Both the position numbers and the translations under genes were made by a program. DNA of 64,000 nt from Pseudomonas laurentiana (GTDB lineage Bacteria > Pseudomonadota > Gammaproteobacteria > Pseudomonadales > Pseudomonadaceae), in the NCBI RefSeq assembly GCF_014648275.1, contig NZ_BMQU01000009.1:124001-188000 (forward strand). Direction: 5' to 3'. Shown one piece after another: positions 1 through 64,000 of the stretch. Numbering within the stretch: position 1 is the stretch's first letter; the number at the start of each line of letters is the position of its first letter. Below the pieces are notes generated by a model. It was given only the letters and a program-made list of their open reading frames with translations, ran no database searches and was not told the DNA's origin.

Positions 1-787
1 TCACGGTTCCGGCCAGCCATGGCCGCTGACCACGTTGGCTGCGCCATTTGATTTCATTGGGGTCCAGGCGCAACGAGCGGCTCACCTGATGCACCGCCAG
101 CCCCCACTCGTAACCCTGTACCGAAATCACGTACTGCAGCCCTTGGCGGAAATCATCGCGGTAGCGGTCAGGCATGACCCAACGGGCAGTGTCCAGGACT
201 TTCAGGTTGCCGGCCTGGCTTGGCAGGATGCCGAGGAACCAGTCAGGCTGGCCAAACAACGGCGTCAGTTCCTGACCGGCCAATGAGTAAATCGAACCCA
301 GGCACACCAGCGGAACGGCCAGTGTCAGCCCGGCGACGTCGAACAGCAGGCACTCAAACGGCTCGGCAGCCCACGCCGGGCGACCATCCGTTGTCAACGG
401 CGGTACAGGTGGGTTGAGTGCAGGCGGTAAATGAATCTCCACCAGCGGCTCAACCGGCACGGGCGTTTCGACCACCGCAGCCGCTGGCGCTGGCGCTGCC
501 GCCACCTCCAGTGGTGGCGCGGTTACAGGCATCACCAAGCGGGTCGGCTCGGCAAATACCGTTGTCGTGACTTCTACCGATACAGACGGCTGACGCTTGG
601 CGTCACGCACCTGCTCTTCAAGCACGGCCGCCTGAAACTCATCCAGTTCCACTGGCGCTTCAACGGGAGGGCGAACCGTTTCAACACGCGGCGGCTCCAA
701 CTCTTCGGTCGCTTCCTGCAACAAGCCATCCAGGTAGGATTGCAGGGCCAGTTGTGGCCGGGTGGCGATCAACGCGGGGCGAGTCAT
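1..787 (-). CDS. parP: ParP: CheW/AIF-domain array-tethering protein (3' end cut by window edge)
   Basis: Reading the minus strand from the ATG at 787 gives an open frame of 262 codons that leaves the window without a stop, so the C-terminus is missing. The first 20 residues or so are a conserved start (MTRPALIATRPQLALQSYLD), followed by a Pro/Ala/Glu-rich linker to about residue 140 and then a CheW-like fold (FECLLFDVAGLTLAVPLVCLG...). This arrangement matches the ParP/PA1463 family, whose CheW-like AIF domain inserts into chemoreceptor arrays and binds CheA and the pole-positioning ATPase ParC. Its start codon overlaps the parC stop (TGATG), indicating translational coupling. The family assignment comes from recognition and context; the missing end prevents a length check. 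Confidence 0.88.
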   Translation of the reverse strand, partial: MTRPALIATRPQLALQSYLDGLLQEATEELEPPRVETVRPPVEAPVELDEFQAAVLEEQVRDAKRQPSVSVEVTTTVFAEPTRLVMPVTAPPLEVAAAPAPAAAVVETPVPVEPLVEIHLPPALNPPVPPLTTDGRPAWAAEPFECLLFDVAGLTLAVPLVCLGSIYSLAGQELTPLFGQPDWFLGILPSQAGNLKVLDTARWVMPDRYRDDFRQGLQYVISVQGYEWGLAVHQVSRSLRLDPNEIKWRSQRGQRPWLAGTV

Positions 788-1575
788 CAAGCCACCTGCG
801 CTGCGGCGTTGTGGGTAAGCAACTGCTTGAGCAGCGCCCTGTAAGCGGTTACGCCACGGCTTTTGCCGTCAAATTGCGAAGGCGTCAAACCGGCACGGCT
901 GGCATCACGCAGGCGCGTATCAACCGGGATGTAGCCCTGCCATATGTTTTCCGGGTAACTGTCACGCAGCACCCGCAGCGTGCCCATGGACGCCTGGGTA
1001 CGCCGATCGAACAAGGTCGGTACGATATGGAACGGCAACGCCTGCTTGCGCGAGCGGTTCACCATCGCCAGGGTGCTGACCATACGTTCGAGCCCCTTGA
1101 CCGCCAGGTACTCGGTTTGCACCGGAATCACCAGTTGCTGGCTGGCAGCCAAGGCGTTGACCATCAACACGCCGAGTAGCGGCGGGCTGTCGATGATTGC
1201 ATAGTCGAAATCCTGCCACAGCTGCGCCAGACTCTTGGCGATCACCAGGCCCAGGCCACTTTGCCCGGGGGACTGACGCTCCAGAGTGGCCAGCGCGGTA
1301 CTCGACGGCAACAACGATATGTTGTCGTGGCTGGTCGGCAGCAGCAGTTGCCCCGGCAAGCCTTCAGGAACGCTGCCTTTGTGCAGGAACAGGTCGAAAC
1401 TACTGTGTTCCAGGGTATCGGGGTTATGCCCGAAGTAGCTGGTCATCGATCCATGAGGATCGAGGTCGACCACGACCACGCGCTTGCCCGCATCAGCCAG
1501 CAAGCCGGCCAAGGCGATGGAAGTGGTGGTCTTGCCGACGCCACCTTTTTGATTGGCTACTGCCCAGACTCTCAT
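787..1575 (-). CDS. parC: ParC: ParA/MinD-like ATPase that positions chemotaxis arrays
   Basis: A 262-residue ParA-superfamily ATPase. A deviant Walker A motif (KGGVGKTT) sits at residues 10-17, followed by the DLDPHGS switch and an IIDSPPLLG Walker B region. Genes of this type at the end of the polar flagellar che operon (ParC in Vibrio, PA1462 in P. aeruginosa) recruit cytoplasmic and membrane chemoreceptor arrays to the flagellated pole and ensure their inheritance at division. It overlaps parP and follows motD by 45 bp, consistent with one cheYZAB-motCD-parCP transcript. It is not a chromosomal ParA, as no parB or parS-like context is present. The start is the first ATG, immediately before the conserved RVWAVANQKGG strand. 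Confidence 0.93.
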   Translation of the reverse strand: MRVWAVANQKGGVGKTTTSIALAGLLADAGKRVVVVDLDPHGSMTSYFGHNPDTLEHSSFDLFLHKGSVPEGLPGQLLLPTSHDNISLLPSSTALATLERQSPGQSGLGLVIAKSLAQLWQDFDYAIIDSPPLLGVLMVNALAASQQLVIPVQTEYLAVKGLERMVSTLAMVNRSRKQALPFHIVPTLFDRRTQASMGTLRVLRDSYPENIWQGYIPVDTRLRDASRAGLTPSQFDGKSRGVTAYRALLKQLLTHNAAAQVA

Positions 1576-1620
1576 TGCGCTGCTTCCTCCCGCTACGGCA
1601 ACCTGCCCTACCGGGATCGG

Positions 1621-2508
1621 TTATAAGGTCGGTGACGGGGAATTGACGGGGTTGGCCCCGACCGTCGGTGATACCACTCGCGGTGCAGTTTGTGTGCCAG
1701 CTCGCTTCATGGCTGCATCTGGCGTGGCATTGGCGCTGCCTGTGCCGGTCAGGCTGCGGCGTACTTCAAGGTTACGCGAGATCACCAGCACCACCCGACG
1801 GTTGCGGGCACGCCCTTCTGCCGACGTGTTGCTGGCAATCGGTTGAAACTCGCCATAGCCCACCGAGGCCATGCGCGCGGGGTTGACGCCTTCCATCGCC
1901 AACAGGCGCACGATGCTCGCCGCCCGCGCCGACGACAGCTCCCAGTTGGTCGGGTACTGCGCAGTCCGGATCGGTAAATCGTCAGTGAAGCCCTCGACAT
2001 GTACCGGGTTGGCAAAAGGTTTGAGAATCCGCGCCACTTTTTCAATGATGTTGAAGGCTGCATCGCTGGGCATGGCATCGCCACTGCCAAACAACAACGA
2101 GGAGTTCAATTCGATCTCCACCCACAATTCGTTGCCGCGCACGGTCATCTGATCAGATTTGATCAAGTCACCGAAGGCATCGCGCACATCATTGGAGATG
2201 GTCTTGAGGGGATCACTGTTGGCTTGAGCAAGGCCAGCATCGACCTGCTCACTGTCCCTGATCAAAGGTTCGGCGGGCTTGACGCTGAGCGGCTGCTCAT
2301 CGCCAATCGGGATCGGCCGCATGCTCCGCTCGGGGTCATTGAAGACACCGAGCAGGGCCTGGGAAATTATTTTGTACTTGCCCTCGTTGATCGAGGAAAT
2401 CGAGTACATGACCACGAAAAAGGCAAACAGCAAGGTGATGAAGTCGGCGTACGACACCAGCCAGCGCTCGTGATTCTCATGTTCTTCGGGGGCGCGACGG
2501 CGAGCCAT
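1621..2508 (-). CDS. motD: MotD flagellar stator protein
   Basis: A 295-residue MotB-family protein, one half of the second Pseudomonas stator (MotCD). A basic N-terminus leads into a single membrane helix at about residues 20-40 that begins with the stator signature YADF; Asp22 would be the proton-binding residue. An OmpA-type peptidoglycan-binding domain occupies about residues 130-255 (VEGFTDDLPI, the SxxRA helix, GYGEFQP and the RRVVLVI end). A poorly conserved Ser/Pro-rich tail follows. The gene starts 3 bp after the motC stop, with its ribosome binding site (GGAG) at the motC stop. MotCD gives high torque for swarming or motion in viscous media in P. aeruginosa; that role is known for the family and inferred here. 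Confidence 0.95.
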   Translation of the reverse strand: MARRRAPEEHENHERWLVSYADFITLLFAFFVVMYSISSINEGKYKIISQALLGVFNDPERSMRPIPIGDEQPLSVKPAEPLIRDSEQVDAGLAQANSDPLKTISNDVRDAFGDLIKSDQMTVRGNELWVEIELNSSLLFGSGDAMPSDAAFNIIEKVARILKPFANPVHVEGFTDDLPIRTAQYPTNWELSSARAASIVRLLAMEGVNPARMASVGYGEFQPIASNTSAEGRARNRRVVLVISRNLEVRRSLTGTGSANATPDAAMKRAGTQTAPRVVSPTVGANPVNSPSPTL

Positions 2509-2511
2509 GTG

Positions 2512-3252
2512 TTACTCCATGAAGCCCTGAAGCTTCAACTCGATCGAGCGCGGGTTTTCACCTTCAGCAATCGACAACAGGCCTTCCAGGAGCATTTCCC
2601 GGTACCGCGACTGGCGCAGGGCCAGGGCTTTCAGCTTGTTGGCAATCGGCAGCAGGATCAGGTTGGCACTGGCAACACCATAGATCGTCGCCACAAACGC
2701 AACGGCAATACCATTACCCAATTGGGACGGGTCTGCCAGGTTACCCATTACATGGATCAAGCCCATGACCGCACCGATGATACCGATGGTCGGCGCATAG
2801 CCGCCCATGCTCTCGAACACCTTTGCAGCCTGAATATCCCGGCTTTCCTGGGTGTAGAAATCCACCTCGAGAATGCTTCGAATCGCTTCCGGTTCCGCAC
2901 CATCGACCAACAGTTGCAAGCCCTTGCGCGCATATGGATCGGATTCAGCGTCAGCCACGCCTTCCAGCCCCAACAGGCCTTCCTTGCGCGCCGTCAGGCT
3001 CCAATTGACGACCCGGTCGATACCACCGGCCAGGTCAACCCGTGGCGGAAACAGGATCCAGATGGCAATTTGCATCGCCCGCTTGAAAGCGCTCATCGGC
3101 GACTGCAGCAGCGAAGCCGCCAACGTGCCGCCCAGTACGATCAGGGCTGCAGGGCCGTTGATCAGCGCAGAAAGATGACCGCCTTCCAGGTAGTTGCCAC
3201 CAATAATGGCGACAAAAGCCAGGATGATCCCGATAAGGCTCAAGACATCCAT
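2512..3252 (-). CDS. motC: MotC flagellar stator protein
   Basis: A 246-residue MotA/ExbB-family stator subunit. Hydrophobic segments lie near residues 5-22, 32-50, 145-167 and 180-200, and the conserved YAPTIGIIGAVMGLIHVM stretch falls in the third. The cytoplasmic loop between helices 2 and 3 carries the charged residues that contact Fli[11 protein letters not shown] was taken as the start because its ATG overlaps the cheB TAA stop (TAATG), a typical coupled start; the frame can be extended three codons upstream but without support. It forms the ion channel with MotD encoded directly downstream. Confidence 0.95.
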   Translation of the reverse strand: MDVLSLIGIILAFVAIIGGNYLEGGHLSALINGPAALIVLGGTLAASLLQSPMSAFKRAMQIAIWILFPPRVDLAGGIDRVVNWSLTARKEGLLGLEGVADAESDPYARKGLQLLVDGAEPEAIRSILEVDFYTQESRDIQAAKVFESMGGYAPTIGIIGAVMGLIHVMGNLADPSQLGNGIAVAFVATIYGVASANLILLPIANKLKALALRQSRYREMLLEGLLSIAEGENPRSIELKLQGFME

Positions 3253-4361
3253 TAGACACACGCCTCGACCAGGTGCCGGCCAATCTCATCCAGGCCGTAC
3301 ACCGCGTCTGCCAGATTGGCCTTTACGATGGCCATGGGCATGCCATAGATCACGCAACTGGCTTCATCCTGAGCCCAGACCTGGCTACCGCCCTGCTTGA
3401 GCAGGCGTGCACCCTCACGGCCATCGGCACCCATGCCGGTCAACACCACGGCCAAGACCTTGTCACCGTAGGACTTCGCAGCAGAGCCGAAGGTGATGTC
3501 CACGCACGGCTTGTAGTTCAGACGTTCGTCGCCCGGAAGGATTTTCACCGTACCACGCGCATCGACCATCATCTGTTTGCCGCCTGGGGCCAGCAGCGCC
3601 AGACCAGGACGCAACACGTCGCCGTCCTCGGCCTCCTTGACGCTGATCTTGCATAGCTTGTCCAGACGCTCGGCAAATGCCTTGGTGAAGGCCGCTGGCA
3701 TGTGCTGGATCAATACGATCGGCGCCGGGAAGTTTGCCGGAAGCTGGGTCAGTACGCGTTGCAGGGCAACCGGGCCGCCCGTCGACGTGCCAATGGCCAA
3801 CAGCTTGTAGGACTTACGCTTGGGCGCAGGCGAGCTGGGTGCAGCCGCCCGTGCGGGCACGGGTGCAGGGCGAGAGAGGCCTGGCGACGCCATACTGCTG
3901 ACACTGGCCTGCGGGCTCGGCGCTGCAACAGGTGCTGGCGTAGCGAAACTGCTGAAACGGCGGTTGCTGCGGGAAATGGTATGAACCTTCTCACACAGCA
4001 GCTGCTTGACCTTTTCCGGGTTGCGCGAAATGTCCTCGAAGTTCTTCGGCAGGTAATCCACCGCACCGGCATCCAGTGCATCGAGGGTAACGCGAGCGCC
4101 TTCGTGGGTCAGCGAAGAAAACATCAATACCGGCGTCGGGCAACGCTGCATGATGTGCCGAACGGCGGTGATGCCATCCATCATGGGCATTTCATAGTCC
4201 ATGGTGATGACATCGGGCTTGAGCGACAGGGCTTGGTCGATCGCTTCCTTGCCGTTGGTCGCGGTGCCCACGACCTGGATAGTCGGGTCCGCTGAAAGAA
4301 TTTCCGAGACACGGCGGCGGAAGAAACCGGAATCATCCACCACCAGGACCTTGACTGCCAT
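3252..4361 (-). CDS. cheB: CheB chemoreceptor methylesterase/glutamine deamidase
   Basis: A 369-residue response regulator-methylesterase fusion. The receiver domain covers about residues 1-120, with the acidic pair DD at 9-10 and the phospho-acceptor at about Asp55 in [14 protein letters not shown] Pro/Ala-rich linker leads to the catalytic domain from about residue 180, which shows the Ser (IGTSTGGP), His ([10 protein letters not shown]) and Asp ([11 protein letters not shown]) triad motifs. CheB removes methyl groups added by CheR to chemoreceptors and is activated by CheA phosphotransfer. The ATG at 4361 is preferred to a GTG two codons upstream because the GTG would overlap the GGAG ribosome binding site. 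The stop overlaps the motC start. Confidence 0.96.
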
Positions 4362-4406
4362 AAACACTCCATTACGGGGCGCGGTCGAAAGACCGCGCCA
4401 CCGGGA

Positions 4407-6647
4407 TCAAATACGCCGGGCAGCGTAACGCTTGAGCATGCTCGGAACGTCGAGGATCAGCGCAATGCGCCCGTCACCGGTAATGGTGGCGCCCGACATC
4501 CCTGGGGTGCCTTGCAGCATCTTGCCCAGCGGCTTGATGACTACCTCTTCCTGGCCGACCAGTTGATCGACGACGAAGCCGATCCGCTGAGTGCCCACCG
4601 AGAGAATCACCACATGGCCTTCATGCTGCTCTTCATGAGCGGCAGAGCTGACCAACCAGCGCTTGAGATAAAACAGTGGCAACGCCTTATCACGTACGAT
4701 CACCACTTCCTGACCATCCACCACGTTGGTACGCGACAGATCGAGGTGGAAAATTTCGTTGACGTTGACCAGCGGGAAGGCGAACGCCTGGTTGCCAAGC
4801 ATGACCATCAGCGTTGGCATGATCGCCAGGGTCAACGGCACCTTGATGACGATCTTCGAACCCTGCCCCTTGGCCGAGTAGATGTTGATCGAGCCATTGA
4901 GCTGGGAGATCTTGGTTTTCACCACGTCCATGCCGACACCTCGGCCGGACACATCGGAAATCTCGGTCTTGGTGGAAAAGCCCGGGGCGAAGATCAGGTT
5001 GTAGCAGTCCGATTCGCTCAGGCGATCCGCTGCATCCTTGTCCATCAGGCCCTTTTCCACAGCCTTGGCGCGCAGCACGTTGGGGTCCATGCCTTTGCCG
5101 TCGTCGGAGATCGACAACAGGATGTGATCGCCCTCCTGCTCAGCCGAAAGCACGACCTTGCCGCCACGGGACTTGCCAGAGGCTTCGCGCTCTTCCGGCG
5201 TTTCGACACCATGGTCGACGGCGTTGCGCACCAAGTGGACCAACGGGTCGGCCAGCGCCTCGACGAGGTTTTTGTCCAGGTCGGTCTCTTCGCCCACCAG
5301 CTCCAGGTTGATTTCTTTCTTCAACTGGCGTGCCAGGTCACGAACCAGGCGCGGGAAGCGCCCGAAGACCTTCTTGATCGGCTGCATACGGGTCTTCATG
5401 ACCGCGGTCTGCAGATCAGCGGTGACCACGTCGAGGTTCGAAACGGCCTTGGACATGGCCTCATCGCCACTGTTCAGGCCCAGACGCACCAAGCGGTTAC
5501 GCACCAGCACCAACTCGCCGACCATGTTCATGATCTCATCGAGGCGGGCGGTATCGACCCGCACCGTCGTTTCGGCTTCACTGGCAGCATGCTTGTCGGC
5601 TGATGCGGGTGCAGCCTGACGAGCAGGCGCTGGTGCAGCTGCTGCAGCAGGCTTGGCAACAGGAGCAGGTGCCGCCGCAGGAGCAGGCGCCGGCTTGGCT
5701 GCCGGTTTGGCAACGGTGGCCTGCGCTGCCGAAGCGGATGCAGCAGCGCCCTCGGCAAACTTGCCTTTGCCATGAATCTGATCGAGCAACGCCTCAAACT
5801 CGTGCTCGGAAATATGATCGCCCGGGGCTTCAGCCCCCGCAGACTCCACTGCGGCTGCCGGCAGGGCATCCACGGCAAAGGTGCCCTTGCCATGAAGCTG
5901 GTCCAGCAGCGCTTCAAACTCGTCGTCCGTGATTTCGTTCCCGGCTTCAGCGCCAGCCTCGGCAACCGCTTCCGACGCAGGGGTAGCTGCCGTGGCAAGA
6001 CTGCCGGCGGCAAACTGACCTTTACCATGCAGTTGGTCCAGCAACGACTCGAACTCATCATCGGTGATCTCATCACCGGCCGGCGCGACAGGAGCAACGG
6101 GCGCTTCGGCCTCAGCCTTGACGGCATTGAGCGAGTCGAGCAGCTGTTCGAATTCCGTATCGGTAATATCGCCGGACTCCGCCGCTGCGGGCGCTTCGGC
6201 AACCGGCTCTGGCTCGGACTCAACGACAGGCTCAGGCACTGCGGCCGGCTGGGCCGAAGCCGGTTCGGCCAGGCGTGCCAGTGCAGCCAGAAGCTCTGGT
6301 GTGGCGGGCGTAACATCGCTGCGCTCACGCACTTGGCCGAACATGCTGTTGACCGTGTCCAGGGCTTCCAGAACGACGTCCATCAGCTCGGAGTCAACGC
6401 GACGCTCACCCTTGCGCAGAATGTCGAACACGTTCTCGGCAATATGGCAGCACTCCACCAGCTCATTGAGCTGGAGGAAGCCGGCGCCCCCTTTTACAGT
6501 GTGAAAGCCGCGAAAGATTGCATTGAGCAGGTCCGAATCATCAGGTCGGCTTTCCAGCTCGACCAATTGCTCGGACAGTTGCTCAAGAATTTCGCCGGCT
6601 TCTACCAGGAAATCCTGGAGGATTTCTTCATCGGCGCCGAAGCTCAT
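4407..6647 (-). CDS. cheA: CheA chemotaxis histidine kinase
   Basis: A 746-residue kinase. The Hpt (P1) domain is at residues 1-105 with phospho-acceptor His49 (FRGFHTVKGGAGFL). A long Ala/Pro/Glu-rich linker at about 115-365 carries four copies of an acidic motif of the form ITDDEFExLLDQLHGKG (see findings). Dimerisation, HATPase (LVHLVRNAVDHG, DDGKGMD, GRGVGMDVVKT) and C-terminal CheW-like domains follow. It lies between cheZ and cheB in the flagellar che operon. CheA receives signals from receptor arrays through CheW and phosphorylates CheY and CheB. In related polar systems a region of the linker anchors CheA to ParP, whose gene ends this operon; whether the repeats do so here is inference. 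Confidence 0.97.
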   Translation of the reverse strand: MSFGADEEILQDFLVEAGEILEQLSEQLVELESRPDDSDLLNAIFRGFHTVKGGAGFLQLNELVECCHIAENVFDILRKGERRVDSELMDVVLEALDTVNSMFGQVRERSDVTPATPELLAALARLAEPASAQPAAVPEPVVESEPEPVAEAPAAAESGDITDTEFEQLLDSLNAVKAEAEAPVAPVAPAGDEITDDEFESLLDQLHGKGQFAAGSLATAATPASEAVAEAGAEAGNEITDDEFEALLDQLHGKGTFAVDALPAAAVESAGAEAPGDHISEHEFEALLDQIHGKGKFAEGAAASASAAQATVAKPAAKPAPAPAAAPAPVAKPAAAAAPAPARQAAPASADKHAASEAETTVRVDTARLDEIMNMVGELVLVRNRLVRLGLNSGDEAMSKAVSNLDVVTADLQTAVMKTRMQPIKKVFGRFPRLVRDLARQLKKEINLELVGEETDLDKNLVEALADPLVHLVRNAVDHGVETPEEREASGKSRGGKVVLSAEQEGDHILLSISDDGKGMDPNVLRAKAVEKGLMDKDAADRLSESDCYNLIFAPGFSTKTEISDVSGRGVGMDVVKTKISQLNGSINIYSAKGQGSKIVIKVPLTLAIMPTLMVMLGNQAFAFPLVNVNEIFHLDLSRTNVVDGQEVVIVRDKALPLFYLKRWLVSSAAHEEQHEGHVVILSVGTQRIGFVVDQLVGQEEVVIKPLGKMLQGTPGMSGATITGDGRIALILDVPSMLKRYAARRI

Positions 6648-6659
6648 TAAACGTGCTCC

Positions 6660-7448
6660 CTAAAAACCCAGGCTGGACAACAGATCGTCGACATCGTCCT
6701 GACCGGACACGACGTCTTCACGCTTATCGGCATGAATCTGCGGACCTTCACCCCGAGTCGGATGTTTTTCTTGATCTTTTTCAGCACGTAGCTGCTGGTG
6801 GTCATGTTCAATACCGGCAAAACGGTCGACTTGACTGGCCATCAATACGAGCTTGAGCAGATTGCTTTCTACTTCGGTAACCAGTTGCGTGACGCGCTTG
6901 ATCACCTGGCCGGTCAGGTCTTGGTAGTCCTGAGCCAACACAATGTCATTGAGGTGGCCTGCCACTTCCCGGGTGCCTGCCTCGCTGCGCGTCAGAAAAC
7001 TGTCAACGCGACGCGCCAGCTCACGAAACTCTGGCGCAGCCACTTCTCGACGCATGAAACGCTGCCAGTCGGCACTCAAGGTACTTGCCTCGGCGCTCAA
7101 TGCTTGAAGCACCGGTGTACTTTGCTCGACCAGGTCCATGGTCCGGTTAGCCGCGCCCTCGGTGAGCTTGACCACATAGGACAAGCGCTCGGTGGCATCG
7201 GTGATCTGCGAAACTTCCTCAGCCTGCGGCATCTGCGGGTCAATATGAAAACTGACGATCGCACTGTGCAATTCGCGGGTGAGCTTGCCGACTTCCTGAT
7301 ACAGGCCACGATCACGGGTCTGGTTCAGCTGATGGATCAGTTGTACCGCGTCGCCGAATTGACCTCGTTCAAGGCTCTCGACAAGCTCGTTGGCATGTTT
7401 CTTCAGTGTCGACTCGAAGTCGCCCAACGACGATTGTTTGTGCTCCAT
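6660..7448 (-). CDS. cheZ: CheZ CheY-P phosphatase
   Basis: A 262-residue CheZ-family protein that is mostly helical, as expected for the long four-helix bundle. The catalytic helix contains IVLAQDYQDLTGQVI, with the conserved Asp/Gln residues (DYQDLTGQ). The protein ends in DVDDLLSSLGF, matching the amphipathic C-terminal peptide that docks onto CheY-P. It lies 12 bp upstream of cheA and 19 bp downstream of cheY, so the phosphatase, its substrate and the kinase are co-expressed. The ATG start is preceded by a purine-rich site (GGGGGCGC). Confidence 0.96.
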   Translation of the reverse strand: MEHKQSSLGDFESTLKKHANELVESLERGQFGDAVQLIHQLNQTRDRGLYQEVGKLTRELHSAIVSFHIDPQMPQAEEVSQITDATERLSYVVKLTEGAANRTMDLVEQSTPVLQALSAEASTLSADWQRFMRREVAAPEFRELARRVDSFLTRSEAGTREVAGHLNDIVLAQDYQDLTGQVIKRVTQLVTEVESNLLKLVLMASQVDRFAGIEHDHQQLRAEKDQEKHPTRGEGPQIHADKREDVVSGQDDVDDLLSSLGF

Positions 7449-7467
7449 AGCGCCCCCGTGGTGTACC

Positions 7468-7842
7468 TCAGCTATTGACGCGCTCGAAGATCTTCTCGAT
7501 CTTTTCTTTCAGCACCTGAGCCGTGAATGGTTTTACCACGTAACCGTTAACGCCAGCCTGAGCTGCCTCAATGATCTGATCACGCTTGGCCTCTGCGGTT
7601 ACCATCAGCACCGGCAGGTGCTTCAGGCGCTCGTCAGCGCGAACCGTACGCAGCAGGTCGATACCGGACATGCCTGGCATGTTCCAGTCCGTCACCAGGA
7701 AATCAAAGTTGCCGCTGTGCAGCATTGGCAGTGCAGTGATGCCGTCGTCCGCTTCCTGGGTATTGGTGAAACCCAGGTCACGCAACAGGTTCTTGATGAT
7801 CCGCCGCATCGTCGAAAAATCGTCAACGATGAGGATTTTCAT
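7468..7842 (-). CDS. cheY: CheY chemotaxis response regulator
   Basis: A 124-residue single receiver domain. It shows the acidic pair near residue 7, phospho-acceptor about Asp52 ([10 protein letters not shown]), the Thr of MVTAEA and Lys of VVKPF. Phosphorylated CheY binds FliM and FliN to reverse motor rotation. The ATG at 7842 gives the usual family length, but it has only a weak site in front of it. A TTG four codons upstream (7854) lies 5 bp after a strong GGAGG, so translation may really begin there and add four residues. The gene follows fliA by about 106 bp, and an imperfect palindrome lies between them. Confidence 0.96.
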
Positions 7843-7948
7843 GTTCTTGTCCAATTAGACCTCCAAGCAGTCTTTAACGCGCTCAGCGCTGAACGCGCAC
7901 TCAATCAAATCCGGCACAACATTTTCACGACTGCATGAAACCCAGCAA

Positions 7949-8689
7949 TCAACGCGCGCGCCATTCTCCCAGTCGCCCACGCAAGCGTGCAGCACACTGG
8001 CTGTGCAACTGGCTGACCCGCGACTCACTGACCCCAAGCACCTCGCCGATTTCCTTGAGGTTCAGCTCTTCGTCGTAATACAACGCCAACACCAGACGCT
8101 CGCGCTCAGGCAGGTTGGCAATGGCATCTGCCAACGCCGCCTGAAAGCGCTCGTCCTCCAGATCGCGCGAAGGCTCGATCTGGGCACTGGCGCCGTCCTC
8201 GTGCAGCCCTTCATGCTCGCCGTCCTGCAACAGGTCGTCGAAGCTGAACAGGCGACTGCCCAAGGTGTCATTCAAAATCCCGTAATAATCATCGAGACTC
8301 AATTGAAGTTCGGCAGCAACCTCATGATCTTTAGCGTCACGACCTGTTTTTGCTTCAACAGCGCGAATTGCGTCACTGACCATGCGGGTATTGCGATGAA
8401 CCGAGCGCGGCGCCCAATCGCCCTTGCGCACTTCGTCGAGCATCGCACCACGGATGCGAATGCCGGCGTAGGTCTCGAAACTGGCGCCTTTGCTGGCGTC
8501 GTATTTATTGGCCACCTCAAGCAAACCGATCATGCCGGCCTGGATCAGGTCTTCGACCTGAACACTGGCCGGCAAGCGCGCCAACAGGTGGTAGGCAATG
8601 CGCTTGACCAACGGCGCATAGCGTTCGACCAACTCATACTGCGCGTCGCGCGAGGCCTTGCTGTACATCCGAAAACCGCTCGCACTCAT
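7949..8689 (-). CDS. fliA: FliA flagellar sigma factor (sigma-28)
   Basis: A 246-residue sigma-70-family factor of the FliA group. Region 2 is visible around RIAYHLLARLPASVQVEDLIQAG and the region 4.2 helix-turn-helix around LNLKEIGEVLGVSESRVSQLHSQ. FliA directs late filament genes; two FliA-type promoters in this window (fliC and fliST) are probable targets. Its ATG overlaps the fleN stop (ATGA), so the regulator FleN and this sigma factor are translationally coupled. The anti-sigma factor gene flgM is not in the window and is expected beyond the right edge near flgA. Confidence 0.97.
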   Translation of the reverse strand: MSASGFRMYSKASRDAQYELVERYAPLVKRIAYHLLARLPASVQVEDLIQAGMIGLLEVANKYDASKGASFETYAGIRIRGAMLDEVRKGDWAPRSVHRNTRMVSDAIRAVEAKTGRDAKDHEVAAELQLSLDDYYGILNDTLGSRLFSFDDLLQDGEHEGLHEDGASAQIEPSRDLEDERFQAALADAIANLPERERLVLALYYDEELNLKEIGEVLGVSESRVSQLHSQCAARLRGRLGEWRAR

Positions 8690-9519
8690 AGCGCTGGCCC
8701 TACGCTGGTCGGCTGCACCAGACGCTCGACGAAAAATTCCAGATGGCCGCGCGGGTTGGCCGGCAACGGCCAGCTATCAACCTTCTGAGCGATGGCCTTG
8801 AACGCCAGCGCGCACTTGGAACGCGGGAAGGCTTCATAGACCGCTCGCTGCTTCTGCACGGCTTTGCGTACGCATTCGTCATAGGGCACCGCACCGACGT
8901 ATTGTAGGGCGACATCTAGGAAGCGATCCGTGACCTTGGTCAACTTAGCGAACAGGTTGCGACCTTCCTGAGGGCTTTGTGCCATGTTCGCGAGCACGCG
9001 GAAGCGGTTCATGCCGTAATCGCGGTTAAGCAGCTTGATCAGCGCATAGGCGTCGGTAATCGAGGTCGGCTCGTCACAGACCACCAGCAATACTTCCTGG
9101 GCTGCGCGAACGAAGCTGACGACCGATTCACCAATACCCGCAGCGGTATCAATTACCAGCACATCGAGGTTATCGCCGATATCGCTGAACGCCTGAATCA
9201 GGCCTGCATGCTGTGCGGGCGCCAGATGAACCATGCTTTGCGTACCCGACGCTGCGGGCACGATGCGCACGCCACCCGGCCCCTGCAGCAACACATCGCG
9301 CAGTTCGCAGTGTCCTTCGATGACGTCGGCCAGGGTTCGCTTTGGCGTAAGGCCCAGCAACACGTCGACGTTAGCCAGGCCCAGGTCGGCGTCCAGCAGC
9401 ATGACGCGACGGCCGAGCTCAGCCAACGCCAGTGACAGGTTCACTGACACGTTAGTCTTGCCAACGCCACCTTTACCGCCGGTCACGGCGATCACCTGTA
9501 CGGGATGCATGCTACCCAT
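8686..9519 (-). CDS. fleN: FleN (FlhG) flagellar number regulator ATPase
   Basis: A 277-residue MinD/ParA-type ATPase. The deviant Walker A motif KGGVGKT lies at residues 16-22, followed by LLDADLGLANVDVLLG and VIDTAAGIG. In Pseudomonas FleN antagonises FleQ and limits the number of polar flagella, acting opposite FlhF. The start at 9519 has only a moderate site (AAGG about 12 bases upstream), but an in-frame stop lies just before it, so no longer start is possible. It is separated from flhF by 120 bp and overlaps fliA by 4 bp. Confidence 0.96.
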   Translation of the reverse strand: MGSMHPVQVIAVTGGKGGVGKTNVSVNLSLALAELGRRVMLLDADLGLANVDVLLGLTPKRTLADVIEGHCELRDVLLQGPGGVRIVPAASGTQSMVHLAPAQHAGLIQAFSDIGDNLDVLVIDTAAGIGESVVSFVRAAQEVLLVVCDEPTSITDAYALIKLLNRDYGMNRFRVLANMAQSPQEGRNLFAKLTKVTDRFLDVALQYVGAVPYDECVRKAVQKQRAVYEAFPRSKCALAFKAIAQKVDSWPLPANPRGHLEFFVERLVQPTSVGPAL

Positions 9520-9639
9520 GTTTGTTCTTTACCTTGCCTTGCTTAGACCGAGGCCACATGACTGGCTGCGCTTTCAAACACCTGAAAAATGCCTGGCAGA
9601 CCATTGATGTAGATTCTTTGCAACGTCTTCACCTGCCCC

Positions 9640-10950
9640 TCAACCAACACGCTTGGGGCCGTGATAGAGATCAGCGAACATATCGGCCATGGCCTCCTCG
9701 CTGGGCTCGTCCTGCATTTGCACACTGACCGCGCGGCTGACCAACTGATGGCGGCGCGGCAGGTGCAAGTCATCCGGAATGCGCGGCCCATCCGTCAGAT
9801 AGGCCACCGGCAATTCATGACTGATCGCCAGGCTCAGCACTTCTCCGAGGCTGGCGGTTTCATCGAGTTTGGTCAGGATGCAACCGGCCAGGCCACAGCG
9901 TTTGTAGCTGTGATAGGCCGCAGTCAGCACCTGCTTCTGGCTGGTTGTCGCCAACACCAGATAGTTCTTCGCCTGGATACCGCGACCAGCCAGCGTCTCC
10001 AGTTGCATGCGCAGGGCCGGATCACTGGCCTGCAAACCTGCAGTATCGATCAGCACCACACGCTTGCGCAGCAACGGCTCCAACGCTTGCCCCAATGACT
10101 GCCCCGGATCGACATGAGTGACCGAGACATTGAGGATACGCCCGAGCGTTTTCAGTTGTTCCTGAGCACCGATGCGGAAACTGTCCATGCTCACCAGCGC
10201 CAGGTTCTGCGCACCGTACTTGAGCACATAACGGGCCGCCAGCTTCGCAAGGGTCGTGGTCTTGCCCATGCCGGCCGGGCCGACCATGGCGATCACCCCA
10301 CCCTCTTCGATCGGGTCGACTTCCGGCACATTGATCATCCGTGCCAGGTGAGCCAGCAACATCCGCCAGGCATGGCGCGGTTCTTCAATCTCGGCGGTCA
10401 GGTCAAGCAGCTCGCGGGACAACGGCCCCGACAAGCCAATACGCTGCAGGCGGCGCCAAAGGCTCGCTTGCTGCGGCTTGCTGCCCTGCAGTTGAGTCCA
10501 GGCCAGCGAGCCCAGCTGCACTTCCAGCAATTCACGCAAACCCGACAGCTCGGAACGCATCGAATCGAACAGGCGCTGATCGACCGCAGGTGCAGGTGCA
10601 ACCTGGGGACGCGCCGGCTCGTCGACGTGCGGCTCGATCAGCGGCTCCGATGCCGTCAGCGGCAAGCCGGCAAACAACTGGCGATTGGCGGTCTCGTCAC
10701 CGTCGACACGGCTGCTCAATTCAGCTTGGGCAGTGACAATGCGCGACTGTGTCTTGCGCAATTCGTCTTCGAGTTCGACATTGGGCACCCGTGGGGCCAA
10801 GGCGGACAGCTTGTAGTCCAGCGCAGCCGTCAGCTCGACACCGCCAGCAATCCGTCGGTTGCCGATGATGGCGGCCTCAGCCCCCAGCTCATCACGAACC
10901 AACTTCATGGCCTGACGCATATCGGCTGCGAAAAAACGCTTAACTTGCAT
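9640..10950 (-). CDS. flhF: FlhF polar flagellar placement GTPase
   Basis: A 436-residue SRP-family GTPase. The basic N-terminal domain begins MQVKRFFAADMRQAMKLVRD, a variable linker covers about residues 100-180, and the NG domain has its P-loop in GPAGMGKTTTLAKLAARY, with VLIDTAGL and the TKLDETASLG guanine-specificity motif later. FlhF localises early flagellar components to the cell pole. The gene starts 11 bp after the flhA stop, in the usual flhA-flhF-fleN-fliA order. The C-terminal tail (SEEAMADMFADLYHG) is specific to this group. Confidence 0.96.
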   Translation of the reverse strand: MQVKRFFAADMRQAMKLVRDELGAEAAIIGNRRIAGGVELTAALDYKLSALAPRVPNVELEDELRKTQSRIVTAQAELSSRVDGDETANRQLFAGLPLTASEPLIEPHVDEPARPQVAPAPAVDQRLFDSMRSELSGLRELLEVQLGSLAWTQLQGSKPQQASLWRRLQRIGLSGPLSRELLDLTAEIEEPRHAWRMLLAHLARMINVPEVDPIEEGGVIAMVGPAGMGKTTTLAKLAARYVLKYGAQNLALVSMDSFRIGAQEQLKTLGRILNVSVTHVDPGQSLGQALEPLLRKRVVLIDTAGLQASDPALRMQLETLAGRGIQAKNYLVLATTSQKQVLTAAYHSYKRCGLAGCILTKLDETASLGEVLSLAISHELPVAYLTDGPRIPDDLHLPRRHQLVSRAVSVQMQDEPSEEAMADMFADLYHGPKRVG

Positions 10951-10961
10951 AACCCACTACC

Positions 10962-13091
10962 TCAGCCGTTGGGGCCTACTGTGGCAACGATGGTAACTTG
11001 CTTGTTGTCAGGTATTTCCTGATACGCCAAAACATGCAAATTCGGTACTGCCAGGCGACCAAAACGCGACAGCATCGCCCGTATCGGCCCTGCGACCAAC
11101 AAGATCGCCGGTTGCCCTTGCATTTCCTGACGCTGGGCAGCCTCGATCAACGAACGCTGAAGCTTTTCGGCCATGCTTGGCTCAAGAAGAACGCCCTCTT
11201 CTTGACCTTGCCCGGCCCTTTGCAAACTATTGAGCAAAATCTGTTCCAACCTTGGCTCAAGGGTGATCACAGGCAGCTCAGACTCAGTACCGACAATGCT
11301 TTGCACGATGGCGCGACACAATCCGACGCGCACCGCAGCCACCAAAGCGGCGGTATCTTGACTCTTGCCGGCATTGTTCGCGATGGCCTCGGCAATGCTG
11401 CGGATATCACGCACCGGCACCTGCTCGGACAACAGCGCCTGCAACACCTTGAGCAGCCCCGACAACGACATGATGCCCGGCACCAGCTCCTCGGCCAGTT
11501 TCGGCGAGCCCTTGGCCAACACCTGCAGCAACTGCTGAACCTCTTCGTGGCCGATCAGCTCATGGCAATGCTTGTGCAGGATCTGATTCAAGTGCGTAGC
11601 GACCACGGTACTGGCGTCGACCACGGTGTAACCCAGCGACTGGGCCTGACTGCGCTGCCCCACATCGATCCACACGGCCTCCAGCCCGAAGGCCGGGTCC
11701 TTGGCTGCAATGCCGTTGAGCGTACCGAAGACCTGCCCAGGGTTGATCGCCAGCTCACGATCAGGATAGATCTCCGCCTCGGCCAGGATAACGCCCATGA
11801 GCGTCAAACGATAAACACTCGGCGCGAGGTCCAGGTTGTCGCGGATATGCACCGTGGGCATCAGAAAACCCAGGTCCTGGGAGAGCTTTTTGCGCACCCC
11901 CTTGATCCGCGCCAACAGCTGGCCACCCTGGTTGCGATCGACCAAGGGAATCAGGCGATAGCCCACTTCCAGGCCAATCATGTCAATCGGCGTGACGTCA
12001 TCCCAACCCAGCTCCTTGGTTTCCATCGCGCGCTGCGGAGACGGCAGCAGGTCTTGCTGCAACTGAGCCATTTCCTGTGCCTTGAGCTTGGCCTGATTCT
12101 GCTTGCGCCACACCATGTAGGCGGCACCGCCGGCCAGCGCCGCCAAGCCGATAAAGGCAATGTGCGGCATGCCCGGCACCAGGCCCATCACCAGCATGAT
12201 CCCGGCTGAAACAGCCAAGGCCTTCGGCGACTCGAACATCTGCCGGTTGATCTGCTTGCCCATGTCCTCGGAGCCCGAGGCGCGAGTCACCATGATCGCC
12301 GCAGCAGTGGACAACAGCAGCGACGGCAATTGCGCCACCAAACCGTCACCAATGGTCAACAACGCATACACCTTGCCCGCATCGGCGAAGGTCATGTTGT
12401 GCTGGAACATACCGACGGCCATGCCGCCGATCAGGTTGATGAACAGAATCAGCAGGCCGGCGATGGCGTCACCGCGCACAAACTTGCTGGCACCGTCCAT
12501 GGAACCGTAGAACTCGGCTTCCTGAGCCACCTCGGAGCGACGCGCCTTGGCCTGCCCCTGATCGATCAGGCCGGCATTGAGGTCGGCGTCGATTGCCATT
12601 TGCTTACCGGGCATCGCATCGAGGGTAAACCGCGCACTCACTTCGGAGATACGCCCGGCACCCTTGGTAACCACGACGAAGTTGATGATCATCAGGATGG
12701 CGAAGACCACGATACCGACCACGTAGTTACCGCCGATCACCACCTCACCAAAGGCCTGAATCACCTTACCGGCGGCAGCATGACCATCATGGCCATGGAG
12801 CATGACCACCCGCGTCGACGCCACGTTCAACGCCAGGCGCAACAGTGTCGCCACCAGCAAAATGGTCGGGAAAACAGCAAAATCCAGTGGCCGCAACGCG
12901 TAGACACAGACCAGCAGAACCACAATCGACAGGGCGATGTTGAACGTGAAGAACACGTCGAGCAGAAACGGCGGGATCGGCAACATCATCATTGCCAGCA
13001 ACACCAGCAGCAACAGCGGCACACCCAGGTTTCCACGGCCAAGGCCGACCAGGTTGCTACGGGCGCTGTTGATTAACTGAGTGCGATCCAC
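10962..13091 (-). CDS. flhA: FlhA flagellar export gate protein
   Basis: A 709-residue FHIPEP-family export protein. About eight membrane helices fill residues 15-310, including the signature LRPLDFAVFPTILLVATLLR and VASTRVVMLHG region; the cytoplasmic domain after about residue 340 forms the nonameric export ring. A GTG at 13091 (VDRTQLINSARSN...) is chosen as the start because it follows a GAGAGGA site and gives the usual family length. An open frame extends 31 codons further upstream, but that extension crosses the sigma-54 promoter at 13147-13162 and looks non-coding. Together with FlhB and FliPQR it forms the type III export gate. Confidence 0.96.
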   Translation of the reverse strand: MDRTQLINSARSNLVGLGRGNLGVPLLLLVLLAMMMLPIPPFLLDVFFTFNIALSIVVLLVCVYALRPLDFAVFPTILLVATLLRLALNVASTRVVMLHGHDGHAAAGKVIQAFGEVVIGGNYVVGIVVFAILMIINFVVVTKGAGRISEVSARFTLDAMPGKQMAIDADLNAGLIDQGQAKARRSEVAQEAEFYGSMDGASKFVRGDAIAGLLILFINLIGGMAVGMFQHNMTFADAGKVYALLTIGDGLVAQLPSLLLSTAAAIMVTRASGSEDMGKQINRQMFESPKALAVSAGIMLVMGLVPGMPHIAFIGLAALAGGAAYMVWRKQNQAKLKAQEMAQLQQDLLPSPQRAMETKELGWDDVTPIDMIGLEVGYRLIPLVDRNQGGQLLARIKGVRKKLSQDLGFLMPTVHIRDNLDLAPSVYRLTLMGVILAEAEIYPDRELAINPGQVFGTLNGIAAKDPAFGLEAVWIDVGQRSQAQSLGYTVVDASTVVATHLNQILHKHCHELIGHEEVQQLLQVLAKGSPKLAEELVPGIMSLSGLLKVLQALLSEQVPVRDIRSIAEAIANNAGKSQDTAALVAAVRVGLCRAIVQSIVGTESELPVITLEPRLEQILLNSLQRAGQGQEEGVLLEPSMAEKLQRSLIEAAQRQEMQGQPAILLVAGPIRAMLSRFGRLAVPNLHVLAYQEIPDNKQVTIVATVGPNG

Positions 13092-13146
13092 CGGTATTCC
13101 TCTCAAGCAAACTTTTGACGCCACGAAGACGCGTGGCGCTGCCTCT

Positions 13147-13162
13147 GCAAGAAGCCTTCCAA
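13147..13162 (-). promoter_or_regulatory. Sigma-54 promoter of flhA
   Basis: The minus strand reads TTGGAAGGCTTCTTGC, with GG and GC separated by exactly 10 bases. The -12 half (TTGC) is perfect and the -24 half is partly degenerate. It lies 56 bp upstream of the flhA GTG. Sigma-54 and FleQ dependence of flhA is known in P. aeruginosa. Confidence 0.7.
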
Positions 13163-13217
13163 CTTTGCGTCTGTTGAGCAACAAGAGGTTTTTAGGGGGG
13201 ACCTGGAAGCATGCCGC

Positions 13218-13256
13218 GCGATCATCGCCGGCAAGCCTGCTCGCCGCAGGATTGCA
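13218..13256. repeat. REP-like palindromic element
   Basis: The stretch around atcgccggcaagcctgctcg, followed by gccgcagg, closely resembles the Pseudomonas REP family, an imperfect palindrome with a GCCGGCAAGCC-type core. It is a single, probably degenerate copy in the 181-bp gap between flhB and flhA, upstream of the flhA promoter. No REP-associated transposase is nearby. It may stabilise the 3' end of the flhB transcript. Confidence 0.55.
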
Positions 13257-13272
13257 TCACACCAGGGAAGGA

Positions 13273-14409
13273 TCAGGAGTCCCGACGCAAATCCGGCGGA
13301 ATCGGTACATCCTTGAGGGGCTCCGGCGCCTTGCCCTTGCCCGCACGGTACTGACGAACCTGGAAGACATAGGCCAACACCTGCGCCACGGCCAGGTACA
13401 GGCCTGCCGGAATCTCTTCTTCCAGCTCGGTGGAGTAGTAGATCGATCGCGCCAACGCCGCCGACTCAAGAATCTGGATCTTGTGTTCGCCTGCAATTTC
13501 ACGAATCTTCAGTGCGATGAAGTCAGTGCCCTTGGCCAGCAACAATGGAGCCCCACCCTTCTCAGGGTCGTACTTGAGTGCCACCGCATAGTGTGTCGGG
13601 TTGGTGATGACCACATCGGCCTCGGGAATGGCCGCCATCATTCGGCGCTGCGACATCTCGCGCTGAGTCTGACGAATACGCTGCTTGACCTCTGGACGGC
13701 CTTCACTGTCCTTGTACTCGTCACGCACTTCCTGCTTGGTCATCAACAGCTTCTTGTGCGCCTGCCAAAGTTGCAGCGGCGCATCCACAGCAGCGATCAA
13801 CAGTAGACCCGCCGCCATCCACAAGGCACTCCAGCCCACCACCTGGACACTATGGATGACCGCCTGTTCGAGCGGTTCATGCGCAATGGCAAGCAGGTCG
13901 TCGCGATCTGAAGACAGCACCGCCAAGGCCACCATCAAGATCACAAAAAACTTCGCCAACGCCTTGAGCAACTCGGTCAGCGCGTGCATGGAAAACATGC
14001 GCTTGATCCCGGACATCGGGTTCATTCGGCTGAACTTGGGGGCCAGGCTACTGCCGGCGAACAGAAAGCCCCCCAGGGAGATTGGCCCGATGATCGCCGC
14101 CAGCAGCAGCACCAGCAACACCGGCTGAGTGGCGAGCATGGCCATCTTGCCCGAGGCCAGCAGGAAGATCCCCATGGAGCGCTCGTCGATCAGCACTTCA
14201 CGCGACAAGGTGAAATTGATCCGCATCAGCTCCATCAGCGTTTGCGCCAAGGCACCGCCGAAGACCAACAACCCACCCGCACCGGCCAGGGTCACCGCGA
14301 CCGTATTGAGTTCTTTGGAGCGCGCAATCTCGCCCTTTTCACGGGCGTCCTTCTTGCGCTTGTCGGTGGGGTCTTCTGTTTTGTCCTGACCGCTCTCGCT
14401 CTCTGCCAT
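13273..14409 (-). CDS. flhB: FlhB export gate / substrate-specificity switch protein
   Basis: A 378-residue FlhB-family protein. A charged N-terminus (GQDKTEDPTDKRKKDAREKG) precedes four membrane helices between about residues 30 and 210. The cytoplasmic domain contains the autocleavage motif NPTH in VVITNPTHYAVALKY near residue 265. Cleavage there, together with FliK (encoded upstream), switches export from rod-hook to filament substrates. It follows fliR by 2 bp and ends the fliL-to-flhB run before the REP-like spacer. The proline-rich tail (EPLKDVPIPPDL) is normal for pseudomonads. Confidence 0.97.
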   Translation of the reverse strand: MAESESGQDKTEDPTDKRKKDAREKGEIARSKELNTVAVTLAGAGGLLVFGGALAQTLMELMRINFTLSREVLIDERSMGIFLLASGKMAMLATQPVLLVLLLAAIIGPISLGGFLFAGSSLAPKFSRMNPMSGIKRMFSMHALTELLKALAKFFVILMVALAVLSSDRDDLLAIAHEPLEQAVIHSVQVVGWSALWMAAGLLLIAAVDAPLQLWQAHKKLLMTKQEVRDEYKDSEGRPEVKQRIRQTQREMSQRRMMAAIPEADVVITNPTHYAVALKYDPEKGGAPLLLAKGTDFIALKIREIAGEHKIQILESAALARSIYYSTELEEEIPAGLYLAVAQVLAYVFQVRQYRAGKGKAPEPLKDVPIPPDLRRDS

Positions 14410-14411
14410 GC

Positions 14412-15188
14412 TCAGCGCGCCCTCGCCAGTTCACGCAGCCATTGCAGGGCCTCGGAGGCCAATGACTGGTAATGGGACAAAATGTCAGCCAGACCCACCC
14501 AGAAAATCCCAAGCCCCAACACCAGGGTCAAGGGAAAGCCGATGGAGAAAATATTCAGCTGCGGCGCGGCGCGGGTCATCACGCCAAAGGCGATGTTGAC
14601 CACCAGCAACGCAGTGATCGCGGGCAATACCAGAAGCAGCGCAGCCCCCAGCACCCAGCCCAAGCGCCCTGCCATGTCCCAGAAATGATTGACGAGCAGG
14701 CCACTACCGATCGGCAACGTAGTGAAACTCTCGGTGAGAACCTCAAACACCACCAGATGGCCGTTCATCGACAGAAACAAGAGCGTCACCAGCATCGTCA
14801 GGAACTGGCTGACCACCGCGACGTTAACACCGTTGGCCGGGTCGACCATGGAGGCGAACGCCATACCCATCTGGATGGCGACAATTTGCCCGGCAATCAC
14901 AAAGGCCTGGAAGAACAACTGCAGCGCCATGCCGAACAAGGCGCCGATGATCACCTGCTCGGCAATCAGCAGCAACCCGCTCAGGCTCAACGGATTGACC
15001 TCAGGCAGGGGCGGCAAGCCAGGCACGATAACCACCGTAATGGCCACCGCGAAATACAGACGGATGCGCGCGGGCAACAAGGTGGTACCGAAAATCGGCA
15101 TGGTCATCAGCACGGCAGCCACACGAAACAGCGGCAGGATGAACGAGGCCACCCACGTGCTGATCTGCGCATCGGTCAACTCAAGCAT
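14412..15188 (-). CDS. fliR: FliR export gate protein
   Basis: A 258-residue polytopic protein with about six hydrophobic segments, recognised as FliR by its length, its place between fliQ and flhB, and family segments such as FGTTLLPARIRLYFA and MGMAFASMVDPANG. FliR forms the FliPQR export channel core in the MS ring with five FliP and four FliQ subunits. The ATG lies 7 bp after the fliQ stop. Confidence 0.96.
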   Translation of the reverse strand: MLELTDAQISTWVASFILPLFRVAAVLMTMPIFGTTLLPARIRLYFAVAITVVIVPGLPPLPEVNPLSLSGLLLIAEQVIIGALFGMALQLFFQAFVIAGQIVAIQMGMAFASMVDPANGVNVAVVSQFLTMLVTLLFLSMNGHLVVFEVLTESFTTLPIGSGLLVNHFWDMAGRLGWVLGAALLLVLPAITALLVVNIAFGVMTRAAPQLNIFSIGFPLTLVLGLGIFWVGLADILSHYQSLASEALQWLRELARAR

Positions 15189-15195
15189 GCCGCAC

Positions 15196-15465
15196 TCAAC
15201 CGATCAGCTGCGGGATACTGCTGTACAGCGACACGATGTACTCCATGAACGTGCGAACCAGCCACGGCCCCACTACGATCAGGGTCACCAGCATCACCAA
15301 CAGCCGCGGCAAGAAGCTCAAGGTCTGCTCGTTGATCTGGGTAGCCGCCTGAAACATCGCGACCACCAGGCCGACCAGCAGGCTCGGCACAACCAGCACG
15401 GCCACCATCATCGTGGTCAGCCACAGCGCATCGCGAAACAGGTCGACAGCGACTTCCGGGGTCAT
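15196..15465 (-). CDS. fliQ: FliQ export gate protein
   Basis: An 89-residue protein with two membrane helices (about residues 15-38 and 50-72), the normal size for FliQ. Conserved elements include MTPEVAVDLFRDALW and QAATQINEQTLSFLPR. It is part of the FliPQR gate. The start follows a clear site (AGGAG, spacing about 8) and lies 11 bp after the fliP stop. Confidence 0.96.
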   Translation of the reverse strand: MTPEVAVDLFRDALWLTTMMVAVLVVPSLLVGLVVAMFQAATQINEQTLSFLPRLLVMLVTLIVVGPWLVRTFMEYIVSLYSSIPQLIG

Positions 15466-15476
15466 GCGCGATTCTC

Positions 15477-16229
15477 CTAGACGCCGCCGAAACTGCCGGC
15501 CAGGGTACCAATGATAAGCGCCCAGCCGTCCACCAGCACGAAGAGCATGATCTTGAACGGCAACGAGATGATCAACGGCGAAAGCATCATCATACCCATG
15601 GCCATCAGCACACTGGCGACCACCAGGTCGATGATCAAGAACGGAATGAAGATCATGAAGCCGATTTGAAACGCGGTCTTGAGCTCGGAGGTCACAAAGG
15701 CCGGCACCAGAATCGTCAACGGTGCCTGGTCAGGCGTTGCGATGTCAGTACGCTTGGACAGACGCATGAACAGGTCAAGGTCGCTCTGCCGGGTTTGCGC
15801 CAGCATGAAGTCCTTCAGCGGCACTTCGGCCTTGGCAATGGCATCCTGCGCCGTGAGCGTTTCGTTCAGGTAAGGCTGCAGGGCATCGCGGTTCACCCGA
15901 TCGAACACCGGAGCCATGATGAACATGGTCAGGAACAGCGCCATGCCGGTCAGGATCTGGTTCGACGGGGTCTGCTGCAAGCCCAGGGCCTGACGCAAAA
16001 TCGAGAAGACGATAATGATCCGGGTGAAACTGGTCATCAGTATGACGAACGCTGGAATGAAACTCAGCGCGGTCATGATCAGCAGGATCTGCAGGCTGAC
16101 AGAGTATTCCTGCTGCCCATTCGCCCCATTGGACAAGGTAATGGCCGGGATCGACAACGGATCGGCAGCCAGGGCCAACGGCGCCGCCAGCATCAGCAGC
16201 AGCGTCAACATCATGCGCAATGCGCCCAT
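15477..16229 (-). CDS. fliP: FliP export gate protein
   Basis: A 250-residue FliP with an N-terminal signal peptide (about residues 1-21, ending LALAA), a short periplasmic stretch and four membrane helices. The family signature is visible in [23 protein letters not shown] and in the C-terminal [21 protein letters not shown]. FliP forms the pentameric base of the export channel. Its ATG overlaps the fliO stop (TAATG), indicating coupling; FliO is a scaffold for FliP assembly. Confidence 0.97.
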
Positions 16230-16678
16230 TACGTCTTGTCCTTCTGATCCTTGCCCAGCAACTCCATCAGGCGCTGAGCGAATTCCGGCGTAGCCTGTCG
16301 CGCACCCGACGGCACTTCGACAGGCTCACGCAATACGTGCAAAGCCTCGATCGTGCCGGGCGAATGCCCCAGCAGAATCTGCTCGTTACCCACCTTGACC
16401 AGCAGCAGGCGGTCGCGCGGCCCCAAGGCCCGCGTACCGATGATCTCGATCACCTGATCACCACGAGGCGCGGCCTGCTGCACCCGGCGCAGCAGCCAGG
16501 CCAGGAAGAAGATCAGGCCGACAACCACCAGCAGCCCCAGCACCAACTGCGCCAACTGCCCACCGACACTTCCGGGTGCAACGGGCGCTGCGGCAGTTGC
16601 CACTGGTTGTGCTGCAAAGGCCACGTCGACGAAGAACAGGCCGGCCACGACCAGGCCCTTGAGCAGAGTGTTTTTCAC
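16229..16678 (-). CDS. fliO: FliO export gate assembly protein
   Basis: A 149-residue bitopic protein. A signal-like segment near the N-terminus ([18 protein letters not shown]) is followed by a Pro/Ala stretch and one membrane helix (about residues 40-62, [19 protein letters not shown]). The cytoplasmic part has the FliO pattern [21 protein letters not shown]. The start is a GTG directly abutting the fliN stop (TAAGTG). FliO helps assemble the FliP ring and is less conserved than its neighbours; order and pattern identify it. Confidence 0.93.
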
Positions 16679-17143
16679 TTAGCGCAGCTTCTTGATACGT
16701 TCGCTCGGGCTGATCACGTCGGTCAGACGAATACCGAACTTCTCGTTGACCACAACCACTTCGCCGTGAGCAATCAGCGTGCCGTTAACCAGTACATCCA
16801 GCGGCTCACCGGCCAGACGATCAAGTTCGATGACCGAACCCTGGTTGAGTTGCAGCAGGTTACGGATGTTGATTTCAGTACTGCCGACTTCCATGGAAAT
16901 GCTCACTGGAATATCCAGGATCACATCCAGGTTCGGCCCTTCCAGGCTGACCTGCTCATTGCTGCGCGGCGAGGAAGGAAACTCCTCCATCGGCAGGCGA
17001 CCCGAAGCAGGCGCCGTGCTGCCACCCGACATCAGGGCATCGATGTCGGCCTGACCGCCCTCGCCAGTTTCGCTCAAGGCAGCAGCCCACTCATCGGCCA
17101 GGGCCTGATCTTCCATGGAGGTGATATCGTTTTCGTCAGCCAT
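16679..17143 (-). CDS. fliN: FliN flagellar switch protein
   Basis: A 154-residue C-ring protein. An acidic, low-complexity N-terminus (MADENDITSMEDQALADEW) precedes a SpoA domain in the last 80 residues (ILDIPVSISMEVGSTEI, LNQGSVIELD, ANEKFGIRLTDVI-type end). The ATG at 17143 is chosen because a GAGG site stands 5 bases in front; an in-frame extension of six residues has no such support. FliN forms the base of the C ring with FliM and binds CheY-P and FliH. It abuts fliO and follows fliM by 48 bp. Confidence 0.97.
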   Translation of the reverse strand: MADENDITSMEDQALADEWAAALSETGEGGQADIDALMSGGSTAPASGRLPMEEFPSSPRSNEQVSLEGPNLDVILDIPVSISMEVGSTEINIRNLLQLNQGSVIELDRLAGEPLDVLVNGTLIAHGEVVVVNEKFGIRLTDVISPSERIKKLR

Positions 17144-17191
17144 TTTGTCCTCGACGTACAATCAATTCGGGGGGTAAACCAGCAGCACCGC

Positions 17192-18160
17192 TTAGCGGCG
17201 CTCGATCGGATCGGTTATCTGCAGGGCCAGGGTGCCCTTGTGCGAACCCAGCTTGGCCTTGAACGACGGCACGCCATTAGCCCGCAGGATCAGTTCTTCG
17301 GGTAATTCGATAGGGATCACGTCGCCGGGCTGCATGTGCAGGATGTCGCGCAGGCGCAACTGACGTCGAGCCACCGTGGCACTCAAGGGCACGCTGACAT
17401 CCAGCACGTCTTCTCGCAGCGCCTTGACCCATCGTTCATCCTGGTCATCCAGGTCGGACTGGAAGCCTGCATCAAGCATCTCCCGCACCGGCTCGATCAT
17501 CGAGTACGGCATGGTCACGTGCAGGTCGCCACCGCCACCATCGAGTTCGATGTGGAAGGTCGAAACCACCACAGCCTCACTCGGGCCGACGATGTTGGCC
17601 ATGGCCGGGTTGACCTCCGAGTTGATGTACTCAAAGTTGACCGGCATGATCGCCTGCCAGGCTTCCTTCAAGTCGACGAAGGCCTGATCCAGCACCATGC
17701 GTACCACACGCAGCTCAGTCGGCGTGAACTCCCGACCCTCGATCTTGGCGTGACGACCGTCACCGCCAAAGAAGTTGTCCACCAGCTTGAACACCAGCTT
17801 GGCATCAAGGATGAACAGCGACGTGCCACGCAACGGCTTGATTTTCACCAGGTTCAAGCTGGTCGGCACGTACAACGAATGCACGTACTCGCCAAACTTC
17901 ATTACCTGTACACCGCCTACCGCCACATCGGCGGAACGACGCAACAGGTTGAACATGCTGATACGGGTGTAACGGGCGAAACGCTCGTTGATCATTTCCA
18001 GGGTCGGCATGCGTCCGCGGACGATCCGATCCTGGCTGGTCAGGTCGTAACTTTTGACACTACCAGGCTCGGCAGCGCTTTCGGTTTGCACCAGACCATC
18101 ATCGACACCGTGCAACAGGGCATCGATTTCATCCTGGGACAGCAGGTCCTGCACGGCCAT
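17192..18160 (-). CDS. fliM: FliM flagellar switch protein
   Basis: A 322-residue switch protein. The N-terminal CheY-P-binding peptide is clear (LLSQDEIDALLHGV, residues 6-19). The middle domain contains the FliG-binding loop region, and the C-terminal SpoA domain (VPLSATVARRQLRLRDIL) pairs with FliN. FliM transmits CheY-P binding to rotor direction. It lies 9 bp downstream of fliL and upstream of fliN in the sigma-54-driven fliL operon. Confidence 0.97.
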   Translation of the reverse strand: MAVQDLLSQDEIDALLHGVDDGLVQTESAAEPGSVKSYDLTSQDRIVRGRMPTLEMINERFARYTRISMFNLLRRSADVAVGGVQVMKFGEYVHSLYVPTSLNLVKIKPLRGTSLFILDAKLVFKLVDNFFGGDGRHAKIEGREFTPTELRVVRMVLDQAFVDLKEAWQAIMPVNFEYINSEVNPAMANIVGPSEAVVVSTFHIELDGGGGDLHVTMPYSMIEPVREMLDAGFQSDLDDQDERWVKALREDVLDVSVPLSATVARRQLRLRDILHMQPGDVIPIELPEELILRANGVPSFKAKLGSHKGTLALQITDPIERR

Positions 18161-18169
18161 TTTGGGCTC

Positions 18170-18667
18170 CTACTGCAATACGAAATTGGTGAACAGCAAC
18201 TGGTCGACGACCAGCTTGCCAACTTCCTTCTGCGCCACTTCCTGAACACTGGCAGTGGCCTTCTGGCGCAACATTTCCTGGCCGACCGGCGTTGCCAGGG
18301 TATCGAAGCCCTGACCGGAGAACAGCATGACCAGGTTGTTGCGGATTACCGGCATATGCACCTTCAGTGCATCCAGCGCTGCCTGATCGCGCCCCTGCAT
18401 GGTGATACTCACCTGCATGAAACGCTGACGACCGTTCTGGTTGAAGTTGACTACGAATGCAGGAGACAGCGGTTCGTAGATCGCTGCCGGCTTGACGTTG
18501 GTCGCCTGCGCGGGTTCGGCCTCAGGCTTGCTGCCAGCCTTGTGCAGGAAGAACCAAGTGGCCCCCACGGACAAACCAATCGCCAGGAGCAATGCCAATA
18601 CCAGCAGCAGGATCAGTTTGAGTTTGCCTTTCGAGGCGGGGTCTTTCACTGCGTCGCTCTTCGCCAT
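18170..18667 (-). CDS. fliL: FliL stator-associated basal body protein
   Basis: A 165-residue protein with a basic N-terminal tail, one membrane helix (about residues 18-40, LILLLVLALLLAIGLSVGATWFF) and a periplasmic FliL domain (YEPLSPAFVVNFN, RFMQVSITMQG). FliL forms rings around stator units and supports torque. It is the first gene of a fliLMNOPQR-flhB run, with a near-consensus sigma-54 promoter 52 bp upstream. Confidence 0.96.
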   Translation of the reverse strand: MAKSDAVKDPASKGKLKLILLLVLALLLAIGLSVGATWFFLHKAGSKPEAEPAQATNVKPAAIYEPLSPAFVVNFNQNGRQRFMQVSITMQGRDQAALDALKVHMPVIRNNLVMLFSGQGFDTLATPVGQEMLRQKATASVQEVAQKEVGKLVVDQLLFTNFVLQ

Positions 18668-18718
18668 GCCAATAATCCGTCACTCATCAAGAGATTTCAG
18701 TCAGATGGCGAGGGTTGA

Positions 18719-18734
18719 GCAAGTGTTATGCCAG
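18719..18734 (-). promoter_or_regulatory. Sigma-54 promoter of fliL operon
   Basis: The minus strand reads CTGGCATAACACTTGC, with the -24 (TGGCA) and -12 (TTGC) elements and GG-N10-GC spacing. It lies downstream of the fliK terminator and 52 bp upstream of the fliL ATG, so fliL onwards can be expressed independently of fliK. Confidence 0.88.
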
Positions 18735-18783
18735 TTTTCCGGAACAGCTGATCGATTCCCGGAAGCACCGGCAAGGTCGCCCG

Positions 18784-18819
18784 AAAAAAACCGAAAGGGG
18801 CCAGCCTTGCGCGGGCCCC
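18784..18819 (-). terminator. Rho-independent terminator after fliK
   Basis: On the minus strand a GGGGCC/GGCCCC stem with an 11-base loop is followed by TTTCGG and a run of seven T residues. It begins 13 bp after the fliK stop and separates fliK from the fliL promoter. Confidence 0.8.
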
Positions 18820-18832
18820 GCTGCGACTCACA

Positions 18833-20194
18833 TCAGGCGTAGTAATCCACTGCACTGGAGCCGATCACCACCTGCCGCTCGACCGCTTTGACGCCCGCTT
18901 CACCCTCGCTCAGCTCGCCGGACTCGCCAGACTCACTGCGCCGCGAAGCAACACCGCTCAGGCGCGGACCTTCTTCAGCGCCCTGTTGCTGACCACGCGA
19001 CTGATCGGAAACGTTGACATCCGGCTGCGCCAGCCCCTGCTGGGCAAACAATTCACGCAGACGATGTACCTGCCCCTCAAGCGCATCGCGAACCACGACA
19101 TGACCACTGACGAAAGTGATCTGGGCCGGCTGGTCGGCCGCCAGGTTGACACGAATGTCCAGGCGCCCCAGCTCAGCAGGCTGCAGCTGGATATCGGCTG
19201 ACTTCAGGTTCTGACTGGACAGGTACATGACACGGTTGACCAGACCTTCGGTCCACCCGCTCTGGTTCATGGCCAGCGGTTGATTCAGGGGCGCTGCTGC
19301 AACCGGTACGGCATTGGCTGTCTTGGCGGTTGCCGCCTGGGTCAAGGCACTCAAGCGCTCGGCAAAGTTATCGACACGCGTATCACTGGCGGCCGCCTTG
19401 GGATCTTTCAGACCGTCGTCCAGCAGCGCACCAAACGCCTTGTCACCAGGCTCGCCCTGCTCCGTCTCGGCACCTGGCTTGTCGACGATGGCCGCCAGTG
19501 TATTGACGGCAGACTGCCCCGGAACCGCTTCAGATTGTGGCTGAGCCGATTTGCCGGTTGTAGCGGCATTCACCGACGTCGTTCCCTGGGCCTGAGCACT
19601 CTGCTCCAGTGCAAGACGCAGTGTCGGCAAATCCGCAAGCGGATCAGCCTCAGGATCGAAAGGTGGTTCTTGCGGGACATCCTCGGCAACCGGCGCCTGC
19701 GCCTGGAGCTGCGCAGCCTGTACCACAGGCGCGACCGCTTCGGCCTGAGCCTGGATCAGTTGCGCCCCTGGCTGCGCGTCGGTGATCTGACCGGCAACCA
19801 GACTCGGATCAAGTAACTGCGGATCGGTCTGATCGACCGTGCCATCTGCCGCCACAGCGTCTTCCGCTGGCGCAGGGTCGGCGGCCTGAGCGTCATCCTG
19901 ACGCTGAACGTCTTTTTTATCCGCTTTATCCGCAGGCAAGTTTTTGCCGCTGACGGCAACTTTCTGCTGCCCGTCGACCTTGCTGTTGCCACTATTGGCA
20001 GCACCGGTCGGCACAGCCGACTTATCGACCGAAGGCGCATCTGCGACCTTGTCCCTGGATTGCGAAAGCACTTGGGAGAAGCCTGAAGCCTTGTCGCCAA
20101 GCGCCTGCTGAGACTTGTCCGAGGACGCAACGGATGCCCGCGATGAATTGGCTACGGAGCCCGATTGCAGCAATGGGTTTGTGGCGACAGGCAT
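18833..20194 (-). CDS. fliK: FliK hook-length control protein
   Basis: A 453-residue, Ala/Gln/Asp/Val-rich protein of low complexity, except for a conserved C-terminal domain at about 330-420 (SADIQLQPAELGRLDIRVNL) that is the FliK/Flg_hook domain contacting FlhB. FliK acts as a molecular ruler and triggers the export switch when the hook is complete. MPVATNPLLQSG is preferred as the start because the upstream extension crosses the sigma-54 promoter; a GGAG site lies 8 bases before this ATG. The gene stands alone between hptB and a terminator. Confidence 0.93.
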   Translation of the reverse strand: MPVATNPLLQSGSVANSSRASVASSDKSQQALGDKASGFSQVLSQSRDKVADAPSVDKSAVPTGAANSGNSKVDGQQKVAVSGKNLPADKADKKDVQRQDDAQAADPAPAEDAVAADGTVDQTDPQLLDPSLVAGQITDAQPGAQLIQAQAEAVAPVVQAAQLQAQAPVAEDVPQEPPFDPEADPLADLPTLRLALEQSAQAQGTTSVNAATTGKSAQPQSEAVPGQSAVNTLAAIVDKPGAETEQGEPGDKAFGALLDDGLKDPKAAASDTRVDNFAERLSALTQAATAKTANAVPVAAAPLNQPLAMNQSGWTEGLVNRVMYLSSQNLKSADIQLQPAELGRLDIRVNLAADQPAQITFVSGHVVVRDALEGQVHRLRELFAQQGLAQPDVNVSDQSRGQQQGAEEGPRLSGVASRRSESGESGELSEGEAGVKAVERQVVIGSSAVDYYA

Positions 20195-20243
20195 GAAAGG
20201 GTCTCCGTGACAGCGTGTCTGATACAGTGATGGAAAAGATACT

Positions 20244-20259
20244 GCAAAAGTCACGCCAG
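20244..20259 (-). promoter_or_regulatory. Sigma-54 promoter of fliK
   Basis: The minus strand reads CTGGCGTGACTTTTGC, with GG-N10-GC spacing and a TTGC -12 box. It lies 50 bp upstream of the fliK ATG and just after the hptB stop, separating fliK from the preceding signalling genes. Confidence 0.78.
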
Positions 20260-20291
20260 CCCGAAGCAGCACGCCACGTCGGCAACACACA

Positions 20292-20639
20292 TCACCCGAT
20301 CAGGATCCGTTGTCGCTCAGCACAGTACAGCTGACGAACCGCCGCATATTCACGATCAATGCGGTTGATGAGATCCTCGATGCCGTAGAGCGGGCGCTGC
20401 TTTACTCGCTCCTCAAGCTGCTGACACAGTTCGGCCAACACCATTGCCCCCATATTGCCGGTGCTGCCCTTGAAGCTATGGGCAGCCAAGCCGAGCTCCT
20501 CGGCATCCTTGGCCTCATGCAACTGGCTAAGGCGCTCCTCAGAGTCCGAGAGAAAGGTTTCAAGCAGATACAGATAGCCATCTTCCATGACTTCCTGCAA
20601 ATCGCTCAGTACCTTGCGATCAATATGATTGTCTGACAC
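20292..20639 (-). CDS. hptB: HptB histidine phosphotransfer protein
   Basis: A 115-residue single Hpt domain; phospho-acceptor His54 lies in LAAHSFKGSTGNMGA. In P. aeruginosa HptB passes phosphate from several hybrid sensor kinases to HsbR and so affects biofilm formation and flagellar gene expression. The GTG start at 20639 follows AAGGAG with a spacing of 7. It is the last gene of the hsbA-hsbR-hptB trio, 25 bp after hsbR. The partnership with HsbR is inferred from homology and adjacency. Confidence 0.92.
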   Translation of the reverse strand: MSDNHIDRKVLSDLQEVMEDGYLYLLETFLSDSEERLSQLHEAKDAEELGLAAHSFKGSTGNMGAMVLAELCQQLEERVKQRPLYGIEDLINRIDREYAAVRQLYCAERQRILIG

Positions 20640-20664
20640 TTGTTCACTCCTTGATCAAGCTGGA

Positions 20665-22368
20665 TTATGCCTCAGACACCCAGACGAACACTACGCAGGC
20701 GCGACGCCCGCCATCAAGCCATTGCGCCTGCTGGCTCAAACCGCGTATCAAGCTCAAGCCACGGCCAAAAAAACCTTGCCCAGCCCGCGAGCACCCAAGC
20801 ACGCTCTCGACGTCGAAGCCCGCGCCGCTGTCTTCGACTTCAATGGTCAGACGCCCACCCGAGGCGAGAGGCTCCACCTGCAGGCCCACGCGAATGTAAC
20901 CCTCCTGCAAGGCCTGTAGACGCCGATTTCGCTCCCGATAGTACTCGGTAAACCCGCAGGCATCTCGCTTCAACCGGGAATCAAGCGCCAACACGCCGTG
21001 CTCCAGCGCATTGGAGTACAACTCGCTGAGCACGCTGTGCAACTCACCACTGCGAACCCGCAAACCATGAATTTCCTGCAACAGGTGCAAGAGGAAGGGC
21101 AGCGGATTAAAGCGCTTGAGGCTTTCAGCACGAAACTCCAGGTGGAGCGACCAGTCCAGCGGGCTGGATTGACCGCTGTCGGTGTAAGTGAGCGGCGGCA
21201 GCGACAACGCATGAGACTCGACCATGCACAGGTCCATCATGCTCACATCATCACGGGGCTGCCCGCCAAAATGCGCTAACGCCGCCTGGATATCCTCAAA
21301 CAGCTGCCCGGGCACCTGATTGGCGATGAGCACCTGACGCAGGCGCTCAGCACCAAACAACTGCTCATTTTCATCACGGGTATCGACAACGCCATCGCTG
21401 AGCAGAAACAGACGATCCCCCACCGCCATGGGCACCACCTGCGTATGGTCATCGAATTGCTCTGGGGGCAGAACACCCAGTGGCAGGAAATGTGACACCA
21501 GCGGCAATGGCTCGCCGCCGGTAGCCCGCAGCAAGTAGGCATCGGGCATACCGCCGTTCCACACCTCAACCGTACGCCGCTGAAAACTCACATTGAGCAG
21601 AACCGCACAACAGAACATGTCCACCGGCAATATACGTTTGAGCTTGGCGTTCATCTCGCGCAAGGTCTCCGCCAGGCCGTAGCCCTTGGCCGTCATGCCA
21701 TAGAACACCTCCGCCAATGGCATCGCGCCCACTGCAGCGGGCAAGCCATGGCCTGTGAAGTCGCCCAGCAGCACATGCATATCCCCGGAGGGTGTAAAGG
21801 CTGCCAGCATCAAGTCGCCGTTGAACAGCGCATAAGGGGACTGCAGGAAACGGATGTTCGGCGAGTCCAGGCAACCTGCATGCGCCACCTTATCGAAAAC
21901 CGCCTTGGCCACCCGCTGCTCATTGAGCAGATGACGGTGATGATGGGCAAGCTGATCACGCTGCTCAAGCACCGTCGCCTGCAGGCGACGCATGCGCTCC
22001 ATGGCCTTGATTTTCGCCGCCAGGATCACCTGACTGTAAGGCTTGGCGAGAAAGTCATCCCCGCCGGCCTCCAGGCAACGCACCAGCGCTTCCTCTTCGC
22101 TCAGCGAAGTCAGAAAGATCACAGGCACCAGGGTTTCACCCGCCAAAAGCTTGATCGTGCGCGCCGCCTCAAAGCCATCCATGACCGGCATCAAGGCATC
22201 GAGCAGCACCAGGTGCGGTCGTTGGGCCGCAAACAAGGCAACCGCCTGTTCGCCATTTTCCGCCATCAACACCTGGTGCCCTTGCTTTTGAACGATAGCG
22301 GCCAGCAACAACCGATCAGTCGCGCTGTCTTCGGCAATCAGTACGGTCAAGACATCCTGACTTGACAT
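20665..22368 (-). CDS. hsbR: HsbR response regulator with PP2C phosphatase and anti-sigma kinase domains
   Basis: A 567-residue three-domain protein. The receiver domain occupies residues 1-125 (acceptor Asp in LVLLDALMPVMDG), a coiled coil follows to about 165, then a SpoIIE-type PP2C phosphatase at about 175-390 (GDFTGHGLPAAVGA, FLLSDGVVDTRDEN), and a HATPase/SpoIIAB-like kinase region ends the protein (ELYSNALEHGVL, VEDSGAGFD). It dephosphorylates or phosphorylates the STAS protein HsbA depending on HptB input. The ATG at 22368 is given; a TTG at 22380 overlapping the hsbA stop (TTGA) would add four residues and is an equally possible coupled start. Confidence 0.92.
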   Translation of the reverse strand: MSSQDVLTVLIAEDSATDRLLLAAIVQKQGHQVLMAENGEQAVALFAAQRPHLVLLDALMPVMDGFEAARTIKLLAGETLVPVIFLTSLSEEEALVRCLEAGGDDFLAKPYSQVILAAKIKAMERMRRLQATVLEQRDQLAHHHRHLLNEQRVAKAVFDKVAHAGCLDSPNIRFLQSPYALFNGDLMLAAFTPSGDMHVLLGDFTGHGLPAAVGAMPLAEVFYGMTAKGYGLAETLREMNAKLKRILPVDMFCCAVLLNVSFQRRTVEVWNGGMPDAYLLRATGGEPLPLVSHFLPLGVLPPEQFDDHTQVVPMAVGDRLFLLSDGVVDTRDENEQLFGAERLRQVLIANQVPGQLFEDIQAALAHFGGQPRDDVSMMDLCMVESHALSLPPLTYTDSGQSSPLDWSLHLEFRAESLKRFNPLPFLLHLLQEIHGLRVRSGELHSVLSELYSNALEHGVLALDSRLKRDACGFTEYYRERNRRLQALQEGYIRVGLQVEPLASGGRLTIEVEDSGAGFDVESVLGCSRAGQGFFGRGLSLIRGLSQQAQWLDGGRRACVVFVWVSEA

Positions 22369-22376
22369 GGGCAGGC

Positions 22377-22679
22377 TCAACTGATGTCAAACAGCTTGTC
22401 AAAATTGGAAATCGCCAGGATCTTGCGCACATCCGAGCCGACATTGACCATGCTGACCTGCGACTTGTCGCCCCCCATATGGTCACGCAACAGCAACAGC
22501 ATGCCCAGCGCAGAGCTGTCGAGGTACGTTGCCTCCTTGAGGTCGACCACAACACAGCGAGGTACGGATTGAAGGCGCTCGTATGAACCCCGGAACTCCA
22601 TGTGCCTGCCAAAGTCAAACCGACCCTTCACGCGAATGGTCAGTTTCCCGTCCTGGGATAGCTCGGATTCCACAGCCAT
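22377..22679 (-). CDS. hsbA: HsbA STAS-domain anti-sigma factor antagonist
   Basis: A 100-residue STAS protein; the phosphorylatable serine region is TYLDSSALGMLLLL. In P. aeruginosa HsbA binds the anti-sigma factor FlgM in its unphosphorylated form and a diguanylate cyclase when phosphorylated, linking HptB signalling to motility or biofilm choices. Here the gene sits between fliJ and fliK, inside the flagellar cluster. The ATG follows GAAGG. The FlgM interaction is known for homologues and not visible in the sequence. Confidence 0.92.
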   Translation of the reverse strand: MAVESELSQDGKLTIRVKGRFDFGRHMEFRGSYERLQSVPRCVVVDLKEATYLDSSALGMLLLLRDHMGGDKSQVSMVNVGSDVRKILAISNFDKLFDIS

Positions 22680-22767
22680 TTATGCGATTCCTTCGAAGAT
22701 GGCAATTGCAGACAAAGGAAGGTGTAGCAGCCCTCCCACGCCACGACAACCCAAACCGTACTAAATA

Positions 22768-23220
22768 TCAGTAACGATCATGCCTGGGCAGGCGCTGCGA
22801 CAGCTCGTCGAGCAGCTTTTGCTCGCGCTTGTCCTCCACCATCCGCGCTTCGTCAATGTAACGCTGCACCAGTTTGCGCAATCCCTCGACGCGCGCATAG
22901 GCTTGCTGCCAGGTCGTGCGGGCGTTATGCAGATTACTCTTGTGCCAGGTCAGGCTCTGGTGCTGCTGGGCCATTGCCGTGTCCAACTGACTGAGAAAGC
23001 GTTGATACCCCATCAACCAGTTACCCGTAACCCCCTGCCCGCCCCGCTGCAGCCACTGCTGCTGATACTCTTCGCGAAAGCGATCAAGCTCGGCAAGCTT
23101 GGCCTGAGCCATATTCACCTGCTGCTGGAACTGGCCGAGGCGCTGAGCTGCCTGACGCTCATTGTTCTCGGCCATTTCCACTACGGGCGCAAGACGCGCC
23201 GCTCGACTTGGCTGGGCCAT
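22768..23220 (-). CDS. fliJ: FliJ flagellar export protein
   Basis: A 150-residue, highly charged, heptad-rich protein (Gln, Arg, Glu) predicted to be a long antiparallel coiled coil, as in FliJ. FliJ sits in the centre of the FliI hexamer like the gamma subunit of F1-ATPase and couples ATPase activity to the export gate. The ATG is 6 bp after the fliI stop. An 88-bp gap without a recognisable terminator separates it from hsbA, so read-through into the Hsb module is likely. Confidence 0.94.
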   Translation of the reverse strand: MAQPSRAARLAPVVEMAENNERQAAQRLGQFQQQVNMAQAKLAELDRFREEYQQQWLQRGGQGVTGNWLMGYQRFLSQLDTAMAQQHQSLTWHKSNLHNARTTWQQAYARVEGLRKLVQRYIDEARMVEDKREQKLLDELSQRLPRHDRY

Positions 23221-23226
23221 GATCTA

Positions 23227-24585
23227 TCAGCCCGGCGCGACGGGCGCGAACACACTGGCCAACTGTTCGCCGCTCGCAGCGAGGCTGACGTTGTCGTTCA
23301 GCCCTTGGCGCAGGAAGTGCACCAACTTCGGTTGCAGCGAAATCGCCAGGTCGGTCTCGCGGTCGCCCCCGGCAACGTAGGCGCCCACACTGATCAGGTC
23401 GCGGCTTTGCGAAAGGCGCGACCACAGCTGCTTGAACTGCTGGGCTTGCCCCATCTGCTCAGGGCTGACCACCTGCGGCATCACCCGACTGATAGAGGCT
23501 TCGATATCAATGGCCGGGTAATGCCCTTCTTCAGCCAGCCGCCGCGACAGCACGATATGGCCATCGAGCACGCCCCGCGCCGAATCCGCAATCGGGTCTT
23601 GCTGGTCATCACCTTCGGACAATACGGTATAGAACGCAGTGATCGAGCCACCACCGGCCTCACCGTTACCGGCTCGCTCCACTAGCTTGGGCAGCTTGGC
23701 AAACACCGACGGCGGATACCCCTTGGTCGCCGGCGGCTCGCCGATGGCCAGGGCAATTTCCCGCTGTGCCTGGGCAAAGCGCGTCAGTGAATCCATCAGC
23801 AACAGGACATTCTTGCCCTTGTCGCGGAAATACTCGGCGATACGCGTGCAGTACATGGCGGCCCGCAAGCGCATCAGCGGTGCATCATCGGCGGGCGAGG
23901 CAACCACGACGGAGCGTTTCAAGCCTTCAGTACCCAGGATGTGCTCGATGAACTCCTTGACCTCACGCCCCCGCTCACCAATCAGCCCGACGACGATGAT
24001 GTCGGCTTCGGTAAACCGGGTCATCATGCCCAGCAGCACACTCTTGCCCACGCCGGTACCGGCGAACAGCCCCAGGCGCTGGCCGCGCCCCACGGTGAGC
24101 AGGCCATTGATACTGCGGATGCCGACATCCAGAGGCTGGCTGATCGGGTCGCGGTTGAGCGGGTTGATCGTCGGACCATCCATCGGCACCCAATCTTCAG
24201 CCCTCATGCCGCCCTTGCCGTCCAGCGCACGACCGGCACCGTCAAGCACCCGCCCGAGCATGCTCATGCCCATCGGCAGGCGGCCGCTCTCAGCGAGCGG
24301 TACGACCCGGGCTCCCGGCGCGATACCCGCCACGCTGCCCACCGGCATCAGAAACACCTTGCCACCGGAGAAGCCCATGACCTCGGCTTCAACCTGCACC
24401 GGGTGATAGCTATCGTCATTGATGACCACGCAACGACTGCCGACTGCCGCACGTAACCCCTCGGCCTCCAGCGTAAGGCCGACCATGCGCAACAACCGCC
24501 CTTCGACAACCGGCTGAGACGGCAACTTGACGGCGTCGGCATAGGTGCCGAGACGCTTGCCGAAGCTGGTACGCTCAAGGCGCAT
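23227..24585 (-). CDS. fliI: FliI flagellum-specific ATPase
   Basis: A 452-residue F1-like ATPase. Walker A is in [17 protein letters not shown], Walker B in [17 protein letters not shown], and [18 protein letters not shown] is the family signature. [19 protein letters not shown] is the correct start: its ATG overlaps the end of fliH by 11 bp and gives the normal family length. The open frame continues 88 codons upstream, but that part is only fliH read in another frame. FliI energises delivery of export substrates with FliH and FliJ. Confidence 0.97.
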
Positions 24586-25336
24586 CGGGCGCGTCCAGTT
24601 CGATGGCCAGGTCCGGCGCTGCCGGATGCAGGCTCTGGTCGTGCAACTGGTCGAACAACTGCGCCACGGCTTTCTCGATACGCGTTTCCATGGTCGCGTC
24701 AATGCGGCTCTGGGAAGTCTCGATACGGCAACCTCCCGGCAGCAGCGCTTCATCTTCGAGCAGACGCCAGCTTTCTTCATGACGTTCGCGCAGCGCCTTG
24801 GCCAGCTCGAAGTCCTGCGGATTGACGTGAATACGGATATTGTCCGCACCCATCGGCAGCAGCTTCAACGCTTCGCGCAGCACATGGGTGATCTCACTGG
24901 AGTCGATGCGCAGCTCACGGCCAACGACCTGCCGCGAGATGTGCGCAACCAGATGTACCAGAGACTTTTCGATCTGGACATCCTGCTCGGCAATCGGCTC
25001 AAGCAGGTTGCTCATCAGTTGCTCAAGACTGGCCAACTTGGCGGCCAGGGCCACTTCGGCCTCTTGCCGAACCTTGAGCTGAGTGCTGTGGAAGCCTTCG
25101 CGCTCACCGGTGGCGAAGCCCTCGTTGTAGGCCTCCTGACGGATACTCTCCAACTCTTCAAGCGTCAGCGGCTGGACTTCCTCCAGCGGCACTTCCTCTA
25201 TCTCGTCTTCGACGATCTCGGGTTCCGGTTCAGGCTCGGGTTCTGGCTCCGGGTCGAACGAAGGCAAAGCCCAACGATCGAAGGCTTCCAGGTCGCCAGC
25301 GCGAATCAGTTCAGTTAAATGCTCGTTGGTCGACAT
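24575..25336 (-). CDS. fliH: FliH export ATPase regulator
   Basis: A 253-residue FliH/HrpE-family protein. The N-terminal half contains a Pro-Glu repeat (residues about 28-40) and a very acidic stretch, followed by [10 protein letters not shown] with GxxxG-like spacing and a long helical part; the C-terminal 100 residues resemble the stator fold that binds FliI. FliH tethers FliI to FliN in the C ring. It overlaps fliI by 11 bp. A 135-bp gap with a strong hairpin separates it from fliG. Confidence 0.94.
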
Positions 25337-25428
25337 GATTCCACGCGCTCAAAATAAAGCACCGTATCGGCACTGGCGTGCCAGCGATGCGAACACCGCG
25401 CATCCACCGGCATCGCATTGATCCTATC

Positions 25429-25461
25429 GCGGGTGCCGGCCTGCAATGTGACGGCACCCGC
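25429..25461. repeat. Intercistronic hairpin between fliG and fliH
   Basis: A perfect 10-bp inverted repeat (gcgggtgccg / cggcacccgc) with a 13-base loop starts 11 bp after the fliG stop. No T-run follows on the minus strand, so it is more likely an mRNA stabiliser or partial attenuator than a full terminator; fliH-fliI must still be transcribed through it, since no promoter is recognised in the gap. Confidence 0.6.
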
Positions 25462-25471
25462 ATCAAGGTCG

Positions 25472-26491
25472 TTAGATCATTTCCTCGGCACCCTTGCCGC
25501 CAAGCACGATTTCTCCAGCTTCGGCCATGCGTCGGGCAATGGTGAGGATTTCTTTCTGCGCCGCTTCGACATCGCTGACACGAACCGGCCCCTTGGCCTC
25601 AAGATCGTCACGCAGCAACTCCGAAGCACGCTTGGACATGTTCTTGAAGACCTTGTCCTTGACCCGCTCATCAGCACCTTTGAGCGAAACCACCAGCACG
25701 TCGGAGGACACTTCGCGCAACAGGGCCTGAATGCCTCGGTCGTCGACATCGGCAAGGTTGTTGAAGACAAACATGAGGTCTTCGATCTGCTCGGAAAGAT
25801 CGCCATCCACATCGCGGATCGCGTCCATGAGCTGGCCTTCGACGGAACTGTCGAGGAAGTTCATGATGTCGGCAGCACGCTTGATACCACCCAGCGTCGT
25901 CCGAGCAGCATTGGAGTTGCCAGAGAACTGCTTCTCGAGGATCTGGTTCAGTTCCTTGAGTGCCGCTGGCTGAACCGTATTCAGTGACGATACACGCAGG
26001 ATGATGTCCAGGCGCACCTTGTGGTCGAAGTTGCTCAGCACCTCACCCGCCTGGTCAGGGTCGAGATAGGCCACGACAATGGCCTGAATCTGCGGGTGCT
26101 CGTAACGAATCACATCGGCTACAGCGCGCGGCTCCATCCATTTCAGGCTGTCCAGGCCACTGGTGTTACCACCGAGCAGGATACGATCGATCAGGCCGTT
26201 GGCCTTGTCTTCACCCAATGCCTGGGTCAGCATCTTGCGGATGTAACCGTCGGAGCCGACGCCAAGGCTGGTCTGGTCGCCGACGATCTCGACGAACTCG
26301 CTCATCACCTGCTCGACCTGCTCGCGATGCACGTTGCCCATTTGCGCCATGGCCACGCCGACCCGCTGGACCTCCTTGGGCCCCATGTGGCGCAACACTT
26401 GTGCAGCGTCGGTTTCACCCAATGACAACAGCAGGATAGCGGCCTTGTCGACACGGGTCAGTTTGGCGGTAACCGCTCGGTTATCACTCAT
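25472..26491 (-). CDS. fliG: FliG flagellar motor switch protein
   Basis: A 339-residue FliG with N-terminal, middle and C-terminal (torque) domains. The middle domain holds the EHPQ motif (RYEHPQIQAIVV), and the C-terminal charged ridge that meets the stator is around QIEDLMFVFNNLADVDDRGIQ and KGADERVKDKVFKNMS. It overlaps fliF by 8 bp, as in most flagellar operons, since the two proteins form the rotor together. Length and start are normal. Confidence 0.97.
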   Translation of the reverse strand: MSDNRAVTAKLTRVDKAAILLLSLGETDAAQVLRHMGPKEVQRVGVAMAQMGNVHREQVEQVMSEFVEIVGDQTSLGVGSDGYIRKMLTQALGEDKANGLIDRILLGGNTSGLDSLKWMEPRAVADVIRYEHPQIQAIVVAYLDPDQAGEVLSNFDHKVRLDIILRVSSLNTVQPAALKELNQILEKQFSGNSNAARTTLGGIKRAADIMNFLDSSVEGQLMDAIRDVDGDLSEQIEDLMFVFNNLADVDDRGIQALLREVSSDVLVVSLKGADERVKDKVFKNMSKRASELLRDDLEAKGPVRVSDVEAAQKEILTIARRMAEAGEIVLGGKGAEEMI

Positions 26492-28262
26492 CGGCGTTGA
26501 TCCACTCTTTCACGACCTGGGCCACACGGCCCGGGTCTTCGGCCACCAGGCTCTTGATTGCATTGAGCTGAGCGTCATAGCCCTCGCTCGGGCTCGGCAA
26601 GAGAATGCTTTGCGGACCACCCAGGGTTACCCGGTCGTTGGCCAGTTCGCCATCCAGACCGATCATACCGCCCAGTTCCATGTCGCCATCGCCAGCGGCT
26701 TGCTTGCCATTGCCGGTGATGTTGTTGAGCACCGGACGCAATACACCGAACACCAGCACCAGGATAAAGAGCACACCAAGCACTTGCTTGACGATGTCCC
26801 AGAACCAGGGCTGCGAATAGAACGGAATATCGGCGATCTCTTCGCCACGGTCGGCAGCAAACGGTACGTTGATCACACTGACGCTGTCACCGCGGCTGGC
26901 ATCAAAGCCCACTGCGTCCTGAACCAGGCGGGTAAAGCGCGCCAAATCTTCGGCACCCCAAGGCGTACGCGTGGTCTCGCCGGTAGCAGGGTCGAGCTTG
27001 ACCTGATCGTCAACCACCACGGCAACCGACAGGCGCGTCAGACGCCCTTGCTGCTGACGGGTATGGCTGATGGAGCGGTCCAGTTCAAAGTTCTTGGTCG
27101 ACTGCTGGCGTTTGTCTGCCGGGTACGGCGCAAGCATTGGCTGGCCGGTTGCCGGGTCCATGATCTGCTGCCCATTGGCATCGAGCAGTGGCTGGCCTGG
27201 CTGAATCATGCCAGCGGCGGCCTGCGCCTGGCCGGTCTGTTGTGGCGCCGAAGCAGGACCGGGAGGCTGGTTGCTCAGCGCCCCTGGCACACCTTGCGGC
27301 CCCATGCTGCTGGAGCGCTGTTCATTGACCGACTGCTCGCTACGCAAGGCAGGCTGGTCTGGGTTGAACTGTTCAGAGGTCGACTCGACCGCACTGAAGT
27401 CGACGTCGGTGGACACTTCCGCCTTGTAGCGGTCATTGCCCAGTACAGGGTTCAGGATGTTGTGTACGCGCTGAGTCAGCATGCCTTCCATGCGGCGGCT
27501 GTAATCGAACTGTTTGCCAGCCATGCTCAGTTCGGAGTTCTGCACCTGATCGGAGAGCAGGTTGCCCTTCTGGTCAACCACGGTGACCTGAGACTTTTCC
27601 AGCTCCGGTACGCTGGTTGCCACCAGGTTGATGATGGCCATCACCTGACCAGGCTCAAGACCACGGCCCGGGTACAACTCGACCAGAATCGAGGCGCTGG
27701 GTTTTCGCTCGTCACGGACGAACACCGAACTTTTCGGAATCGCCAGATGGACACGCGCGCCCTTGACATTGCTCAGGCTGGAAATGGTCCGCGCCAGCTC
27801 ACCTTCGAGGCCCCGACGATAGCGGGTCGCTTCCATGAACTGGCTGGTGCCCAGCCCCTGCTCCTTGTCGAGGATTTCAAAACCGACATTGCCATCGCTC
27901 GGCGCTACGCCGGCAGCAGCCAGTTTCAAGCGGGCACGGGAAATATCCTCGGACTTGACCAGCAACGCACCCGAGTTGGGTTCGACGTTGTACGGGATAT
28001 CCGCAGCAGCCAGCGTTTCCATGACCTGCTTGGTGTCCATGCCGGTGAGGCTGCCATACAGCGGACGGTAGTCAGGCTGCTGTGACCAAAGCACTACGGC
28101 AAAGCCAATCGCCACGCTCGCGGCAAGACCGACCAGCAGACCGACCTGACGCAGCACCGGCATCTGCGAAATATTTTCCAGGAACGACAAACCGAATAAA
28201 GGCGGCTTGGGAGCTGGCGGCCTGCTATTGGCTGGCACGTTATCGACGACTGCTTCGGCCAT
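26484..28262 (-). CDS. fliF: FliF MS-ring protein
   Basis: A 592-residue FliF. Two membrane helices flank the periplasmic part (about residues 38-58, VGLLVGLAASVAIGFAVVLW, and about 460-480, VLGVLFILVLVFGVLRPVL). The ring-building motifs include LAAADIPYNVEPNSGALLV and MEATRYRRGLEGELARTI. The C-terminal tail (YDAQLNAIKSLVAEDPGRVAQVVKEWI) binds FliG. A Pro/Gln/Gly-rich loop around 310-360 is typical of Pseudomonas. It starts 15 bp after fliE. Confidence 0.97.
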   Translation of the reverse strand: MAEAVVDNVPANSRPPAPKPPLFGLSFLENISQMPVLRQVGLLVGLAASVAIGFAVVLWSQQPDYRPLYGSLTGMDTKQVMETLAAADIPYNVEPNSGALLVKSEDISRARLKLAAAGVAPSDGNVGFEILDKEQGLGTSQFMEATRYRRGLEGELARTISSLSNVKGARVHLAIPKSSVFVRDERKPSASILVELYPGRGLEPGQVMAIINLVATSVPELEKSQVTVVDQKGNLLSDQVQNSELSMAGKQFDYSRRMEGMLTQRVHNILNPVLGNDRYKAEVSTDVDFSAVESTSEQFNPDQPALRSEQSVNEQRSSSMGPQGVPGALSNQPPGPASAPQQTGQAQAAAGMIQPGQPLLDANGQQIMDPATGQPMLAPYPADKRQQSTKNFELDRSISHTRQQQGRLTRLSVAVVVDDQVKLDPATGETTRTPWGAEDLARFTRLVQDAVGFDASRGDSVSVINVPFAADRGEEIADIPFYSQPWFWDIVKQVLGVLFILVLVFGVLRPVLNNITGNGKQAAGDGDMELGGMIGLDGELANDRVTLGGPQSILLPSPSEGYDAQLNAIKSLVAEDPGRVAQVVKEWINADE

Positions 28263-28277
28263 GACTCAATCTCGCCC

Positions 28278-28607
28278 TTAAACCGGCATCTGCATGATGT
28301 CTTGATAGGCCTGCACCAGCTTGTTGCGCACCTGGGTCAAGGCTTGAAAGGAAACGCTCGCTTTCTGCGAAGCAATCATTACGTCGGTGAGGTCGACGCC
28401 GCTCTTGCCAACTTCAAACGCATTGGCCAACTGAGTAGACGCATTCTGGGTGTCGCTGACCTTGTTGATCGCCTGGCCGAGCATGTCGGCAAAATTGCTA
28501 GAGCCTAGCTCAGACGCTGGTGCCGCAGCCTTCGGCATGGACATGGCGTCCATCTGCATGGCGCGCATGTCCAACATCAATCGATTAAATTCAACACCTT
28601 GGCTCAT
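28278..28607 (-). CDS. fliE: FliE MS ring-rod adapter protein
   Basis: A 109-residue FliE. The helical C-terminal half ([25 protein letters not shown]) is the family signature. [12 protein letters not shown] is taken as start, with the purine-rich GAGAGAAG ahead; a longer frame runs through the promoter region and is rejected. FliE joins the MS ring to the first rod subunit, FlgB. It heads the fliEFGHIJ operon, 62 bp after a strong sigma-54 site. Confidence 0.95.
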
Positions 28608-28669
28608 GGACTTCTCTCTCCGACGGCCCGCATTTTTTTGACACTCACGCAGCGGATAGGCTGGACTTA

Positions 28670-28685
28670 GCAACAAGAGTGCCAG
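28670..28685 (-). promoter_or_regulatory. Sigma-54 promoter of fliE operon
   Basis: The minus strand reads CTGGCACTCTTGTTGC, matching the TGGCAC-N5-TTGC consensus at every conserved base. It lies between the fleR stop and the fliE start; FleQ control is expected by analogy with P. aeruginosa. Confidence 0.93.
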
Positions 28686-28726
28686 CTACGTAACGAGCCG
28701 AATAAAAACTCTAAATAACCAGGGCT

Positions 28727-30118
28727 TTAGCCGCCCGAGGCGTACAGGCTGGCTTCGACATCCACCCCTGCATCACGCATCTGCGCAAGCTTGTAACGCA
28801 GGGTACGAGGACTGATGCCCAGTCGCTCGGCGGCCTCTTTGCGGCGACCGCGCTCAGCGCGAAGGGTGTCGATGATCATCTGGAATTCGTGCCGACGCAA
28901 GTCATCTCCCAGGCCGTTGACTTCTTGTTCAGGCAACGAAGGGGCTAACGCCTGCGGCTCGACAGATGCCGGTGCCAACGCAGGCAGGACGCCCGCCAGA
29001 CAGAAATCTTCCGCTTCGATCACGCCGCCCTGCTGCAAAATCAGCGCCCTCTGGATCGCATTATCCAGCTCACGCACGTTGCCTGGCCACGGGTATTCCT
29101 GCAAGCAGGACTGGGCACCAGGGGACAACTTGACCGGCGCATGTTTCATTTTATTGACGTGGCGCGCCAGCAAACGCTCGGCCAGCGGCAGAATATCGGC
29201 ACTGCGCTCGCGCAAGGGGCGCCAGGCGAGGGGAAACACCGACAAACGATAGTAGAGATCTTCACGGAACCGCCCCGCCGCCACTTCACCGGCCAAGTCA
29301 CGGTTGGTAGTGGCGACCACACGGATATCCAGCGCAATCGGCTTACGCCCACCCACTCGCTCCACCTCGCGCTCTTGCAGCACACGCAAGAGCTTGGCCT
29401 GCAAGCCCAGTGGCATTTCGGAAATTTCATCAAGCAGCAAGGTACCGCCATCCGCCTGCTCGAACTTTCCCGCCTGAGCGGCAATGGCCCCGGTAAACGA
29501 ACCCTTCTCGTGACCGAACAGGGTAGCCTCGAGCATGTTGTCGGGAATTGCTGCGCAGTTGATCGCTACAAACGGTTGCTGGGCCCGCGGCGACTGCTGA
29601 TGGATGTAGCGCGCCAGCACCTCTTTACCGGTACCGGACTCACCGGAAATCAGCACGGTAGAATCACTGCGAGCCACCCTTGCCGCCAGTTCCAGCAACT
29701 GGGCACTGGCCGGTTCGCGCGCCACAGGACCGTCACCTTCAGCACTGTCGGGCGCCCCGACGGCATGACAACCCACCAGGTCCAGCAGGGCGCGCGGCTC
29801 GAACGGCTTGACCAGATAATCGACAGCCCCTTGGCGCATCGCCTGCACGGCGCGCTCAACCGCTGCGTGCGCCGTCATCAACAGCACGGGCAACTGCGGA
29901 TGGCGGGCCCGCAACAGCGCCAGCAGTTGGTGACCGTCCATGCCCGGCATATTCACATCACTGACCACCAGACTGAAGGCCTGCTCAGCAACCGCCGCCA
30001 ACGCCTCTTCCGCAGAACTCACCGCCAGATAGTCGACCCCCCCCAACATCAGGGTATCGCCAAGGGCTTGGCGCAGCACCCGGTCATCTTCGACCAGCAA
30101 CACCTTGATCGCCGTCAC
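28727..30118 (-). CDS. fleR: FleR sigma-54-dependent response regulator
   Basis: A 463-residue NtrC-type activator. The receiver domain has acceptor Asp54 (LVVSDVNMPGMDG); the AAA+ domain has Walker [10 protein letters not shown] and the sigma-54 contact loop GSFTGA (Ser in place of the usual Ala); a Fis-type helix-turn-helix ends the protein (RRKEAAERLGISPRTLRYKL). The GTG at 30118 overlaps the fleS stop (GTGA) and follows GGAGGG with a spacing of 6, which decides the start. FleR, phosphorylated by FleS, activates hook, rod and junction operons in P. aeruginosa (flgB, flgF, fliK types), all present here. Confidence 0.95.
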   Translation of the reverse strand: MTAIKVLLVEDDRVLRQALGDTLMLGGVDYLAVSSAEEALAAVAEQAFSLVVSDVNMPGMDGHQLLALLRARHPQLPVLLMTAHAAVERAVQAMRQGAVDYLVKPFEPRALLDLVGCHAVGAPDSAEGDGPVAREPASAQLLELAARVARSDSTVLISGESGTGKEVLARYIHQQSPRAQQPFVAINCAAIPDNMLEATLFGHEKGSFTGAIAAQAGKFEQADGGTLLLDEISEMPLGLQAKLLRVLQEREVERVGGRKPIALDIRVVATTNRDLAGEVAAGRFREDLYYRLSVFPLAWRPLRERSADILPLAERLLARHVNKMKHAPVKLSPGAQSCLQEYPWPGNVRELDNAIQRALILQQGGVIEAEDFCLAGVLPALAPASVEPQALAPSLPEQEVNGLGDDLRRHEFQMIIDTLRAERGRRKEAAERLGISPRTLRYKLAQMRDAGVDVEASLYASGG

Positions 30119-31323
30119 GCTACACCCTCCTGCGCACCGATCAAGGGCAAGCTGACACGGGCACACGTACCTCGCCCAGGACGCGAGCGCAACTGCAGCT
30201 CGCCCTGATGCGCCCGCACCACCGCCTTGACCACCGCCAGACCCAGCCCGGTACCGGTCGCCTTGGTGGTCAGGAACGGTTCACCCAAGCGCGCCAGCAA
30301 CCCGGCATCAATACCCTCCCCGGCATCACTCACGCTCACGTACAGCACCTGATCTCGGCGATACAGGTGAATTTTCAAACGAGCCTGATCCGTACTGGCC
30401 TGTATCGCGTTCTCAATCAGATTGAGCAACGCCCCAACCAAGGTGTCGCGGTTGCACAACAGATCACCCAGATGGCTGTCACATTGCCAACGCACCAGGT
30501 GCCCCTGAACATGAGGGTGTGCGGCCTGCTGCAAGGCCTGAAACAACGCCTTGGGTGTCAGGCGATCGGTTAATGGCAACTCGCCGCGAGCGAACACCAG
30601 CATGTCGCGCACCTGATGCTCCAGCTCGTGCAAACGCTCCTTGAGGGTAGCGGCGAAACGCTGCTGAGTTTCCACAGGCAAGGTCTGCTCCGCCAGGTGA
30701 CTGGCGTACAGCAAGGCCGCAGACAAGGGCGTGCGAATCTGATGGGCGAGCGACGCTACCATTCGCCCCAGCGACGACAGACGCTGATGGCGCGCAAGCT
30801 GATCCTGAAGATGGCGGGTTTCGGTCAGGTCATTGAGCAGCACCAACTGCCCCGGCTCGGCATCAAGCGATCGAGTGGCTATAGACAGACGCCGACCATC
30901 GCGCAATGACACCTCATGACCATCATCTTCACGTGGTGCAAAGCTGCGCGCGATCACATGGCGCCACAACTCACCGTCCAACGGCTCACCCAGCAATTCA
31001 CGCGCAGCGGGGTTGGCTTCACGCACCCGGCCCAACGCATCGATGACAATGACGCCCCCCGGCAGCAAATCCAGAAGATTCTGCAGACGGTTGGCCAACC
31101 GCTCTTTCTCTGCCAGTTCAGCCATCCGCTGAGCGCTGACCACCGCCAGCTCACCCTTGAGCTCTGTGACTCGCGCCTCAAGCAGGTTGTAGGATTGATT
31201 GAGCTGCGTCGACATCTGGTCGAACAGGGCAAAGGCCTGCTCAAGCCCGTTACGACTTTCCTGCTCACAAGTGTTCGCTCCCTTCAGCTCAGGGAGACTG
31301 GAGATGGTAGCGGCGTGGGGCAT
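30115..31323 (-). CDS. fleS: FleS cytoplasmic sensor histidine kinase
   Basis: A 402-residue kinase without membrane segments. A coiled coil at about residues 30-75 precedes a PAS domain (about 80-180, LLPGGVIVIDALGRVREANPAA). The dimerisation/phospho-acceptor helix carries the H-box VASLAHQIRTPLSAAL, and the ATPase has N (NLIENAIQAS), G1 (VSDAGEGID) and G2 (GTGLGLAVV) boxes. It acts with FleR, whose start it overlaps. The PAS domain suggests an internal signal, possibly assembly state. A sigma-54 promoter lies 54 bp upstream. Confidence 0.95.
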   Translation of the reverse strand: MPHAATISSLPELKGANTCEQESRNGLEQAFALFDQMSTQLNQSYNLLEARVTELKGELAVVSAQRMAELAEKERLANRLQNLLDLLPGGVIVIDALGRVREANPAARELLGEPLDGELWRHVIARSFAPREDDGHEVSLRDGRRLSIATRSLDAEPGQLVLLNDLTETRHLQDQLARHQRLSSLGRMVASLAHQIRTPLSAALLYASHLAEQTLPVETQQRFAATLKERLHELEHQVRDMLVFARGELPLTDRLTPKALFQALQQAAHPHVQGHLVRWQCDSHLGDLLCNRDTLVGALLNLIENAIQASTDQARLKIHLYRRDQVLYVSVSDAGEGIDAGLLARLGEPFLTTKATGTGLGLAVVKAVVRAHQGELQLRSRPGRGTCARVSLPLIGAQEGVA

Positions 31324-31376
31324 CGTGCACTCTCGCGTGGCTGACCGTCATAAAACGGTATGTTGCCAGCGATATA

Positions 31377-31392
31377 GCAATAGCCGTGCCGG
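31377..31392 (-). promoter_or_regulatory. Sigma-54 promoter of fleSR
   Basis: The minus strand reads CCGGCACGGCTATTGC, giving GG-N10-GC with a good -24 (GGCACG) and a perfect -12. The -24 part also lies in an inverted repeat (gtgccg/cggcac) that could compete as a hairpin or operator. FleQ activation of fleSR is known in P. aeruginosa. Confidence 0.85.
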
Positions 31393-31482
31393 ATACTTTT
31401 CACGGCACAGCCACGCTACCTGCAAACACCAGCGAGAACCAACGGCGACGGGCACTACAGCCCTGCAAAGGATAAGGATATT

Positions 31483-31518
31483 GGCGGCGACAGTAGCACT
31501 TCGACTTCCGCCGCCGCC
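31483..31518 (-). terminator. Possible weak terminator after fleQ
   Basis: A GGCGGCG/CGCCGCC stem of 7 bp with a 22-base loop starts about 10 bp after the fleQ stop on the minus strand. Only a mixed AT stretch (AATATCCTT) follows, so this is a weak or Rho-assisted candidate. Confidence 0.35.
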
Positions 31519-31527
31519 CGGCAGGTG

Positions 31528-33003
31528 TCAATCTTCTGCCTGCTCATCGCCCTCACGTCGACTCATGCCGTACTTGCGCATTTTCTCGACCAACGTGGTA
31601 CGCCGGATACGCAAACGCTCTGCAGCACGCGCCACCACACCACTGGCGTCGTCAAGCGCCTGCTGGATCAAGCCCTGCTCCAGACTGCCGAGGTAGTCCT
31701 TGAGATCCAGCCCCTCGGGCGGCAGCATGGCGTGACTGGAGAAGTTCGGCGTGTGACCGTTGATTGCCACGCGCTCCTCAAGATCAGAGCGCAAACTGTC
31801 GACCAGATGCTCATCCTCATCGTCGACATAGCGGAACTTCTTAGGCAGCTCGGAGACCCCGATCACCCCATATGGGTGCATGATCGCCATGCGCTCGACC
31901 AGGTTGGCCAGCTCACGGACGTTGCCCGGCCAGCCATGACGGCACAGCGACATGATCGCAGCCGAATTGAAGCGGATAGAGCCACGCTTTTCGTGCTCCA
32001 TGCGCGAGATCAACTCGTTCATCAGCAACGGGATGTCTTCAACCCGCTCTCGCAGGGGAGCCATTTCGATGGGGAAAACGTTAAGCCGGTAATACAGGTC
32101 CTCACGGAAGGACCCCACCTCGATCATGCTCTCGAGGTTTTTGTGGGTCGCGGCGATGATACGCACATCAATGCTCTGGGTTTTGTTGCTGCCCACACGC
32201 TCGAAGGTTCGCTCCTGCAGCACCCGCAGCAGCTTGACCTGCATCGGCAGCGGCATGTCGCCAATTTCATCAAGGAACAGGGTGCCGCCATTGGCCAACT
32301 CGAAACGCCCGGCACGGCTGGTGATTGCACCGGTGAAGGCGCCCTTCTCATGGCCGAACAATTCGCTTTCCAGCAGCTCTGCCGGAATCGCACCACAGTT
32401 CACTGGCACGAACGGCGCTTCGCGGCGCTTGGAATGGTAATGAAGGTTGCGCGCAACCACTTCCTTGCCAGTGCCCGACTCACCCAGGATCAACACACTG
32501 GCGTCGGTATCAGCCACCTGCTGCATCATCTGCCGCACATGCTGGATGGCACGACTGGTGCCGACCAGGCTGCGAAACAGGTTCGGCTCACGCTGCCGAC
32601 CACGCTCACGGGCAGCATCGTACATCTCGCGATAGACCTGCGCACGGTGCAGGGAATCCAGCAACTTGCTGTAGCTGGGCGGCATTTCAAGGCTGGACAG
32701 CACGCGGCGGCGCAACTCATCTGGCAGATCGGCAGAAGAAATTTCGCCCAAAAGCAACACAGGAAGGAACTCATCCCAGGCTGCCACGGTCTTAAGCAAG
32801 CCCGAAAGACTTGCCGGAGCATTCACAGCACCAATCAGGACGCAAAGTACTTCACGACTGGATGACAACGACTCGACGACCTGCTGCCAGTCATGGCTTG
32901 AGCAGGATAAATTGTCTTCGCCGAGAAAATTCAGGACCACCGCTAAATCGCGGCGGCGAACACTGTCGTCATCGATCAGGAGAATTTTGGTTTCACGCCA
33001 CAT
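31528..33003 (-). CDS. fleQ: FleQ master flagellar regulator
   Basis: A 491-residue NtrC-type enhancer-binding protein. The N-terminal domain is receiver-like ([18 protein letters not shown]); the AAA+ domain has Walker [16 protein letters not shown] and [20 protein letters not shown]; the C-terminus has a Fis-type helix-turn-helix ([19 protein letters not shown]). In Pseudomonas FleQ drives most sigma-54 flagellar promoters, is restrained by FleN and binds cyclic di-GMP to switch between flagellar and exopolysaccharide genes. It is flanked by fliT and fleS as is usual. No sigma-54 site precedes it, consistent with its place at the top of the hierarchy. Confidence 0.97.
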
Positions 33004-33112
33004 GCAATAGCAACTTCCCTAGTCAACTCAGCGCCCCACGCTCAGGGCTTGCTCGACATCATTCCGACTGAACCGTCAGTGCTTGGACGTCAACATTTAG
33101 AAAACAGCCACT

Positions 33113-33141
33113 AGTTAAGTCAAAAAGTCGCACATAGTCAA
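33113..33141 (-). promoter_or_regulatory. Candidate sigma-70 promoter of fleQ
   Basis: On the minus strand TTGACT and TTAACT are separated by 17 bases, about 110 bp upstream of the fleQ ATG. The -35 matches 5 of 6 consensus bases, the -10 only 4 of 6. A second TTGACT just downstream gives an overlapping alternative. The 173-bp gap shows no GG-N10-GC element of good quality. Confidence 0.4.
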
Positions 33142-33176
33142 ATTTATGGCGCACTTCTTTTTCGAATCGGCCAGCG

Positions 33177-33473
33177 TCAGGTAAACAGATGGTATACCTT
33201 TGCCGCGTTTTTGGCTTGTCGGATCTGTGCCAATTCATCGACTATTGTTTGACGCTCACCACTTGCAACCTCAATTAATTGCCGATAGACACCGAGCAAC
33301 TCCTCAAGCTTGACGCGCAACACCGCCTCATCCAGCTCGGGCTCACCCAGCACATCATCGACGCAGAGGCGGCAATTCACATCCAGATCACTGATCGCAT
33401 CCCAGTCACGATTGGCCAATGCTCCCAGTAGTGCGTCACGGGTTTGTTCAATACGCTCGAGCACGGCGCTCAT
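33177..33473 (-). CDS. fliT: FliT-like flagellar chaperone
   Basis: A 98-residue, mostly helical, acidic protein directly downstream of fliS and upstream of fleQ, where P. aeruginosa has PA1096. Size, helical pattern and location fit FliT, the export chaperone for the cap protein FliD, although sequence conservation in this family is low. The ATG at 33473 is preferred because it lies 5 bases after GGAGG; a GTG immediately before it is too close. The assignment rests mainly on context. Confidence 0.75.
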   Translation of the reverse strand: MSAVLERIEQTRDALLGALANRDWDAISDLDVNCRLCVDDVLGEPELDEAVLRVKLEELLGVYRQLIEVASGERQTIVDELAQIRQAKNAAKVYHLFT

Positions 33474-33497
33474 CACAACCTCCTCGGCGCAAGCGAA

Positions 33498-33878
33498 TTA
33501 TTCGCCAATTGCGTCCCAGCCTTCCTTGACGGTAATCAGCAAACGAGCTACCTCGTTGAGAATTTCCGGATCGTTCTGCACATTGGCTTCGACCAGACGC
33601 TTACTCATGTAGGCATACAGGCTGTCCAGGTCCGCCAATGAATCAGCATGATTTTCCAGATCCAGCCCCTCGCGCAAGCCGCCGACGATACCGATGACCT
33701 TGCCGATCAGGATGCCTTTCTGGGCGATATCATTGCGCGCCATGGCGCCCTTGGCCTGAGCAATACGGTCCAGGCCGCCCTGCATCAGCATTTGCACCAA
33801 GCGGTGCGGGCTAGCCTCGGAGGTCTGCGCCTGACCGTTAACTTTCTGGTATTGCCGAAGGGCCAACATAGGGTTCAT
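33498..33878 (-). CDS. fliS: FliS flagellin export chaperone
   Basis: A 126-residue helical protein with clear FliS features: ALRQYQKVNGQAQTSEASPHRLVQMLMQGGLDRI near the N-terminus and SLADLDSLYAYMSKRLVEANVQND later. FliS binds the C-terminal disordered region of flagellin, prevents early polymerisation and delivers it to FlhA. It starts after ACGAGG and is preceded by a FliA-type promoter and by the fliD terminator, so fliS-fliT form their own unit. Confidence 0.96.
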   Translation of the reverse strand: MNPMLALRQYQKVNGQAQTSEASPHRLVQMLMQGGLDRIAQAKGAMARNDIAQKGILIGKVIGIVGGLREGLDLENHADSLADLDSLYAYMSKRLVEANVQNDPEILNEVARLLITVKEGWDAIGE

Positions 33879-33916
33879 GTTCTACCTCGTCACACAAAAG
33901 GATTCATATAACGGCT

Positions 33917-33943
33917 GTATCGACAGCGCGTCAAAAAACTTTA
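33917..33943 (-). promoter_or_regulatory. FliA (sigma-28) promoter of fliST
   Basis: On the minus strand TAAA, 15 bases, then GTCGATAC; the consensus is TAAA-N15-GCCGATAA, so the -35 is perfect and the -10 matches 6 of 8. It lies between the fliD terminator and the fliS start, leaving a leader of about 30 bases. Confidence 0.65.
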
Positions 33944-33955
33944 GCCACCATGTAC

Positions 33956-33992
33956 AAAGCCCGGCGCACCCAAAGGGTGACGCCGGGCTTTT
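33956..33992. terminator. Terminator after fliD
   Basis: A perfect 11-bp outer stem (aaagcccggcg / cgccgggcttt) plus an inner caccc/gggtg stem, interrupted by one base, lies about 16 bp after the fliD stop. Both strands end in short T runs. It closes the fliC-flaG-fliD unit. Confidence 0.9.
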
Positions 33993-34007
33993 GGCACCGC
34001 CAATCGA

Positions 34008-35420
34008 TCAGGAATTCCGTTGCTGCGCAGTGATCGCCTCAAAGATCGAGGTGATGCTATTAGCCTGCGCCTTCAGCTTACCCACCACGGTATCCATAGC
34101 GATGTACTTCTTGGTCAGCGAAGCTGTGAGCAGTTCGACACGACGATCAAGGTCTTCTTGCTGCTGATCAAGCCGCTTCTGCAGCGCATTCAGATTATTG
34201 GCACGCGAAGTCAGAACACCATCAGTCTTGATGTAGGGCTCAATCGCTTTGTTCATCCGCTCAAAGACACCATTGGTGCCCGTGAACAGCTCCTGGACCT
34301 CATTGCCCAGTTTCTTGTCATTCATGGCAGCGGTGAACTTGGTGCCATTGAACTCAAGCGTGCCGTCTTTTTGCGTATTAATACCCAACTGGCTTAGCGA
34401 TGTCAGGCGATCACCTGAACCAATGGTTGCCAACTCACTACGAATATCCGCCAACAGCGAACGCGTAGTTGCATCCCCAGTCAGCGAACCAAGCACCGTA
34501 TTGCCATTTGCATCCGTACTGGTCGCTGTCAGCGCATTGACCGCCTTGACCATCGTATTGTAGGCATCGACGAACTGCTGCACCGAAGCTTTCAGCCCGT
34601 CATTGTTGGCACCGACTGTTACCTTAGTGGTAGCCGCGCCCGAGCTCACTGCAACGAGATCAAGCGTAATACCACTGATAGCATTCTCGACGGTATTGGA
34701 TTTGCTCGTGACAGCCAGACCGTCAATGGTCAGTTTCGCGTCCTGAGCAAGCGCACTAATGTAACCGGAACCATTGGTAGCCATGGGCTTGGTACCATCG
34801 ATACTAATGCCCGTAGCCCCCCCTATCACCTTGATATCGGAACCAGCACCGGTAGTCGTCGAACCCAGCACCAGGCGCGCACCGCCAGATTCATTGATGA
34901 TGTTCGCACTGATGCCGTTCACTGCAAGGGCGTCGTTGATCGAGTCGCGCACGCTTTGCAGCGTGGCGCCATCACCGATGCTTACCGTATAGGTCTTGCC
35001 GTTCTGCTCAATGGCCAGGTCGCCCTTGGGAATAGGGGTCGCAGCGCCACCGTCAGCGGTGGCAAACAACCTGCTGGCCACCTTGGAACCCGTCGCCAAT
35101 TGGGAGACGTTGACTTCATAGGTACCGGGAACTGCAGTGTTGCTTGCCGTAGCCTTGAGAACATTCTCATTGGCGGAGCTAGCAGCATAGGCATTGAATG
35201 AAGGTGCAGCGCTATCGTTAAGCTTCTTCATGGAAGCCTGATAAGCCGCCAGCGCACTCTTGAGCGCACCGACACCGGAGATGTAGGCCTTGTTGTTGGT
35301 CGTCTGACGGGTGATCTGGGCCTGCTTGGCGGCCGTGTCGGAGTTAACCAGTGCCTCGACGATCGAACCGATGTTCAGCCCCGAGCCCATGCCCGTAGTG
35401 GAGGTAATTGGACTTGCCAT
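34008..35420 (-). CDS. fliD: FliD filament cap protein
   Basis: A 470-residue hook-associated protein 2. The N-terminal region begins ASPITSTTGMGSGLNIGSIVEALVNSD, the usual signature, and coiled coils flank a Ser/Thr/Gly-rich domain that forms the cap plate. The C-terminal helix (DRRVELLTASLTKKYIAMDTVVGKLKAQ) matches the family. FliD caps the growing filament and folds incoming flagellin. It follows flaG by 70 bp; no strong promoter is seen in that gap, so it is probably expressed with flaG and by read-through from fliC. Confidence 0.96.
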   Translation of the reverse strand: MASPITSTTGMGSGLNIGSIVEALVNSDTAAKQAQITRQTTNNKAYISGVGALKSALAAYQASMKKLNDSAAPSFNAYAASSANENVLKATASNTAVPGTYEVNVSQLATGSKVASRLFATADGGAATPIPKGDLAIEQNGKTYTVSIGDGATLQSVRDSINDALAVNGISANIINESGGARLVLGSTTTGAGSDIKVIGGATGISIDGTKPMATNGSGYISALAQDAKLTIDGLAVTSKSNTVENAISGITLDLVAVSSGAATTKVTVGANNDGLKASVQQFVDAYNTMVKAVNALTATSTDANGNTVLGSLTGDATTRSLLADIRSELATIGSGDRLTSLSQLGINTQKDGTLEFNGTKFTAAMNDKKLGNEVQELFTGTNGVFERMNKAIEPYIKTDGVLTSRANNLNALQKRLDQQQEDLDRRVELLTASLTKKYIAMDTVVGKLKAQANSITSIFEAITAQQRNS

Positions 35421-35490
35421 TGTTAATCCCTCTAGGTTTCGCGCTTCCCTAGCCCAGCGAGACTAGCGAACACATGGTAAGTCTGCCAGT

Positions 35491-35838
35491 TCAGGCCTTC
35501 GCGTTGAACAGCAGGCTATTTACATCGCTGAGGCTGTTAGCAATCTTCAAGACTTCTTCCGATGGAATCTGGCGCACCAGCTCACCGGTCTCGCTAGCGA
35601 TGACTTTGACCACAATCTTGCCGGATTCTTCGTCCGTGGAGAATTCGAGATTTCGTCGGTTCGAGGCCAGGAATTTTTCGATTTCCTTGACAGCACTCTT
35701 CACCTTTTCAGTATCGGGCACACCCTTGTCGGCTGTATCCCGCGACGGCTCACTTTGTTTTGCCGTGGCTTTTTCGGCGACCTGCTCGGTGGGTCGCACT
35801 GCCGGGTAAGACTGGTTCAGCTTCACGCTCATATCCAT
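35491..35838 (-). CDS. flaG: FlaG filament-associated protein
   Basis: A 115-residue FlaG-family protein; the conserved C-terminal half has FLASNRRNLEFSTDEESGKIVVKVI and ETGELVRQIPSEEVLKIA. FlaG affects filament length in polarly flagellated bacteria; its mode of action is unclear. The ATG at 35838 (MDMSVKL) is chosen because GAGG lies 8 bases upstream, while a GTG three codons earlier overlaps that site. It sits between fliC and fliD as in other pseudomonads. Confidence 0.94.
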   Translation of the reverse strand: MDMSVKLNQSYPAVRPTEQVAEKATAKQSEPSRDTADKGVPDTEKVKSAVKEIEKFLASNRRNLEFSTDEESGKIVVKVIASETGELVRQIPSEEVLKIANSLSDVNSLLFNAKA

Positions 35839-35856
35839 GTCTGTCACCTCTTAATG

Positions 35857-35894
35857 CAAAAGGCGGGGGAACGCCATGAACGCACTCCCCCGCC
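35857..35894 (-). terminator. Terminator after fliC
   Basis: On the minus strand a 9-bp GC-rich stem (GGCGGGGGA / TCCCCCGCC, one terminal pair included) with a 15-base loop is followed by TTTTG. It lies 16 bp after the fliC stop and would favour an abundant monocistronic flagellin mRNA with limited read-through to flaG and fliD. Confidence 0.85.
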
Positions 35895-35910
35895 GATAAC
35901 CATCAGGTGA

Positions 35911-36762
35911 TTACTGAAGCAGTTTCAGCACGGCAGATGGCAACTGGTTGGCTTGAGCCAGAACCGAAGTCGACGCTTGTTGCAGAGTTTGCTGCTTGGT
36001 CAACTGAGCAGTCTCGGCAGCGAAGTCAGTGTCCTGTACGCGACCAAGTGCAGCGGAGGCGTTTTCGTTGATGTTCTGCAGGTTGTTGATGGTGCTGCTC
36101 AGACGGTTCTGTGCAGCACCGAGGTCAGCACGAGTGGTGTTGATGGTTTGCAGGGCAGTGTCGATTGCAGTGATCGCTTTCTGGAAGCTTGCCTCTGCAG
36201 TAGTACTATCCGAACCAGTGATAGCAACAGCGTCGGAGTCAACGCCCAGCTTCACTGCACCCATCGAGTCGCTCAGGGTGATGGAGATCTGGTCCGAAAC
36301 GCCATTGTTGGAACCAACCTGGAAAGTCATTGTACCAGCGTTACCGTTCAGCAGGTTCTTGCCGTTGAGCTGGGTGCTGCTTGCGATACGAGTCAGTTCG
36401 TCGGACATTGCCGCGAACTCTTTGTTCAGCGCTGCACGGTCAGTGGTGCTGTTAGTGTCGTTTCGCGACTGAATAGCCAGTTCACGCATACGCTGCAGAA
36501 TGTTGGTCTGCTCTTGCATCGCGCCTTCAGCGGTCTGGGCGATGGAGATACCGTCGTTGGCGTTTTTGATTGCCATGGTCTGACCGCGGATCTGCGAGGT
36601 CATACGGGTAGCGATCTGCAGGCCGGCAGCGTCATCTTTAGCGCTGTTGATTTTCAGGCCGGAAGACAGACGAGTCATCGAGTTGCTAAGTGCATCAGAG
36701 GCCCTGCTCAGGTTCTTCTGAACTGTCAGCGACGCAACGTTGGTGTTTACGGTTAATGCCAT
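35911..36762 (-). CDS. fliC: Flagellin FliC
   Basis: A 283-residue flagellin, the short form with little D2/D3. The N-terminal D0/D1 (MALTVNTNVASLTVQKNL) and the C-terminal region (QQASTSVLAQANQLPSAVLKLLQ) are highly conserved. The TLR5/FLS2 region at residues 30-51 reads TRLSSGLKINSAKDDAAGLQ. The central part, residues about 143-195, is rich in Ser and Thr and would face outwards; it is the probable site of O-glycosylation by the neighbouring enzymes. A FliA promoter precedes the gene and a strong terminator follows it. Confidence 0.98.
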   Translation of the reverse strand: MALTVNTNVASLTVQKNLSRASDALSNSMTRLSSGLKINSAKDDAAGLQIATRMTSQIRGQTMAIKNANDGISIAQTAEGAMQEQTNILQRMRELAIQSRNDTNSTTDRAALNKEFAAMSDELTRIASSTQLNGKNLLNGNAGTMTFQVGSNNGVSDQISITLSDSMGAVKLGVDSDAVAITGSDSTTAEASFQKAITAIDTALQTINTTRADLGAAQNRLSSTINNLQNINENASAALGRVQDTDFAAETAQLTKQQTLQQASTSVLAQANQLPSAVLKLLQ

Positions 36763-36842
36763 GACGAATTCCTCGTTTGTGGGATACTGCGGCTTCCGGC
36801 CTTGGCAACCGCCGGGTTTGGCCTAGAGAACCTTCGTAATAG

Positions 36843-36869
36843 TTATCGTCGTCAAGGCACGTTGCTTTA
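36843..36869 (-). promoter_or_regulatory. FliA (sigma-28) promoter of fliC
   Basis: The minus strand has TAAA, exactly 15 bases, then GACGATAA; this matches TAAA-N15-GCCGATAA at 11 of 12 positions. The start of transcription would fall about 70 bases upstream of the fliC ATG. Confidence 0.93.
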
Positions 36870-37006
36870 GGGATTTTTTGAAAATTTTTACTGGCATCGT
36901 GCCAGCCCAATGAAATCAAGGGTTTGACGCCATAAAAACAGCGCCGCCCTACCCCCCCTCACACCACCCAACGCCCTGTGAAGCGCTCGCAAGCATGCAG
37001 CACCTG

Positions 37007-37038
37007 CATCGCTGGCAAGCCTGCGCCAGTAAACCTGG
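37007..37038. repeat. Degenerate REP-like element
   Basis: The core catcgctggcaagcctgcg followed by ccag resembles the element at 13218-13256 and can fold as ctggc/gccag. It lies in the 348-bp gap between the KASIII-like gene and fliC. Apart from this, the fliC promoter (36843-36869), a ctggca/tgccag palindrome at 36891-36905 and the terminator at 37060-37094, nothing else is recognised in the gap. Confidence 0.45.
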
Positions 37039-37059
37039 AACCCGAAAAAGAACGCCCTG

Positions 37060-37094
37060 AAAAAACGAACCCCCGCTAAAAAGCGGGGGGTTCG
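37060..37094 (-). terminator. Terminator after the KASIII-like gene
   Basis: On the minus strand a GC-rich stem (CGAAC plus CCCCCGC against GCGGGGGTTCG, 11-12 bp) with a TTTTTA loop is followed by TTTTTT. It starts about 17 bp after the stop codon and separates the glycosylation island from fliC. Confidence 0.93.
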
Positions 37095-37110
37095 TCATCA
37101 GTCGCTGTGC

Positions 37111-38040
37111 TTAGTCCGCACGCTGGATGATCGCCGATCCCCAGGACAGGCCAACACCAAAGCCACTCAACGCCACACGCTTGAAATTCGACTCAAGCAC
37201 GTGCTTTTCCAGCAACAGCGGAATGCTCGACGACACGGTATTACCCGTCTCGACCATGTCTTTGATGAACTTCTCCGGGTCGTCCTCGAAACGTCGTGCA
37301 ACCGCATCCACGATGGCCGCGCTGCCCTGATGGATACAGAACGCATCGATATCTGCCGGCTGCAGGCCGCTTTCACCCAGCAATTCATGCAGGTGGGCCG
37401 GGACCTTGAGCAAGGCAAAGTTGAACACCTGACGGCCGTTCATGAAAAATACACCATCAGTGACCTTCAGGTGTGCTGCACCAGAACCGTCGGTACCGAA
37501 CTTGGCTTTACCCAACTGCCACGGTGCATCTTCGCCCATCCAGGTAGCAGTGGCCGCATCACCAAACAGCATGGTGGTATTGCGGTCTTCCGGATCGACG
37601 ATCTTCGAATAAGGGTCAGCCGTGATCAGCAGGCCGTTCTTCAGGCCTGTGGCTTCCATGAAGCCCTTGAGCGCGTAGATACCATAGACGTAGCCCGAGC
37701 AGCCCAGCGAGATATCAAACGCAGCCACATGAGTCGGCAGGCCCAGCTTGTCCTGAACGATGGCAGCGGTATGCGGCAAGCCTTCTTCGTCACCATTCTG
37801 AGTAACGACAATCAACGCATCGATGGATTCACGCGAAAGCTGCGGGTTGGCCGCAAACAAGGCATTGACAGCTTCTACACAGAGGTCCGAGGTTTCCTGA
37901 GCGACATCTTTGCGTGGCAGGAAAGCGGAACCGATCTTGCCCAGGATGAAAGCTTCATCCTTTTCGAATTTTGCGCCTTGAGCGTAGTTGTCCACGCCAG
38001 CGGCCGGCACGTAACTGGCGATGCTTTTAATGCCAATCAT
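37111..38040 (-). CDS. 3-oxoacyl-ACP synthase III-like (KASIII) enzyme of the flagellin modification island
   Basis: A 309-residue thiolase-fold protein of the FabH type. The Cys-His-Asn catalytic set is complete: Cys114 (DISLGCSGYVYG), His237 (FCIHQGSAA) and Asn267 (ETGNTVSSS). It is not the housekeeping FabH, judging by context, as no fatty acid genes are near. P. syringae has a similar gene (orf3) in its flagellin glycosylation island, where it is thought to make or transfer an acyl group for the glycan. That role is inferred here. The ATG at 38040 is supported by GGGAAG; the frame could extend four codons upstream. A terminator follows. Confidence 0.87.
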   Translation of the reverse strand: MIGIKSIASYVPAAGVDNYAQGAKFEKDEAFILGKIGSAFLPRKDVAQETSDLCVEAVNALFAANPQLSRESIDALIVVTQNGDEEGLPHTAAIVQDKLGLPTHVAAFDISLGCSGYVYGIYALKGFMEATGLKNGLLITADPYSKIVDPEDRNTTMLFGDAATATWMGEDAPWQLGKAKFGTDGSGAAHLKVTDGVFFMNGRQVFNFALLKVPAHLHELLGESGLQPADIDAFCIHQGSAAIVDAVARRFEDDPEKFIKDMVETGNTVSSSIPLLLEKHVLESNFKRVALSGFGVGLSWGSAIIQRAD

Positions 38041-38140
38041 ATGGCTTCCCATTAATTAACAACTGAATACCCGCCGCTCGCACAGTGGAGAGGCACCGAC
38101 AATCAGGGATGTTTGCCACCCAAAAACGCGGCGAAGCAGG

Positions 38141-38160
38141 CTGCCAGGGAGGCCTGGCAG
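38141..38160. repeat. 20-bp perfect inverted repeat upstream of the KASIII-like gene
   Basis: ctgccagg, four bases, cctggcag: an 8-bp perfect dyad about 100 bp upstream of the KASIII-like start. It could be an operator or part of the 5' leader. No promoter of any recognised class is convincing in this part of the 616-bp divergent gap (38041-38656). Confidence 0.4.
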
Positions 38161-38413
38161 GCACATACCGGATGGCAGGGCGATTCCCGGTCCTGACAAT
38201 ATACAGTGAAGATGCGCGATATGACTCGCAGGTCACGCTTAATTTGCCGAATTGCTGACAAGCCAACAACACCCAGACCAATGGATTACACATCGAAAAA
38301 GCCGAAATTGCCGGCAATGCTTTTCCGTTCTATCGAGATTCAGTCGCTAAAGTCAGCCACCTTGAATCCTTCCGATCCTTCACTTGAATACCCTTCCCAA
38401 CCTCGCTAACCTT

Positions 38414-38445
38414 CGCCCGGTCACTGCAAATTCAGTGACCGGGCG
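38414..38445. repeat. 13-bp perfect hairpin in the divergent gap
   Basis: cgcccggtcactg and cagtgaccgggcg are perfect complements separated by six bases. No T run follows on either strand, and no gene ends nearby on either strand. It may terminate or stabilise an unannotated small transcript, or be an operator. Confidence 0.6.
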
Positions 38446-38465
38446 TCGCGGCCCGTATAGCAAAA

Positions 38466-38508
38466 GGCGCTACAGCGCCCCACCAACACAATTCCAGGCG
38501 CTTTTTTT
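38466..38508 (+). terminator. Intrinsic terminator with an alternative (anti-terminator-like) pairing
   Basis: On the plus strand agcgcc (474-479) can pair with ggcgct at 497-502, which is followed by TTTTTTT and would terminate, or with ggcgct at 466-471, which would disrupt that terminator. No coding gene ends here on the plus strand, so it either insulates the DUF3077 unit or ends a small RNA whose body includes the hairpin at 38414-38445. Confidence 0.55.
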
Positions 38509-38532
38509 GTGCCCGTTTTCTGTGTAATGGCG

Positions 38533-38635
38533 GCTGTGCGTGGGAGACCTTCGGGTCTGCCGAGTTCCTTTTGCCTCGGTCCGCGAACCCGCGCACAGCT
38601 GCCACCCTATCGTTTCGCGGCGATAACTGGCAGCT
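38533..38635 (+). ncRNA. Structured 5' leader of the DUF3077 gene
   Basis: The plus-strand sequence folds into a long stem (gctgtgcg 38533-38540 with cgcacagc 38592-38599) enclosing two hairpins: agacc-TTCG-ggtct (38545-38558) and ccgag/ctcgg (38560-38579). A second domain pairs agctgcca (38597-38604) with tggcagct (38628-38635) around an inner tatcg/cgata hairpin. Bases 38597-38599 belong to both stems, so the two domains compete at their junction. The second stem ends 9 bases before the ribosome binding site. A TGTAAT -10-like hexamer at 38523-38528 would start transcription near the first stem. Whether it senses a ligand, protein or temperature is unknown. Confidence 0.55.
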
Positions 38636-38656
38636 CCATTGCAAAAGGAGTTCACC

Positions 38657-38977
38657 ATGCACAAAGTCGTCCCTGACCCTCCACCCACCTGCACCTTGCA
38701 AAGAACCGCCAGCGCCACTTTCGGCTCTTGCGAAGGCAGCCATGACCCGCTATTCAGCGTTCGCCCCGGCATCAATGCAGAAGATGCGCTGATACACCTG
38801 TCCATTCTTCTGCGTTCCGCCTACGCCACCAACGCAAAAGCCTGTGAGGTGGTCGACAACCAAACCCTCAGCGTGCTCTGGTCCACACGTACCAGCATTG
38901 AGATGGCACTTGGATTAGTAGAAGCGCTACTTGATGGCATAGACGTGCAGCCCTCTCACTCACTACAGAGCGGCTGA
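38657..38977 (+). CDS. DUF3077-family small protein
   Basis: A 106-residue protein, the only supported plus-strand gene. The core LFSVRPGINAEDALIHLSILLRSAYAT and the C-terminal helix (TSIEMALGLVEALLDGID) fit the DUF3077 family, common and multi-copy in Pseudomonas, with no known function. No signal peptide or membrane segment is visible. AAGGAG lies 6 bases before the ATG, which decides the start. It is divergent from the KASIII-like gene and convergent with the glycosyltransferase, so it looks like an independent cassette inserted in the island. A shared bidirectional terminator follows. Confidence 0.8.
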   Translation: MHKVVPDPPPTCTLQRTASATFGSCEGSHDPLFSVRPGINAEDALIHLSILLRSAYATNAKACEVVDNQTLSVLWSTRTSIEMALGLVEALLDGIDVQPSHSLQSG

Positions 38978-39071
38978 GTGCTCTATTGGGGGTAGCAGCC
39001 TTGCATCGTCCCTCCTCTTACGCAGTGCGGATAGCTCCGTGCAAGGCAGCCCAGGCCACACCTGCCCCTAT

Positions 39072-39110
39072 AAAAAAAGCCACGAACACCCCTAGGCGCT
39101 CGTGGCTTTT
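39072..39110. terminator. Bidirectional terminator between the DUF3077 gene and the glycosyltransferase
   Basis: gccacga and tcgtggc form a 7-bp stem, flanked by AAAAAAA on one side and TTTT on the other, so both convergent transcripts can end here. The minus-strand copy, for the glycosylation operon, has the stronger T run. The remainder of the 154-bp gap shows nothing else. Confidence 0.88.
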
Positions 39111-39131
39111 GATTAGTGGCGTACCGGGCGA

Positions 39132-42062
39132 TTAACCGACCAGCACCTCCCACTCCACAGCCGTTGGAGCACCCAGGCCAAAGGTTCTGCCCGTGCGCGC
39201 ATGGCTCGCGTTATAGGCCGGATCGTTTTCCAGATAGCCCGGCCACTTCTCACGCAACGCCTGCAAAGCCGCTTCCTCATGCCCGACAGCGCCGTGATGA
39301 ATCACTTGCACCTGAGGCGTCCATACCGTCAGGTAACCCGCCTGAGCGGATTTCAAGCACAGGTCGACATCGGCGTAATGGGTCATGAAATCGACTTCAT
39401 CGAGGCCTTCCAGTGCCAGATACAGTTCCTTGCGGATCATCAGGCACGCGGCAGACAGGGCCGAAACGTTATGCTCGACATGCAGCCGCTGCATATAGCC
39501 AGCCGCGTCCTTGCCCTCACCTGCCAGAGCCGGCGCAACGCCTGCCCCAAAGCCCAGCACCAGGCCAGCCTGAGTGACCGTACCCGCCCGGTCGAGCAGC
39601 TTGCCACCCACGATACCAACCTCTGGACGCTGCGCCTGGTTAAGCAGGCTTTCCAGCCAGTTGGCGTTTACCACTTCGCCATCACTGGCCAGCAACACCA
39701 GATATTCCCCGATCGCCTGCTGACAGGCCAGGTTGGTCATCGCCGACGGGCTGATGGTCTGTTCGCTACGTACCACCCGAATACGATCGCCACCTGCGCT
39801 CAGGCTAGACAACCACGCCAGCAATTGCGGCGACTGGCTGTTGTTATCGGCAATGACAATCTCGTGATTCCGGTAACGGGTACGCTGCAGCACGCTCACC
39901 AGACAAGGCTGCAGTTGCTCCATGTTGTCCTGGCAATAAAGCACAATCGACACGAGTGGGCGTGCTTCATGACGATAGTCGATCTGGTAAGTACCCGGCT
40001 TTGCCGAACTGACCTGCCCCGGATAGCCGCGCTGTATTACCTGTCGCGTCAGGCTTGCACGCTCATGCTCATTGGACTCGAGCACGCGCGCCTGACCGAT
40101 CAACAGCGGCTCGGCCAAGTGAGCCAACCCAGCCAGTCCACCCTGCCCGATCAGGCGGAGCAACAGGTCGAATTCCAGTGCCCGGGCAAACTCAGCATCG
40201 TAACCGCCCACCTCAAGCAACAACTCGCGACGCACCAGCCAATGCCGCGCCATCAGACCCGGAACACTCTGCAACATGTCGAGACTGGCGCCTGGGCGTA
40301 AAACCTCTACCAGGGTACCGTCGGCCTGACGCATCACCTCATCCATTGCCACCGCACGGCAACCATCGGCCTCCAGCAACTCCAGGCTGGCGCGCAGCAA
40401 ACCACCTGCCGTGAAACAGTCGCCAGCCTCGACAAGAATCACCCAGTCGGTGCCGAGGGTAGTCAGCGCACGATTGAGTTTGTCGACATGATCCTCTGCA
40501 GTGACCTTGACGAAGTGTACGGTCTGCTCCGGTGTCGTGTTGGCGGGCAAATCGCCCGTGGTCAGCACCACAATCTTGAAAGCCTTGTAATGGCCCGCCA
40601 TCAAGCTGTCGAAGGTCGCCTGCAGCTTGAACATGTCGGCATCCAGGTCCAACAGCAGAATGCCGAAGGTCGGACCACCGGCATGACGAGCCAGACGCTT
40701 ATTGGCCAGACGAACCTGGACAGCTGTTGGATTGCGCGCTTCCAGCCAGTTCAGCAAACGCCCGGACGCCATACTGTCGAGCAGTATCTTGCGATCATAC
40801 GCGGGCACGCTGCACAAACGCTCAAACCAGCCTTGAAGCGGGGCAACCTCTTCATCATCGCCAGTGGCACGCAGCGACTTCAACAAACGCTCTACCACCG
40901 TACGGTTGAACGGGCTCAACCCCAAGGCTTCCCACAAGCGACTCTTGATCGTGCGCTCGGTGTCGTTGGCATGAACCTGCATCAGTTCCGATTGACGCAG
41001 CAAGATCGGCTCCAGCTCCTGAAGCTGCAAGCGACCCGCCGGCATGGCGTGAATCAGGAACTCGATACGTGCAAGCAGATCGAACATCGTCTTGTTATAG
41101 AACGGCATCTCGACGAATTGTTTCTCGCCAAAGAAGCGCACAGGCTCAGCCCCCGGCTGCGACCACTCGGAGCGAACGATCATGCAGGCTTCCAGCGCCC
41201 GCCCGCTTTGCAAGCCACGGGCCATTGCGGTAAAGCTCATCAACGCGATGTGCTTGATCTGATCAGGTGTCTTGTTGCGAAAGCCCATTGGCGTCGACGC
41301 CAGGAACTGAGCAAACGCCTCACGCTCGGCCACGGACTTGGAGTCGGTGTAGGTCAATACGGTCAAGACATTGGTGTTGTGCTCCGAGCCACCGTAGTTG
41401 ACCTCTCGCACAGCATAGGGAATGGGCAGGATCCTGGCCTTGGCACAGGCAAGCAGGTAGAACGCGTGACCAATTTCCTGCCATTCAAAACTGGTATTGG
41501 CCGGCAGCACGGCATACCACTGCTGCAGCAGGTCGGTGCGCGTCACCGCATAAAATGGCGGCAAGAACTGCCCGAGGAAGTCCAGCACCCGCTCTTCGGA
41601 AAGATCAGAGTTGTAGTCTTCACAAACCCGCTTGTCTCGGCGATAGAAGTTCACCTCGGTGCCACGCGCCAGGTACATCATGCCGTAGCCATGGCATAAC
41701 CCATACTCGGGATTTGCCTCAAGGAAGGCTACGGATTCAGCCAACGCATCGTGCAGGAGGAAATCGTCGTCGGCAGCAAAAGCCATGTAAGGCGTGTTGA
41801 CCTGCGCCACACCGTAGACCAGCTTATCCTGAAGGCCCTTGTAGCTGAACGCCGGCAGGTGGCGATAATCCACCTCAGGATAATCCTGGACAAGATCGTC
41901 TGCCGCCTCGCGCGAAGAATCCAGGACCAGCACTTTACCGCTAAAGCCTTGGTAGTACTGCAGCGTACGACGCAAGAAAGCCGGCCGTTCATGACTGATA
42001 ATGACCAGCGTAAAACGCTCTTTCAGCGCTGCGCCTTCTTGTGCAATGTGTTCAACGTGCAT
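39132..42062 (-). CDS. Multi-domain flagellin glycosyltransferase (Fgt2-like, TIGR00180-type N-terminus)
   Basis: A 976-residue protein. The N-terminal domain (about 1-260) is a GT-A glycosyltransferase of the TIGR00180 type: RFTLVIISHERPAFLRRTLQYY and a DDD motif in FAADDDFLLHDAL. A helical region follows; two further GT2-like folds lie at about 460-690 (FGILLLDLDADMFKLQATFDSL) and about 697-930 (LVSIVLYCQDNMEQLQPCL, IVIADNNSQSP). The last fold is clearly related to the third domain of the glycosyltransferase at 47336-50905. P. syringae fgt2 has similar size and position. It probably extends the glycan on flagellin serines before export. The ATG at 42062 follows AGGAAA; a longer frame has no support. 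Confidence 0.85.
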   Translation of the reverse strand: MHVEHIAQEGAALKERFTLVIISHERPAFLRRTLQYYQGFSGKVLVLDSSREAADDLVQDYPEVDYRHLPAFSYKGLQDKLVYGVAQVNTPYMAFAADDDFLLHDALAESVAFLEANPEYGLCHGYGMMYLARGTEVNFYRRDKRVCEDYNSDLSEERVLDFLGQFLPPFYAVTRTDLLQQWYAVLPANTSFEWQEIGHAFYLLACAKARILPIPYAVREVNYGGSEHNTNVLTVLTYTDSKSVAEREAFAQFLASTPMGFRNKTPDQIKHIALMSFTAMARGLQSGRALEACMIVRSEWSQPGAEPVRFFGEKQFVEMPFYNKTMFDLLARIEFLIHAMPAGRLQLQELEPILLRQSELMQVHANDTERTIKSRLWEALGLSPFNRTVVERLLKSLRATGDDEEVAPLQGWFERLCSVPAYDRKILLDSMASGRLLNWLEARNPTAVQVRLANKRLARHAGGPTFGILLLDLDADMFKLQATFDSLMAGHYKAFKIVVLTTGDLPANTTPEQTVHFVKVTAEDHVDKLNRALTTLGTDWVILVEAGDCFTAGGLLRASLELLEADGCRAVAMDEVMRQADGTLVEVLRPGASLDMLQSVPGLMARHWLVRRELLLEVGGYDAEFARALEFDLLLRLIGQGGLAGLAHLAEPLLIGQARVLESNEHERASLTRQVIQRGYPGQVSSAKPGTYQIDYRHEARPLVSIVLYCQDNMEQLQPCLVSVLQRTRYRNHEIVIADNNSQSPQLLAWLSSLSAGGDRIRVVRSEQTISPSAMTNLACQQAIGEYLVLLASDGEVVNANWLESLLNQAQRPEVGIVGGKLLDRAGTVTQAGLVLGFGAGVAPALAGEGKDAAGYMQRLHVEHNVSALSAACLMIRKELYLALEGLDEVDFMTHYADVDLCLKSAQAGYLTVWTPQVQVIHHGAVGHEEAALQALREKWPGYLENDPAYNASHARTGRTFGLGAPTAVEWEVLVG

Positions 42063-42111
42063 ATCACTTTCCTGCCGGCCACTGGGGCCTGTGCGCTTTA
42101 GACCAGAGAAT

Positions 42112-42849
42112 TCAACGAACCCGACGCAGATAGCCGTCCGGCGCCACACTAATCAGCAATTTGTCGTTCATTTGCTGATCGATTTCAAAATCGCCGTTTT
42201 CCTCCAGGTAGGCCCAGACCGCAGTCTTCGGGTTATCACCTGGCCCCCAGGGACGATCAGGAAAAGCATCGGCCGGCATGTCTTCAACCACCGTGTCCAT
42301 CACGACGCAGTAGCTGCCCAGCGAAACCAGTGGTGCATACAGCCGCAGTTCCTCAAGCACATGCTCATGGGTATGGTTGGAATCGAGTACCAAGATAACC
42401 TTCTTGCCCGCCGCCAACGCACGAACCTGTTCGACGACGGCCAAATCAACGCTGGACCCCTCGATCATGCGAATACGCTTGAACATCGGATGGTTTTCGA
42501 TGGCCTGGCGGTTGTGTGGGCGAATATCCCTGTCGATACCGAGCACCTCACCGTGCCCTTGCAGCTCCAGCAGCGAGGCGTAGTAGATAATCGAGCCGCC
42601 ATGGGCAATACCGCACTCGATCACCAGGTCCGGCTTGATGTTCCAGATCAGCTCCTGCATTGCCATCATGTCCTGAGGCAATTGAATGATGGGACGCCCC
42701 ATCCACGAGAAGTGATAACTGTACTTATGCCGGGCCGATTCATTGAAAAAGTCGCGAGCCAGACCTTTTAGCGTTTCGTTCTGGCCCTGGGCATCGATCT
42801 CAGCCTTGCACTCAGCCTCAAAAGCCTGATGTACGTTATTGTCAGTCAT
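42112..42849 (-). CDS. CmcI / rhamnosyl O-methyltransferase family protein
   Basis: A 245-residue protein with the CmcI-family pattern: WMGRPIIQLPQDMMAMQELIW, LVIECGIAHGGSIIYYASLL (SAM-binding loop), LGIDRDIRPHNRQAIENHP, VILVLDSNHTHEHVLEEL and GSYCVVMDT. The family is annotated as cephalosporin hydroxylase, but members in glycan clusters are usually sugar O-methyltransferases; given the sugar genes alongside, O-methylation of a glycan hydroxyl is more probable. The ATG at 42849 is preferred to a GTG four codons upstream. It lies 18 bp downstream of the C-methyltransferase gene. Confidence 0.85.
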   Translation of the reverse strand: MTDNNVHQAFEAECKAEIDAQGQNETLKGLARDFFNESARHKYSYHFSWMGRPIIQLPQDMMAMQELIWNIKPDLVIECGIAHGGSIIYYASLLELQGHGEVLGIDRDIRPHNRQAIENHPMFKRIRMIEGSSVDLAVVEQVRALAAGKKVILVLDSNHTHEHVLEELRLYAPLVSLGSYCVVMDTVVEDMPADAFPDRPWGPGDNPKTAVWAYLEENGDFEIDQQMNDKLLISVAPDGYLRRVR

Positions 42850-42867
42850 GTAGGGTCTCACTGATTG

Positions 42868-43935
42868 TCATTGAAACGAGGCGCTGTCTACAGCGTGGTA
42901 GACATAGCGCTCATCGGTCATGCGCTTGATTTCTTCGAGGTAGTTCGAGTTCATTACAAACAGGTTTGCGCCATCTGGGAGGCTGTCCAGCACCTCTTGC
43001 GGCGATGAAACGCGCAAACCACTGAGCGGCAGGTAACGCCCCTGCTTGGCCGGGTTGATGTCGACCACATGGTCCACCGCGACGCCAGCGCGCTGCAGGA
43101 ACAGCGAATAGATAACCCCCTTGGACGACGCCCCCCAGATCGCTGCGCGCTGATCGGGAGCGTCCTTGATGATCTGTACCGCCCGCTCAAGGCTGGCGGT
43201 GAACCCCGTCGGCATTTGCAGCAGGGCTGAGCCCGTACGCGGCGCGCGCAAACTGGCAAGATCGGCGACGACATAGAGGTATTGCCCGCCAAACAGATGG
43301 CCGGTTTCGTGAACCGTGCCGAAGAGCCGTCGCAGATCGTCAAGCCGGAAATAATTGACGTGCTCGTAGAACACGTCGAACCATGCATGGTGCTCGACAA
43401 TCCAGTCAAAGCACGGTACTTCGATGTAGATTTTTCCACCCTGGTTGGCGGCGGCAATTTCACTCAGGAATGCCTGCGGATCAGCCATGTGTTCCAGAAC
43501 ATGGCGCAAGACAATACCCTCGGCGGACAGCCCCAACTGACGCGTGAAAGGTGCCTTGATCACATCAGGATTATCGCCCTCGTAGGAAGGGTCGACGCCG
43601 GTGATGGTGTAGCCCCGCTCGCGCAACATCTCCAGGAAGTAACCTTTCCCGCAACCGACCTCAATCAAGCGCTGCCCACTGAAGTGGCGGGCCAGAATCT
43701 GCTCGACATCCCCCAAGTGCTTCTGAAACTGCGTCGAATGCGCCTGCTCGTTCTGGTAGTCCGCATCGTAGATCAGCTTGCTGCCATCAAACGCCTGATT
43801 GAAGATCAGACCGCTCTGCTCATCCTGTACCAGCACGATGTCCGCGTATCCGCTGGCGCGCGCCTCTTCGGCCGTCGCAAAGGTGCGGTTCTGCAAAACG
43901 GGCAAGCCTTGCGCCCGGTATAGCTCATGCGTCAT
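42868..43935 (-). CDS. NDP-hexose C-methyltransferase (TylC3/NovU type)
   Basis: A 355-residue SAM-dependent methyltransferase. Motif I is LIEVGCGKGYFLEMLRERG (about residues 89-107), followed by LRHVLEHMADPQAFLSEI and YIEVPCFDWIVEHHAWFDVFYEHVNYF. The C-terminal Rossmann-like domain with AIWGASSKGVIYSLFL is the Methyltransf_14 type found in sugar C-methyltransferases. The N-terminal zinc-binding cysteines of TylC3-like enzymes are absent; no Cys occurs before residue 90. It overlaps the ketoreductase-like gene by 11 bp. The likely substrate is a CDP-4-keto-6-deoxyhexose, methylated at C-3 or C-5; the position cannot be told from sequence. Confidence 0.82.
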   Translation of the reverse strand: MTHELYRAQGLPVLQNRTFATAEEARASGYADIVLVQDEQSGLIFNQAFDGSKLIYDADYQNEQAHSTQFQKHLGDVEQILARHFSGQRLIEVGCGKGYFLEMLRERGYTITGVDPSYEGDNPDVIKAPFTRQLGLSAEGIVLRHVLEHMADPQAFLSEIAAANQGGKIYIEVPCFDWIVEHHAWFDVFYEHVNYFRLDDLRRLFGTVHETGHLFGGQYLYVVADLASLRAPRTGSALLQMPTGFTASLERAVQIIKDAPDQRAAIWGASSKGVIYSLFLQRAGVAVDHVVDINPAKQGRYLPLSGLRVSSPQEVLDSLPDGANLFVMNSNYLEEIKRMTDERYVYHAVDSASFQ

Positions 43936-44782
43936 GCCGCTCTCCTGTCAGGTCTCGCAAACGCTCGGTCGAGCCCCAGAACGCCATGGGTTCATGATGC
44001 GAATAGGGGTAGTACCCAAGGTTCAAGGTAATCGCCGAATGGCGCTGGCGAACCCGCTGCTCGACCAGTGTGCGAACCGACACGGGCTTGCCACTGCAGC
44101 AGTTGATCACACCGGAAAACGTCCGCTGTTTCAGCACACTCAACAGCAGCCCGGCGGCTTCTTCGATGCTCAGGTAATCACGCAACTGCTCACCCGCCGA
44201 CATGTTGAATTGTTCATCGTTGGCATCGATGGCGCGATCCAGGCCGGCCAATAAGCTATTGGGCGCTTGCCCGGGGCCATGCAGATAGAACAACCGGGCC
44301 CACTGCAGGGTAAAGGGCTGCTCGCCCTGCAAACGTTCCAGGAACAGCCTCAAGGTATGCTTGGCAAGACCGTAGGCCGTGTTGGGTTGCGCTGGGCAGT
44401 GCTCGCTCAACTGGCCGTTCTGCATGCCGTACTCAAAACAGGTGCCCGTCACCAGAACCTGCCGCACCCCCGCCTCGACGACACGCTTGAGAAAGGCGTA
44501 GTCAGCCGGCAAATTGCGTTCGAAATGAAACAGCGCCTGATAGTTCGGCAGGCCAGGCCAGGCCAGGTGGGCAACCGCGTCCACCCCCTCGACCAATGCA
44601 TCGATTGGCAGCGCTGCGGCATGCACGTCGACCGCCATGAACTCGACCTGATCAAACCAGGGCATTTCCCGCGCCAGTTCAAGTCGACGGGCAACAGCCC
44701 GTACCGCAATGCCTTCAGCCAGCAAGGCAGCGACCAGATGTCGCCCTACAAACCCGGTAGCGCCGGTAACCAGCACCTTCAT
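43925..44782 (-). CDS. NAD(P)-dependent sugar epimerase/dehydratase-type reductase
   Basis: A 285-residue extended short-chain dehydrogenase. The Rossmann motif is VLVTGATGFVGRHL at the N-terminus, the catalytic pair is YGLAK (YxxxK), and VTGTCFEYG supplies the Ser/Thr region. In this cluster it most likely reduces the 4-keto group of the methylated hexose, completing the activated sugar; a C-4 epimerase role is possible. MKVLVTGATG is the start, since the upstream extension of 27 residues overlaps the preceding gene. It lies 11 bp after the epimerase gene. Confidence 0.8.
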   Translation of the reverse strand: MKVLVTGATGFVGRHLVAALLAEGIAVRAVARRLELAREMPWFDQVEFMAVDVHAAALPIDALVEGVDAVAHLAWPGLPNYQALFHFERNLPADYAFLKRVVEAGVRQVLVTGTCFEYGMQNGQLSEHCPAQPNTAYGLAKHTLRLFLERLQGEQPFTLQWARLFYLHGPGQAPNSLLAGLDRAIDANDEQFNMSAGEQLRDYLSIEEAAGLLLSVLKQRTFSGVINCCSGKPVSVRTLVEQRVRQRHSAITLNLGYYPYSHHEPMAFWGSTERLRDLTGERHDA

Positions 44783-44793
44783 CGGCCGCTGGC

Positions 44794-45354
44794 TCACACG
44801 CGCACACCCGCAAAATCGGCATCGAGCAACGGATGCACCGCATCCTTGGCGGAGAGATTGCACACGGGCAACGGCCAGGAAATAGCCAAAGCAGGATCAC
44901 TCACCAACAACCCGGCCTCATGCGCTGGCGCATAGTCGGCATCCGTGAAGTAGAGCACTTCAGCCTCATCACTGAGTGCCTGAAAACCATGGGCAAAACC
45001 CGCTGGAATCAACAGGCTCCGACCATCGTCGGCGACCAGCTCCTCAGCATGCCATTGGAGGAACGTTGGCGAATCAGGGCGCAGATCGACAGCCACATCC
45101 CAGATAGCACCACGCACACAGGTGATCAATTTCGCTTCGGCGTAGCCCGCCTGCTGGTAATGCAGACCACGCACACTGCCCTTGCCGAGGGTACGTGAAT
45201 GGTTGATCTGGCGAATCTCGAAGGATCGGCCCTGCACACTGAGCCGGCTCTGGCAAAACAAGCGGGCGAAGCGGCCACGATGGTCATGGAAGACTTTTTG
45301 CTGGATCAGGCAAAGCCCTTCAAGCGCTAGCGGCTGCAGATCAAAGTCACTCAT
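44794..45354 (-). CDS. rfbC: RfbC-like NDP-4-keto-6-deoxyhexose 3,5-epimerase
   Basis: A 186-residue cupin of the dTDP-4-dehydrorhamnose 3,5-epimerase family. Active-site elements are visible: FHDHRGRFARLF, the catalytic His in VRGLHYQ, IPAGFAHGFQAL and the Tyr of VLYFTDADYAP. With RfbF and RfbG as neighbours, the substrate is probably CDP-4-keto-6-deoxyglucose, epimerised at C-3, C-5 or both, rather than the dTDP-sugar. Its ATG overlaps the rfbG stop (ATGA). No rmlA, rmlB or rmlD is present in the window. Confidence 0.87.
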   Translation of the reverse strand: MSDFDLQPLALEGLCLIQQKVFHDHRGRFARLFCQSRLSVQGRSFEIRQINHSRTLGKGSVRGLHYQQAGYAEAKLITCVRGAIWDVAVDLRPDSPTFLQWHAEELVADDGRSLLIPAGFAHGFQALSDEAEVLYFTDADYAPAHEAGLLVSDPALAISWPLPVCNLSAKDAVHPLLDADFAGVRV

Positions 45355-46433
45355 GACCAGTCCTTGTAAAGGTTCAGTTGATAAAGCGTTACCGCACGCA
45401 TGTCCTTGCCCGCCTGCCAGGCCATATGCCAACCCACGGTCTGCTCCAGGCACTGCTGCAACGACCAGCGTGGCTGCCAACCAAGCAACTGCCGAGCGCG
45501 GCTGCTGTCCAGGCGCAGCAGGCCGGCTTCGTGCATGTCGCTGGGCTCAACGCGCAAACCCGGCGCCTGTGGCCACTGACTGGCAAGCGAGGCAATCACC
45601 TCACCCACACTGCACATGTCGGCGTCATCAGGCCCAAAGTTCCACGCGCCGGCAAACACCGGCCCCTGCTCATAAAGCGCAGCCGCCAATTGCAGGTAAC
45701 CCGCCAGGGGCTCCAGCGCGTGCTGCCAGGGCCTGACGGCCTTGGGATAACGCAGCGTCACCGGTTCATCGGCCGACCAGGCCTTGAGCACGTCCGGGAT
45801 CAGGCGCTCGGCAGAAAAATCGCCACCACCCAACACGTTCCCGGCACGCGCGGTCGCCAGGGCCAAGCCATGCTCGGCATACTGCTGTGGATTGAAGAAT
45901 GATGCCCCATAGGACTGCGCCAGAATCTCGCAACACGCCTTGCTGCTGCTGTAGGGGTCATGCCCCCCCAACGCTTCATCTTCACGATAGGGCCACAACC
46001 ACTCCCGATTGGCATAGACCTTGTCGGTGGTCACCAGCACGCATGCACGTACGCCACCGACCTGCCGAATCGCTTCCAGCAGATTCAGGGTACCCATGAC
46101 ATTGCTTGAGTACGTACCCAACGGATCGCGGTAACTTTCACGCACCAGGGGCTGTGCCGCCAAGTGCAAGACGATCTCGGGCTGTACTTCGGCCAGCAGC
46201 TCCAGCAGCACGCCCAGATCGCGCACATCGCCACGGCGATCATCAATCCCCTCGGCCACCCTTGCCAGCGCAAACAGGCTGGGCTCGGTGGCCGGGTCAA
46301 GGGCAAAGCCTGTGACCTGGGCACCCATGCTCTGTAACCAAAGCGTCAACCAGCTGCCTTTGAAACCCGTGTGGCCGGTAAGCAGCACACGCTTACCTTC
46401 CCAGAACGCACGGCTTAGTCCCATTGTTTCCAT
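45351..46433 (-). CDS. rfbG: RfbG CDP-glucose 4,6-dehydratase
   Basis: A 360-residue extended SDR. The NAD-binding motif [19 protein letters not shown] is specific to CDP-glucose dehydratases; [13 protein letters not shown] and [11 protein letters not shown] carry the catalytic Thr-Asp-Lys and YxxxK residues, and [14 protein letters not shown] is also typical. It converts CDP-D-glucose to CDP-4-keto-6-deoxy-D-glucose. The ATG at 46433 lies after GGGGAGG, with a 19-bp overlap with rfbF. This product is the branch point for the modifying enzymes that follow. Confidence 0.94.
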
Positions 46434-47188
46434 GGGGCCTCCCCGCTCTGCCAGAGGTGCTCCAGGTGATTCTTGTCACGCAGTGTATCCATCGGCTGCC
46501 AGAAACCATCATGCTGGAAAGCATGCAGTTGCCCTTCACTGGCCAGGCGACTGAGGGGTTCGGCTTCCCAGGAGGTTGCATCACCCGCAATGTAAGGCAG
46601 TACCTTGGGGGATAGAACGAAGAACCCGCCATTGATCCAGCCGCCATCGCCACGCGGTTTCTCAGTGAAACCCAGCACTTGATTGCCCTCGCGCTGCAAC
46701 GCGCCATAACGACCTGGCGGCTGAACAGCGGTCACGGTTGCCAGCTTGCCATGGGACAGGTGGAAATCGACCAGCGCACCGATGTTCAGGTCAGAGACAC
46801 CATCGCCGTAGGTAAAGCAGAAGGCTTGTTCGTCCTCAAGGTAACGCCCGGCACGGCGCAAACGGCCACCGGTCATTGTCTCCTCGCCGGTGTCCACCAG
46901 CGTAACGCGCCACGGCTCGCTGTAGTTCTGATGAACGTCCATGCGGTTGTTGCGCATGTCGAAGGTGACATCGGAGGTGTGCAGAAAGTAGTTGGCGAAA
47001 AAATCCTTGATCGCATAACCCTTGTAGCCCAGGCAAATCACGAAGTCGTGAATGCCGTGCGCAGAGTACTGCTTCATGATGTGCCAAAGAATTGGCTTAC
47101 CACCGATCTCGATCATCGGTTTAGGTTTGAGGTGCGACTCTTCGCTGATCCGCGTGCCGAGACCACCCGCCAAAATGACTGCCTTCAT
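46415..47188 (-). CDS. rfbF: RfbF glucose-1-phosphate cytidylyltransferase
   Basis: A 257-residue nucleotidyltransferase. The signature [17 protein letters not shown] followed by [18 protein letters not shown] starts the protein; [17 protein letters not shown] holds the metal-binding Asp, and [13 protein letters not shown] and [12 protein letters not shown] are family motifs. It makes CDP-glucose from CTP and glucose-1-phosphate. MKAVILAGG is the start, after GAGGAAA. A 147-bp gap upstream holds an 8-bp hairpin and no recognised promoter. Confidence 0.95.
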
Positions 47189-47293
47189 CGGTTTCCTCAT
47201 GTTCTTCGCACGGCCCATCCAGGCCAGAGTGAAGGATTTATGGCGATATGAAGGAGGACTTGCAGGAAGTGCGCCAAGTACGCGGCAGGTGTC

Positions 47294-47316
47294 AGCGGCG
47301 CGCTTGCAGCGCCGCT
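47294..47316. repeat. Hairpin between the large glycosyltransferase and rfbF
   Basis: agcggcgc and gcgccgct pair perfectly (8 bp) around a 7-base loop, 20 bp after the glycosyltransferase stop. There is no T run on the minus strand. It may set the ratio of upstream to downstream expression. Confidence 0.45.
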
Positions 47317-47335
47317 ACAGGGAAGGTGTGCAGGA

Positions 47336-50300
47336 TCAGTCGGCCAACCAGCCCCACACCCAGTGCTGCAGGTTGTCCGCACGCAATACAAAGTCGCGCA
47401 GCACCGCTTCACGCAACTCATCGCCCATGCGATAGCTGGCGGCCGGGTCAGCCAGGTGCATACGGATCGCCTGCAGCCACTCCTGGGTAGAGTTGCTGCG
47501 AACCCGTGTGCAAGGCAAGTATCCCCGGTAGGCCTCGGTATCGGTACAGACCACCGGATAACCACAGGCGCCATACTCCAGCAGACGCAGGTTGCTCTTG
47601 CAGTCGTTGAAGATATGGAACTCCAACGGTGCCAGGGCCAGGTCCAGGTCCAGGCTGGCCAGCTTCGCTGGGTAGTTTTCCAACGAAACGACGGGATGAT
47701 ACTCATGGATGTAGGGCTTAAGGTTCTCCGGGCACATGCCAAAGAACACCCACTCCACCTCATTGGCCAGCTCGCGGACCACCTCGGCAATGATTTCCAG
47801 GTCGCCGCTATGGCTGGTACCCCCCCCCCAACCCACCCGTGGCTTGTTCGACGTGCCACGCTTGCTGTTCAGGCCCAGCCACAAATGCGGCGCCAGCATG
47901 TTCGGCACCACGCGAATATCTCGGTGCATACTGGAAAGTGCATTGGCCAGGGCGTCCGTGGTGACCACGACGCGATCACACAAACCTATGCCTCGGCGCA
48001 GATGCTGCTCAGTATCACGCGGTTTGTTACGCGCATGGATATTTTTCTTCGGCGCCTCCAGGACGTAGTCGTCGATCTCGTAGATCCGGCGTGCCGAAGC
48101 GATATTCTTGACCCGCTCGATGTCATTGACACTTTCCGAGGAGTGGCGAAGCTGGATGATCACCACATCCGGATTCATCCGCGCGATTTCGACCGAAGGC
48201 GGGACCTCAAAGCTGATTCGCCCGAACACACGCCCTGCGGCTTCAAGCTCACGCAGCGGCTGATTCACACGATAATGACCCACTGCGGTGTTGTTGACCG
48301 GCAACGCCAGAATGGAAGGCAGCGTGCGCAGAACCAGAGGGTTCCAACTGTCACGCAAGCTGGGCTCCAACGTAAACGCCGAACGGGTCAGACTCAGGCT
48401 AGGGTTGTAGGCTGGGTCACGGATTACACTGGGTAGCCAGCGCTGGATCAGCGCTTCCTGCTCTGGCTTTCCAGCCACCTCCCCCAAGTAGCACGGCTTG
48501 TCTTCACGCGTCTGAACGACGGTTGCATAGGGCGTTCCGACCACGAGGTAACCCGCCTGGCCGACCCGCAAACACAAATCAATGTCGGCCAGGCTCTGGG
48601 CAAACGTCGCCTCATCGAAACCACCCAGATCCTTGAAAACCTGAGTGCGTATCATCAGGCAACTTCCGCTCACCGCACTCCAGTTCTGAGCCACCTGAAG
48701 ACGCTGCATGTACCCCCGCGCATCCGAAAGCTCGCCAGCAAATGCAGGCCCCGCCGCACCACCCAAGCCGAGGATGACGCCGGTATTGGCAACCTTACCC
48801 TTGGGATCAACGAGGCGTGCGCCAACGACACCCACTTCCGGTCGCTGCGCGTGGTTAAGCAGCTCAGCCAGCCATTGAGCCTGACAAACCAGGTTATCAG
48901 CTGCAAAGAACAGCAAGTACTCGCCCCGCGCCTGCTCGGCAGCAAGGTTGTTGATGGCCGCTACACCAGCACCTTGCGGTGCCTCCAGCACGCGCAAGAG
49001 GCCACCGCCCATCTGCGCCATCGCGTCGAGCCAGTCACGCATGCCAGCATTGCATTCCGGCCTGCCGACAATCAGCAGCTCGTATTGGCTGTATGTGGTG
49101 CTCTCCAGCACCCCCTCAACACAGCGCTGAATGGCTGATACGTCATCACCCGCGACGATGATGAGCGAGACCAGCGGCTGTTCCGCATGCAGGTACTCAA
49201 CGCGATTGAGCAATGGCAACGCGTCATGATGAATCCGATACTCGACCCCCAATCGGTTCAAGTGCGCAGCGAGTAGCGCACTGCTCTGCTCGATCACCGA
49301 TGGCAACGACAGCCACTGGGTGTAGGAGAATGCAGACTCCACCTGAATCTCGGCAATATGCTCGATTGCAGACAGGCCACTGGACTCTGCAATACGCCAG
49401 ACCATGTCATGGGGCGCAAGCTCACCCAGTGACGACTCGAAACCACCCAGGGCAAGCACCTGTTGGCGCTGGAACGCCAAGGTTCGACCCACATAGGGGT
49501 AGGCGCGCATCAAATCGAGGTTGAAGTCGGGCTTGAACACCGGGTCACAGGACTCGCCGTCCCACACGGCACCTTCATCGCTGTAGGCGCAACGCATACC
49601 GGGTGTTGCAGCAATGCGCTCGGCAAGCAGCAGCAACGCCGACTCACTCAACCGGTCACCAGCCCGCAGCAGGTAGATCCAGTCCACCCCTTCCAGCGCC
49701 GGCATCGCACTGTTGACCTGCGCCGCCCAGTTCTCAGCGAGCGGCAAATGCACAACATGCGGCTCGACCACACACTCGGCATTGGAAAGCAACAACACCG
49801 CCGTCGGCGCGTAAAGTTGAGCGGCCAGGCTATCGAGCGTGACCTTCAGTGCAGCCTTATCCTGCTCTGGGTCGACAATAACCGGAACGATTTTCGGCTG
49901 CGAAGGCCATTTGAACACCTGCTCGCACACCATCCGCCGCTGAACTTCCGAGAACCGTCGTGCCGCAAGCCATTGGCGGTAAAACTCGGCATAACTTTCA
50001 CAATTGCTCCCCACACGCCCCTGAATCACGGTGTGCCAGTTACTCAGCGCACGTACCAGGTATAACTCTTTCCAGTCGCGACCTGACTCATTGGCATCGG
50101 CCAGCTCGACATAGCGAACCCAACCACGGACAGGCGCATCGTCACAAGTGCGGGCGGCTAGCATCTGACGCAACCAGTTCCGCTCGCTTTTTGCAGCTCG
50201 GATGATTTCAGGCTGCTTGCTCAGGCGCTCCGGGTGCAGCCGCTCAACACTCAGTACATGGGTTAGCAGCGTCATATTGCCTCGACGCAATAGGCACATG

Positions 50301-50905
50301 AACAGCGCTTGCTCGATCAATGTGACAAAGCCTACACCTGTTGTAGTCAACGCCCGTAGCATCTCTTGAACATCCTGGGTTCGCATCAGGGAAGATGAGA
50401 AGTTGCCCAGAAAATTGACATCCAATACATCGAGAACGGTCAGCAGGTCTTCGCCCTTGAACACTGAATCAATCGAGGTAAACGGGCAATTGTCACCTCG
50501 CACAGGCAACACAAAATCATCGGTATCGACCTGCAAGCGATAGGCTTGAACAAGATTGACCTCAGGATGCTGGATGAGCACCTGTGCTTGCAGTTCGATA
50601 CACCGGGCAAACAGTCGGTCATCGTCACAGAGAACCTTGATGTACTCGCCTTGCGCCTCCTCGACACAGCGCAATAAATTGCGCTGGAAACCGAGCCGTT
50701 TTGGGTTGCGCAAGTACCGAATACGGGCGTTGCCCTGCCCCTCAAGGGAACCGGTGATCTGCTCGATATCCTCATCACGACTGTCATCACAGACAACGAT
50801 TTCAAGGTTTTCGTAGGTCTGGCCCAAGGCGCTCCGCAAGGTCATGGAGAAAAAGCGCGCGCTGAAGGCTGGGATAACGATGCTGACGAGGGGGGCTGTA
50901 ATCAC
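47336..50905 (-). CDS. Giant multi-domain flagellin glycosyltransferase (Fgt1-like)
   Basis: A 1189-residue protein with at least four modules: a GT2 domain at about 1-230 (LVSIVIPAFSARFFSMTLRSAL, EIVVCDDS, KVLCDDDRLF); a GT2-like domain at about 335-560 (IYLLRAGDRLSESALLLL, AYSDEGAVWDG); another at about 575-800 (LVSLIIVAGDDVSAIQRCV); and a GT-B (GT1/GT4-like) domain at about 860-1189 (VVPNMLAPHLWLG, RVGWGGGTSHSGDLEII, LLEYGACGYPVVCTDTEAY). P. syringae fgt1, next to flgL, has similar size and position and adds the first sugars to flagellin. The GTG start at 50905 is weakly supported; it follows the flgL terminator, so the island may depend on partial read-through. Confidence 0.86.
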   Translation of the reverse strand: MITAPLVSIVIPAFSARFFSMTLRSALGQTYENLEIVVCDDSRDEDIEQITGSLEGQGNARIRYLRNPKRLGFQRNLLRCVEEAQGEYIKVLCDDDRLFARCIELQAQVLIQHPEVNLVQAYRLQVDTDDFVLPVRGDNCPFTSIDSVFKGEDLLTVLDVLDVNFLGNFSSSLMRTQDVQEMLRALTTTGVGFVTLIEQALFMCLLRRGNMTLLTHVLSVERLHPERLSKQPEIIRAAKSERNWLRQMLAARTCDDAPVRGWVRYVELADANESGRDWKELYLVRALSNWHTVIQGRVGSNCESYAEFYRQWLAARRFSEVQRRMVCEQVFKWPSQPKIVPVIVDPEQDKAALKVTLDSLAAQLYAPTAVLLLSNAECVVEPHVVHLPLAENWAAQVNSAMPALEGVDWIYLLRAGDRLSESALLLLAERIAATPGMRCAYSDEGAVWDGESCDPVFKPDFNLDLMRAYPYVGRTLAFQRQQVLALGGFESSLGELAPHDMVWRIAESSGLSAIEHIAEIQVESAFSYTQWLSLPSVIEQSSALLAAHLNRLGVEYRIHHDALPLLNRVEYLHAEQPLVSLIIVAGDDVSAIQRCVEGVLESTTYSQYELLIVGRPECNAGMRDWLDAMAQMGGGLLRVLEAPQGAGVAAINNLAAEQARGEYLLFFAADNLVCQAQWLAELLNHAQRPEVGVVGARLVDPKGKVANTGVILGLGGAAGPAFAGELSDARGYMQRLQVAQNWSAVSGSCLMIRTQVFKDLGGFDEATFAQSLADIDLCLRVGQAGYLVVGTPYATVVQTREDKPCYLGEVAGKPEQEALIQRWLPSVIRDPAYNPSLSLTRSAFTLEPSLRDSWNPLVLRTLPSILALPVNNTAVGHYRVNQPLRELEAAGRVFGRISFEVPPSVEIARMNPDVVIIQLRHSSESVNDIERVKNIASARRIYEIDDYVLEAPKKNIHARNKPRDTEQHLRRGIGLCDRVVVTTDALANALSSMHRDIRVVPNMLAPHLWLGLNSKRGTSNKPRVGWGGGTSHSGDLEIIAEVVRELANEVEWVFFGMCPENLKPYIHEYHPVVSLENYPAKLASLDLDLALAPLEFHIFNDCKSNLRLLEYGACGYPVVCTDTEAYRGYLPCTRVRSNSTQEWLQAIRMHLADPAASYRMGDELREAVLRDFVLRADNLQHWVWGWLAD

Positions 50906-50919
50906 GGCGGAACACTCTC

Positions 50920-50957
50920 AAACAAAGGGCGCCAGCCATTACCTGGCGAGGCGCCCT
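50920..50957 (-). terminator. Terminator after flgL
   Basis: On the minus strand an 8-bp stem (AGGGCGCC / GGCGCCCT) with an inner CGCCAG/CTGGC pairing is followed by TTGTTTG. It starts about 40 bp after the flgL stop; the T run is imperfect, so some read-through into the glycosylation genes is plausible. Confidence 0.7.
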
Positions 50958-50997
50958 AGAAGCAGGAACAAATCCCGGCCCCTCAGGACCAGGAAAC

Positions 50998-52566
50998 TCA
51001 GAGCTGATTGAACAGGCTCAACGACGATATCTTGCTGAACGCGAGCTGAGAGGCCTGCAGCATGGTCTGCTGCAAGTTCAGACGAATCAGCACTTCAGCC
51101 GGGTCTGCATCACGTATCGAGCTCTGAGTCTTGGTGTTGGCCATCTTCAGGCTTTCATTGGTTTCAGCCTGAACATCCAGTGCCGCACCGCGGGCGCCAA
51201 TGTCACTTATGGCCGAAGAAACCTGATTCAAGCCACTGGCAACGTTACCAATAGCCGAATCCAGTGCAGCCAGGAATTGCTGCTTGGCCAGCGGATCGTT
51301 ATCGACTGGCAAGGCCAATGCCGTGCGCAACTGACCAATAGTGTCGAGGATGTTCTGGGTCTGATGGGTATCGACCTGAATGGAGAACTGATCACCTGTT
51401 GCGGGCGCACCGGCCAGGTCAAAGGTCACCCCTGCCGCCGTGGCGGTGGTGCCACTGAGCGTACCGGTCGACACCGGTTTGCTGTTGGCGGTAAGCGGCT
51501 GCGCATACAGTTCAAAGTCAGTGGCGCTGGTGAACTTCAGAATGGCGCCGCCACCCGGAAAGGCACTGTTGTAAGCCGTAGCATCGGCGATGGAGGCATT
51601 GGTGACCTGCGACGAAGAGCTGTTGCCTGGGCTGCGCGAACCAGAAATGGAGTCGGGTTTGGCCGCCAGTGTGAAGGTGTGCCCCGCAATCGCCGCGTCC
51701 GGGTTGGCGTTATCGCCCGGCTGGAAGTTAATCGCCAGGCGCATATCAACACCACGGAAGCCGATCATCTTGTTGCTGGAGGCTGGATCAAACGTGCCGC
51801 CTTGCGTGGCTTCCAGCGTGACGTCGTTGTTGGACGCATCGGTGATCTTGAACTGTGTGCTGCTGAGGAAGGTGATGGTATAGGGCTCACCGCTGCGGAA
51901 GCGGTCATTGTACGTCGCACTGCCAGACACCTGACCGTTGGACAACTGAACCCGCCCATCATCAACAGCAGGCGAAATCAGGTTCGTCTCACTACGACTG
52001 GTATTGAGTGCCTGCTCAAACACGGCATAACCACTTTCATTGGTCGCCATTGTGAGCATGTCACCCACCTGCAAGTTCAAGGTGCCCTGGTCACCCTGAT
52101 AGGTGTAGGTGCCATCCGAATTGCGCACATACGGCTGGGTATCGCCTCGCGAACCGGAGAACAGGTATTTACCGTTCTCGTCACGGCTGTTCATCAGCGA
52201 ATAGAGTTGCTCTTCAAGCTGCCCCAGCTCCTGGGCGTTGGCCTTGCGATCGGCGTCAGTGAAGCCGGCGTTACCGGAACTGATAGTCAGTTCGTTGACC
52301 CGCTGCAAAATCGCGCTGATGCCGTTAAGTACACCCTCAGAGGCGCCCAGCGAGTTACGCACGTTGGTCGTATTATCGCCGTACTGGCCCAACAGGTTGC
52401 TTTGCTGCTCCAGCTGCAACAGCCGCGCTGCGCCGACCGGGTCATCCGCTGCGGTCCGTATACGCAAGTTGTCACTGACCTGCTCGCCCGATCTCACCGC
52501 ATTGGCGAAATTGCGCTGATAGGTTGAAGTGCTGCTTTCGTAATACTGGGAAGTAGAAATACGCAC
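50998..52566 (-). CDS. flgL: FlgL hook-filament junction protein
   Basis: A 522-residue HAP3. The N-terminus (MRISTSQYYESSTSTYQRNFAN) and C-terminus (LQQTMLQASQLAFSKISSLSLFNQL) carry the flagellin-like D0/D1 coiled coils; the Ser/Thr/Gly-rich middle is large, making the protein longer than the roughly 440 residues of P. aeruginosa. It joins hook and filament with FlgK. It starts 13 bp after flgK. The extra middle region is surface-exposed and could itself be modified, though nothing shows this. Confidence 0.96.
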   Translation of the reverse strand: MRISTSQYYESSTSTYQRNFANAVRSGEQVSDNLRIRTAADDPVGAARLLQLEQQSNLLGQYGDNTTNVRNSLGASEGVLNGISAILQRVNELTISSGNAGFTDADRKANAQELGQLEEQLYSLMNSRDENGKYLFSGSRGDTQPYVRNSDGTYTYQGDQGTLNLQVGDMLTMATNESGYAVFEQALNTSRSETNLISPAVDDGRVQLSNGQVSGSATYNDRFRSGEPYTITFLSSTQFKITDASNNDVTLEATQGGTFDPASSNKMIGFRGVDMRLAINFQPGDNANPDAAIAGHTFTLAAKPDSISGSRSPGNSSSSQVTNASIADATAYNSAFPGGGAILKFTSATDFELYAQPLTANSKPVSTGTLSGTTATAAGVTFDLAGAPATGDQFSIQVDTHQTQNILDTIGQLRTALALPVDNDPLAKQQFLAALDSAIGNVASGLNQVSSAISDIGARGAALDVQAETNESLKMANTKTQSSIRDADPAEVLIRLNLQQTMLQASQLAFSKISSLSLFNQL

Positions 52567-52579
52567 GGTCTACGACTCC

Positions 52580-54625
52580 TTAAAGGCTGTTGATCAGCGT
52601 GGTAAAGATTTCCTGGGCAGCCTTGATGATTTGCGACGAGGCCGTGTAGTACTGCTGATACTTGATCAGGTTACTGGCCTCTTCATCGAGCTGAACACCA
52701 GAAAGCGAATCGCGGCCTGCCTTGGCCGAGGTCTGCAGGGCATTCGTCGCATTGCTGTCCATTTGCGCTTGCGCGGTCTTGCCACCCACGTTTTCAACCA
52801 GCTTGCCGTAGGCATCGGTCAGGCTGATGCCCTTACCGTTGGCCCCGACTTCAACCGTGGCCTTGGTTTGCAGGTCAATCACCGCCTGGCCGTTGCGGTT
52901 GTCGGCAGAACCAGCACCGGTCAGTGAGACGGTGTAGTTATCACCCTCTTTCGGAGAGCCGGCGACTGTCATTTCAAAATTGAAGGTTTTCTGAGTGGCG
53001 CCATCCATGATCGGGTTGCCACTGGCATCGACCATCGGCACGCTCAACTGCAGTTTGTTGCTCTCACCCGGAATAATGGTCCCGGAGGACAACTCGGTGC
53101 CTTGGGCATCGAAAAGCTTGTAGGTTTGCGGGTTGGTTTTCTCATCGCCAAAAACCAACTTCACCGGCGTGGAGTACTTCAGGCCGTTTTGCAGATCAAT
53201 GCGCTGGGTCGAATCATAGATATCCAGCTTCGAGGTCAACTCAGGCTGAGTGATGACACCCGTGCCCTGATTACCGGAGCCACTGATACCCGACAACGGC
53301 GCCGCCAGCGCGATGCGCTTCGGATCGGTCAATACCGTGTCGAGCTTGGCTGCCGCGTTGCGGGTCGGGGTAATCTTGAAACTGTCACCGGCGCTGGGCG
53401 CCCCGCCATTGAGGGCAAGCTTGAAGCCATCAATTTCCTGCGGGGGTGTTGCAGTGATGTCATAAGGCCCCTGAGCATCGCCGTCTGGCAGCTTCTTGAC
53501 CGTATATTGAGTCGCACTGCTGAAGGTGACCTGGTAATCGGACGTGCTCAGCTTGCCAGTATCACTGATGGTCACATCCAGATTGCCAGCCCCCGCACTG
53601 TTGCCTGCCTGGGCAATGCTGCGCTGGCTGATCAAGGCGGCACTGTTGATATCACCGAACAACGCGGCGCCAAACTCGCCATTCTTGTCGATGCCTTGGG
53701 CCAACTGCTGGTTGATGCTATCGGCAACCACCAGGGCAATACGCCCCAGCTCGTTCATCGACGGGTCCAGCACCTCGCTACGGTAGCGCAGCAGGCCACC
53801 CATTTCACCGCCCGTAATGCTGGAGGTGATGTCCATGCTGGTGCTACCACGGTTGAGCTGCAGGCTCATCCGGGTGGGATCGGTCTTGCTCGGCGCGGTT
53901 TCCAGGGTGTTAATGGTCTTGCCCATTACCAGCGGCTGACCATTGGCCAGGTAAACGTCGAAGTTACCCTCGCGCTCGACCACCTGAGCGCCAACCAGTT
54001 CGTTAAGCTGGCGCACGGCCTCGTTACGCTGGTCGAGCAGGTCGTTCGGGCTACCCTGCACGGCCGAAACACGGGAAATCTGATCGTTGTACTGGGCAAT
54101 GGTGGCTGACAGCTTGTTCACTTGATCAGCCATCGACGCCAGGTTGCCGTTGATGTTGCTGTTCTGCTCATTGAGCTGCGCGGCAATGGTATTGAAGCGC
54201 TTGCTCAGTGACTGGGCACTGGTCAGCAGCAATTGCCGCGAAGCGTCTTCTGTCGGCTTGGCCGATGCACTTTGCAGCGCCGTGAAAAAGCTCTTCAACG
54301 CACCGGTGATACCGGTATCGGCATCCGACAACAGGTTGTCGATCGGGGCGACCTGATTCAGGTAAGCGGATGCGTCGCTGTTCAGCGACGTGGTCGTTCG
54401 CAGCTGATTCTCAAGGAACGCGTTGTACACCCGACGAACATCGGACAGCGTCGTGCCAGTGCCGATGAACACATTACCGCTCTGGATTGAACTCTTGGCG
54501 CTTTGTACGTTCTGCTGGCGTGAGTAACCGGCAACGTCGGCGTTGGCAATGTTGTTACCCGTGGTAAACAGGCCCGACTGCGAGGCTCCAAGCCCCGATA
54601 CGCCGATATTGATCAAGCTCGCCAT
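52580..54625 (-). CDS. flgK: FlgK hook-filament junction protein
   Basis: A 681-residue HAP1. The conserved start ASLINIGVSGLGASQSGLFTTGNNIANA and end DEEASNLIKYQQYYTASSQIIKAAQEIFTTLINSL are both present. FlgK forms the first junction zone above the hook; its chaperone FlgN is expected outside the window. It follows flgJ by 10 bp in the flgFGHIJKL run. The central region is Ser/Thr/Gly-rich, as usual. Confidence 0.97.
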   Translation of the reverse strand: MASLINIGVSGLGASQSGLFTTGNNIANADVAGYSRQQNVQSAKSSIQSGNVFIGTGTTLSDVRRVYNAFLENQLRTTTSLNSDASAYLNQVAPIDNLLSDADTGITGALKSFFTALQSASAKPTEDASRQLLLTSAQSLSKRFNTIAAQLNEQNSNINGNLASMADQVNKLSATIAQYNDQISRVSAVQGSPNDLLDQRNEAVRQLNELVGAQVVEREGNFDVYLANGQPLVMGKTINTLETAPSKTDPTRMSLQLNRGSTSMDITSSITGGEMGGLLRYRSEVLDPSMNELGRIALVVADSINQQLAQGIDKNGEFGAALFGDINSAALISQRSIAQAGNSAGAGNLDVTISDTGKLSTSDYQVTFSSATQYTVKKLPDGDAQGPYDITATPPQEIDGFKLALNGGAPSAGDSFKITPTRNAAAKLDTVLTDPKRIALAAPLSGISGSGNQGTGVITQPELTSKLDIYDSTQRIDLQNGLKYSTPVKLVFGDEKTNPQTYKLFDAQGTELSSGTIIPGESNKLQLSVPMVDASGNPIMDGATQKTFNFEMTVAGSPKEGDNYTVSLTGAGSADNRNGQAVIDLQTKATVEVGANGKGISLTDAYGKLVENVGGKTAQAQMDSNATNALQTSAKAGRDSLSGVQLDEEASNLIKYQQYYTASSQIIKAAQEIFTTLINSL

Positions 54626-54635
54626 AGTTCAAACC

Positions 54636-55841
54636 TTATAATTTCGTGGAAGTGTCAATCGCAGCAAAGCTTTCGTACGACTTCATTTGTTTCGCGATCT
54701 GCGAGATTTTGCTGGCGTAATCCGGATCGGTTGCATAACCGGCCTTCTGCAGCTCTCGCACAAACTGTTCTGGTTTATCGGCAGACTTGATCGCTTCTTG
54801 ATAGCGCGAATTGTTTTGCAACAGGCTTACCAGGTCGTGGAAGCTGTCCTGGAACGAATCATAGGAACGGAACGCTGCCGTCTCCTTGACCATTTGCCCA
54901 TTGCGGAACTCACTGGTGATCGCTCGCGCCTGACCACCTTGCCAATTACCCGTCGCCTTGATGCCAAACAGGTTGTGACTGCTGCTGCCATCAGGCTGGC
55001 GCATGATCGACTTGCCCCAACCGGTTTCCAGCGCGGCCTGCGCCACCAGGTAACGCGGGTCGATACCGATACGCGCGGCAGCTTGCTCGGCCATTGGGAG
55101 CATGGTGGCGACAAACTCATCGGACGAACCGAAGGCACGCTTGGCCGGCGCCAGAGGTGGCTGGGCCATGGCCCGACCGTAGATACGCATGCTGCCCGGT
55201 GCACCAAAGGATTGTGCCGGCTCCCAGTCACCCTTGATGACTGCATCACCGACGGCACCCGAACGATTGGCCAGCGTGTTGCCCGGGGTAGCAGCCGTTG
55301 CAGTACCTGCCGACGGAACAATTCCGGCCAGCAGGCGATCAGTGAGCTTGCTGGGCAGATTCAAACGGCGCTGATTGAGCAACGCCATGTCGTTACGCGA
55401 AGCGGTTTGCTCTGACCTTACAGGCTCTGCCACGCGTGAGGCCCACAGTGCGCGCTGCTGCCCTTCCACATGCGGGAACGGACTGCCGCCTGCATGCGCC
55501 GCGGCCGTCGATTTCGTTTTCGACAACTGGCGCATCAGCACATCCTGCAGTCCGATACCGCCGCCCTCACGCGACAGGCTGACCGACAGTTGCTGGTCGT
55601 ACATCTGCTGGTACTGCTTGGTGGTCTCGGTGTTAAGCGGGTTGTCCTTGGCCAGCACATCGTTGGCCGAACGCATCGACTTGAGCATCTCGTTGAGAAA
55701 CAGCGACTCGAACTCCTGGGCCACCTTGCGCAGGTTGGCCTCGCTGTCACGGTCGCCGACTTTCAGGGAGTTCAGCCGATTGAGGTCGGTATAGGCACCG
55801 GTATCGGCGCCTGCGGAAACTCCACTCTTGGGCATATCCAT
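54636..55841 (-). CDS. flgJ: FlgJ rod assembly protein / peptidoglycan hydrolase
   Basis: A 401-residue two-domain protein. The N-terminal rod-capping domain (about 30-110) includes QEFESLFLNEMLKSMRSAND and GGGIGLQDVLMRQLSK. A variable linker leads to the glucosaminidase domain (about 235-395) with the catalytic Glu in VAQAALETGWGKSIM and NLFGIKATGNW. It opens the cell wall for the rod. The linker (about 110-230) is longer than the enterobacterial one. It lies 10 bp downstream of flgI. Confidence 0.96.
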   Translation of the reverse strand: MDMPKSGVSAGADTGAYTDLNRLNSLKVGDRDSEANLRKVAQEFESLFLNEMLKSMRSANDVLAKDNPLNTETTKQYQQMYDQQLSVSLSREGGGIGLQDVLMRQLSKTKSTAAAHAGGSPFPHVEGQQRALWASRVAEPVRSEQTASRNDMALLNQRRLNLPSKLTDRLLAGIVPSAGTATAATPGNTLANRSGAVGDAVIKGDWEPAQSFGAPGSMRIYGRAMAQPPLAPAKRAFGSSDEFVATMLPMAEQAAARIGIDPRYLVAQAALETGWGKSIMRQPDGSSSHNLFGIKATGNWQGGQARAITSEFRNGQMVKETAAFRSYDSFQDSFHDLVSLLQNNSRYQEAIKSADKPEQFVRELQKAGYATDPDYASKISQIAKQMKSYESFAAIDTSTKL

Positions 55842-55851
55842 AGCCTGCGCC

Positions 55852-56961
55852 TCAGATCACAATCAGGTCGGCCTGCAACGCGCCGGCCTGTTTCAGGGCT
55901 TCAAGAATCGCCATCAGGTCACTCGGGGCAGCACCCACCTGATTGACCGCACGTACAATCTCATCCAGCGTGGTGCCCGGGCCAAACTTGAACATCGGCT
56001 TGGCTTCCTGGTCAGCGTTCACACGCGAGCGCGGCACGACCGCTGTCTGGCCATTGGAGAACGGCCCTGGCTGGCTGACAACCGGGTCTTCGGTAATGGT
56101 AACCGTCAGGCTGCCGTGGGTAACCGCCGCTGGCGACACCTTGACGTTCTGGCCAATAACGATCGTGCCAGTACGCGAGTTGATAATGACCTTGGCCACC
56201 GCCTGACCCGGATCGATTTCCAGGTTTTCCAGGATCGACAGGTAATCGACACGCTGGCTTGGGTCCATCGGCGCGGTCACCCGCACGGAGCCACCGTCCA
56301 ACGCCTGTGCAACACCTGGACCGAGGAGTTCGTTGACCTTGTCGACAATGCGCTTGGCTGTGGTGAAGTCAGGACGATTGAGGTTCAGGGTCAGGCTGTT
56401 GCCCTGGTTGAAGCCGCTAGGCACAGCACGCTCAACCGTCGCACCGCCGGGAATGCGACCCGCTGACGGAACGTTGACGGTAATCTTGGAACCGTCACGA
56501 CCTTCGGCATCAAAACCACCCACCACCAGGTTGCCCTGGGCAATGGCATAGACGTTGCCGTCGATACCCTTGAGCGGGGTCATCAACAGGCTACCGCCGC
56601 GCAGGCTTTTCGAGTTACCAATCGAGGATACGGTAATGTCCACCGACTGGCCCGGCTTGGCGAACGGCGGCAGATCGGCGTGAATCGACACCGCAGCCAC
56701 GTTCTTCAACTGGACGTTACCCGACCCGGCCGGCACCTTGATGCCGAACTGCGACAGCATGTTGTTGAAGGTCTGCAGGGTAAATGGTGTCTGGGTGGTC
56801 TGGTCACCCGTACCGTTAAGCCCCACCACCAGGCCATAACCAATCAACTGGTTGGACCGCACCCCGGAAATGCTGGCGATGTCCTTCAGGCGTTCAGCCT
56901 GAACACCAAACGCCGTGGACAGCAGGATCGTCGCGGCAAGCAGCCGACTGAACTTGAGCAT
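55852..56961 (-). CDS. flgI: FlgI P-ring protein
   Basis: A 369-residue periplasmic protein with a signal peptide (about residues 1-22, cleaved after VQA). The family features [33 protein letters not shown] and [26 protein letters not shown] are clear. FlgI forms the P ring in the peptidoglycan layer around the rod. It lies 12 bp downstream of flgH. Confidence 0.97.
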
Positions 56962-56973
56962 GGTTATCCGAAC

Positions 56974-57669
56974 CTAGAAAGGCCAAAGCGGGCTGATAAA
57001 GAAGCGGTCGAGCCACCCGGGCTGACTCGCATCGGCAAACGAACCGGTACCCGAGTAAGTAATGCGAGCATCGGCGACGCGAGTCGAAGGCACCGTGTTG
57101 TCAGTCGCGATATCGTCGGCACGAACCATACCGGCAATGCGTACCAACTCGTCACCCGTGTTCAAGGTCATCCATTTCTCACCACGCACAGCGATGATGC
57201 CGTTAGGCAGGACGTCAGCCACCGTCACGGTAATCGAACCGGTCAGGCTGTTGCCCTGCCCCGCCTTGCTGTCACCCTTGGTGGTGCGATCACCACTGTA
57301 ACCCGCCTCAAGGGAGAGGTCGCCAGAGCCCAGCGGGTTGTTGGTATTGGGAACGGTCCCAAACAGGGATGTCAGCCCGATATCGGCCTTGCTGTTCTTG
57401 GCGATCTGGGAGTTGGCGTTCTTGCTTGCCTGAGTCTTCTCATTCAGGGTGATGGTGATGATGTCACCGACGCGGAACGCCTTGCGGTCGCTATACAGGT
57501 TCTGCTCGAAACCGGCCTGATAGATCGAGCCGTTGTTGGCCGCCGCCGGCAACGGTGTACGCGGCAGTACCGGCGCGTAGTAAGGGTCGTTGGGCTTGGG
57601 CGTCGGTGCGACGCAACCGGCCAGCAACACGACCCCACCCAGGGCAAGTACGGAAAACAAACGACTCAT
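56974..57669 (-). CDS. flgH: FlgH L-ring lipoprotein
   Basis: A 231-residue outer-membrane lipoprotein. The lipobox LLAGC (Cys18) ends a short signal peptide; [26 protein letters not shown] and [19 protein letters not shown] are L-ring signatures. [12 protein letters not shown] is the start (GAGG 8 bases upstream); the frame extends 18 codons but would bury the signal peptide. It follows flgG by 54 bp. Confidence 0.97.
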
Positions 57670-57723
57670 GACGCTAACCTCATGGTGTAACAGGCGCTGC
57701 ACCAGCGCCCTTGAGAGCTTCAC

Positions 57724-58509
57724 TTACAGGTTCTGGGTAACGAACGAGAGCATCTGGTCGGCAGTGGAGATGACCTTGGAGTTCATTTCGTAGGCACGCT
57801 GCGTGGTGATCATGTTCACCAGCTCTTCTACCGTGCTGACGTTGGAGTTTTCCAGGGTGTTCTGCAATGTGGTACCGAAGCCGTTCAAACCTGGAGTGCC
57901 GACCTGCGGCGCACCACTGGCAGCCGTTTCCAGGAACAGGTTGTTACCCACCGCCTGCAGACCCGCCGGGTTGATGAAGTCGGCGGTCTGGATGTTGCCG
58001 ATGACCTGTGCCGCCGGGTTGCCAGCGGTCGTGATGGAGACGGTACCGTCAATGCCGACGGTGAAGGTCTGCGCATCGGGCGGCACGACGATCGCCGGTT
58101 CCAGGGCAAAGCCGTTGGCGGTGACGATCTGACCATCGGAGTTCAGGTGGAAGGTACCGTCACGGGTATAGGAAACAGTGCCATCGGGCTGCAGGATCTG
58201 GAAGAAACCACGGCCATTGACTGCCATGTCCAGCGGCTGCTCGGTGGTCTGCAGGCTACCGGCATTGAAGTTCTTCTGAGTGCCGACAATGCGCACACCA
58301 GTACCCAACTGCAGGCCCGACGGCAGTTCGCTGTCCTGGGTAGACTGAGCACCCGCTTGACGACGGGTTTGATAAAGCAGGTCCTGGAATTCGGCGCGGT
58401 CGCGCTTGAAACCCGTGGTCGAAACGTTGGCCAGGTTGTTGGAAATGGTCGTCAGGTTCATGTCCTGAGCGGCCAGACCTGTTTTACTGACCCAAAGAGC
58501 CGGAAGCAT
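57724..58509 (-). CDS. flgG: FlgG distal rod protein
   Basis: A 261-residue rod protein. The N-terminal motif DMNLTTISNNLANVSTTGFKRDRAEF and the C-terminal NVSTVEELVNMITTQRAYEMNSKVIST are typical. FlgG forms the distal rod that spans the P and L rings. It is separated from flgF by 45 bp containing an AGGAG site. Length is normal. Confidence 0.97.
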   Translation of the reverse strand: MLPALWVSKTGLAAQDMNLTTISNNLANVSTTGFKRDRAEFQDLLYQTRRQAGAQSTQDSELPSGLQLGTGVRIVGTQKNFNAGSLQTTEQPLDMAVNGRGFFQILQPDGTVSYTRDGTFHLNSDGQIVTANGFALEPAIVVPPDAQTFTVGIDGTVSITTAGNPAAQVIGNIQTADFINPAGLQAVGNNLFLETAASGAPQVGTPGLNGFGTTLQNTLENSNVSTVEELVNMITTQRAYEMNSKVISTADQMLSFVTQNL

Positions 58510-58554
58510 GCTGTTCTCCTGGAGCGCCTGTTTTACGGCGCTACGCCTGTGTAA

Positions 58555-59295
58555 TTAGCCGATTTGCAAAACACGCGCCATGGCTTCATCACCTTCCTTG
58601 GCCGTGGTCATCATTTTGACGTGCAGTTCGAATTGACGGGACAGCGCCAACACCGAGGTCATTTCCTCGACCGCGTTGACGTTACTGGCCTCGAGGAAAC
58701 CCGACACCAGCTGAACCGAGCCATCGGCATCGGCCGGCTTACCGCTCTTGGTGTGGATCATGCCGTCCAGGCCCTTGGTCATGTTCTTCAGGTCCGGGTT
58801 GACCAGCTTGATTCGATCGACCTCGGCCATGACTCGCGGCCCCTCGCCCATGGCGCGGATGCTGACGGTACCGTCCTGGCCAATCTCGACCTTTTGCTCA
58901 GGCGGCACGGCAATCGGCCCGCCATTGCCCATGATCGGCATGCCATTACCGGCCCGCAGCACACCCAGCGCATCGATGTTCATGCTGGCGGTGCGCACGT
59001 AGGCTTCGCTGCCATCCGGCGCCTGCACAGCAATCCAGCCATTGCCACCGACGGCAACATCCAGATCACGCCCGGTTTCCTGCAAGGCACCCGGCGTGAA
59101 ATCCGTCGCCGGCCGCTCACTCATGGCATAGGCTCGCGCCGGAAAGCTGTCGCCGAACACCGGCATCGAACGCGCCTGCTCCAGGTCACGCTGAAAACCG
59201 CTGGTGGAAATGTTGGCCAGGTTGTTGGCATGGGCCTTCTGCGCCAGCGCGTTCTGGCTGGCGCCGGTCATGGCCACGTAAAGCATCTTGTCCAC
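58555..59295 (-). CDS. flgF: FlgF proximal rod protein
   Basis: A 246-residue rod protein with the flagellar rod motif ANNLANISTSGFQRDLEQAR and a C-terminal EEMTSVLALSRQFELHVKMM. The start is set at a GTG (MDKMLYVAM) because GGAGG stands 6 bases upstream of it; an ATG two codons earlier directly abuts that GGAGG and could hardly use it. It is the first gene of flgFGHIJKL, preceded by a sigma-54 promoter. Confidence 0.95.
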   Translation of the reverse strand: MDKMLYVAMTGASQNALAQKAHANNLANISTSGFQRDLEQARSMPVFGDSFPARAYAMSERPATDFTPGALQETGRDLDVAVGGNGWIAVQAPDGSEAYVRTASMNIDALGVLRAGNGMPIMGNGGPIAVPPEQKVEIGQDGTVSIRAMGEGPRVMAEVDRIKLVNPDLKNMTKGLDGMIHTKSGKPADADGSVQLVSGFLEASNVNAVEEMTSVLALSRQFELHVKMMTTAKEGDEAMARVLQIG

Positions 59296-59355
59296 AGTCA
59301 TCCTCCGCTGCGCTGGCGAACATTTGCCGTTCGCCGCTGCTCTGCGCTGCTAGAA

Positions 59356-59371
59356 GCAATTATCGAACCAA
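59356..59371 (-). promoter_or_regulatory. Sigma-54 promoter of flgF operon
   Basis: The minus strand reads TTGGTTCGATAATTGC: GG-N10-GC, a good -12 and a -24 with a weaker tail. It lies 61 bp upstream of the flgF start. FleR control is expected by homology. The rest of the 240-bp gap to the small gene holds two CGGCAA motifs (59477-59482, 59503-59508). Confidence 0.8.
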
Positions 59372-59535
59372 GTTTCGGACGACCATCGAAAGGACCGTAT
59401 TTGCGAGGCCTTCCCCTACCTCATGGCCACCAGAAAAAAAACAGAAGACAAATTCTCGGCGGCATTCTGCCGTCAGCGGCAAAACCTCGCCTCATTGCCT
59501 GACGGCAACGAAAGAATCCAGGCAGCGCCCCCCGA

Positions 59536-59733
59536 TCAGTTATCGCGACAGGCACCATTGTTGTAGGGCCCGGAAAACAGCCGCCACCCCTCTCCGGGCG
59601 AAACCTGCGCACACACCAGACGGCCAGTAGCCTGACTTTCCCAGCGATACCACGAGGCCATAGCAGCCCAGGACTGCGCAGCAAGCAGCAGCACACCCAG
59701 AAGCACACCTACCCTGAGCAATCGTCTCAACAT
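59536..59733 (-). CDS. Small secreted protein of unknown function between flgE and flgF
   Basis: A 65-residue product with a clear Sec signal peptide (basic MLRRLLR, hydrophobic VGVLLGVLLLAA, cleavage after about residue 23 in QSWAA). The mature part of about 42 residues is rich in Trp, Tyr and Gly and has two cysteines that could form one disulfide in the periplasm. GAGG lies 8 bases before the ATG. I do not recognise a family. It sits in the same direction as its neighbours, after a hairpin terminator and before the flgF promoter. It could be a periplasmic accessory of hook or ring assembly, but nothing shows that. Confidence 0.65.
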   Translation of the reverse strand: MLRRLLRVGVLLGVLLLAAQSWAAMASWYRWESQATGRLVCAQVSPGEGWRLFSGPYNNGACRDN

Positions 59734-59740
59734 CGTCAGT

Positions 59741-59780
59741 ACCTCAAAAACGACAAACCCCTTCCATGAGAAAGGGGCTT
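59741..59780 (-). terminator. Terminator after flgE
   Basis: On the minus strand AAGCCCCTT and AAGGGGTTT form a 9-bp stem with one G-T pair and an 8-base loop, followed by GTCGTTTTT. It starts about 29 bp after the flgE stop and ends 8 bp before the small-gene ATG, so the small gene would need read-through or its own promoter. Confidence 0.7.
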
Positions 59781-59808
59781 GGCTGTGCATCACTGCCTCA
59801 TGGGCCCA

Positions 59809-61122
59809 TCAGGTCATCTGAATGATGGTCTGCATGATGGTGCTTTGAGTCGAGATGGTCTTGGCGTTGGCCTGGTAGTTGCTCTGTGCCTTGATCAGCT
59901 CGACCAACTCCTGCGTCAGGTTGACGTTGGACGCTTCCAGCGCATTGGAGGTGATACCCCCCAGGGTACCGGTCTTCGGCGCATCAATGCCCGGGATACC
60001 CGAGGCAAAGGTTTCTTTCCAGCGCGTACCACCCATCTGCTCCAGACCCTGCTCGTTGGCGAAGCTGGCGATTGCCACCTGACCAATTGCACGGGACTGC
60101 TGGTTGCTGAAGCTGGCGAACATGACACCCGTCGAGTCGATGCTCAGGCTGGACAGGATACCGGTTGCATAACCATCCTGAGATTGCGACAGGCGGGCTG
60201 TCTCGGTGTTGTACGAGGTGGTCGAGGTCATGTCGAGGCGAATACCGGAAGCACTCCCCTGAGAACCGTTCGACACCCAGGCACCCGAGGCATCCTTGGC
60301 AGCCGGCACCCAACCCTGAAGCACAAAGACATTGTTTTTCACTTCGAAGCTGGTGTCTGGCGTTGGGTAACTTTCACTGCCCGTCATGGCCTTGACACTG
60401 CCATCAGGATTGAACGTGATAGTGCCCGAGAGCGGTGCCGTAGAGGTCGGATCTTGCGGGTTACGCCCATCGATCAGGGTGTAGGTAGACCACGAGTTCT
60501 GCCCCGTCTTCACATAGTACTGATCCATGACATGCTCATTACCCTGGCTGTCGTAGACCTTCGTGGGAAAGGTCTTGGTATAGGTACTGGTATCAGCCGG
60601 ATCGAAGGTCGCCGTAATGTCATCCGCCGAGGAGTTCAGGTTGATACCCTGATCAACCAAGGTCGTGGACTTGGGCGCCAGTGCCGAAGTATCGATCTTC
60701 AGGTCAGTGAGTACACCATTGATGATCTTGCCATTGGCATCAGCAGCATAACCCTGCAGACGAATGCCATCGGACGTTACGACGTAGTTGTCCTTGTTGG
60801 TCTGGAAGGCACCGGCACGGGTGTAGCTCAGCGAACCGTTATCGCTCAGCACGAAGAAGCCTTGCCCCTGGATACCCATGTCCAGCACGTTGCCGGTATT
60901 GTTGATGTCGCCCTGACCGAACTGCTGAGATACCGCCGCCAGGCGCACACCATTACCCACGGTCTTGCTGCCCACGCCCAGCTTGCTTGCCGAGTACACG
61001 TCGGAAAATTCTGCGCGCGAGGATTTGAAGCCAGTGGTCGCAACGTTGGCGATGTTGTTGCCCGTTACGTCCAGCTGCTTGTTGGCTGCATAGAGACCGC
61101 TAAGGCCGATATTGAATGACAT
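59809..61122 (-). CDS. flgE: FlgE hook protein
   Basis: A 437-residue hook protein. The N-terminal motif IGLSGLYAANKQLDVTGNNIANVATTGFKSSRAEF and the C-terminal VNLTQELVELIKAQSNYQANAKTIST are conserved, and LDMGIQGQGFFVLSDNG marks the FlgE/F/G core. It builds the universal joint, capped by FlgD. It starts 30 bp after flgD and ends the flgBCDE operon at a terminator. Confidence 0.97.
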   Translation of the reverse strand: MSFNIGLSGLYAANKQLDVTGNNIANVATTGFKSSRAEFSDVYSASKLGVGSKTVGNGVRLAAVSQQFGQGDINNTGNVLDMGIQGQGFFVLSDNGSLSYTRAGAFQTNKDNYVVTSDGIRLQGYAADANGKIINGVLTDLKIDTSALAPKSTTLVDQGINLNSSADDITATFDPADTSTYTKTFPTKVYDSQGNEHVMDQYYVKTGQNSWSTYTLIDGRNPQDPTSTAPLSGTITFNPDGSVKAMTGSESYPTPDTSFEVKNNVFVLQGWVPAAKDASGAWVSNGSQGSASGIRLDMTSTTSYNTETARLSQSQDGYATGILSSLSIDSTGVMFASFSNQQSRAIGQVAIASFANEQGLEQMGGTRWKETFASGIPGIDAPKTGTLGGITSNALEASNVNLTQELVELIKAQSNYQANAKTISTQSTIMQTIIQMT

Positions 61123-61152
61123 CTTTCACTCCTTGTGCCGTGTACGCCGGCT

Positions 61153-61887
61153 CTATATACCGATAGTTTGGACTTTGGACAGCGCGATGGTGCCCAGACC
61201 CGCCAGGTTCAGCATCATCTCGCCGCCAGTCTGGCTCAAGGTGACACTGCTGACCGTGGCCGGCAGGTAGGTCGTCAGTGCGGTAGCGGTACCGTCGATC
61301 TTGCTGCTGGCAGCAAAGGTGTAGGTACCCGGATCAACCGCCTCGCCCGCATCGTTCTTGCCATCCCAGACGAAGTCGGCCTTGCCGGCCGACTGCCCGC
61401 CCAGCTCGATGGTCTTGATGGTCTTGCCGTCCTTGTCGGTGATCTTGATCGACAGGTTGCTGACCGACTGCGGGACACTGACGCTACCGGTGAAGCTCTT
61501 GGTGGTATCGACTACCGACTTGTCGGTCTGGACGATAACCGAGCGCCCCACCAGCGAAGAGGCCTGCAACGCCTGAGACGATTTGAAGGTGCCGGAGATC
61601 GCCGTCACCGAATCGTTCAGCGAGGTAATACCCTCGAGGCTGGAGAACTGCGCCAACTGCGCAACGAACTCACTGTTACCCTGCGGCTCAAGCGGGTTCT
61701 GGTGCTGCATCTGCGTCACCAGCAACTGCAGGAACGCATCCTTGCCGAGCGCCTGACCAGAACCCGTCTTGCTGCTGGTAGCCGCAGCAATACCGCTGCC
61801 ACTGTTGGTACTGGTCGTCTTGGCTCCGGAGGCCTTCAGAACATCGTTCAGGTTCACGCCGGTGGTTGTATCGTTAATGCTGGCCAT
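61153..61887 (-). CDS. flgD: FlgD hook cap protein
   Basis: A 244-residue hook scaffold. The N-terminal motif LGKDAFLQLLVTQMQHQNPLEPQGNSEFVAQLAQFSS is diagnostic; the C-terminal half contains the FLG-Ig-like domain (VWDGKNDAGEAVDPGTYTF). A Ser/Gly/Thr linker separates them from the N-terminal export signal. FlgD caps the growing hook and is discarded when FliK ends hook growth. It follows flgC by 15 bp. Confidence 0.97.
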   Translation of the reverse strand: MASINDTTTGVNLNDVLKASGAKTTSTNSGSGIAAATSSKTGSGQALGKDAFLQLLVTQMQHQNPLEPQGNSEFVAQLAQFSSLEGITSLNDSVTAISGTFKSSQALQASSLVGRSVIVQTDKSVVDTTKSFTGSVSVPQSVSNLSIKITDKDGKTIKTIELGGQSAGKADFVWDGKNDAGEAVDPGTYTFAASSKIDGTATALTTYLPATVSSVTLSQTGGEMMLNLAGLGTIALSKVQTIGI

Positions 61888-61902
61888 TGATTTAGTCCCT
61901 TA

Positions 61903-62346
61903 TCACTGACCCAGGGTCAGAACCTTCTGCATCATGGTTTTGGCAGTGTTCATCAGTTCAGCATTGGTCTGGAACGAACGGCTGGCGGAAATCATGTCGG
62001 CCATTTCTTCGACCACATTGACGTTCGGGTAGTAGACGTAGCCATCCTTGTTCGCCGCCGGATGATTCGGCTCGTAGCGCGCTTCCAGATTGCTCTGGTC
62101 TTCGACCACACCCAGCACCTGTACGCCCTGGCCTGCGGCATCCTGATCCTGGAACAGCGACTGACCGACACCGCTCTGCGCTTGCTGGAACGTGGTGGCA
62201 AACACCGGGTGGCGGGCACGGTAGGTCTGGTCGATGCTCGACGAAACGGTCTCGGCGTTGGCGATGTTACTGGCGACGGTGTTGAGTCGCGTTGTCTGGG
62301 CACTCATGCCGCTACCGGCGATATTGAATACACTGGCGAGGGACAT
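61903..62346 (-). CDS. flgC: FlgC proximal rod protein
   Basis: A 147-residue rod protein with FNIAGSGMSAQTTRLNTVASNIANAETV at the N-terminus and NVNVVEEMADMISASRSFQTNAELMNT at the C-terminus, both family signatures. It builds the proximal rod with FlgB and FlgF. It starts 3 bp after the flgB stop, so the two are coupled. Confidence 0.97.
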   Translation of the reverse strand: MSLASVFNIAGSGMSAQTTRLNTVASNIANAETVSSSIDQTYRARHPVFATTFQQAQSGVGQSLFQDQDAAGQGVQVLGVVEDQSNLEARYEPNHPAANKDGYVYYPNVNVVEEMADMISASRSFQTNAELMNTAKTMMQKVLTLGQ

Positions 62347-62349
62347 GAA

Positions 62350-62757
62350 TTACTCTCCGCGCAGGGCCGATACCAGCCCTTTGAATTTACTGTTGAGCAG
62401 CGTGAAGCTGGCCTGGAAACCTACGGCGTTCTCGGCGTAACTGGATTGCTCCAGCTGTGCGTCGACCGTGTTCTGGTCAACCGACGGCTGCATCGGGGTG
62501 CGGTACTTCAGCGCCTCGTCACCCATGCTCAAGCCTTCAGCATCGATATGGCGACTGTTGGTCCGCTCCAGCGAAAAGGTGCCGTTTTTGGCCTTGTCGG
62601 CCTGCGCTGCCAACACCTCGGAGAAGTCCAGATCCCGCGCCTTGTAGTTTGGGGTATCAGCGTTGGTGATGTTGTTGGCCAACACTTCGGCACGCTGAGC
62701 GCGAAAGCCCAATGCCTTTTCGTGAATGCCGAGCGCTTTATCGAAACTGATGCTCAT
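62350..62757 (-). CDS. flgB: FlgB proximal rod protein
   Basis: A 135-residue rod protein. GFRAQRAEVLANNITNADTPNYKARDLDF is the FlgB signature and the C-terminus carries a helix (ALKYRTPMQP..., FTLLNSKFKGLVSALRGE). It is the first rod subunit on FliE. It heads the flgBCDE operon, 50 bp after a strong sigma-54 promoter. Confidence 0.97.
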   Translation of the reverse strand: MSISFDKALGIHEKALGFRAQRAEVLANNITNADTPNYKARDLDFSEVLAAQADKAKNGTFSLERTNSRHIDAEGLSMGDEALKYRTPMQPSVDQNTVDAQLEQSSYAENAVGFQASFTLLNSKFKGLVSALRGE

Positions 62758-62807
62758 GTCGGGGAAACCTTCGAAGGTTGACCGGATTGTTCGTTGTCAG
62801 ACTTAGA

Positions 62808-62823
62808 GCAAGTCTCATGCCAA
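62808..62823 (-). promoter_or_regulatory. Sigma-54 promoter of flgBCDE
   Basis: The minus strand reads TTGGCATGAGACTTGC, with TTGGCA and CTTGC and GG-N10-GC spacing. It is among the best matches in the window. It lies in the 311-bp gap between cheR and flgB, which also holds a pair of direct repeats (62877-62924), a bidirectional terminator and a 16-bp tandem repeat. Confidence 0.92.
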
Positions 62824-62876
62824 AAAACAAAACCCAACAAAACCGGGCACATCAGCTTACTGCCGGCAGTGGCAAT

Positions 62877-62924
62877 GCCAGAAAAGCGGCAAAGGATTTC
62901 CGCTTGGCGCCAGCAAAGCGGCAA
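62877..62924 (-). promoter_or_regulatory. Phased direct repeats upstream of the flgB promoter (candidate activator site)
   Basis: gccagaaaagcggcaa (62877-62892) and gccagcaaagcggcaa (62909-62924) match at 15 of 16 bases and are spaced 32 bp apart, close to three helical turns. They lie 54-101 bp upstream of the -24 element, where a sigma-54 activator such as FleR would bind. Activator identity is inferred. Confidence 0.5.
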
Positions 62925-62956
62925 TGCGGCGGGAGAACACCTGCGGCAGAAACAAA

Positions 62957-63012
62957 AACAGGCAAGGCCGGAACCCCTGCACCGCAGGTGACACCGGACT
63001 TGCCTGTTTTTT
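62957..63012. terminator. Bidirectional terminator after cheR
   Basis: aacaggcaag pairs with cttgcctgtt (10 bp), with further ccgg pairing inside. T runs flank both sides (TTTTTGTT on the minus strand, TTTTTT on the plus strand). It closes the cheV-cheR transcript before flgB. Confidence 0.88.
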
Positions 63013-63019
63013 GTCGCCG

Positions 63020-63083
63020 CTTACCTGGCCTGGTACTTACCTAGTCTGGTACTTACCTGGCCACGAACTTACTTGGCCTGGTA
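63020..63083. repeat. Four tandem 16-bp repeats covering the cheR stop codon
   Basis: Units begin at 63020, 63036, 63052 and 63068, each starting cttac(c/t)t; the last contains the cheR stop. Consensus on the plus strand is cttacctggcctggta; three units match it at 13-16 positions and the third diverges at its end. Each carries a minus-strand TAA, and because 16 is not a multiple of three the stops fall in all three frames. Confidence 0.85.
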
Positions 63084-63896
63084 AATGATACCTGGGCTGC
63101 ACTGAACCATCTGGTAGTGATCCGGCAAGCCGTTGAGCGCCTCGGAAGCTCCCAGAAACAGGTAGCCACCAGGCTTGAGCGTGCCATGAATACGCATCAG
63201 GATGTCTTTCTTGACCTGCGCCGAGAAGTAGATCAGCACGTTACGGCAAAACACGATATCGAACTTGCCCAGGCTCGCGTAACTGTCCAGCAGGTTGAAC
63301 GCACGAAATTCGACGCGGCTGCGAATCGGCGCCTTGATCGCCCAGCGTCCCGCCCCTTTCGGGTCAAAATAACGCTGCAGACGCTCTTGAGAGAGGCCAC
63401 GCGCAATAGCCAGGCTGTCGTACTCACCGGTCTTGCAATTGGCCAGCATGGAACCCGACAAATCGGTCGCGACAATCTGCGCGCCCATTTTCAACTGGCC
63501 GATATTGCTACGCTCGAACTCGTCGATCGCCATTGAGATCGAGTAAGGCTCCTGCCCAGACGAGCAGGCTGCCGACCAGATGCGCAAACGCTGACCGGGA
63601 TTGGCCTTGATCTGCTCAGGCAGCACCTTGTTCTTCAACACTTCGAATGGATAGGTATCACGAAACCAAAGGGTCTCGTTGGTGGTCATGGCATCCACCA
63701 CCTGCTCACGCAAACCGCTGCGCGGCTGGGTCTGGATGCGCTGCACCAGCTCACCCAGGCTTTTGATACCTTGCTGCTCCATCAGCTTGTTGAGACGGCT
63801 GGAAACCAGGTACTGCTTATTTTCGCCGAGCAGGATGCCACAGGCTTTTTCCAGGAAGACCCGGAATTGTTCGAAATCCAAATTACCCGTAGACAA
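63069..63896 (-). CDS. cheR: CheR chemoreceptor methyltransferase
   Basis: A 275-residue CheR. The helical N-terminal domain (FRVFLEKACGILLGENKQYLVSSRL) leads to the SAM-binding domain (TTNETLWFRD, RIWSAACSSGQEPYSISM, DIVFCRNVLIYF, LFLGASEAL). CheR methylates receptor glutamates opposite CheB. The start is a TTG at 63896, preceded by AAGAGG at a spacing of about 8; there is no ATG near. It is adjacent to cheV and upstream of flgB, as in other pseudomonads. This copy lacks a TPR extension. Confidence 0.96.
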   Translation of the reverse strand: MSTGNLDFEQFRVFLEKACGILLGENKQYLVSSRLNKLMEQQGIKSLGELVQRIQTQPRSGLREQVVDAMTTNETLWFRDTYPFEVLKNKVLPEQIKANPGQRLRIWSAACSSGQEPYSISMAIDEFERSNIGQLKMGAQIVATDLSGSMLANCKTGEYDSLAIARGLSQERLQRYFDPKGAGRWAIKAPIRSRVEFRAFNLLDSYASLGKFDIVFCRNVLIYFSAQVKKDILMRIHGTLKPGGYLFLGASEALNGLPDHYQMVQCSPGIIYQAK

Positions 63897-63946
63897 TGAT
63901 GCCGCCTCTTACAATCGTGTGTACCACCAGAGAAACCCCCTGGCCG

Positions 63947-64000
63947 TTAATGCGTAGCCTTGATCCGGTCGACAACCCGCTGAGCCAGGTCGTCCGGCCT
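63947..64000 (-). CDS. cheV: CheV, C-terminal end only
   Basis: Only the last 17 codons and the stop are inside the window (RPDDLAQRVVDRIKATH). This matches the end of the CheW-receiver fusion protein CheV, which precedes cheR in Pseudomonas flagellar clusters. The identification rests on that short tail and on position, 50 bp upstream of cheR. Confidence 0.7.
   Translation of the reverse strand, partial: RPDDLAQRVVDRIKATH

Follow-up and report, generated by a model that had tools for sequence, protein, structure and literature searches.

CDP-vinelose (6-deoxy-3-C-methyl-2-O-methyl-L-talose) of Azotobacter vinelandii, a nucleotide sugar known since the 1960s, is a CDP-linked 6-deoxyhexose that is both C- and O-methylated, as predicted for the locus described here. 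GDP-virenose of Coxiella is another 3-C-methyl 6-deoxyhexose like the predicted product, but it is GDP-linked and found in the lipopolysaccharide (LPS). The dTDP-noviose pathway (NovV/NovW/NovU/NovS) proceeds through 4,6-dehydration, epimerization, C-methylation, and 4-ketoreduction. Within the genus, the available text of PMC3927599 describes for P. syringae a flagellin glycosylation system (fgt1/fgt2) in which a methylated, modified sugar is carried on rhamnose; glycosyltransferase genes lie upstream of fliC, as they do here, and a KAS III gene belongs to the system, while the viosamine is dTDP-linked and its island is located away from the fliC locus. The same text reports a methylated deoxyhexose of 160 Da on the flagellin of pv. 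syringae B728a (PMC3927599).

We analyzed a stretch of 64,000 nucleotides (the window) of Pseudomonas laurentiana GCF_014648275.1 (contig NZ_BMQU01000009.1, positions 124,001-188,000, forward strand). Positions 42868-47188 carry, adjacent to each other on the minus strand, genes encoding RfbF, RfbG, an RfbC cupin, an SDR protein, and a methyltransferase (CMT2), with a sixth gene of the CmcI type next to them (Table 1). We give a probability of roughly 0.62 to the reading that these six genes are a CDP-vinelose-like cassette for flagellar glycosylation, supplying flagellin with a CDP-linked 6-deoxyhexose that is both C- and O-methylated. From the gene families, the gene order, the single rfbF and rfbG copies, the alternation of SDR and aminotransferase genes, and the absence of a canonical C-methyltransferase, together with the modeled fold of CMT2, we infer the identity of the product, the chemical steps, the methyl positions, and flagellin as the acceptor. 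The pairs rfbF/rfbG, rfbG/rfbC, and SDR/CMT2 overlap, and the rfbC stop lies 11 bases from the chosen ATG of the SDR gene, start codons having been picked among alternatives in this analysis. A promoter scan found 1 site (6.5 expected).

Table 1. Genes of the predicted cassette and of its flagellar surroundings, in window coordinates.
Feature	Position	Strand	Evidence
rfbF, glucose-1-phosphate cytidylyltransferase	46415..47188	-	TIGR02623, 463.8 bits (cut-off 300.25)
rfbG, CDP-glucose 4,6-dehydratase	45351..46433	-	TIGR02622, 478.3 bits (cut-off 278.45)
rfbC-like 3,5-epimerase (cupin)	44794..45354	-	TIGR01221, 163.7-164.4 bits (cut-off 155.75)
SDR, probable C4 ketoreductase	43925..44782	-	PF01370, 95.9 bits
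CMT2, zinc-domain-less relative of sugar C3-methyltransferases	42868..43935	-	PF13489, 88.4 bits; PF08484, 30.2 bits (cut-off 23.5)
CmcI/rhamnosyl O-methyltransferase family protein	42112..42849 (or GTG start at 42861)	-	PF04989, 313.7 bits (cut-off 23.2)
GTa, multidomain glycosyltransferase	47336..50905	-	PF00535 (two stretches); weak GT-B-like match
GTb, multidomain glycosyltransferase (true start may be later)	39132..42149	-	PF00535; TIGR04440 above cut-off
fliC, flagellin, presumed acceptor	35911..36762	-	Flagellin_N, 151.5 bits
flgL, upstream flank of the island	50998..52566	-	Flagellin_N, 75.4 bits; flank in relatives too

RfbF would convert glucose-1-phosphate and CTP into the CDP-activated sugar, from which RfbG would form CDP-4-keto-6-deoxyglucose. 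Both enzymes of this pathway score above curated cut-offs, and each is the only copy in the genome to do so. A pathway to a 3,6-dideoxysugar was ruled out, as the highest score of the RfbH 3-dehydrase profile (NF011936) in the whole genome was 119.2 bits against a cut-off of 423. RfbC passes the RmlC 3,5-epimerase profile and, as RmlC does, would epimerize both C3 and C5. The CmcI-type protein passes the Rhamnosyl O-methyltransferase/CmcI profile, its score with the rhamnosyl O-methyltransferase equivalog NF045824 being 109.4 bits, below the cut-off of 400; it would methylate a ring hydroxyl, which by analogy with vinelose may be that at C2. In the PHROGs database, CMT2 and the CmcI-type protein had no match and the SDR protein had a single match, to a nucleotide-sugar epimerase.

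To examine the C4 step, 161 islands from overlapping fetched sets were reduced to 147 distinct ones by identity of their rfbC/CMT1/CMT2 DNA, CMT1 being the canonical zinc-type C-methyltransferase, and an SDR or DegT aminotransferase gene was tallied only if it lay within 6 kb of rfbC. An SDR gene was present in 126 islands, an aminotransferase gene in 21, and both together in none. This mutual exclusion supports the SDR protein as the probable C4 ketoreductase, which would reduce the 4-keto group once the methyl has been added. Much of what the preliminary description had proposed is thus borne out, in that five adjacent genes of the families it named are present, an RfbH-type enzyme is lacking, and CDP activation, a 4-keto-6-deoxy intermediate, an epimerase, and O-methylation by a CmcI-family protein are supported at the level of family, the SDR reductase being supported also by this alternation.

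The C-methylation step is assigned to CMT2. PF08421, the Cys4 zinc domain carried by NovU-type enzymes, is not matched in this protein, which, judged by its sequence, is a member of another subfamily; CMT1 itself had no match in the window genome at E 1e-100. A predicted structure (AlphaFold input of 21 sequences) revealed, over the SAM and C-terminal domains of CMT2, the fold of the sugar C3-methyltransferases KijD1, MtmC, and TcaB9. The identity of CMT2 to these solved enzymes is 14-19%. Four of the five active-site residues of TcaB9 (Y76, H181, Y222, E224, H225) are matched in CMT2 and are invariant in 119 of 119 sequences, while the fifth, Tyr222, is replaced by Phe189 (Phe in 118/119). 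We infer that CMT2 adds a methyl group to the carbon beside the 4-keto group, probably C3 by the precedent of its structural relatives, with C5 possible. The earlier assignment as a sugar C-methyltransferase is supported by the predicted fold; the active-site comparison is mixed, the zinc domain is lacking, and the identity is low.

An unlikely alternative is that CMT2 is an O-methyltransferase acting after the SDR protein, for example on the new 4-hydroxyl, so that the window product would be an unbranched di-O-methylated 6-deoxyhexose and C-methyl sugars would be made only in islands with CMT1. It would account for the missing zinc domain and the replacement of Tyr222, and for the distribution of CMT2, which is present solely in SDR islands (102/102), whereas CMT1-only islands divide into 24 with SDR and 21 with aminotransferase. 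It would also avoid two C-methylation steps in the 86 of 102 CMT2 islands that also hold CMT1. For these counts a protein had to exceed 50% identity to be scored as CMT2, so that L021 and L094-L096, whose CMT2-like proteins are distant, were treated as lacking it. Against this alternative, CMT2 matches sugar C3-methyltransferases over nearly its full length in both profile and model comparisons, far above other methyltransferases; the Glu-His pair and the H181 equivalent are invariant; and the SDR and CMT2 genes adjoin, so that linkage alone may explain their co-occurrence. Still, a restriction of CMT2 to SDR islands is also what methylation of the 4-hydroxyl would give.

We consider it quite improbable that CMT2 methylates C5 to yield a CDP-linked, noviose-like 5-C-methyl sugar, as had been proposed. 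In its favor, the co-occurrence of CMT1 and CMT2 in 86 of 147 distinct islands suggests that they act at different positions. In addition, among 10 RfbC proteins picked out of the 161 islands, the TIGR01221 cut-off was passed by 5/5 from islands lacking CMT1 and 0/5 from islands with CMT1, which might mean that C3 has to remain unmethylated for epimerization. The RfbC proteins of CMT1-lacking islands, including that of the window, form one clade of 16-17 islands, and residues discriminating the two forms by CMT1 status were found in the alignment; that the CMT1-linked form epimerizes C5 alone is at most a conjecture. RfbC form and CMT1 status may be tied by function, but linkage explains the tie equally well, because rfbC, CMT1, and SDR adjoin and are swapped together; the solved relatives of CMT2, in a comparison set without NovU, are moreover C3-methyltransferases.

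For the CDP-vinelose kind of pathway, the closest known product is suggested by A. vinelandii, where the single CDP-glucose dehydratase gene of the genome lies in a matching cluster adjoining flagellin. This cluster resembles that of the window in RfbF (75%), RfbG (50%), RfbC (52%), and CmcI (50%), but it encodes CMT1 (zinc type, PF08421 found), whereas the window has CMT2 only, and it also includes TylF- and PhyH-like genes. At E 1e-3 nothing in the A. vinelandii cluster matched the window SDR protein, so the C4 configuration is not transferable from vinelose. The term noviose-like is apt for the outline of the steps, and the window RfbC is matched by NovW at 108 bits, but activation is by CDP rather than dTDP and the zinc-type C-methyltransferase is absent, making vinelose the better match.

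The six genes sit between flgL and fliC with a multidomain glycosyltransferase on either side, a placement kept in relatives. GTa and GTb would transfer the sugar to flagellin, perhaps with a rhamnose in between, as P. syringae has; fliC residues 135-215 hold 20 Ser/Thr. The position expected of a flagellin glycosylation island is thus confirmed, its role being predicted from gene context. It is very doubtful that the sugar is made for LPS or a different surface polymer, with the flagellar position of the cassette being incidental, as similar sets in 12 distant loci (L089-L100) without fliC or flgL matches in the stretch examined (0/12) might suggest, along with the listing of P. protegens Pf-5 rfbF and rfbG beside LPS genes and RfbH in the available text of PMC12361813, because the flgL-fliC position is kept in many genomes, the flanking glycosyltransferases are kept with it (GTb in 80/80 and GTa in 71/80 Pseudomonas loci, these being 80 of 159 confirmed relatives), and RfbH falls below cut-off in the window genome. 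Nevertheless, the 12 distant loci imply that the sugar need not serve flagella everywhere. Separately, 12 of 146 distinct islands had no flagellar gene and no GTa or GTb in the stretch, L021, counted among these, having FlhB. The low identity, missing zinc domain, and Phe189 of CMT2, its restriction to SDR islands, the SDR mismatch with A. vinelandii, the 12 distant loci, and the 12 islands without flagellar genes all weigh against the flagellar CDP-vinelose-like reading, as do the incomplete islands and the additional diverged patches described below.

The preliminary description had contrasted this locus with P. syringae and regarded the glycan as new to the group. The contrast is right for pv. 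tabaci, although B728a flagellin already bears the 160-Da residue, according to the available text of PMC3927599. No structure or report of a flagellin glycan of this kind was found in the open-access PMC literature, but the island itself is widespread in Pseudomonas, the window genome being no exception. The proposed search for the same set, when run, recovered it in 80/80 Pseudomonas loci retrieved with CMT2 (80 of 159 confirmed relatives), 69 of which also hold CMT1 between rfbC and SDR, and in whole in 6/12 distant loci. A chance array of unrelated genes was set aside, since the gene order is kept across so many genomes.

Compared with P. defluvii, the nearest named relative, about 2.8 kb (rfbG, rfbC, SDR) is swapped, the P. 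defluvii version including CMT1. Further diverged patches lie inside GTa, and the mosaic therefore extends beyond the rfbC segment. In quick trees, several of whose rows have long branches, the CMT1 label changed once for rfbC (99% SH-aLRT), 2 times for SDR, 4 for CMT2, 9 for rfbG, and 10 each for rfbF and CmcI; L080, L081, L083, L084, L097, L099, and L100, where the island is lacking or cut, were left out. Tentatively, and with somewhat less than even confidence, we propose that flagellar islands of Pseudomonadaceae are an interchangeable CDP-6-deoxysugar kit reshuffled by recombination, comprising two kinds of C-methyltransferase, matched epimerases, a C4 reductase or aminotransferase, and an O-methyltransferase. 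One methyl or one amino group would then set apart the flagellins of close relatives, the deoxyhexose would be C-methylated twice where an island has both C-methyltransferases, and CDP-vinelose would be the flagellin sugar donor of A. vinelandii.

With such cassettes, CDP-linked branched sugars would acquire, as a class, a genetic locus and a probable function. Plants and animals recognize flagellin as a main microbial pattern, and some phages use it as a receptor, which makes a swappable flagellin methylation cassette relevant to host-microbe and phage work. The residue predicted here is of about 174.09 Da (one C-methyl and one O-methyl on a deoxyhexose, 146.06 + 2 x 14.016), and relatives with both C-methyltransferases would carry about 188.10 Da if all three methyls are on one sugar. 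Some islands depart from the full set: L194 and L197 have CMT1 and no rfbC, CMT2 stands alone in L080 and L081, and L071 has CMT2 without CmcI, for which a residue of about 160.07 Da is predicted.

The preliminary description had placed five adjacent genes of a CDP-linked deoxysugar pathway in the window, and both gene order and family profile scores confirm them (see the table). Neighbouring genes overlap or are separated by a few bases. RfbF and RfbG score far above the curated equivalog-family cut-offs, RfbC is only slightly above the RmlC cut-off (164 vs. 155.75 bits), and the SDR is assigned at superfamily level only. The fifth gene encodes CMT2, which is related to sugar C3-methyltransferases but has no zinc domain. 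Directly after it comes a sixth gene, whose product belongs to the CmcI/rhamnosyl O-methyltransferase family. Profile searches of the P. laurentiana genome (5,209,936 bases, 223 contigs) detected a single RfbF and a single RfbG over cut-off, both in the cassette, and no RfbH over cut-off; a second RmlC (284 bits) is encoded on a different contig.

Features of the cassette and of the loci compared with it
Feature	Position	Strand	Remarks
Cassette	42868-47188	minus	five genes: rfbF, rfbG, rfbC, SDR, methyltransferase
KAS III-like gene	37111-38052		before fliC
Aminotransferase and second ORF replacing SDR	L203:10932-12757; L200:7639-9524; L218:7708-9521		CMT1 islands
A. vinelandii cluster (genome G056)			rfbF, rfbG, rfbC, CMT1, SDR, CmcI, PhyH-like, TylF-like; beside flagellin gene
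TylF-like O-methyltransferase and PhyH-like dioxygenase genes	L018:8300-9957		extra in A. vinelandii cluster
Lone CMT2	L080:4724-5830 (G287); L081:9134-10282 (G392)		outside flagellar island
rfbF, rfbG and CMT1	L194:2468-6018; L197		no rfbC, CmcI or matched SDR

The predicted product is a CDP-activated 6-deoxyhexose that bears a single C-methyl and a single O-methyl group. This sugar would then be transferred to flagellin, and it yields clear mass predictions. The cassette lies between flgL and fliC, flanked by multidomain glycosyltransferases of 1189 (GTa) and 1005 amino acids (GTb). That it serves LPS or another surface polymer is therefore quite unlikely, although no match to fliC or flgL was seen within the stretches fetched for 12 distant loci from other families (rfbF in nine, the whole set in six). 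In P. syringae pv. tabaci, Fgt1 is reported to add rhamnose to flagellin serine, and the glycan ends in an O-methylated viosamine; P. syringae B728a flagellin instead carries a 203-160-146 Da series that includes a methylated deoxyhexose (PMC3927599). P. aeruginosa PAO1 is described with a different, phosphate-linked modification (PMC11833859). The P. syringae viosamine island resembles the window in having a KAS III gene. No viosamine aminotransferase was found among the scanned genes between flgL and fliC.

The five-gene set sought in other Pseudomonas islands proved common. A scan of named genomes found 159 relatives of CMT2, and all 80 loci fetched from it for comparison, all from Pseudomonas, carry rfbF, rfbG, rfbC, SDR and CmcI, with CMT2 present by construction, as loci were selected by it. 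In 69 of the 80, a second methyltransferase of the canonical zinc type, CMT1, lies between rfbC and SDR; it is missing from 11. Among 147 DNA-distinct islands, 86 have both, 45 CMT1 alone and 16, including the window, CMT2 alone. At E 1e-100, CMT1 is present in 70 of 398 Pseudomonadaceae genomes and was not found in that of P. laurentiana; CMT2 relatives of at least 69% identity occur in 31 of the 398, P. laurentiana included. The flagellar islands of the two genomes with a lone CMT2 (L227 and L228) have CMT1 and no CMT2. At L194, PseB, PseC and PseF, pseudaminic acid proteins over cut-off, are encoded adjoining rfbF, rfbG and CMT1.

The best evidence for the SDR as C4 reductase is that it alternates with a DegT/DnrJ aminotransferase, which takes its slot in some CMT1 islands: within 6 kb of rfbC, the 147 islands have SDR (126) or aminotransferase (21), never both and never neither. 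At L203, a hexapeptide-repeat protein follows the aminotransferase. These gene contents suggest that the flagella of those species bear a C-methyl sugar with an amino group at C4, which may be N-acylated. CMT2 accompanies SDR in 102 of 102 CMT2 islands and never the aminotransferase, which would also suit CMT2 acting as an O-methyltransferase, for example on the 4-hydroxyl after SDR; given its kinship with C3-methyltransferases, we consider this unlikely.

The island belongs to a system that is widespread and recombines. Among named relatives the closest is P. defluvii WCHP16 (L101), whose CMT2 is 96% identical to that of the window; DNA identity is 58-86% from about 46800 to 44019, where L101 also contains CMT1, and 91-98% in the adjoining 47600-46801 and 44018-42019. 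Further diverged patches within GTa (75-84% at 50800-49801, 80-88% at 48400-47801) indicate a mosaic. CMT1 presence changes once on the rfbC tree, twice on SDR, four times on CMT2 and 9-10 times on rfbF, rfbG and CmcI (shuffled means 14-16). Between CMT1-lacking and CMT1 islands, RfbC identity is at most 73%, and that of RfbG and CmcI reaches 98-99%; of ten RfbC tested, the RmlC cut-off was passed in 5/5 CMT1-lacking and 0/5 CMT1 islands. Thus, epimerase form, SDR and CMT1 presence move nearly as a block, and the epimerase form may be needed to fit methylation or merely be linked to CMT1.

CDP-vinelose, 6-deoxy-3-C-methyl-2-O-methyl-L-talose, comes from A. vinelandii; we found no mention of vinelose in the open-access PMC literature. 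Genome G056 (one contig, 5,366,370 bases) encodes an AnfG identical at 119/119 residues to PDB 8boq, which we take to be from A. vinelandii. Its single RfbF and RfbG over cut-off genome-wide lie in one cluster, which should make CDP-vinelose if that source is right, since no other CDP-glucose route was found in the genome. The CMT1 of Pseudomonas loci is 57-65% identical to that of this cluster. The CDP-vinelose system is a better analogue of the cassette than noviose, and the canonical C-methyltransferase is missing from the window; the outline of the preliminary description stands, its noviose-like assignment has weaker support, and a C5-methylated, noviose-like product is quite unlikely. 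A TPR/GT41-GT2 protein gene also lies beside the A. vinelandii cluster, and MotA- and OmpA-domain genes lie about 2.4 kb past its flagellin gene. Of the genes in the A. vinelandii flagellar cluster that F113 lacks, the F113 genome paper lists RfbC, RfbG and RfbF (PMC3570484).
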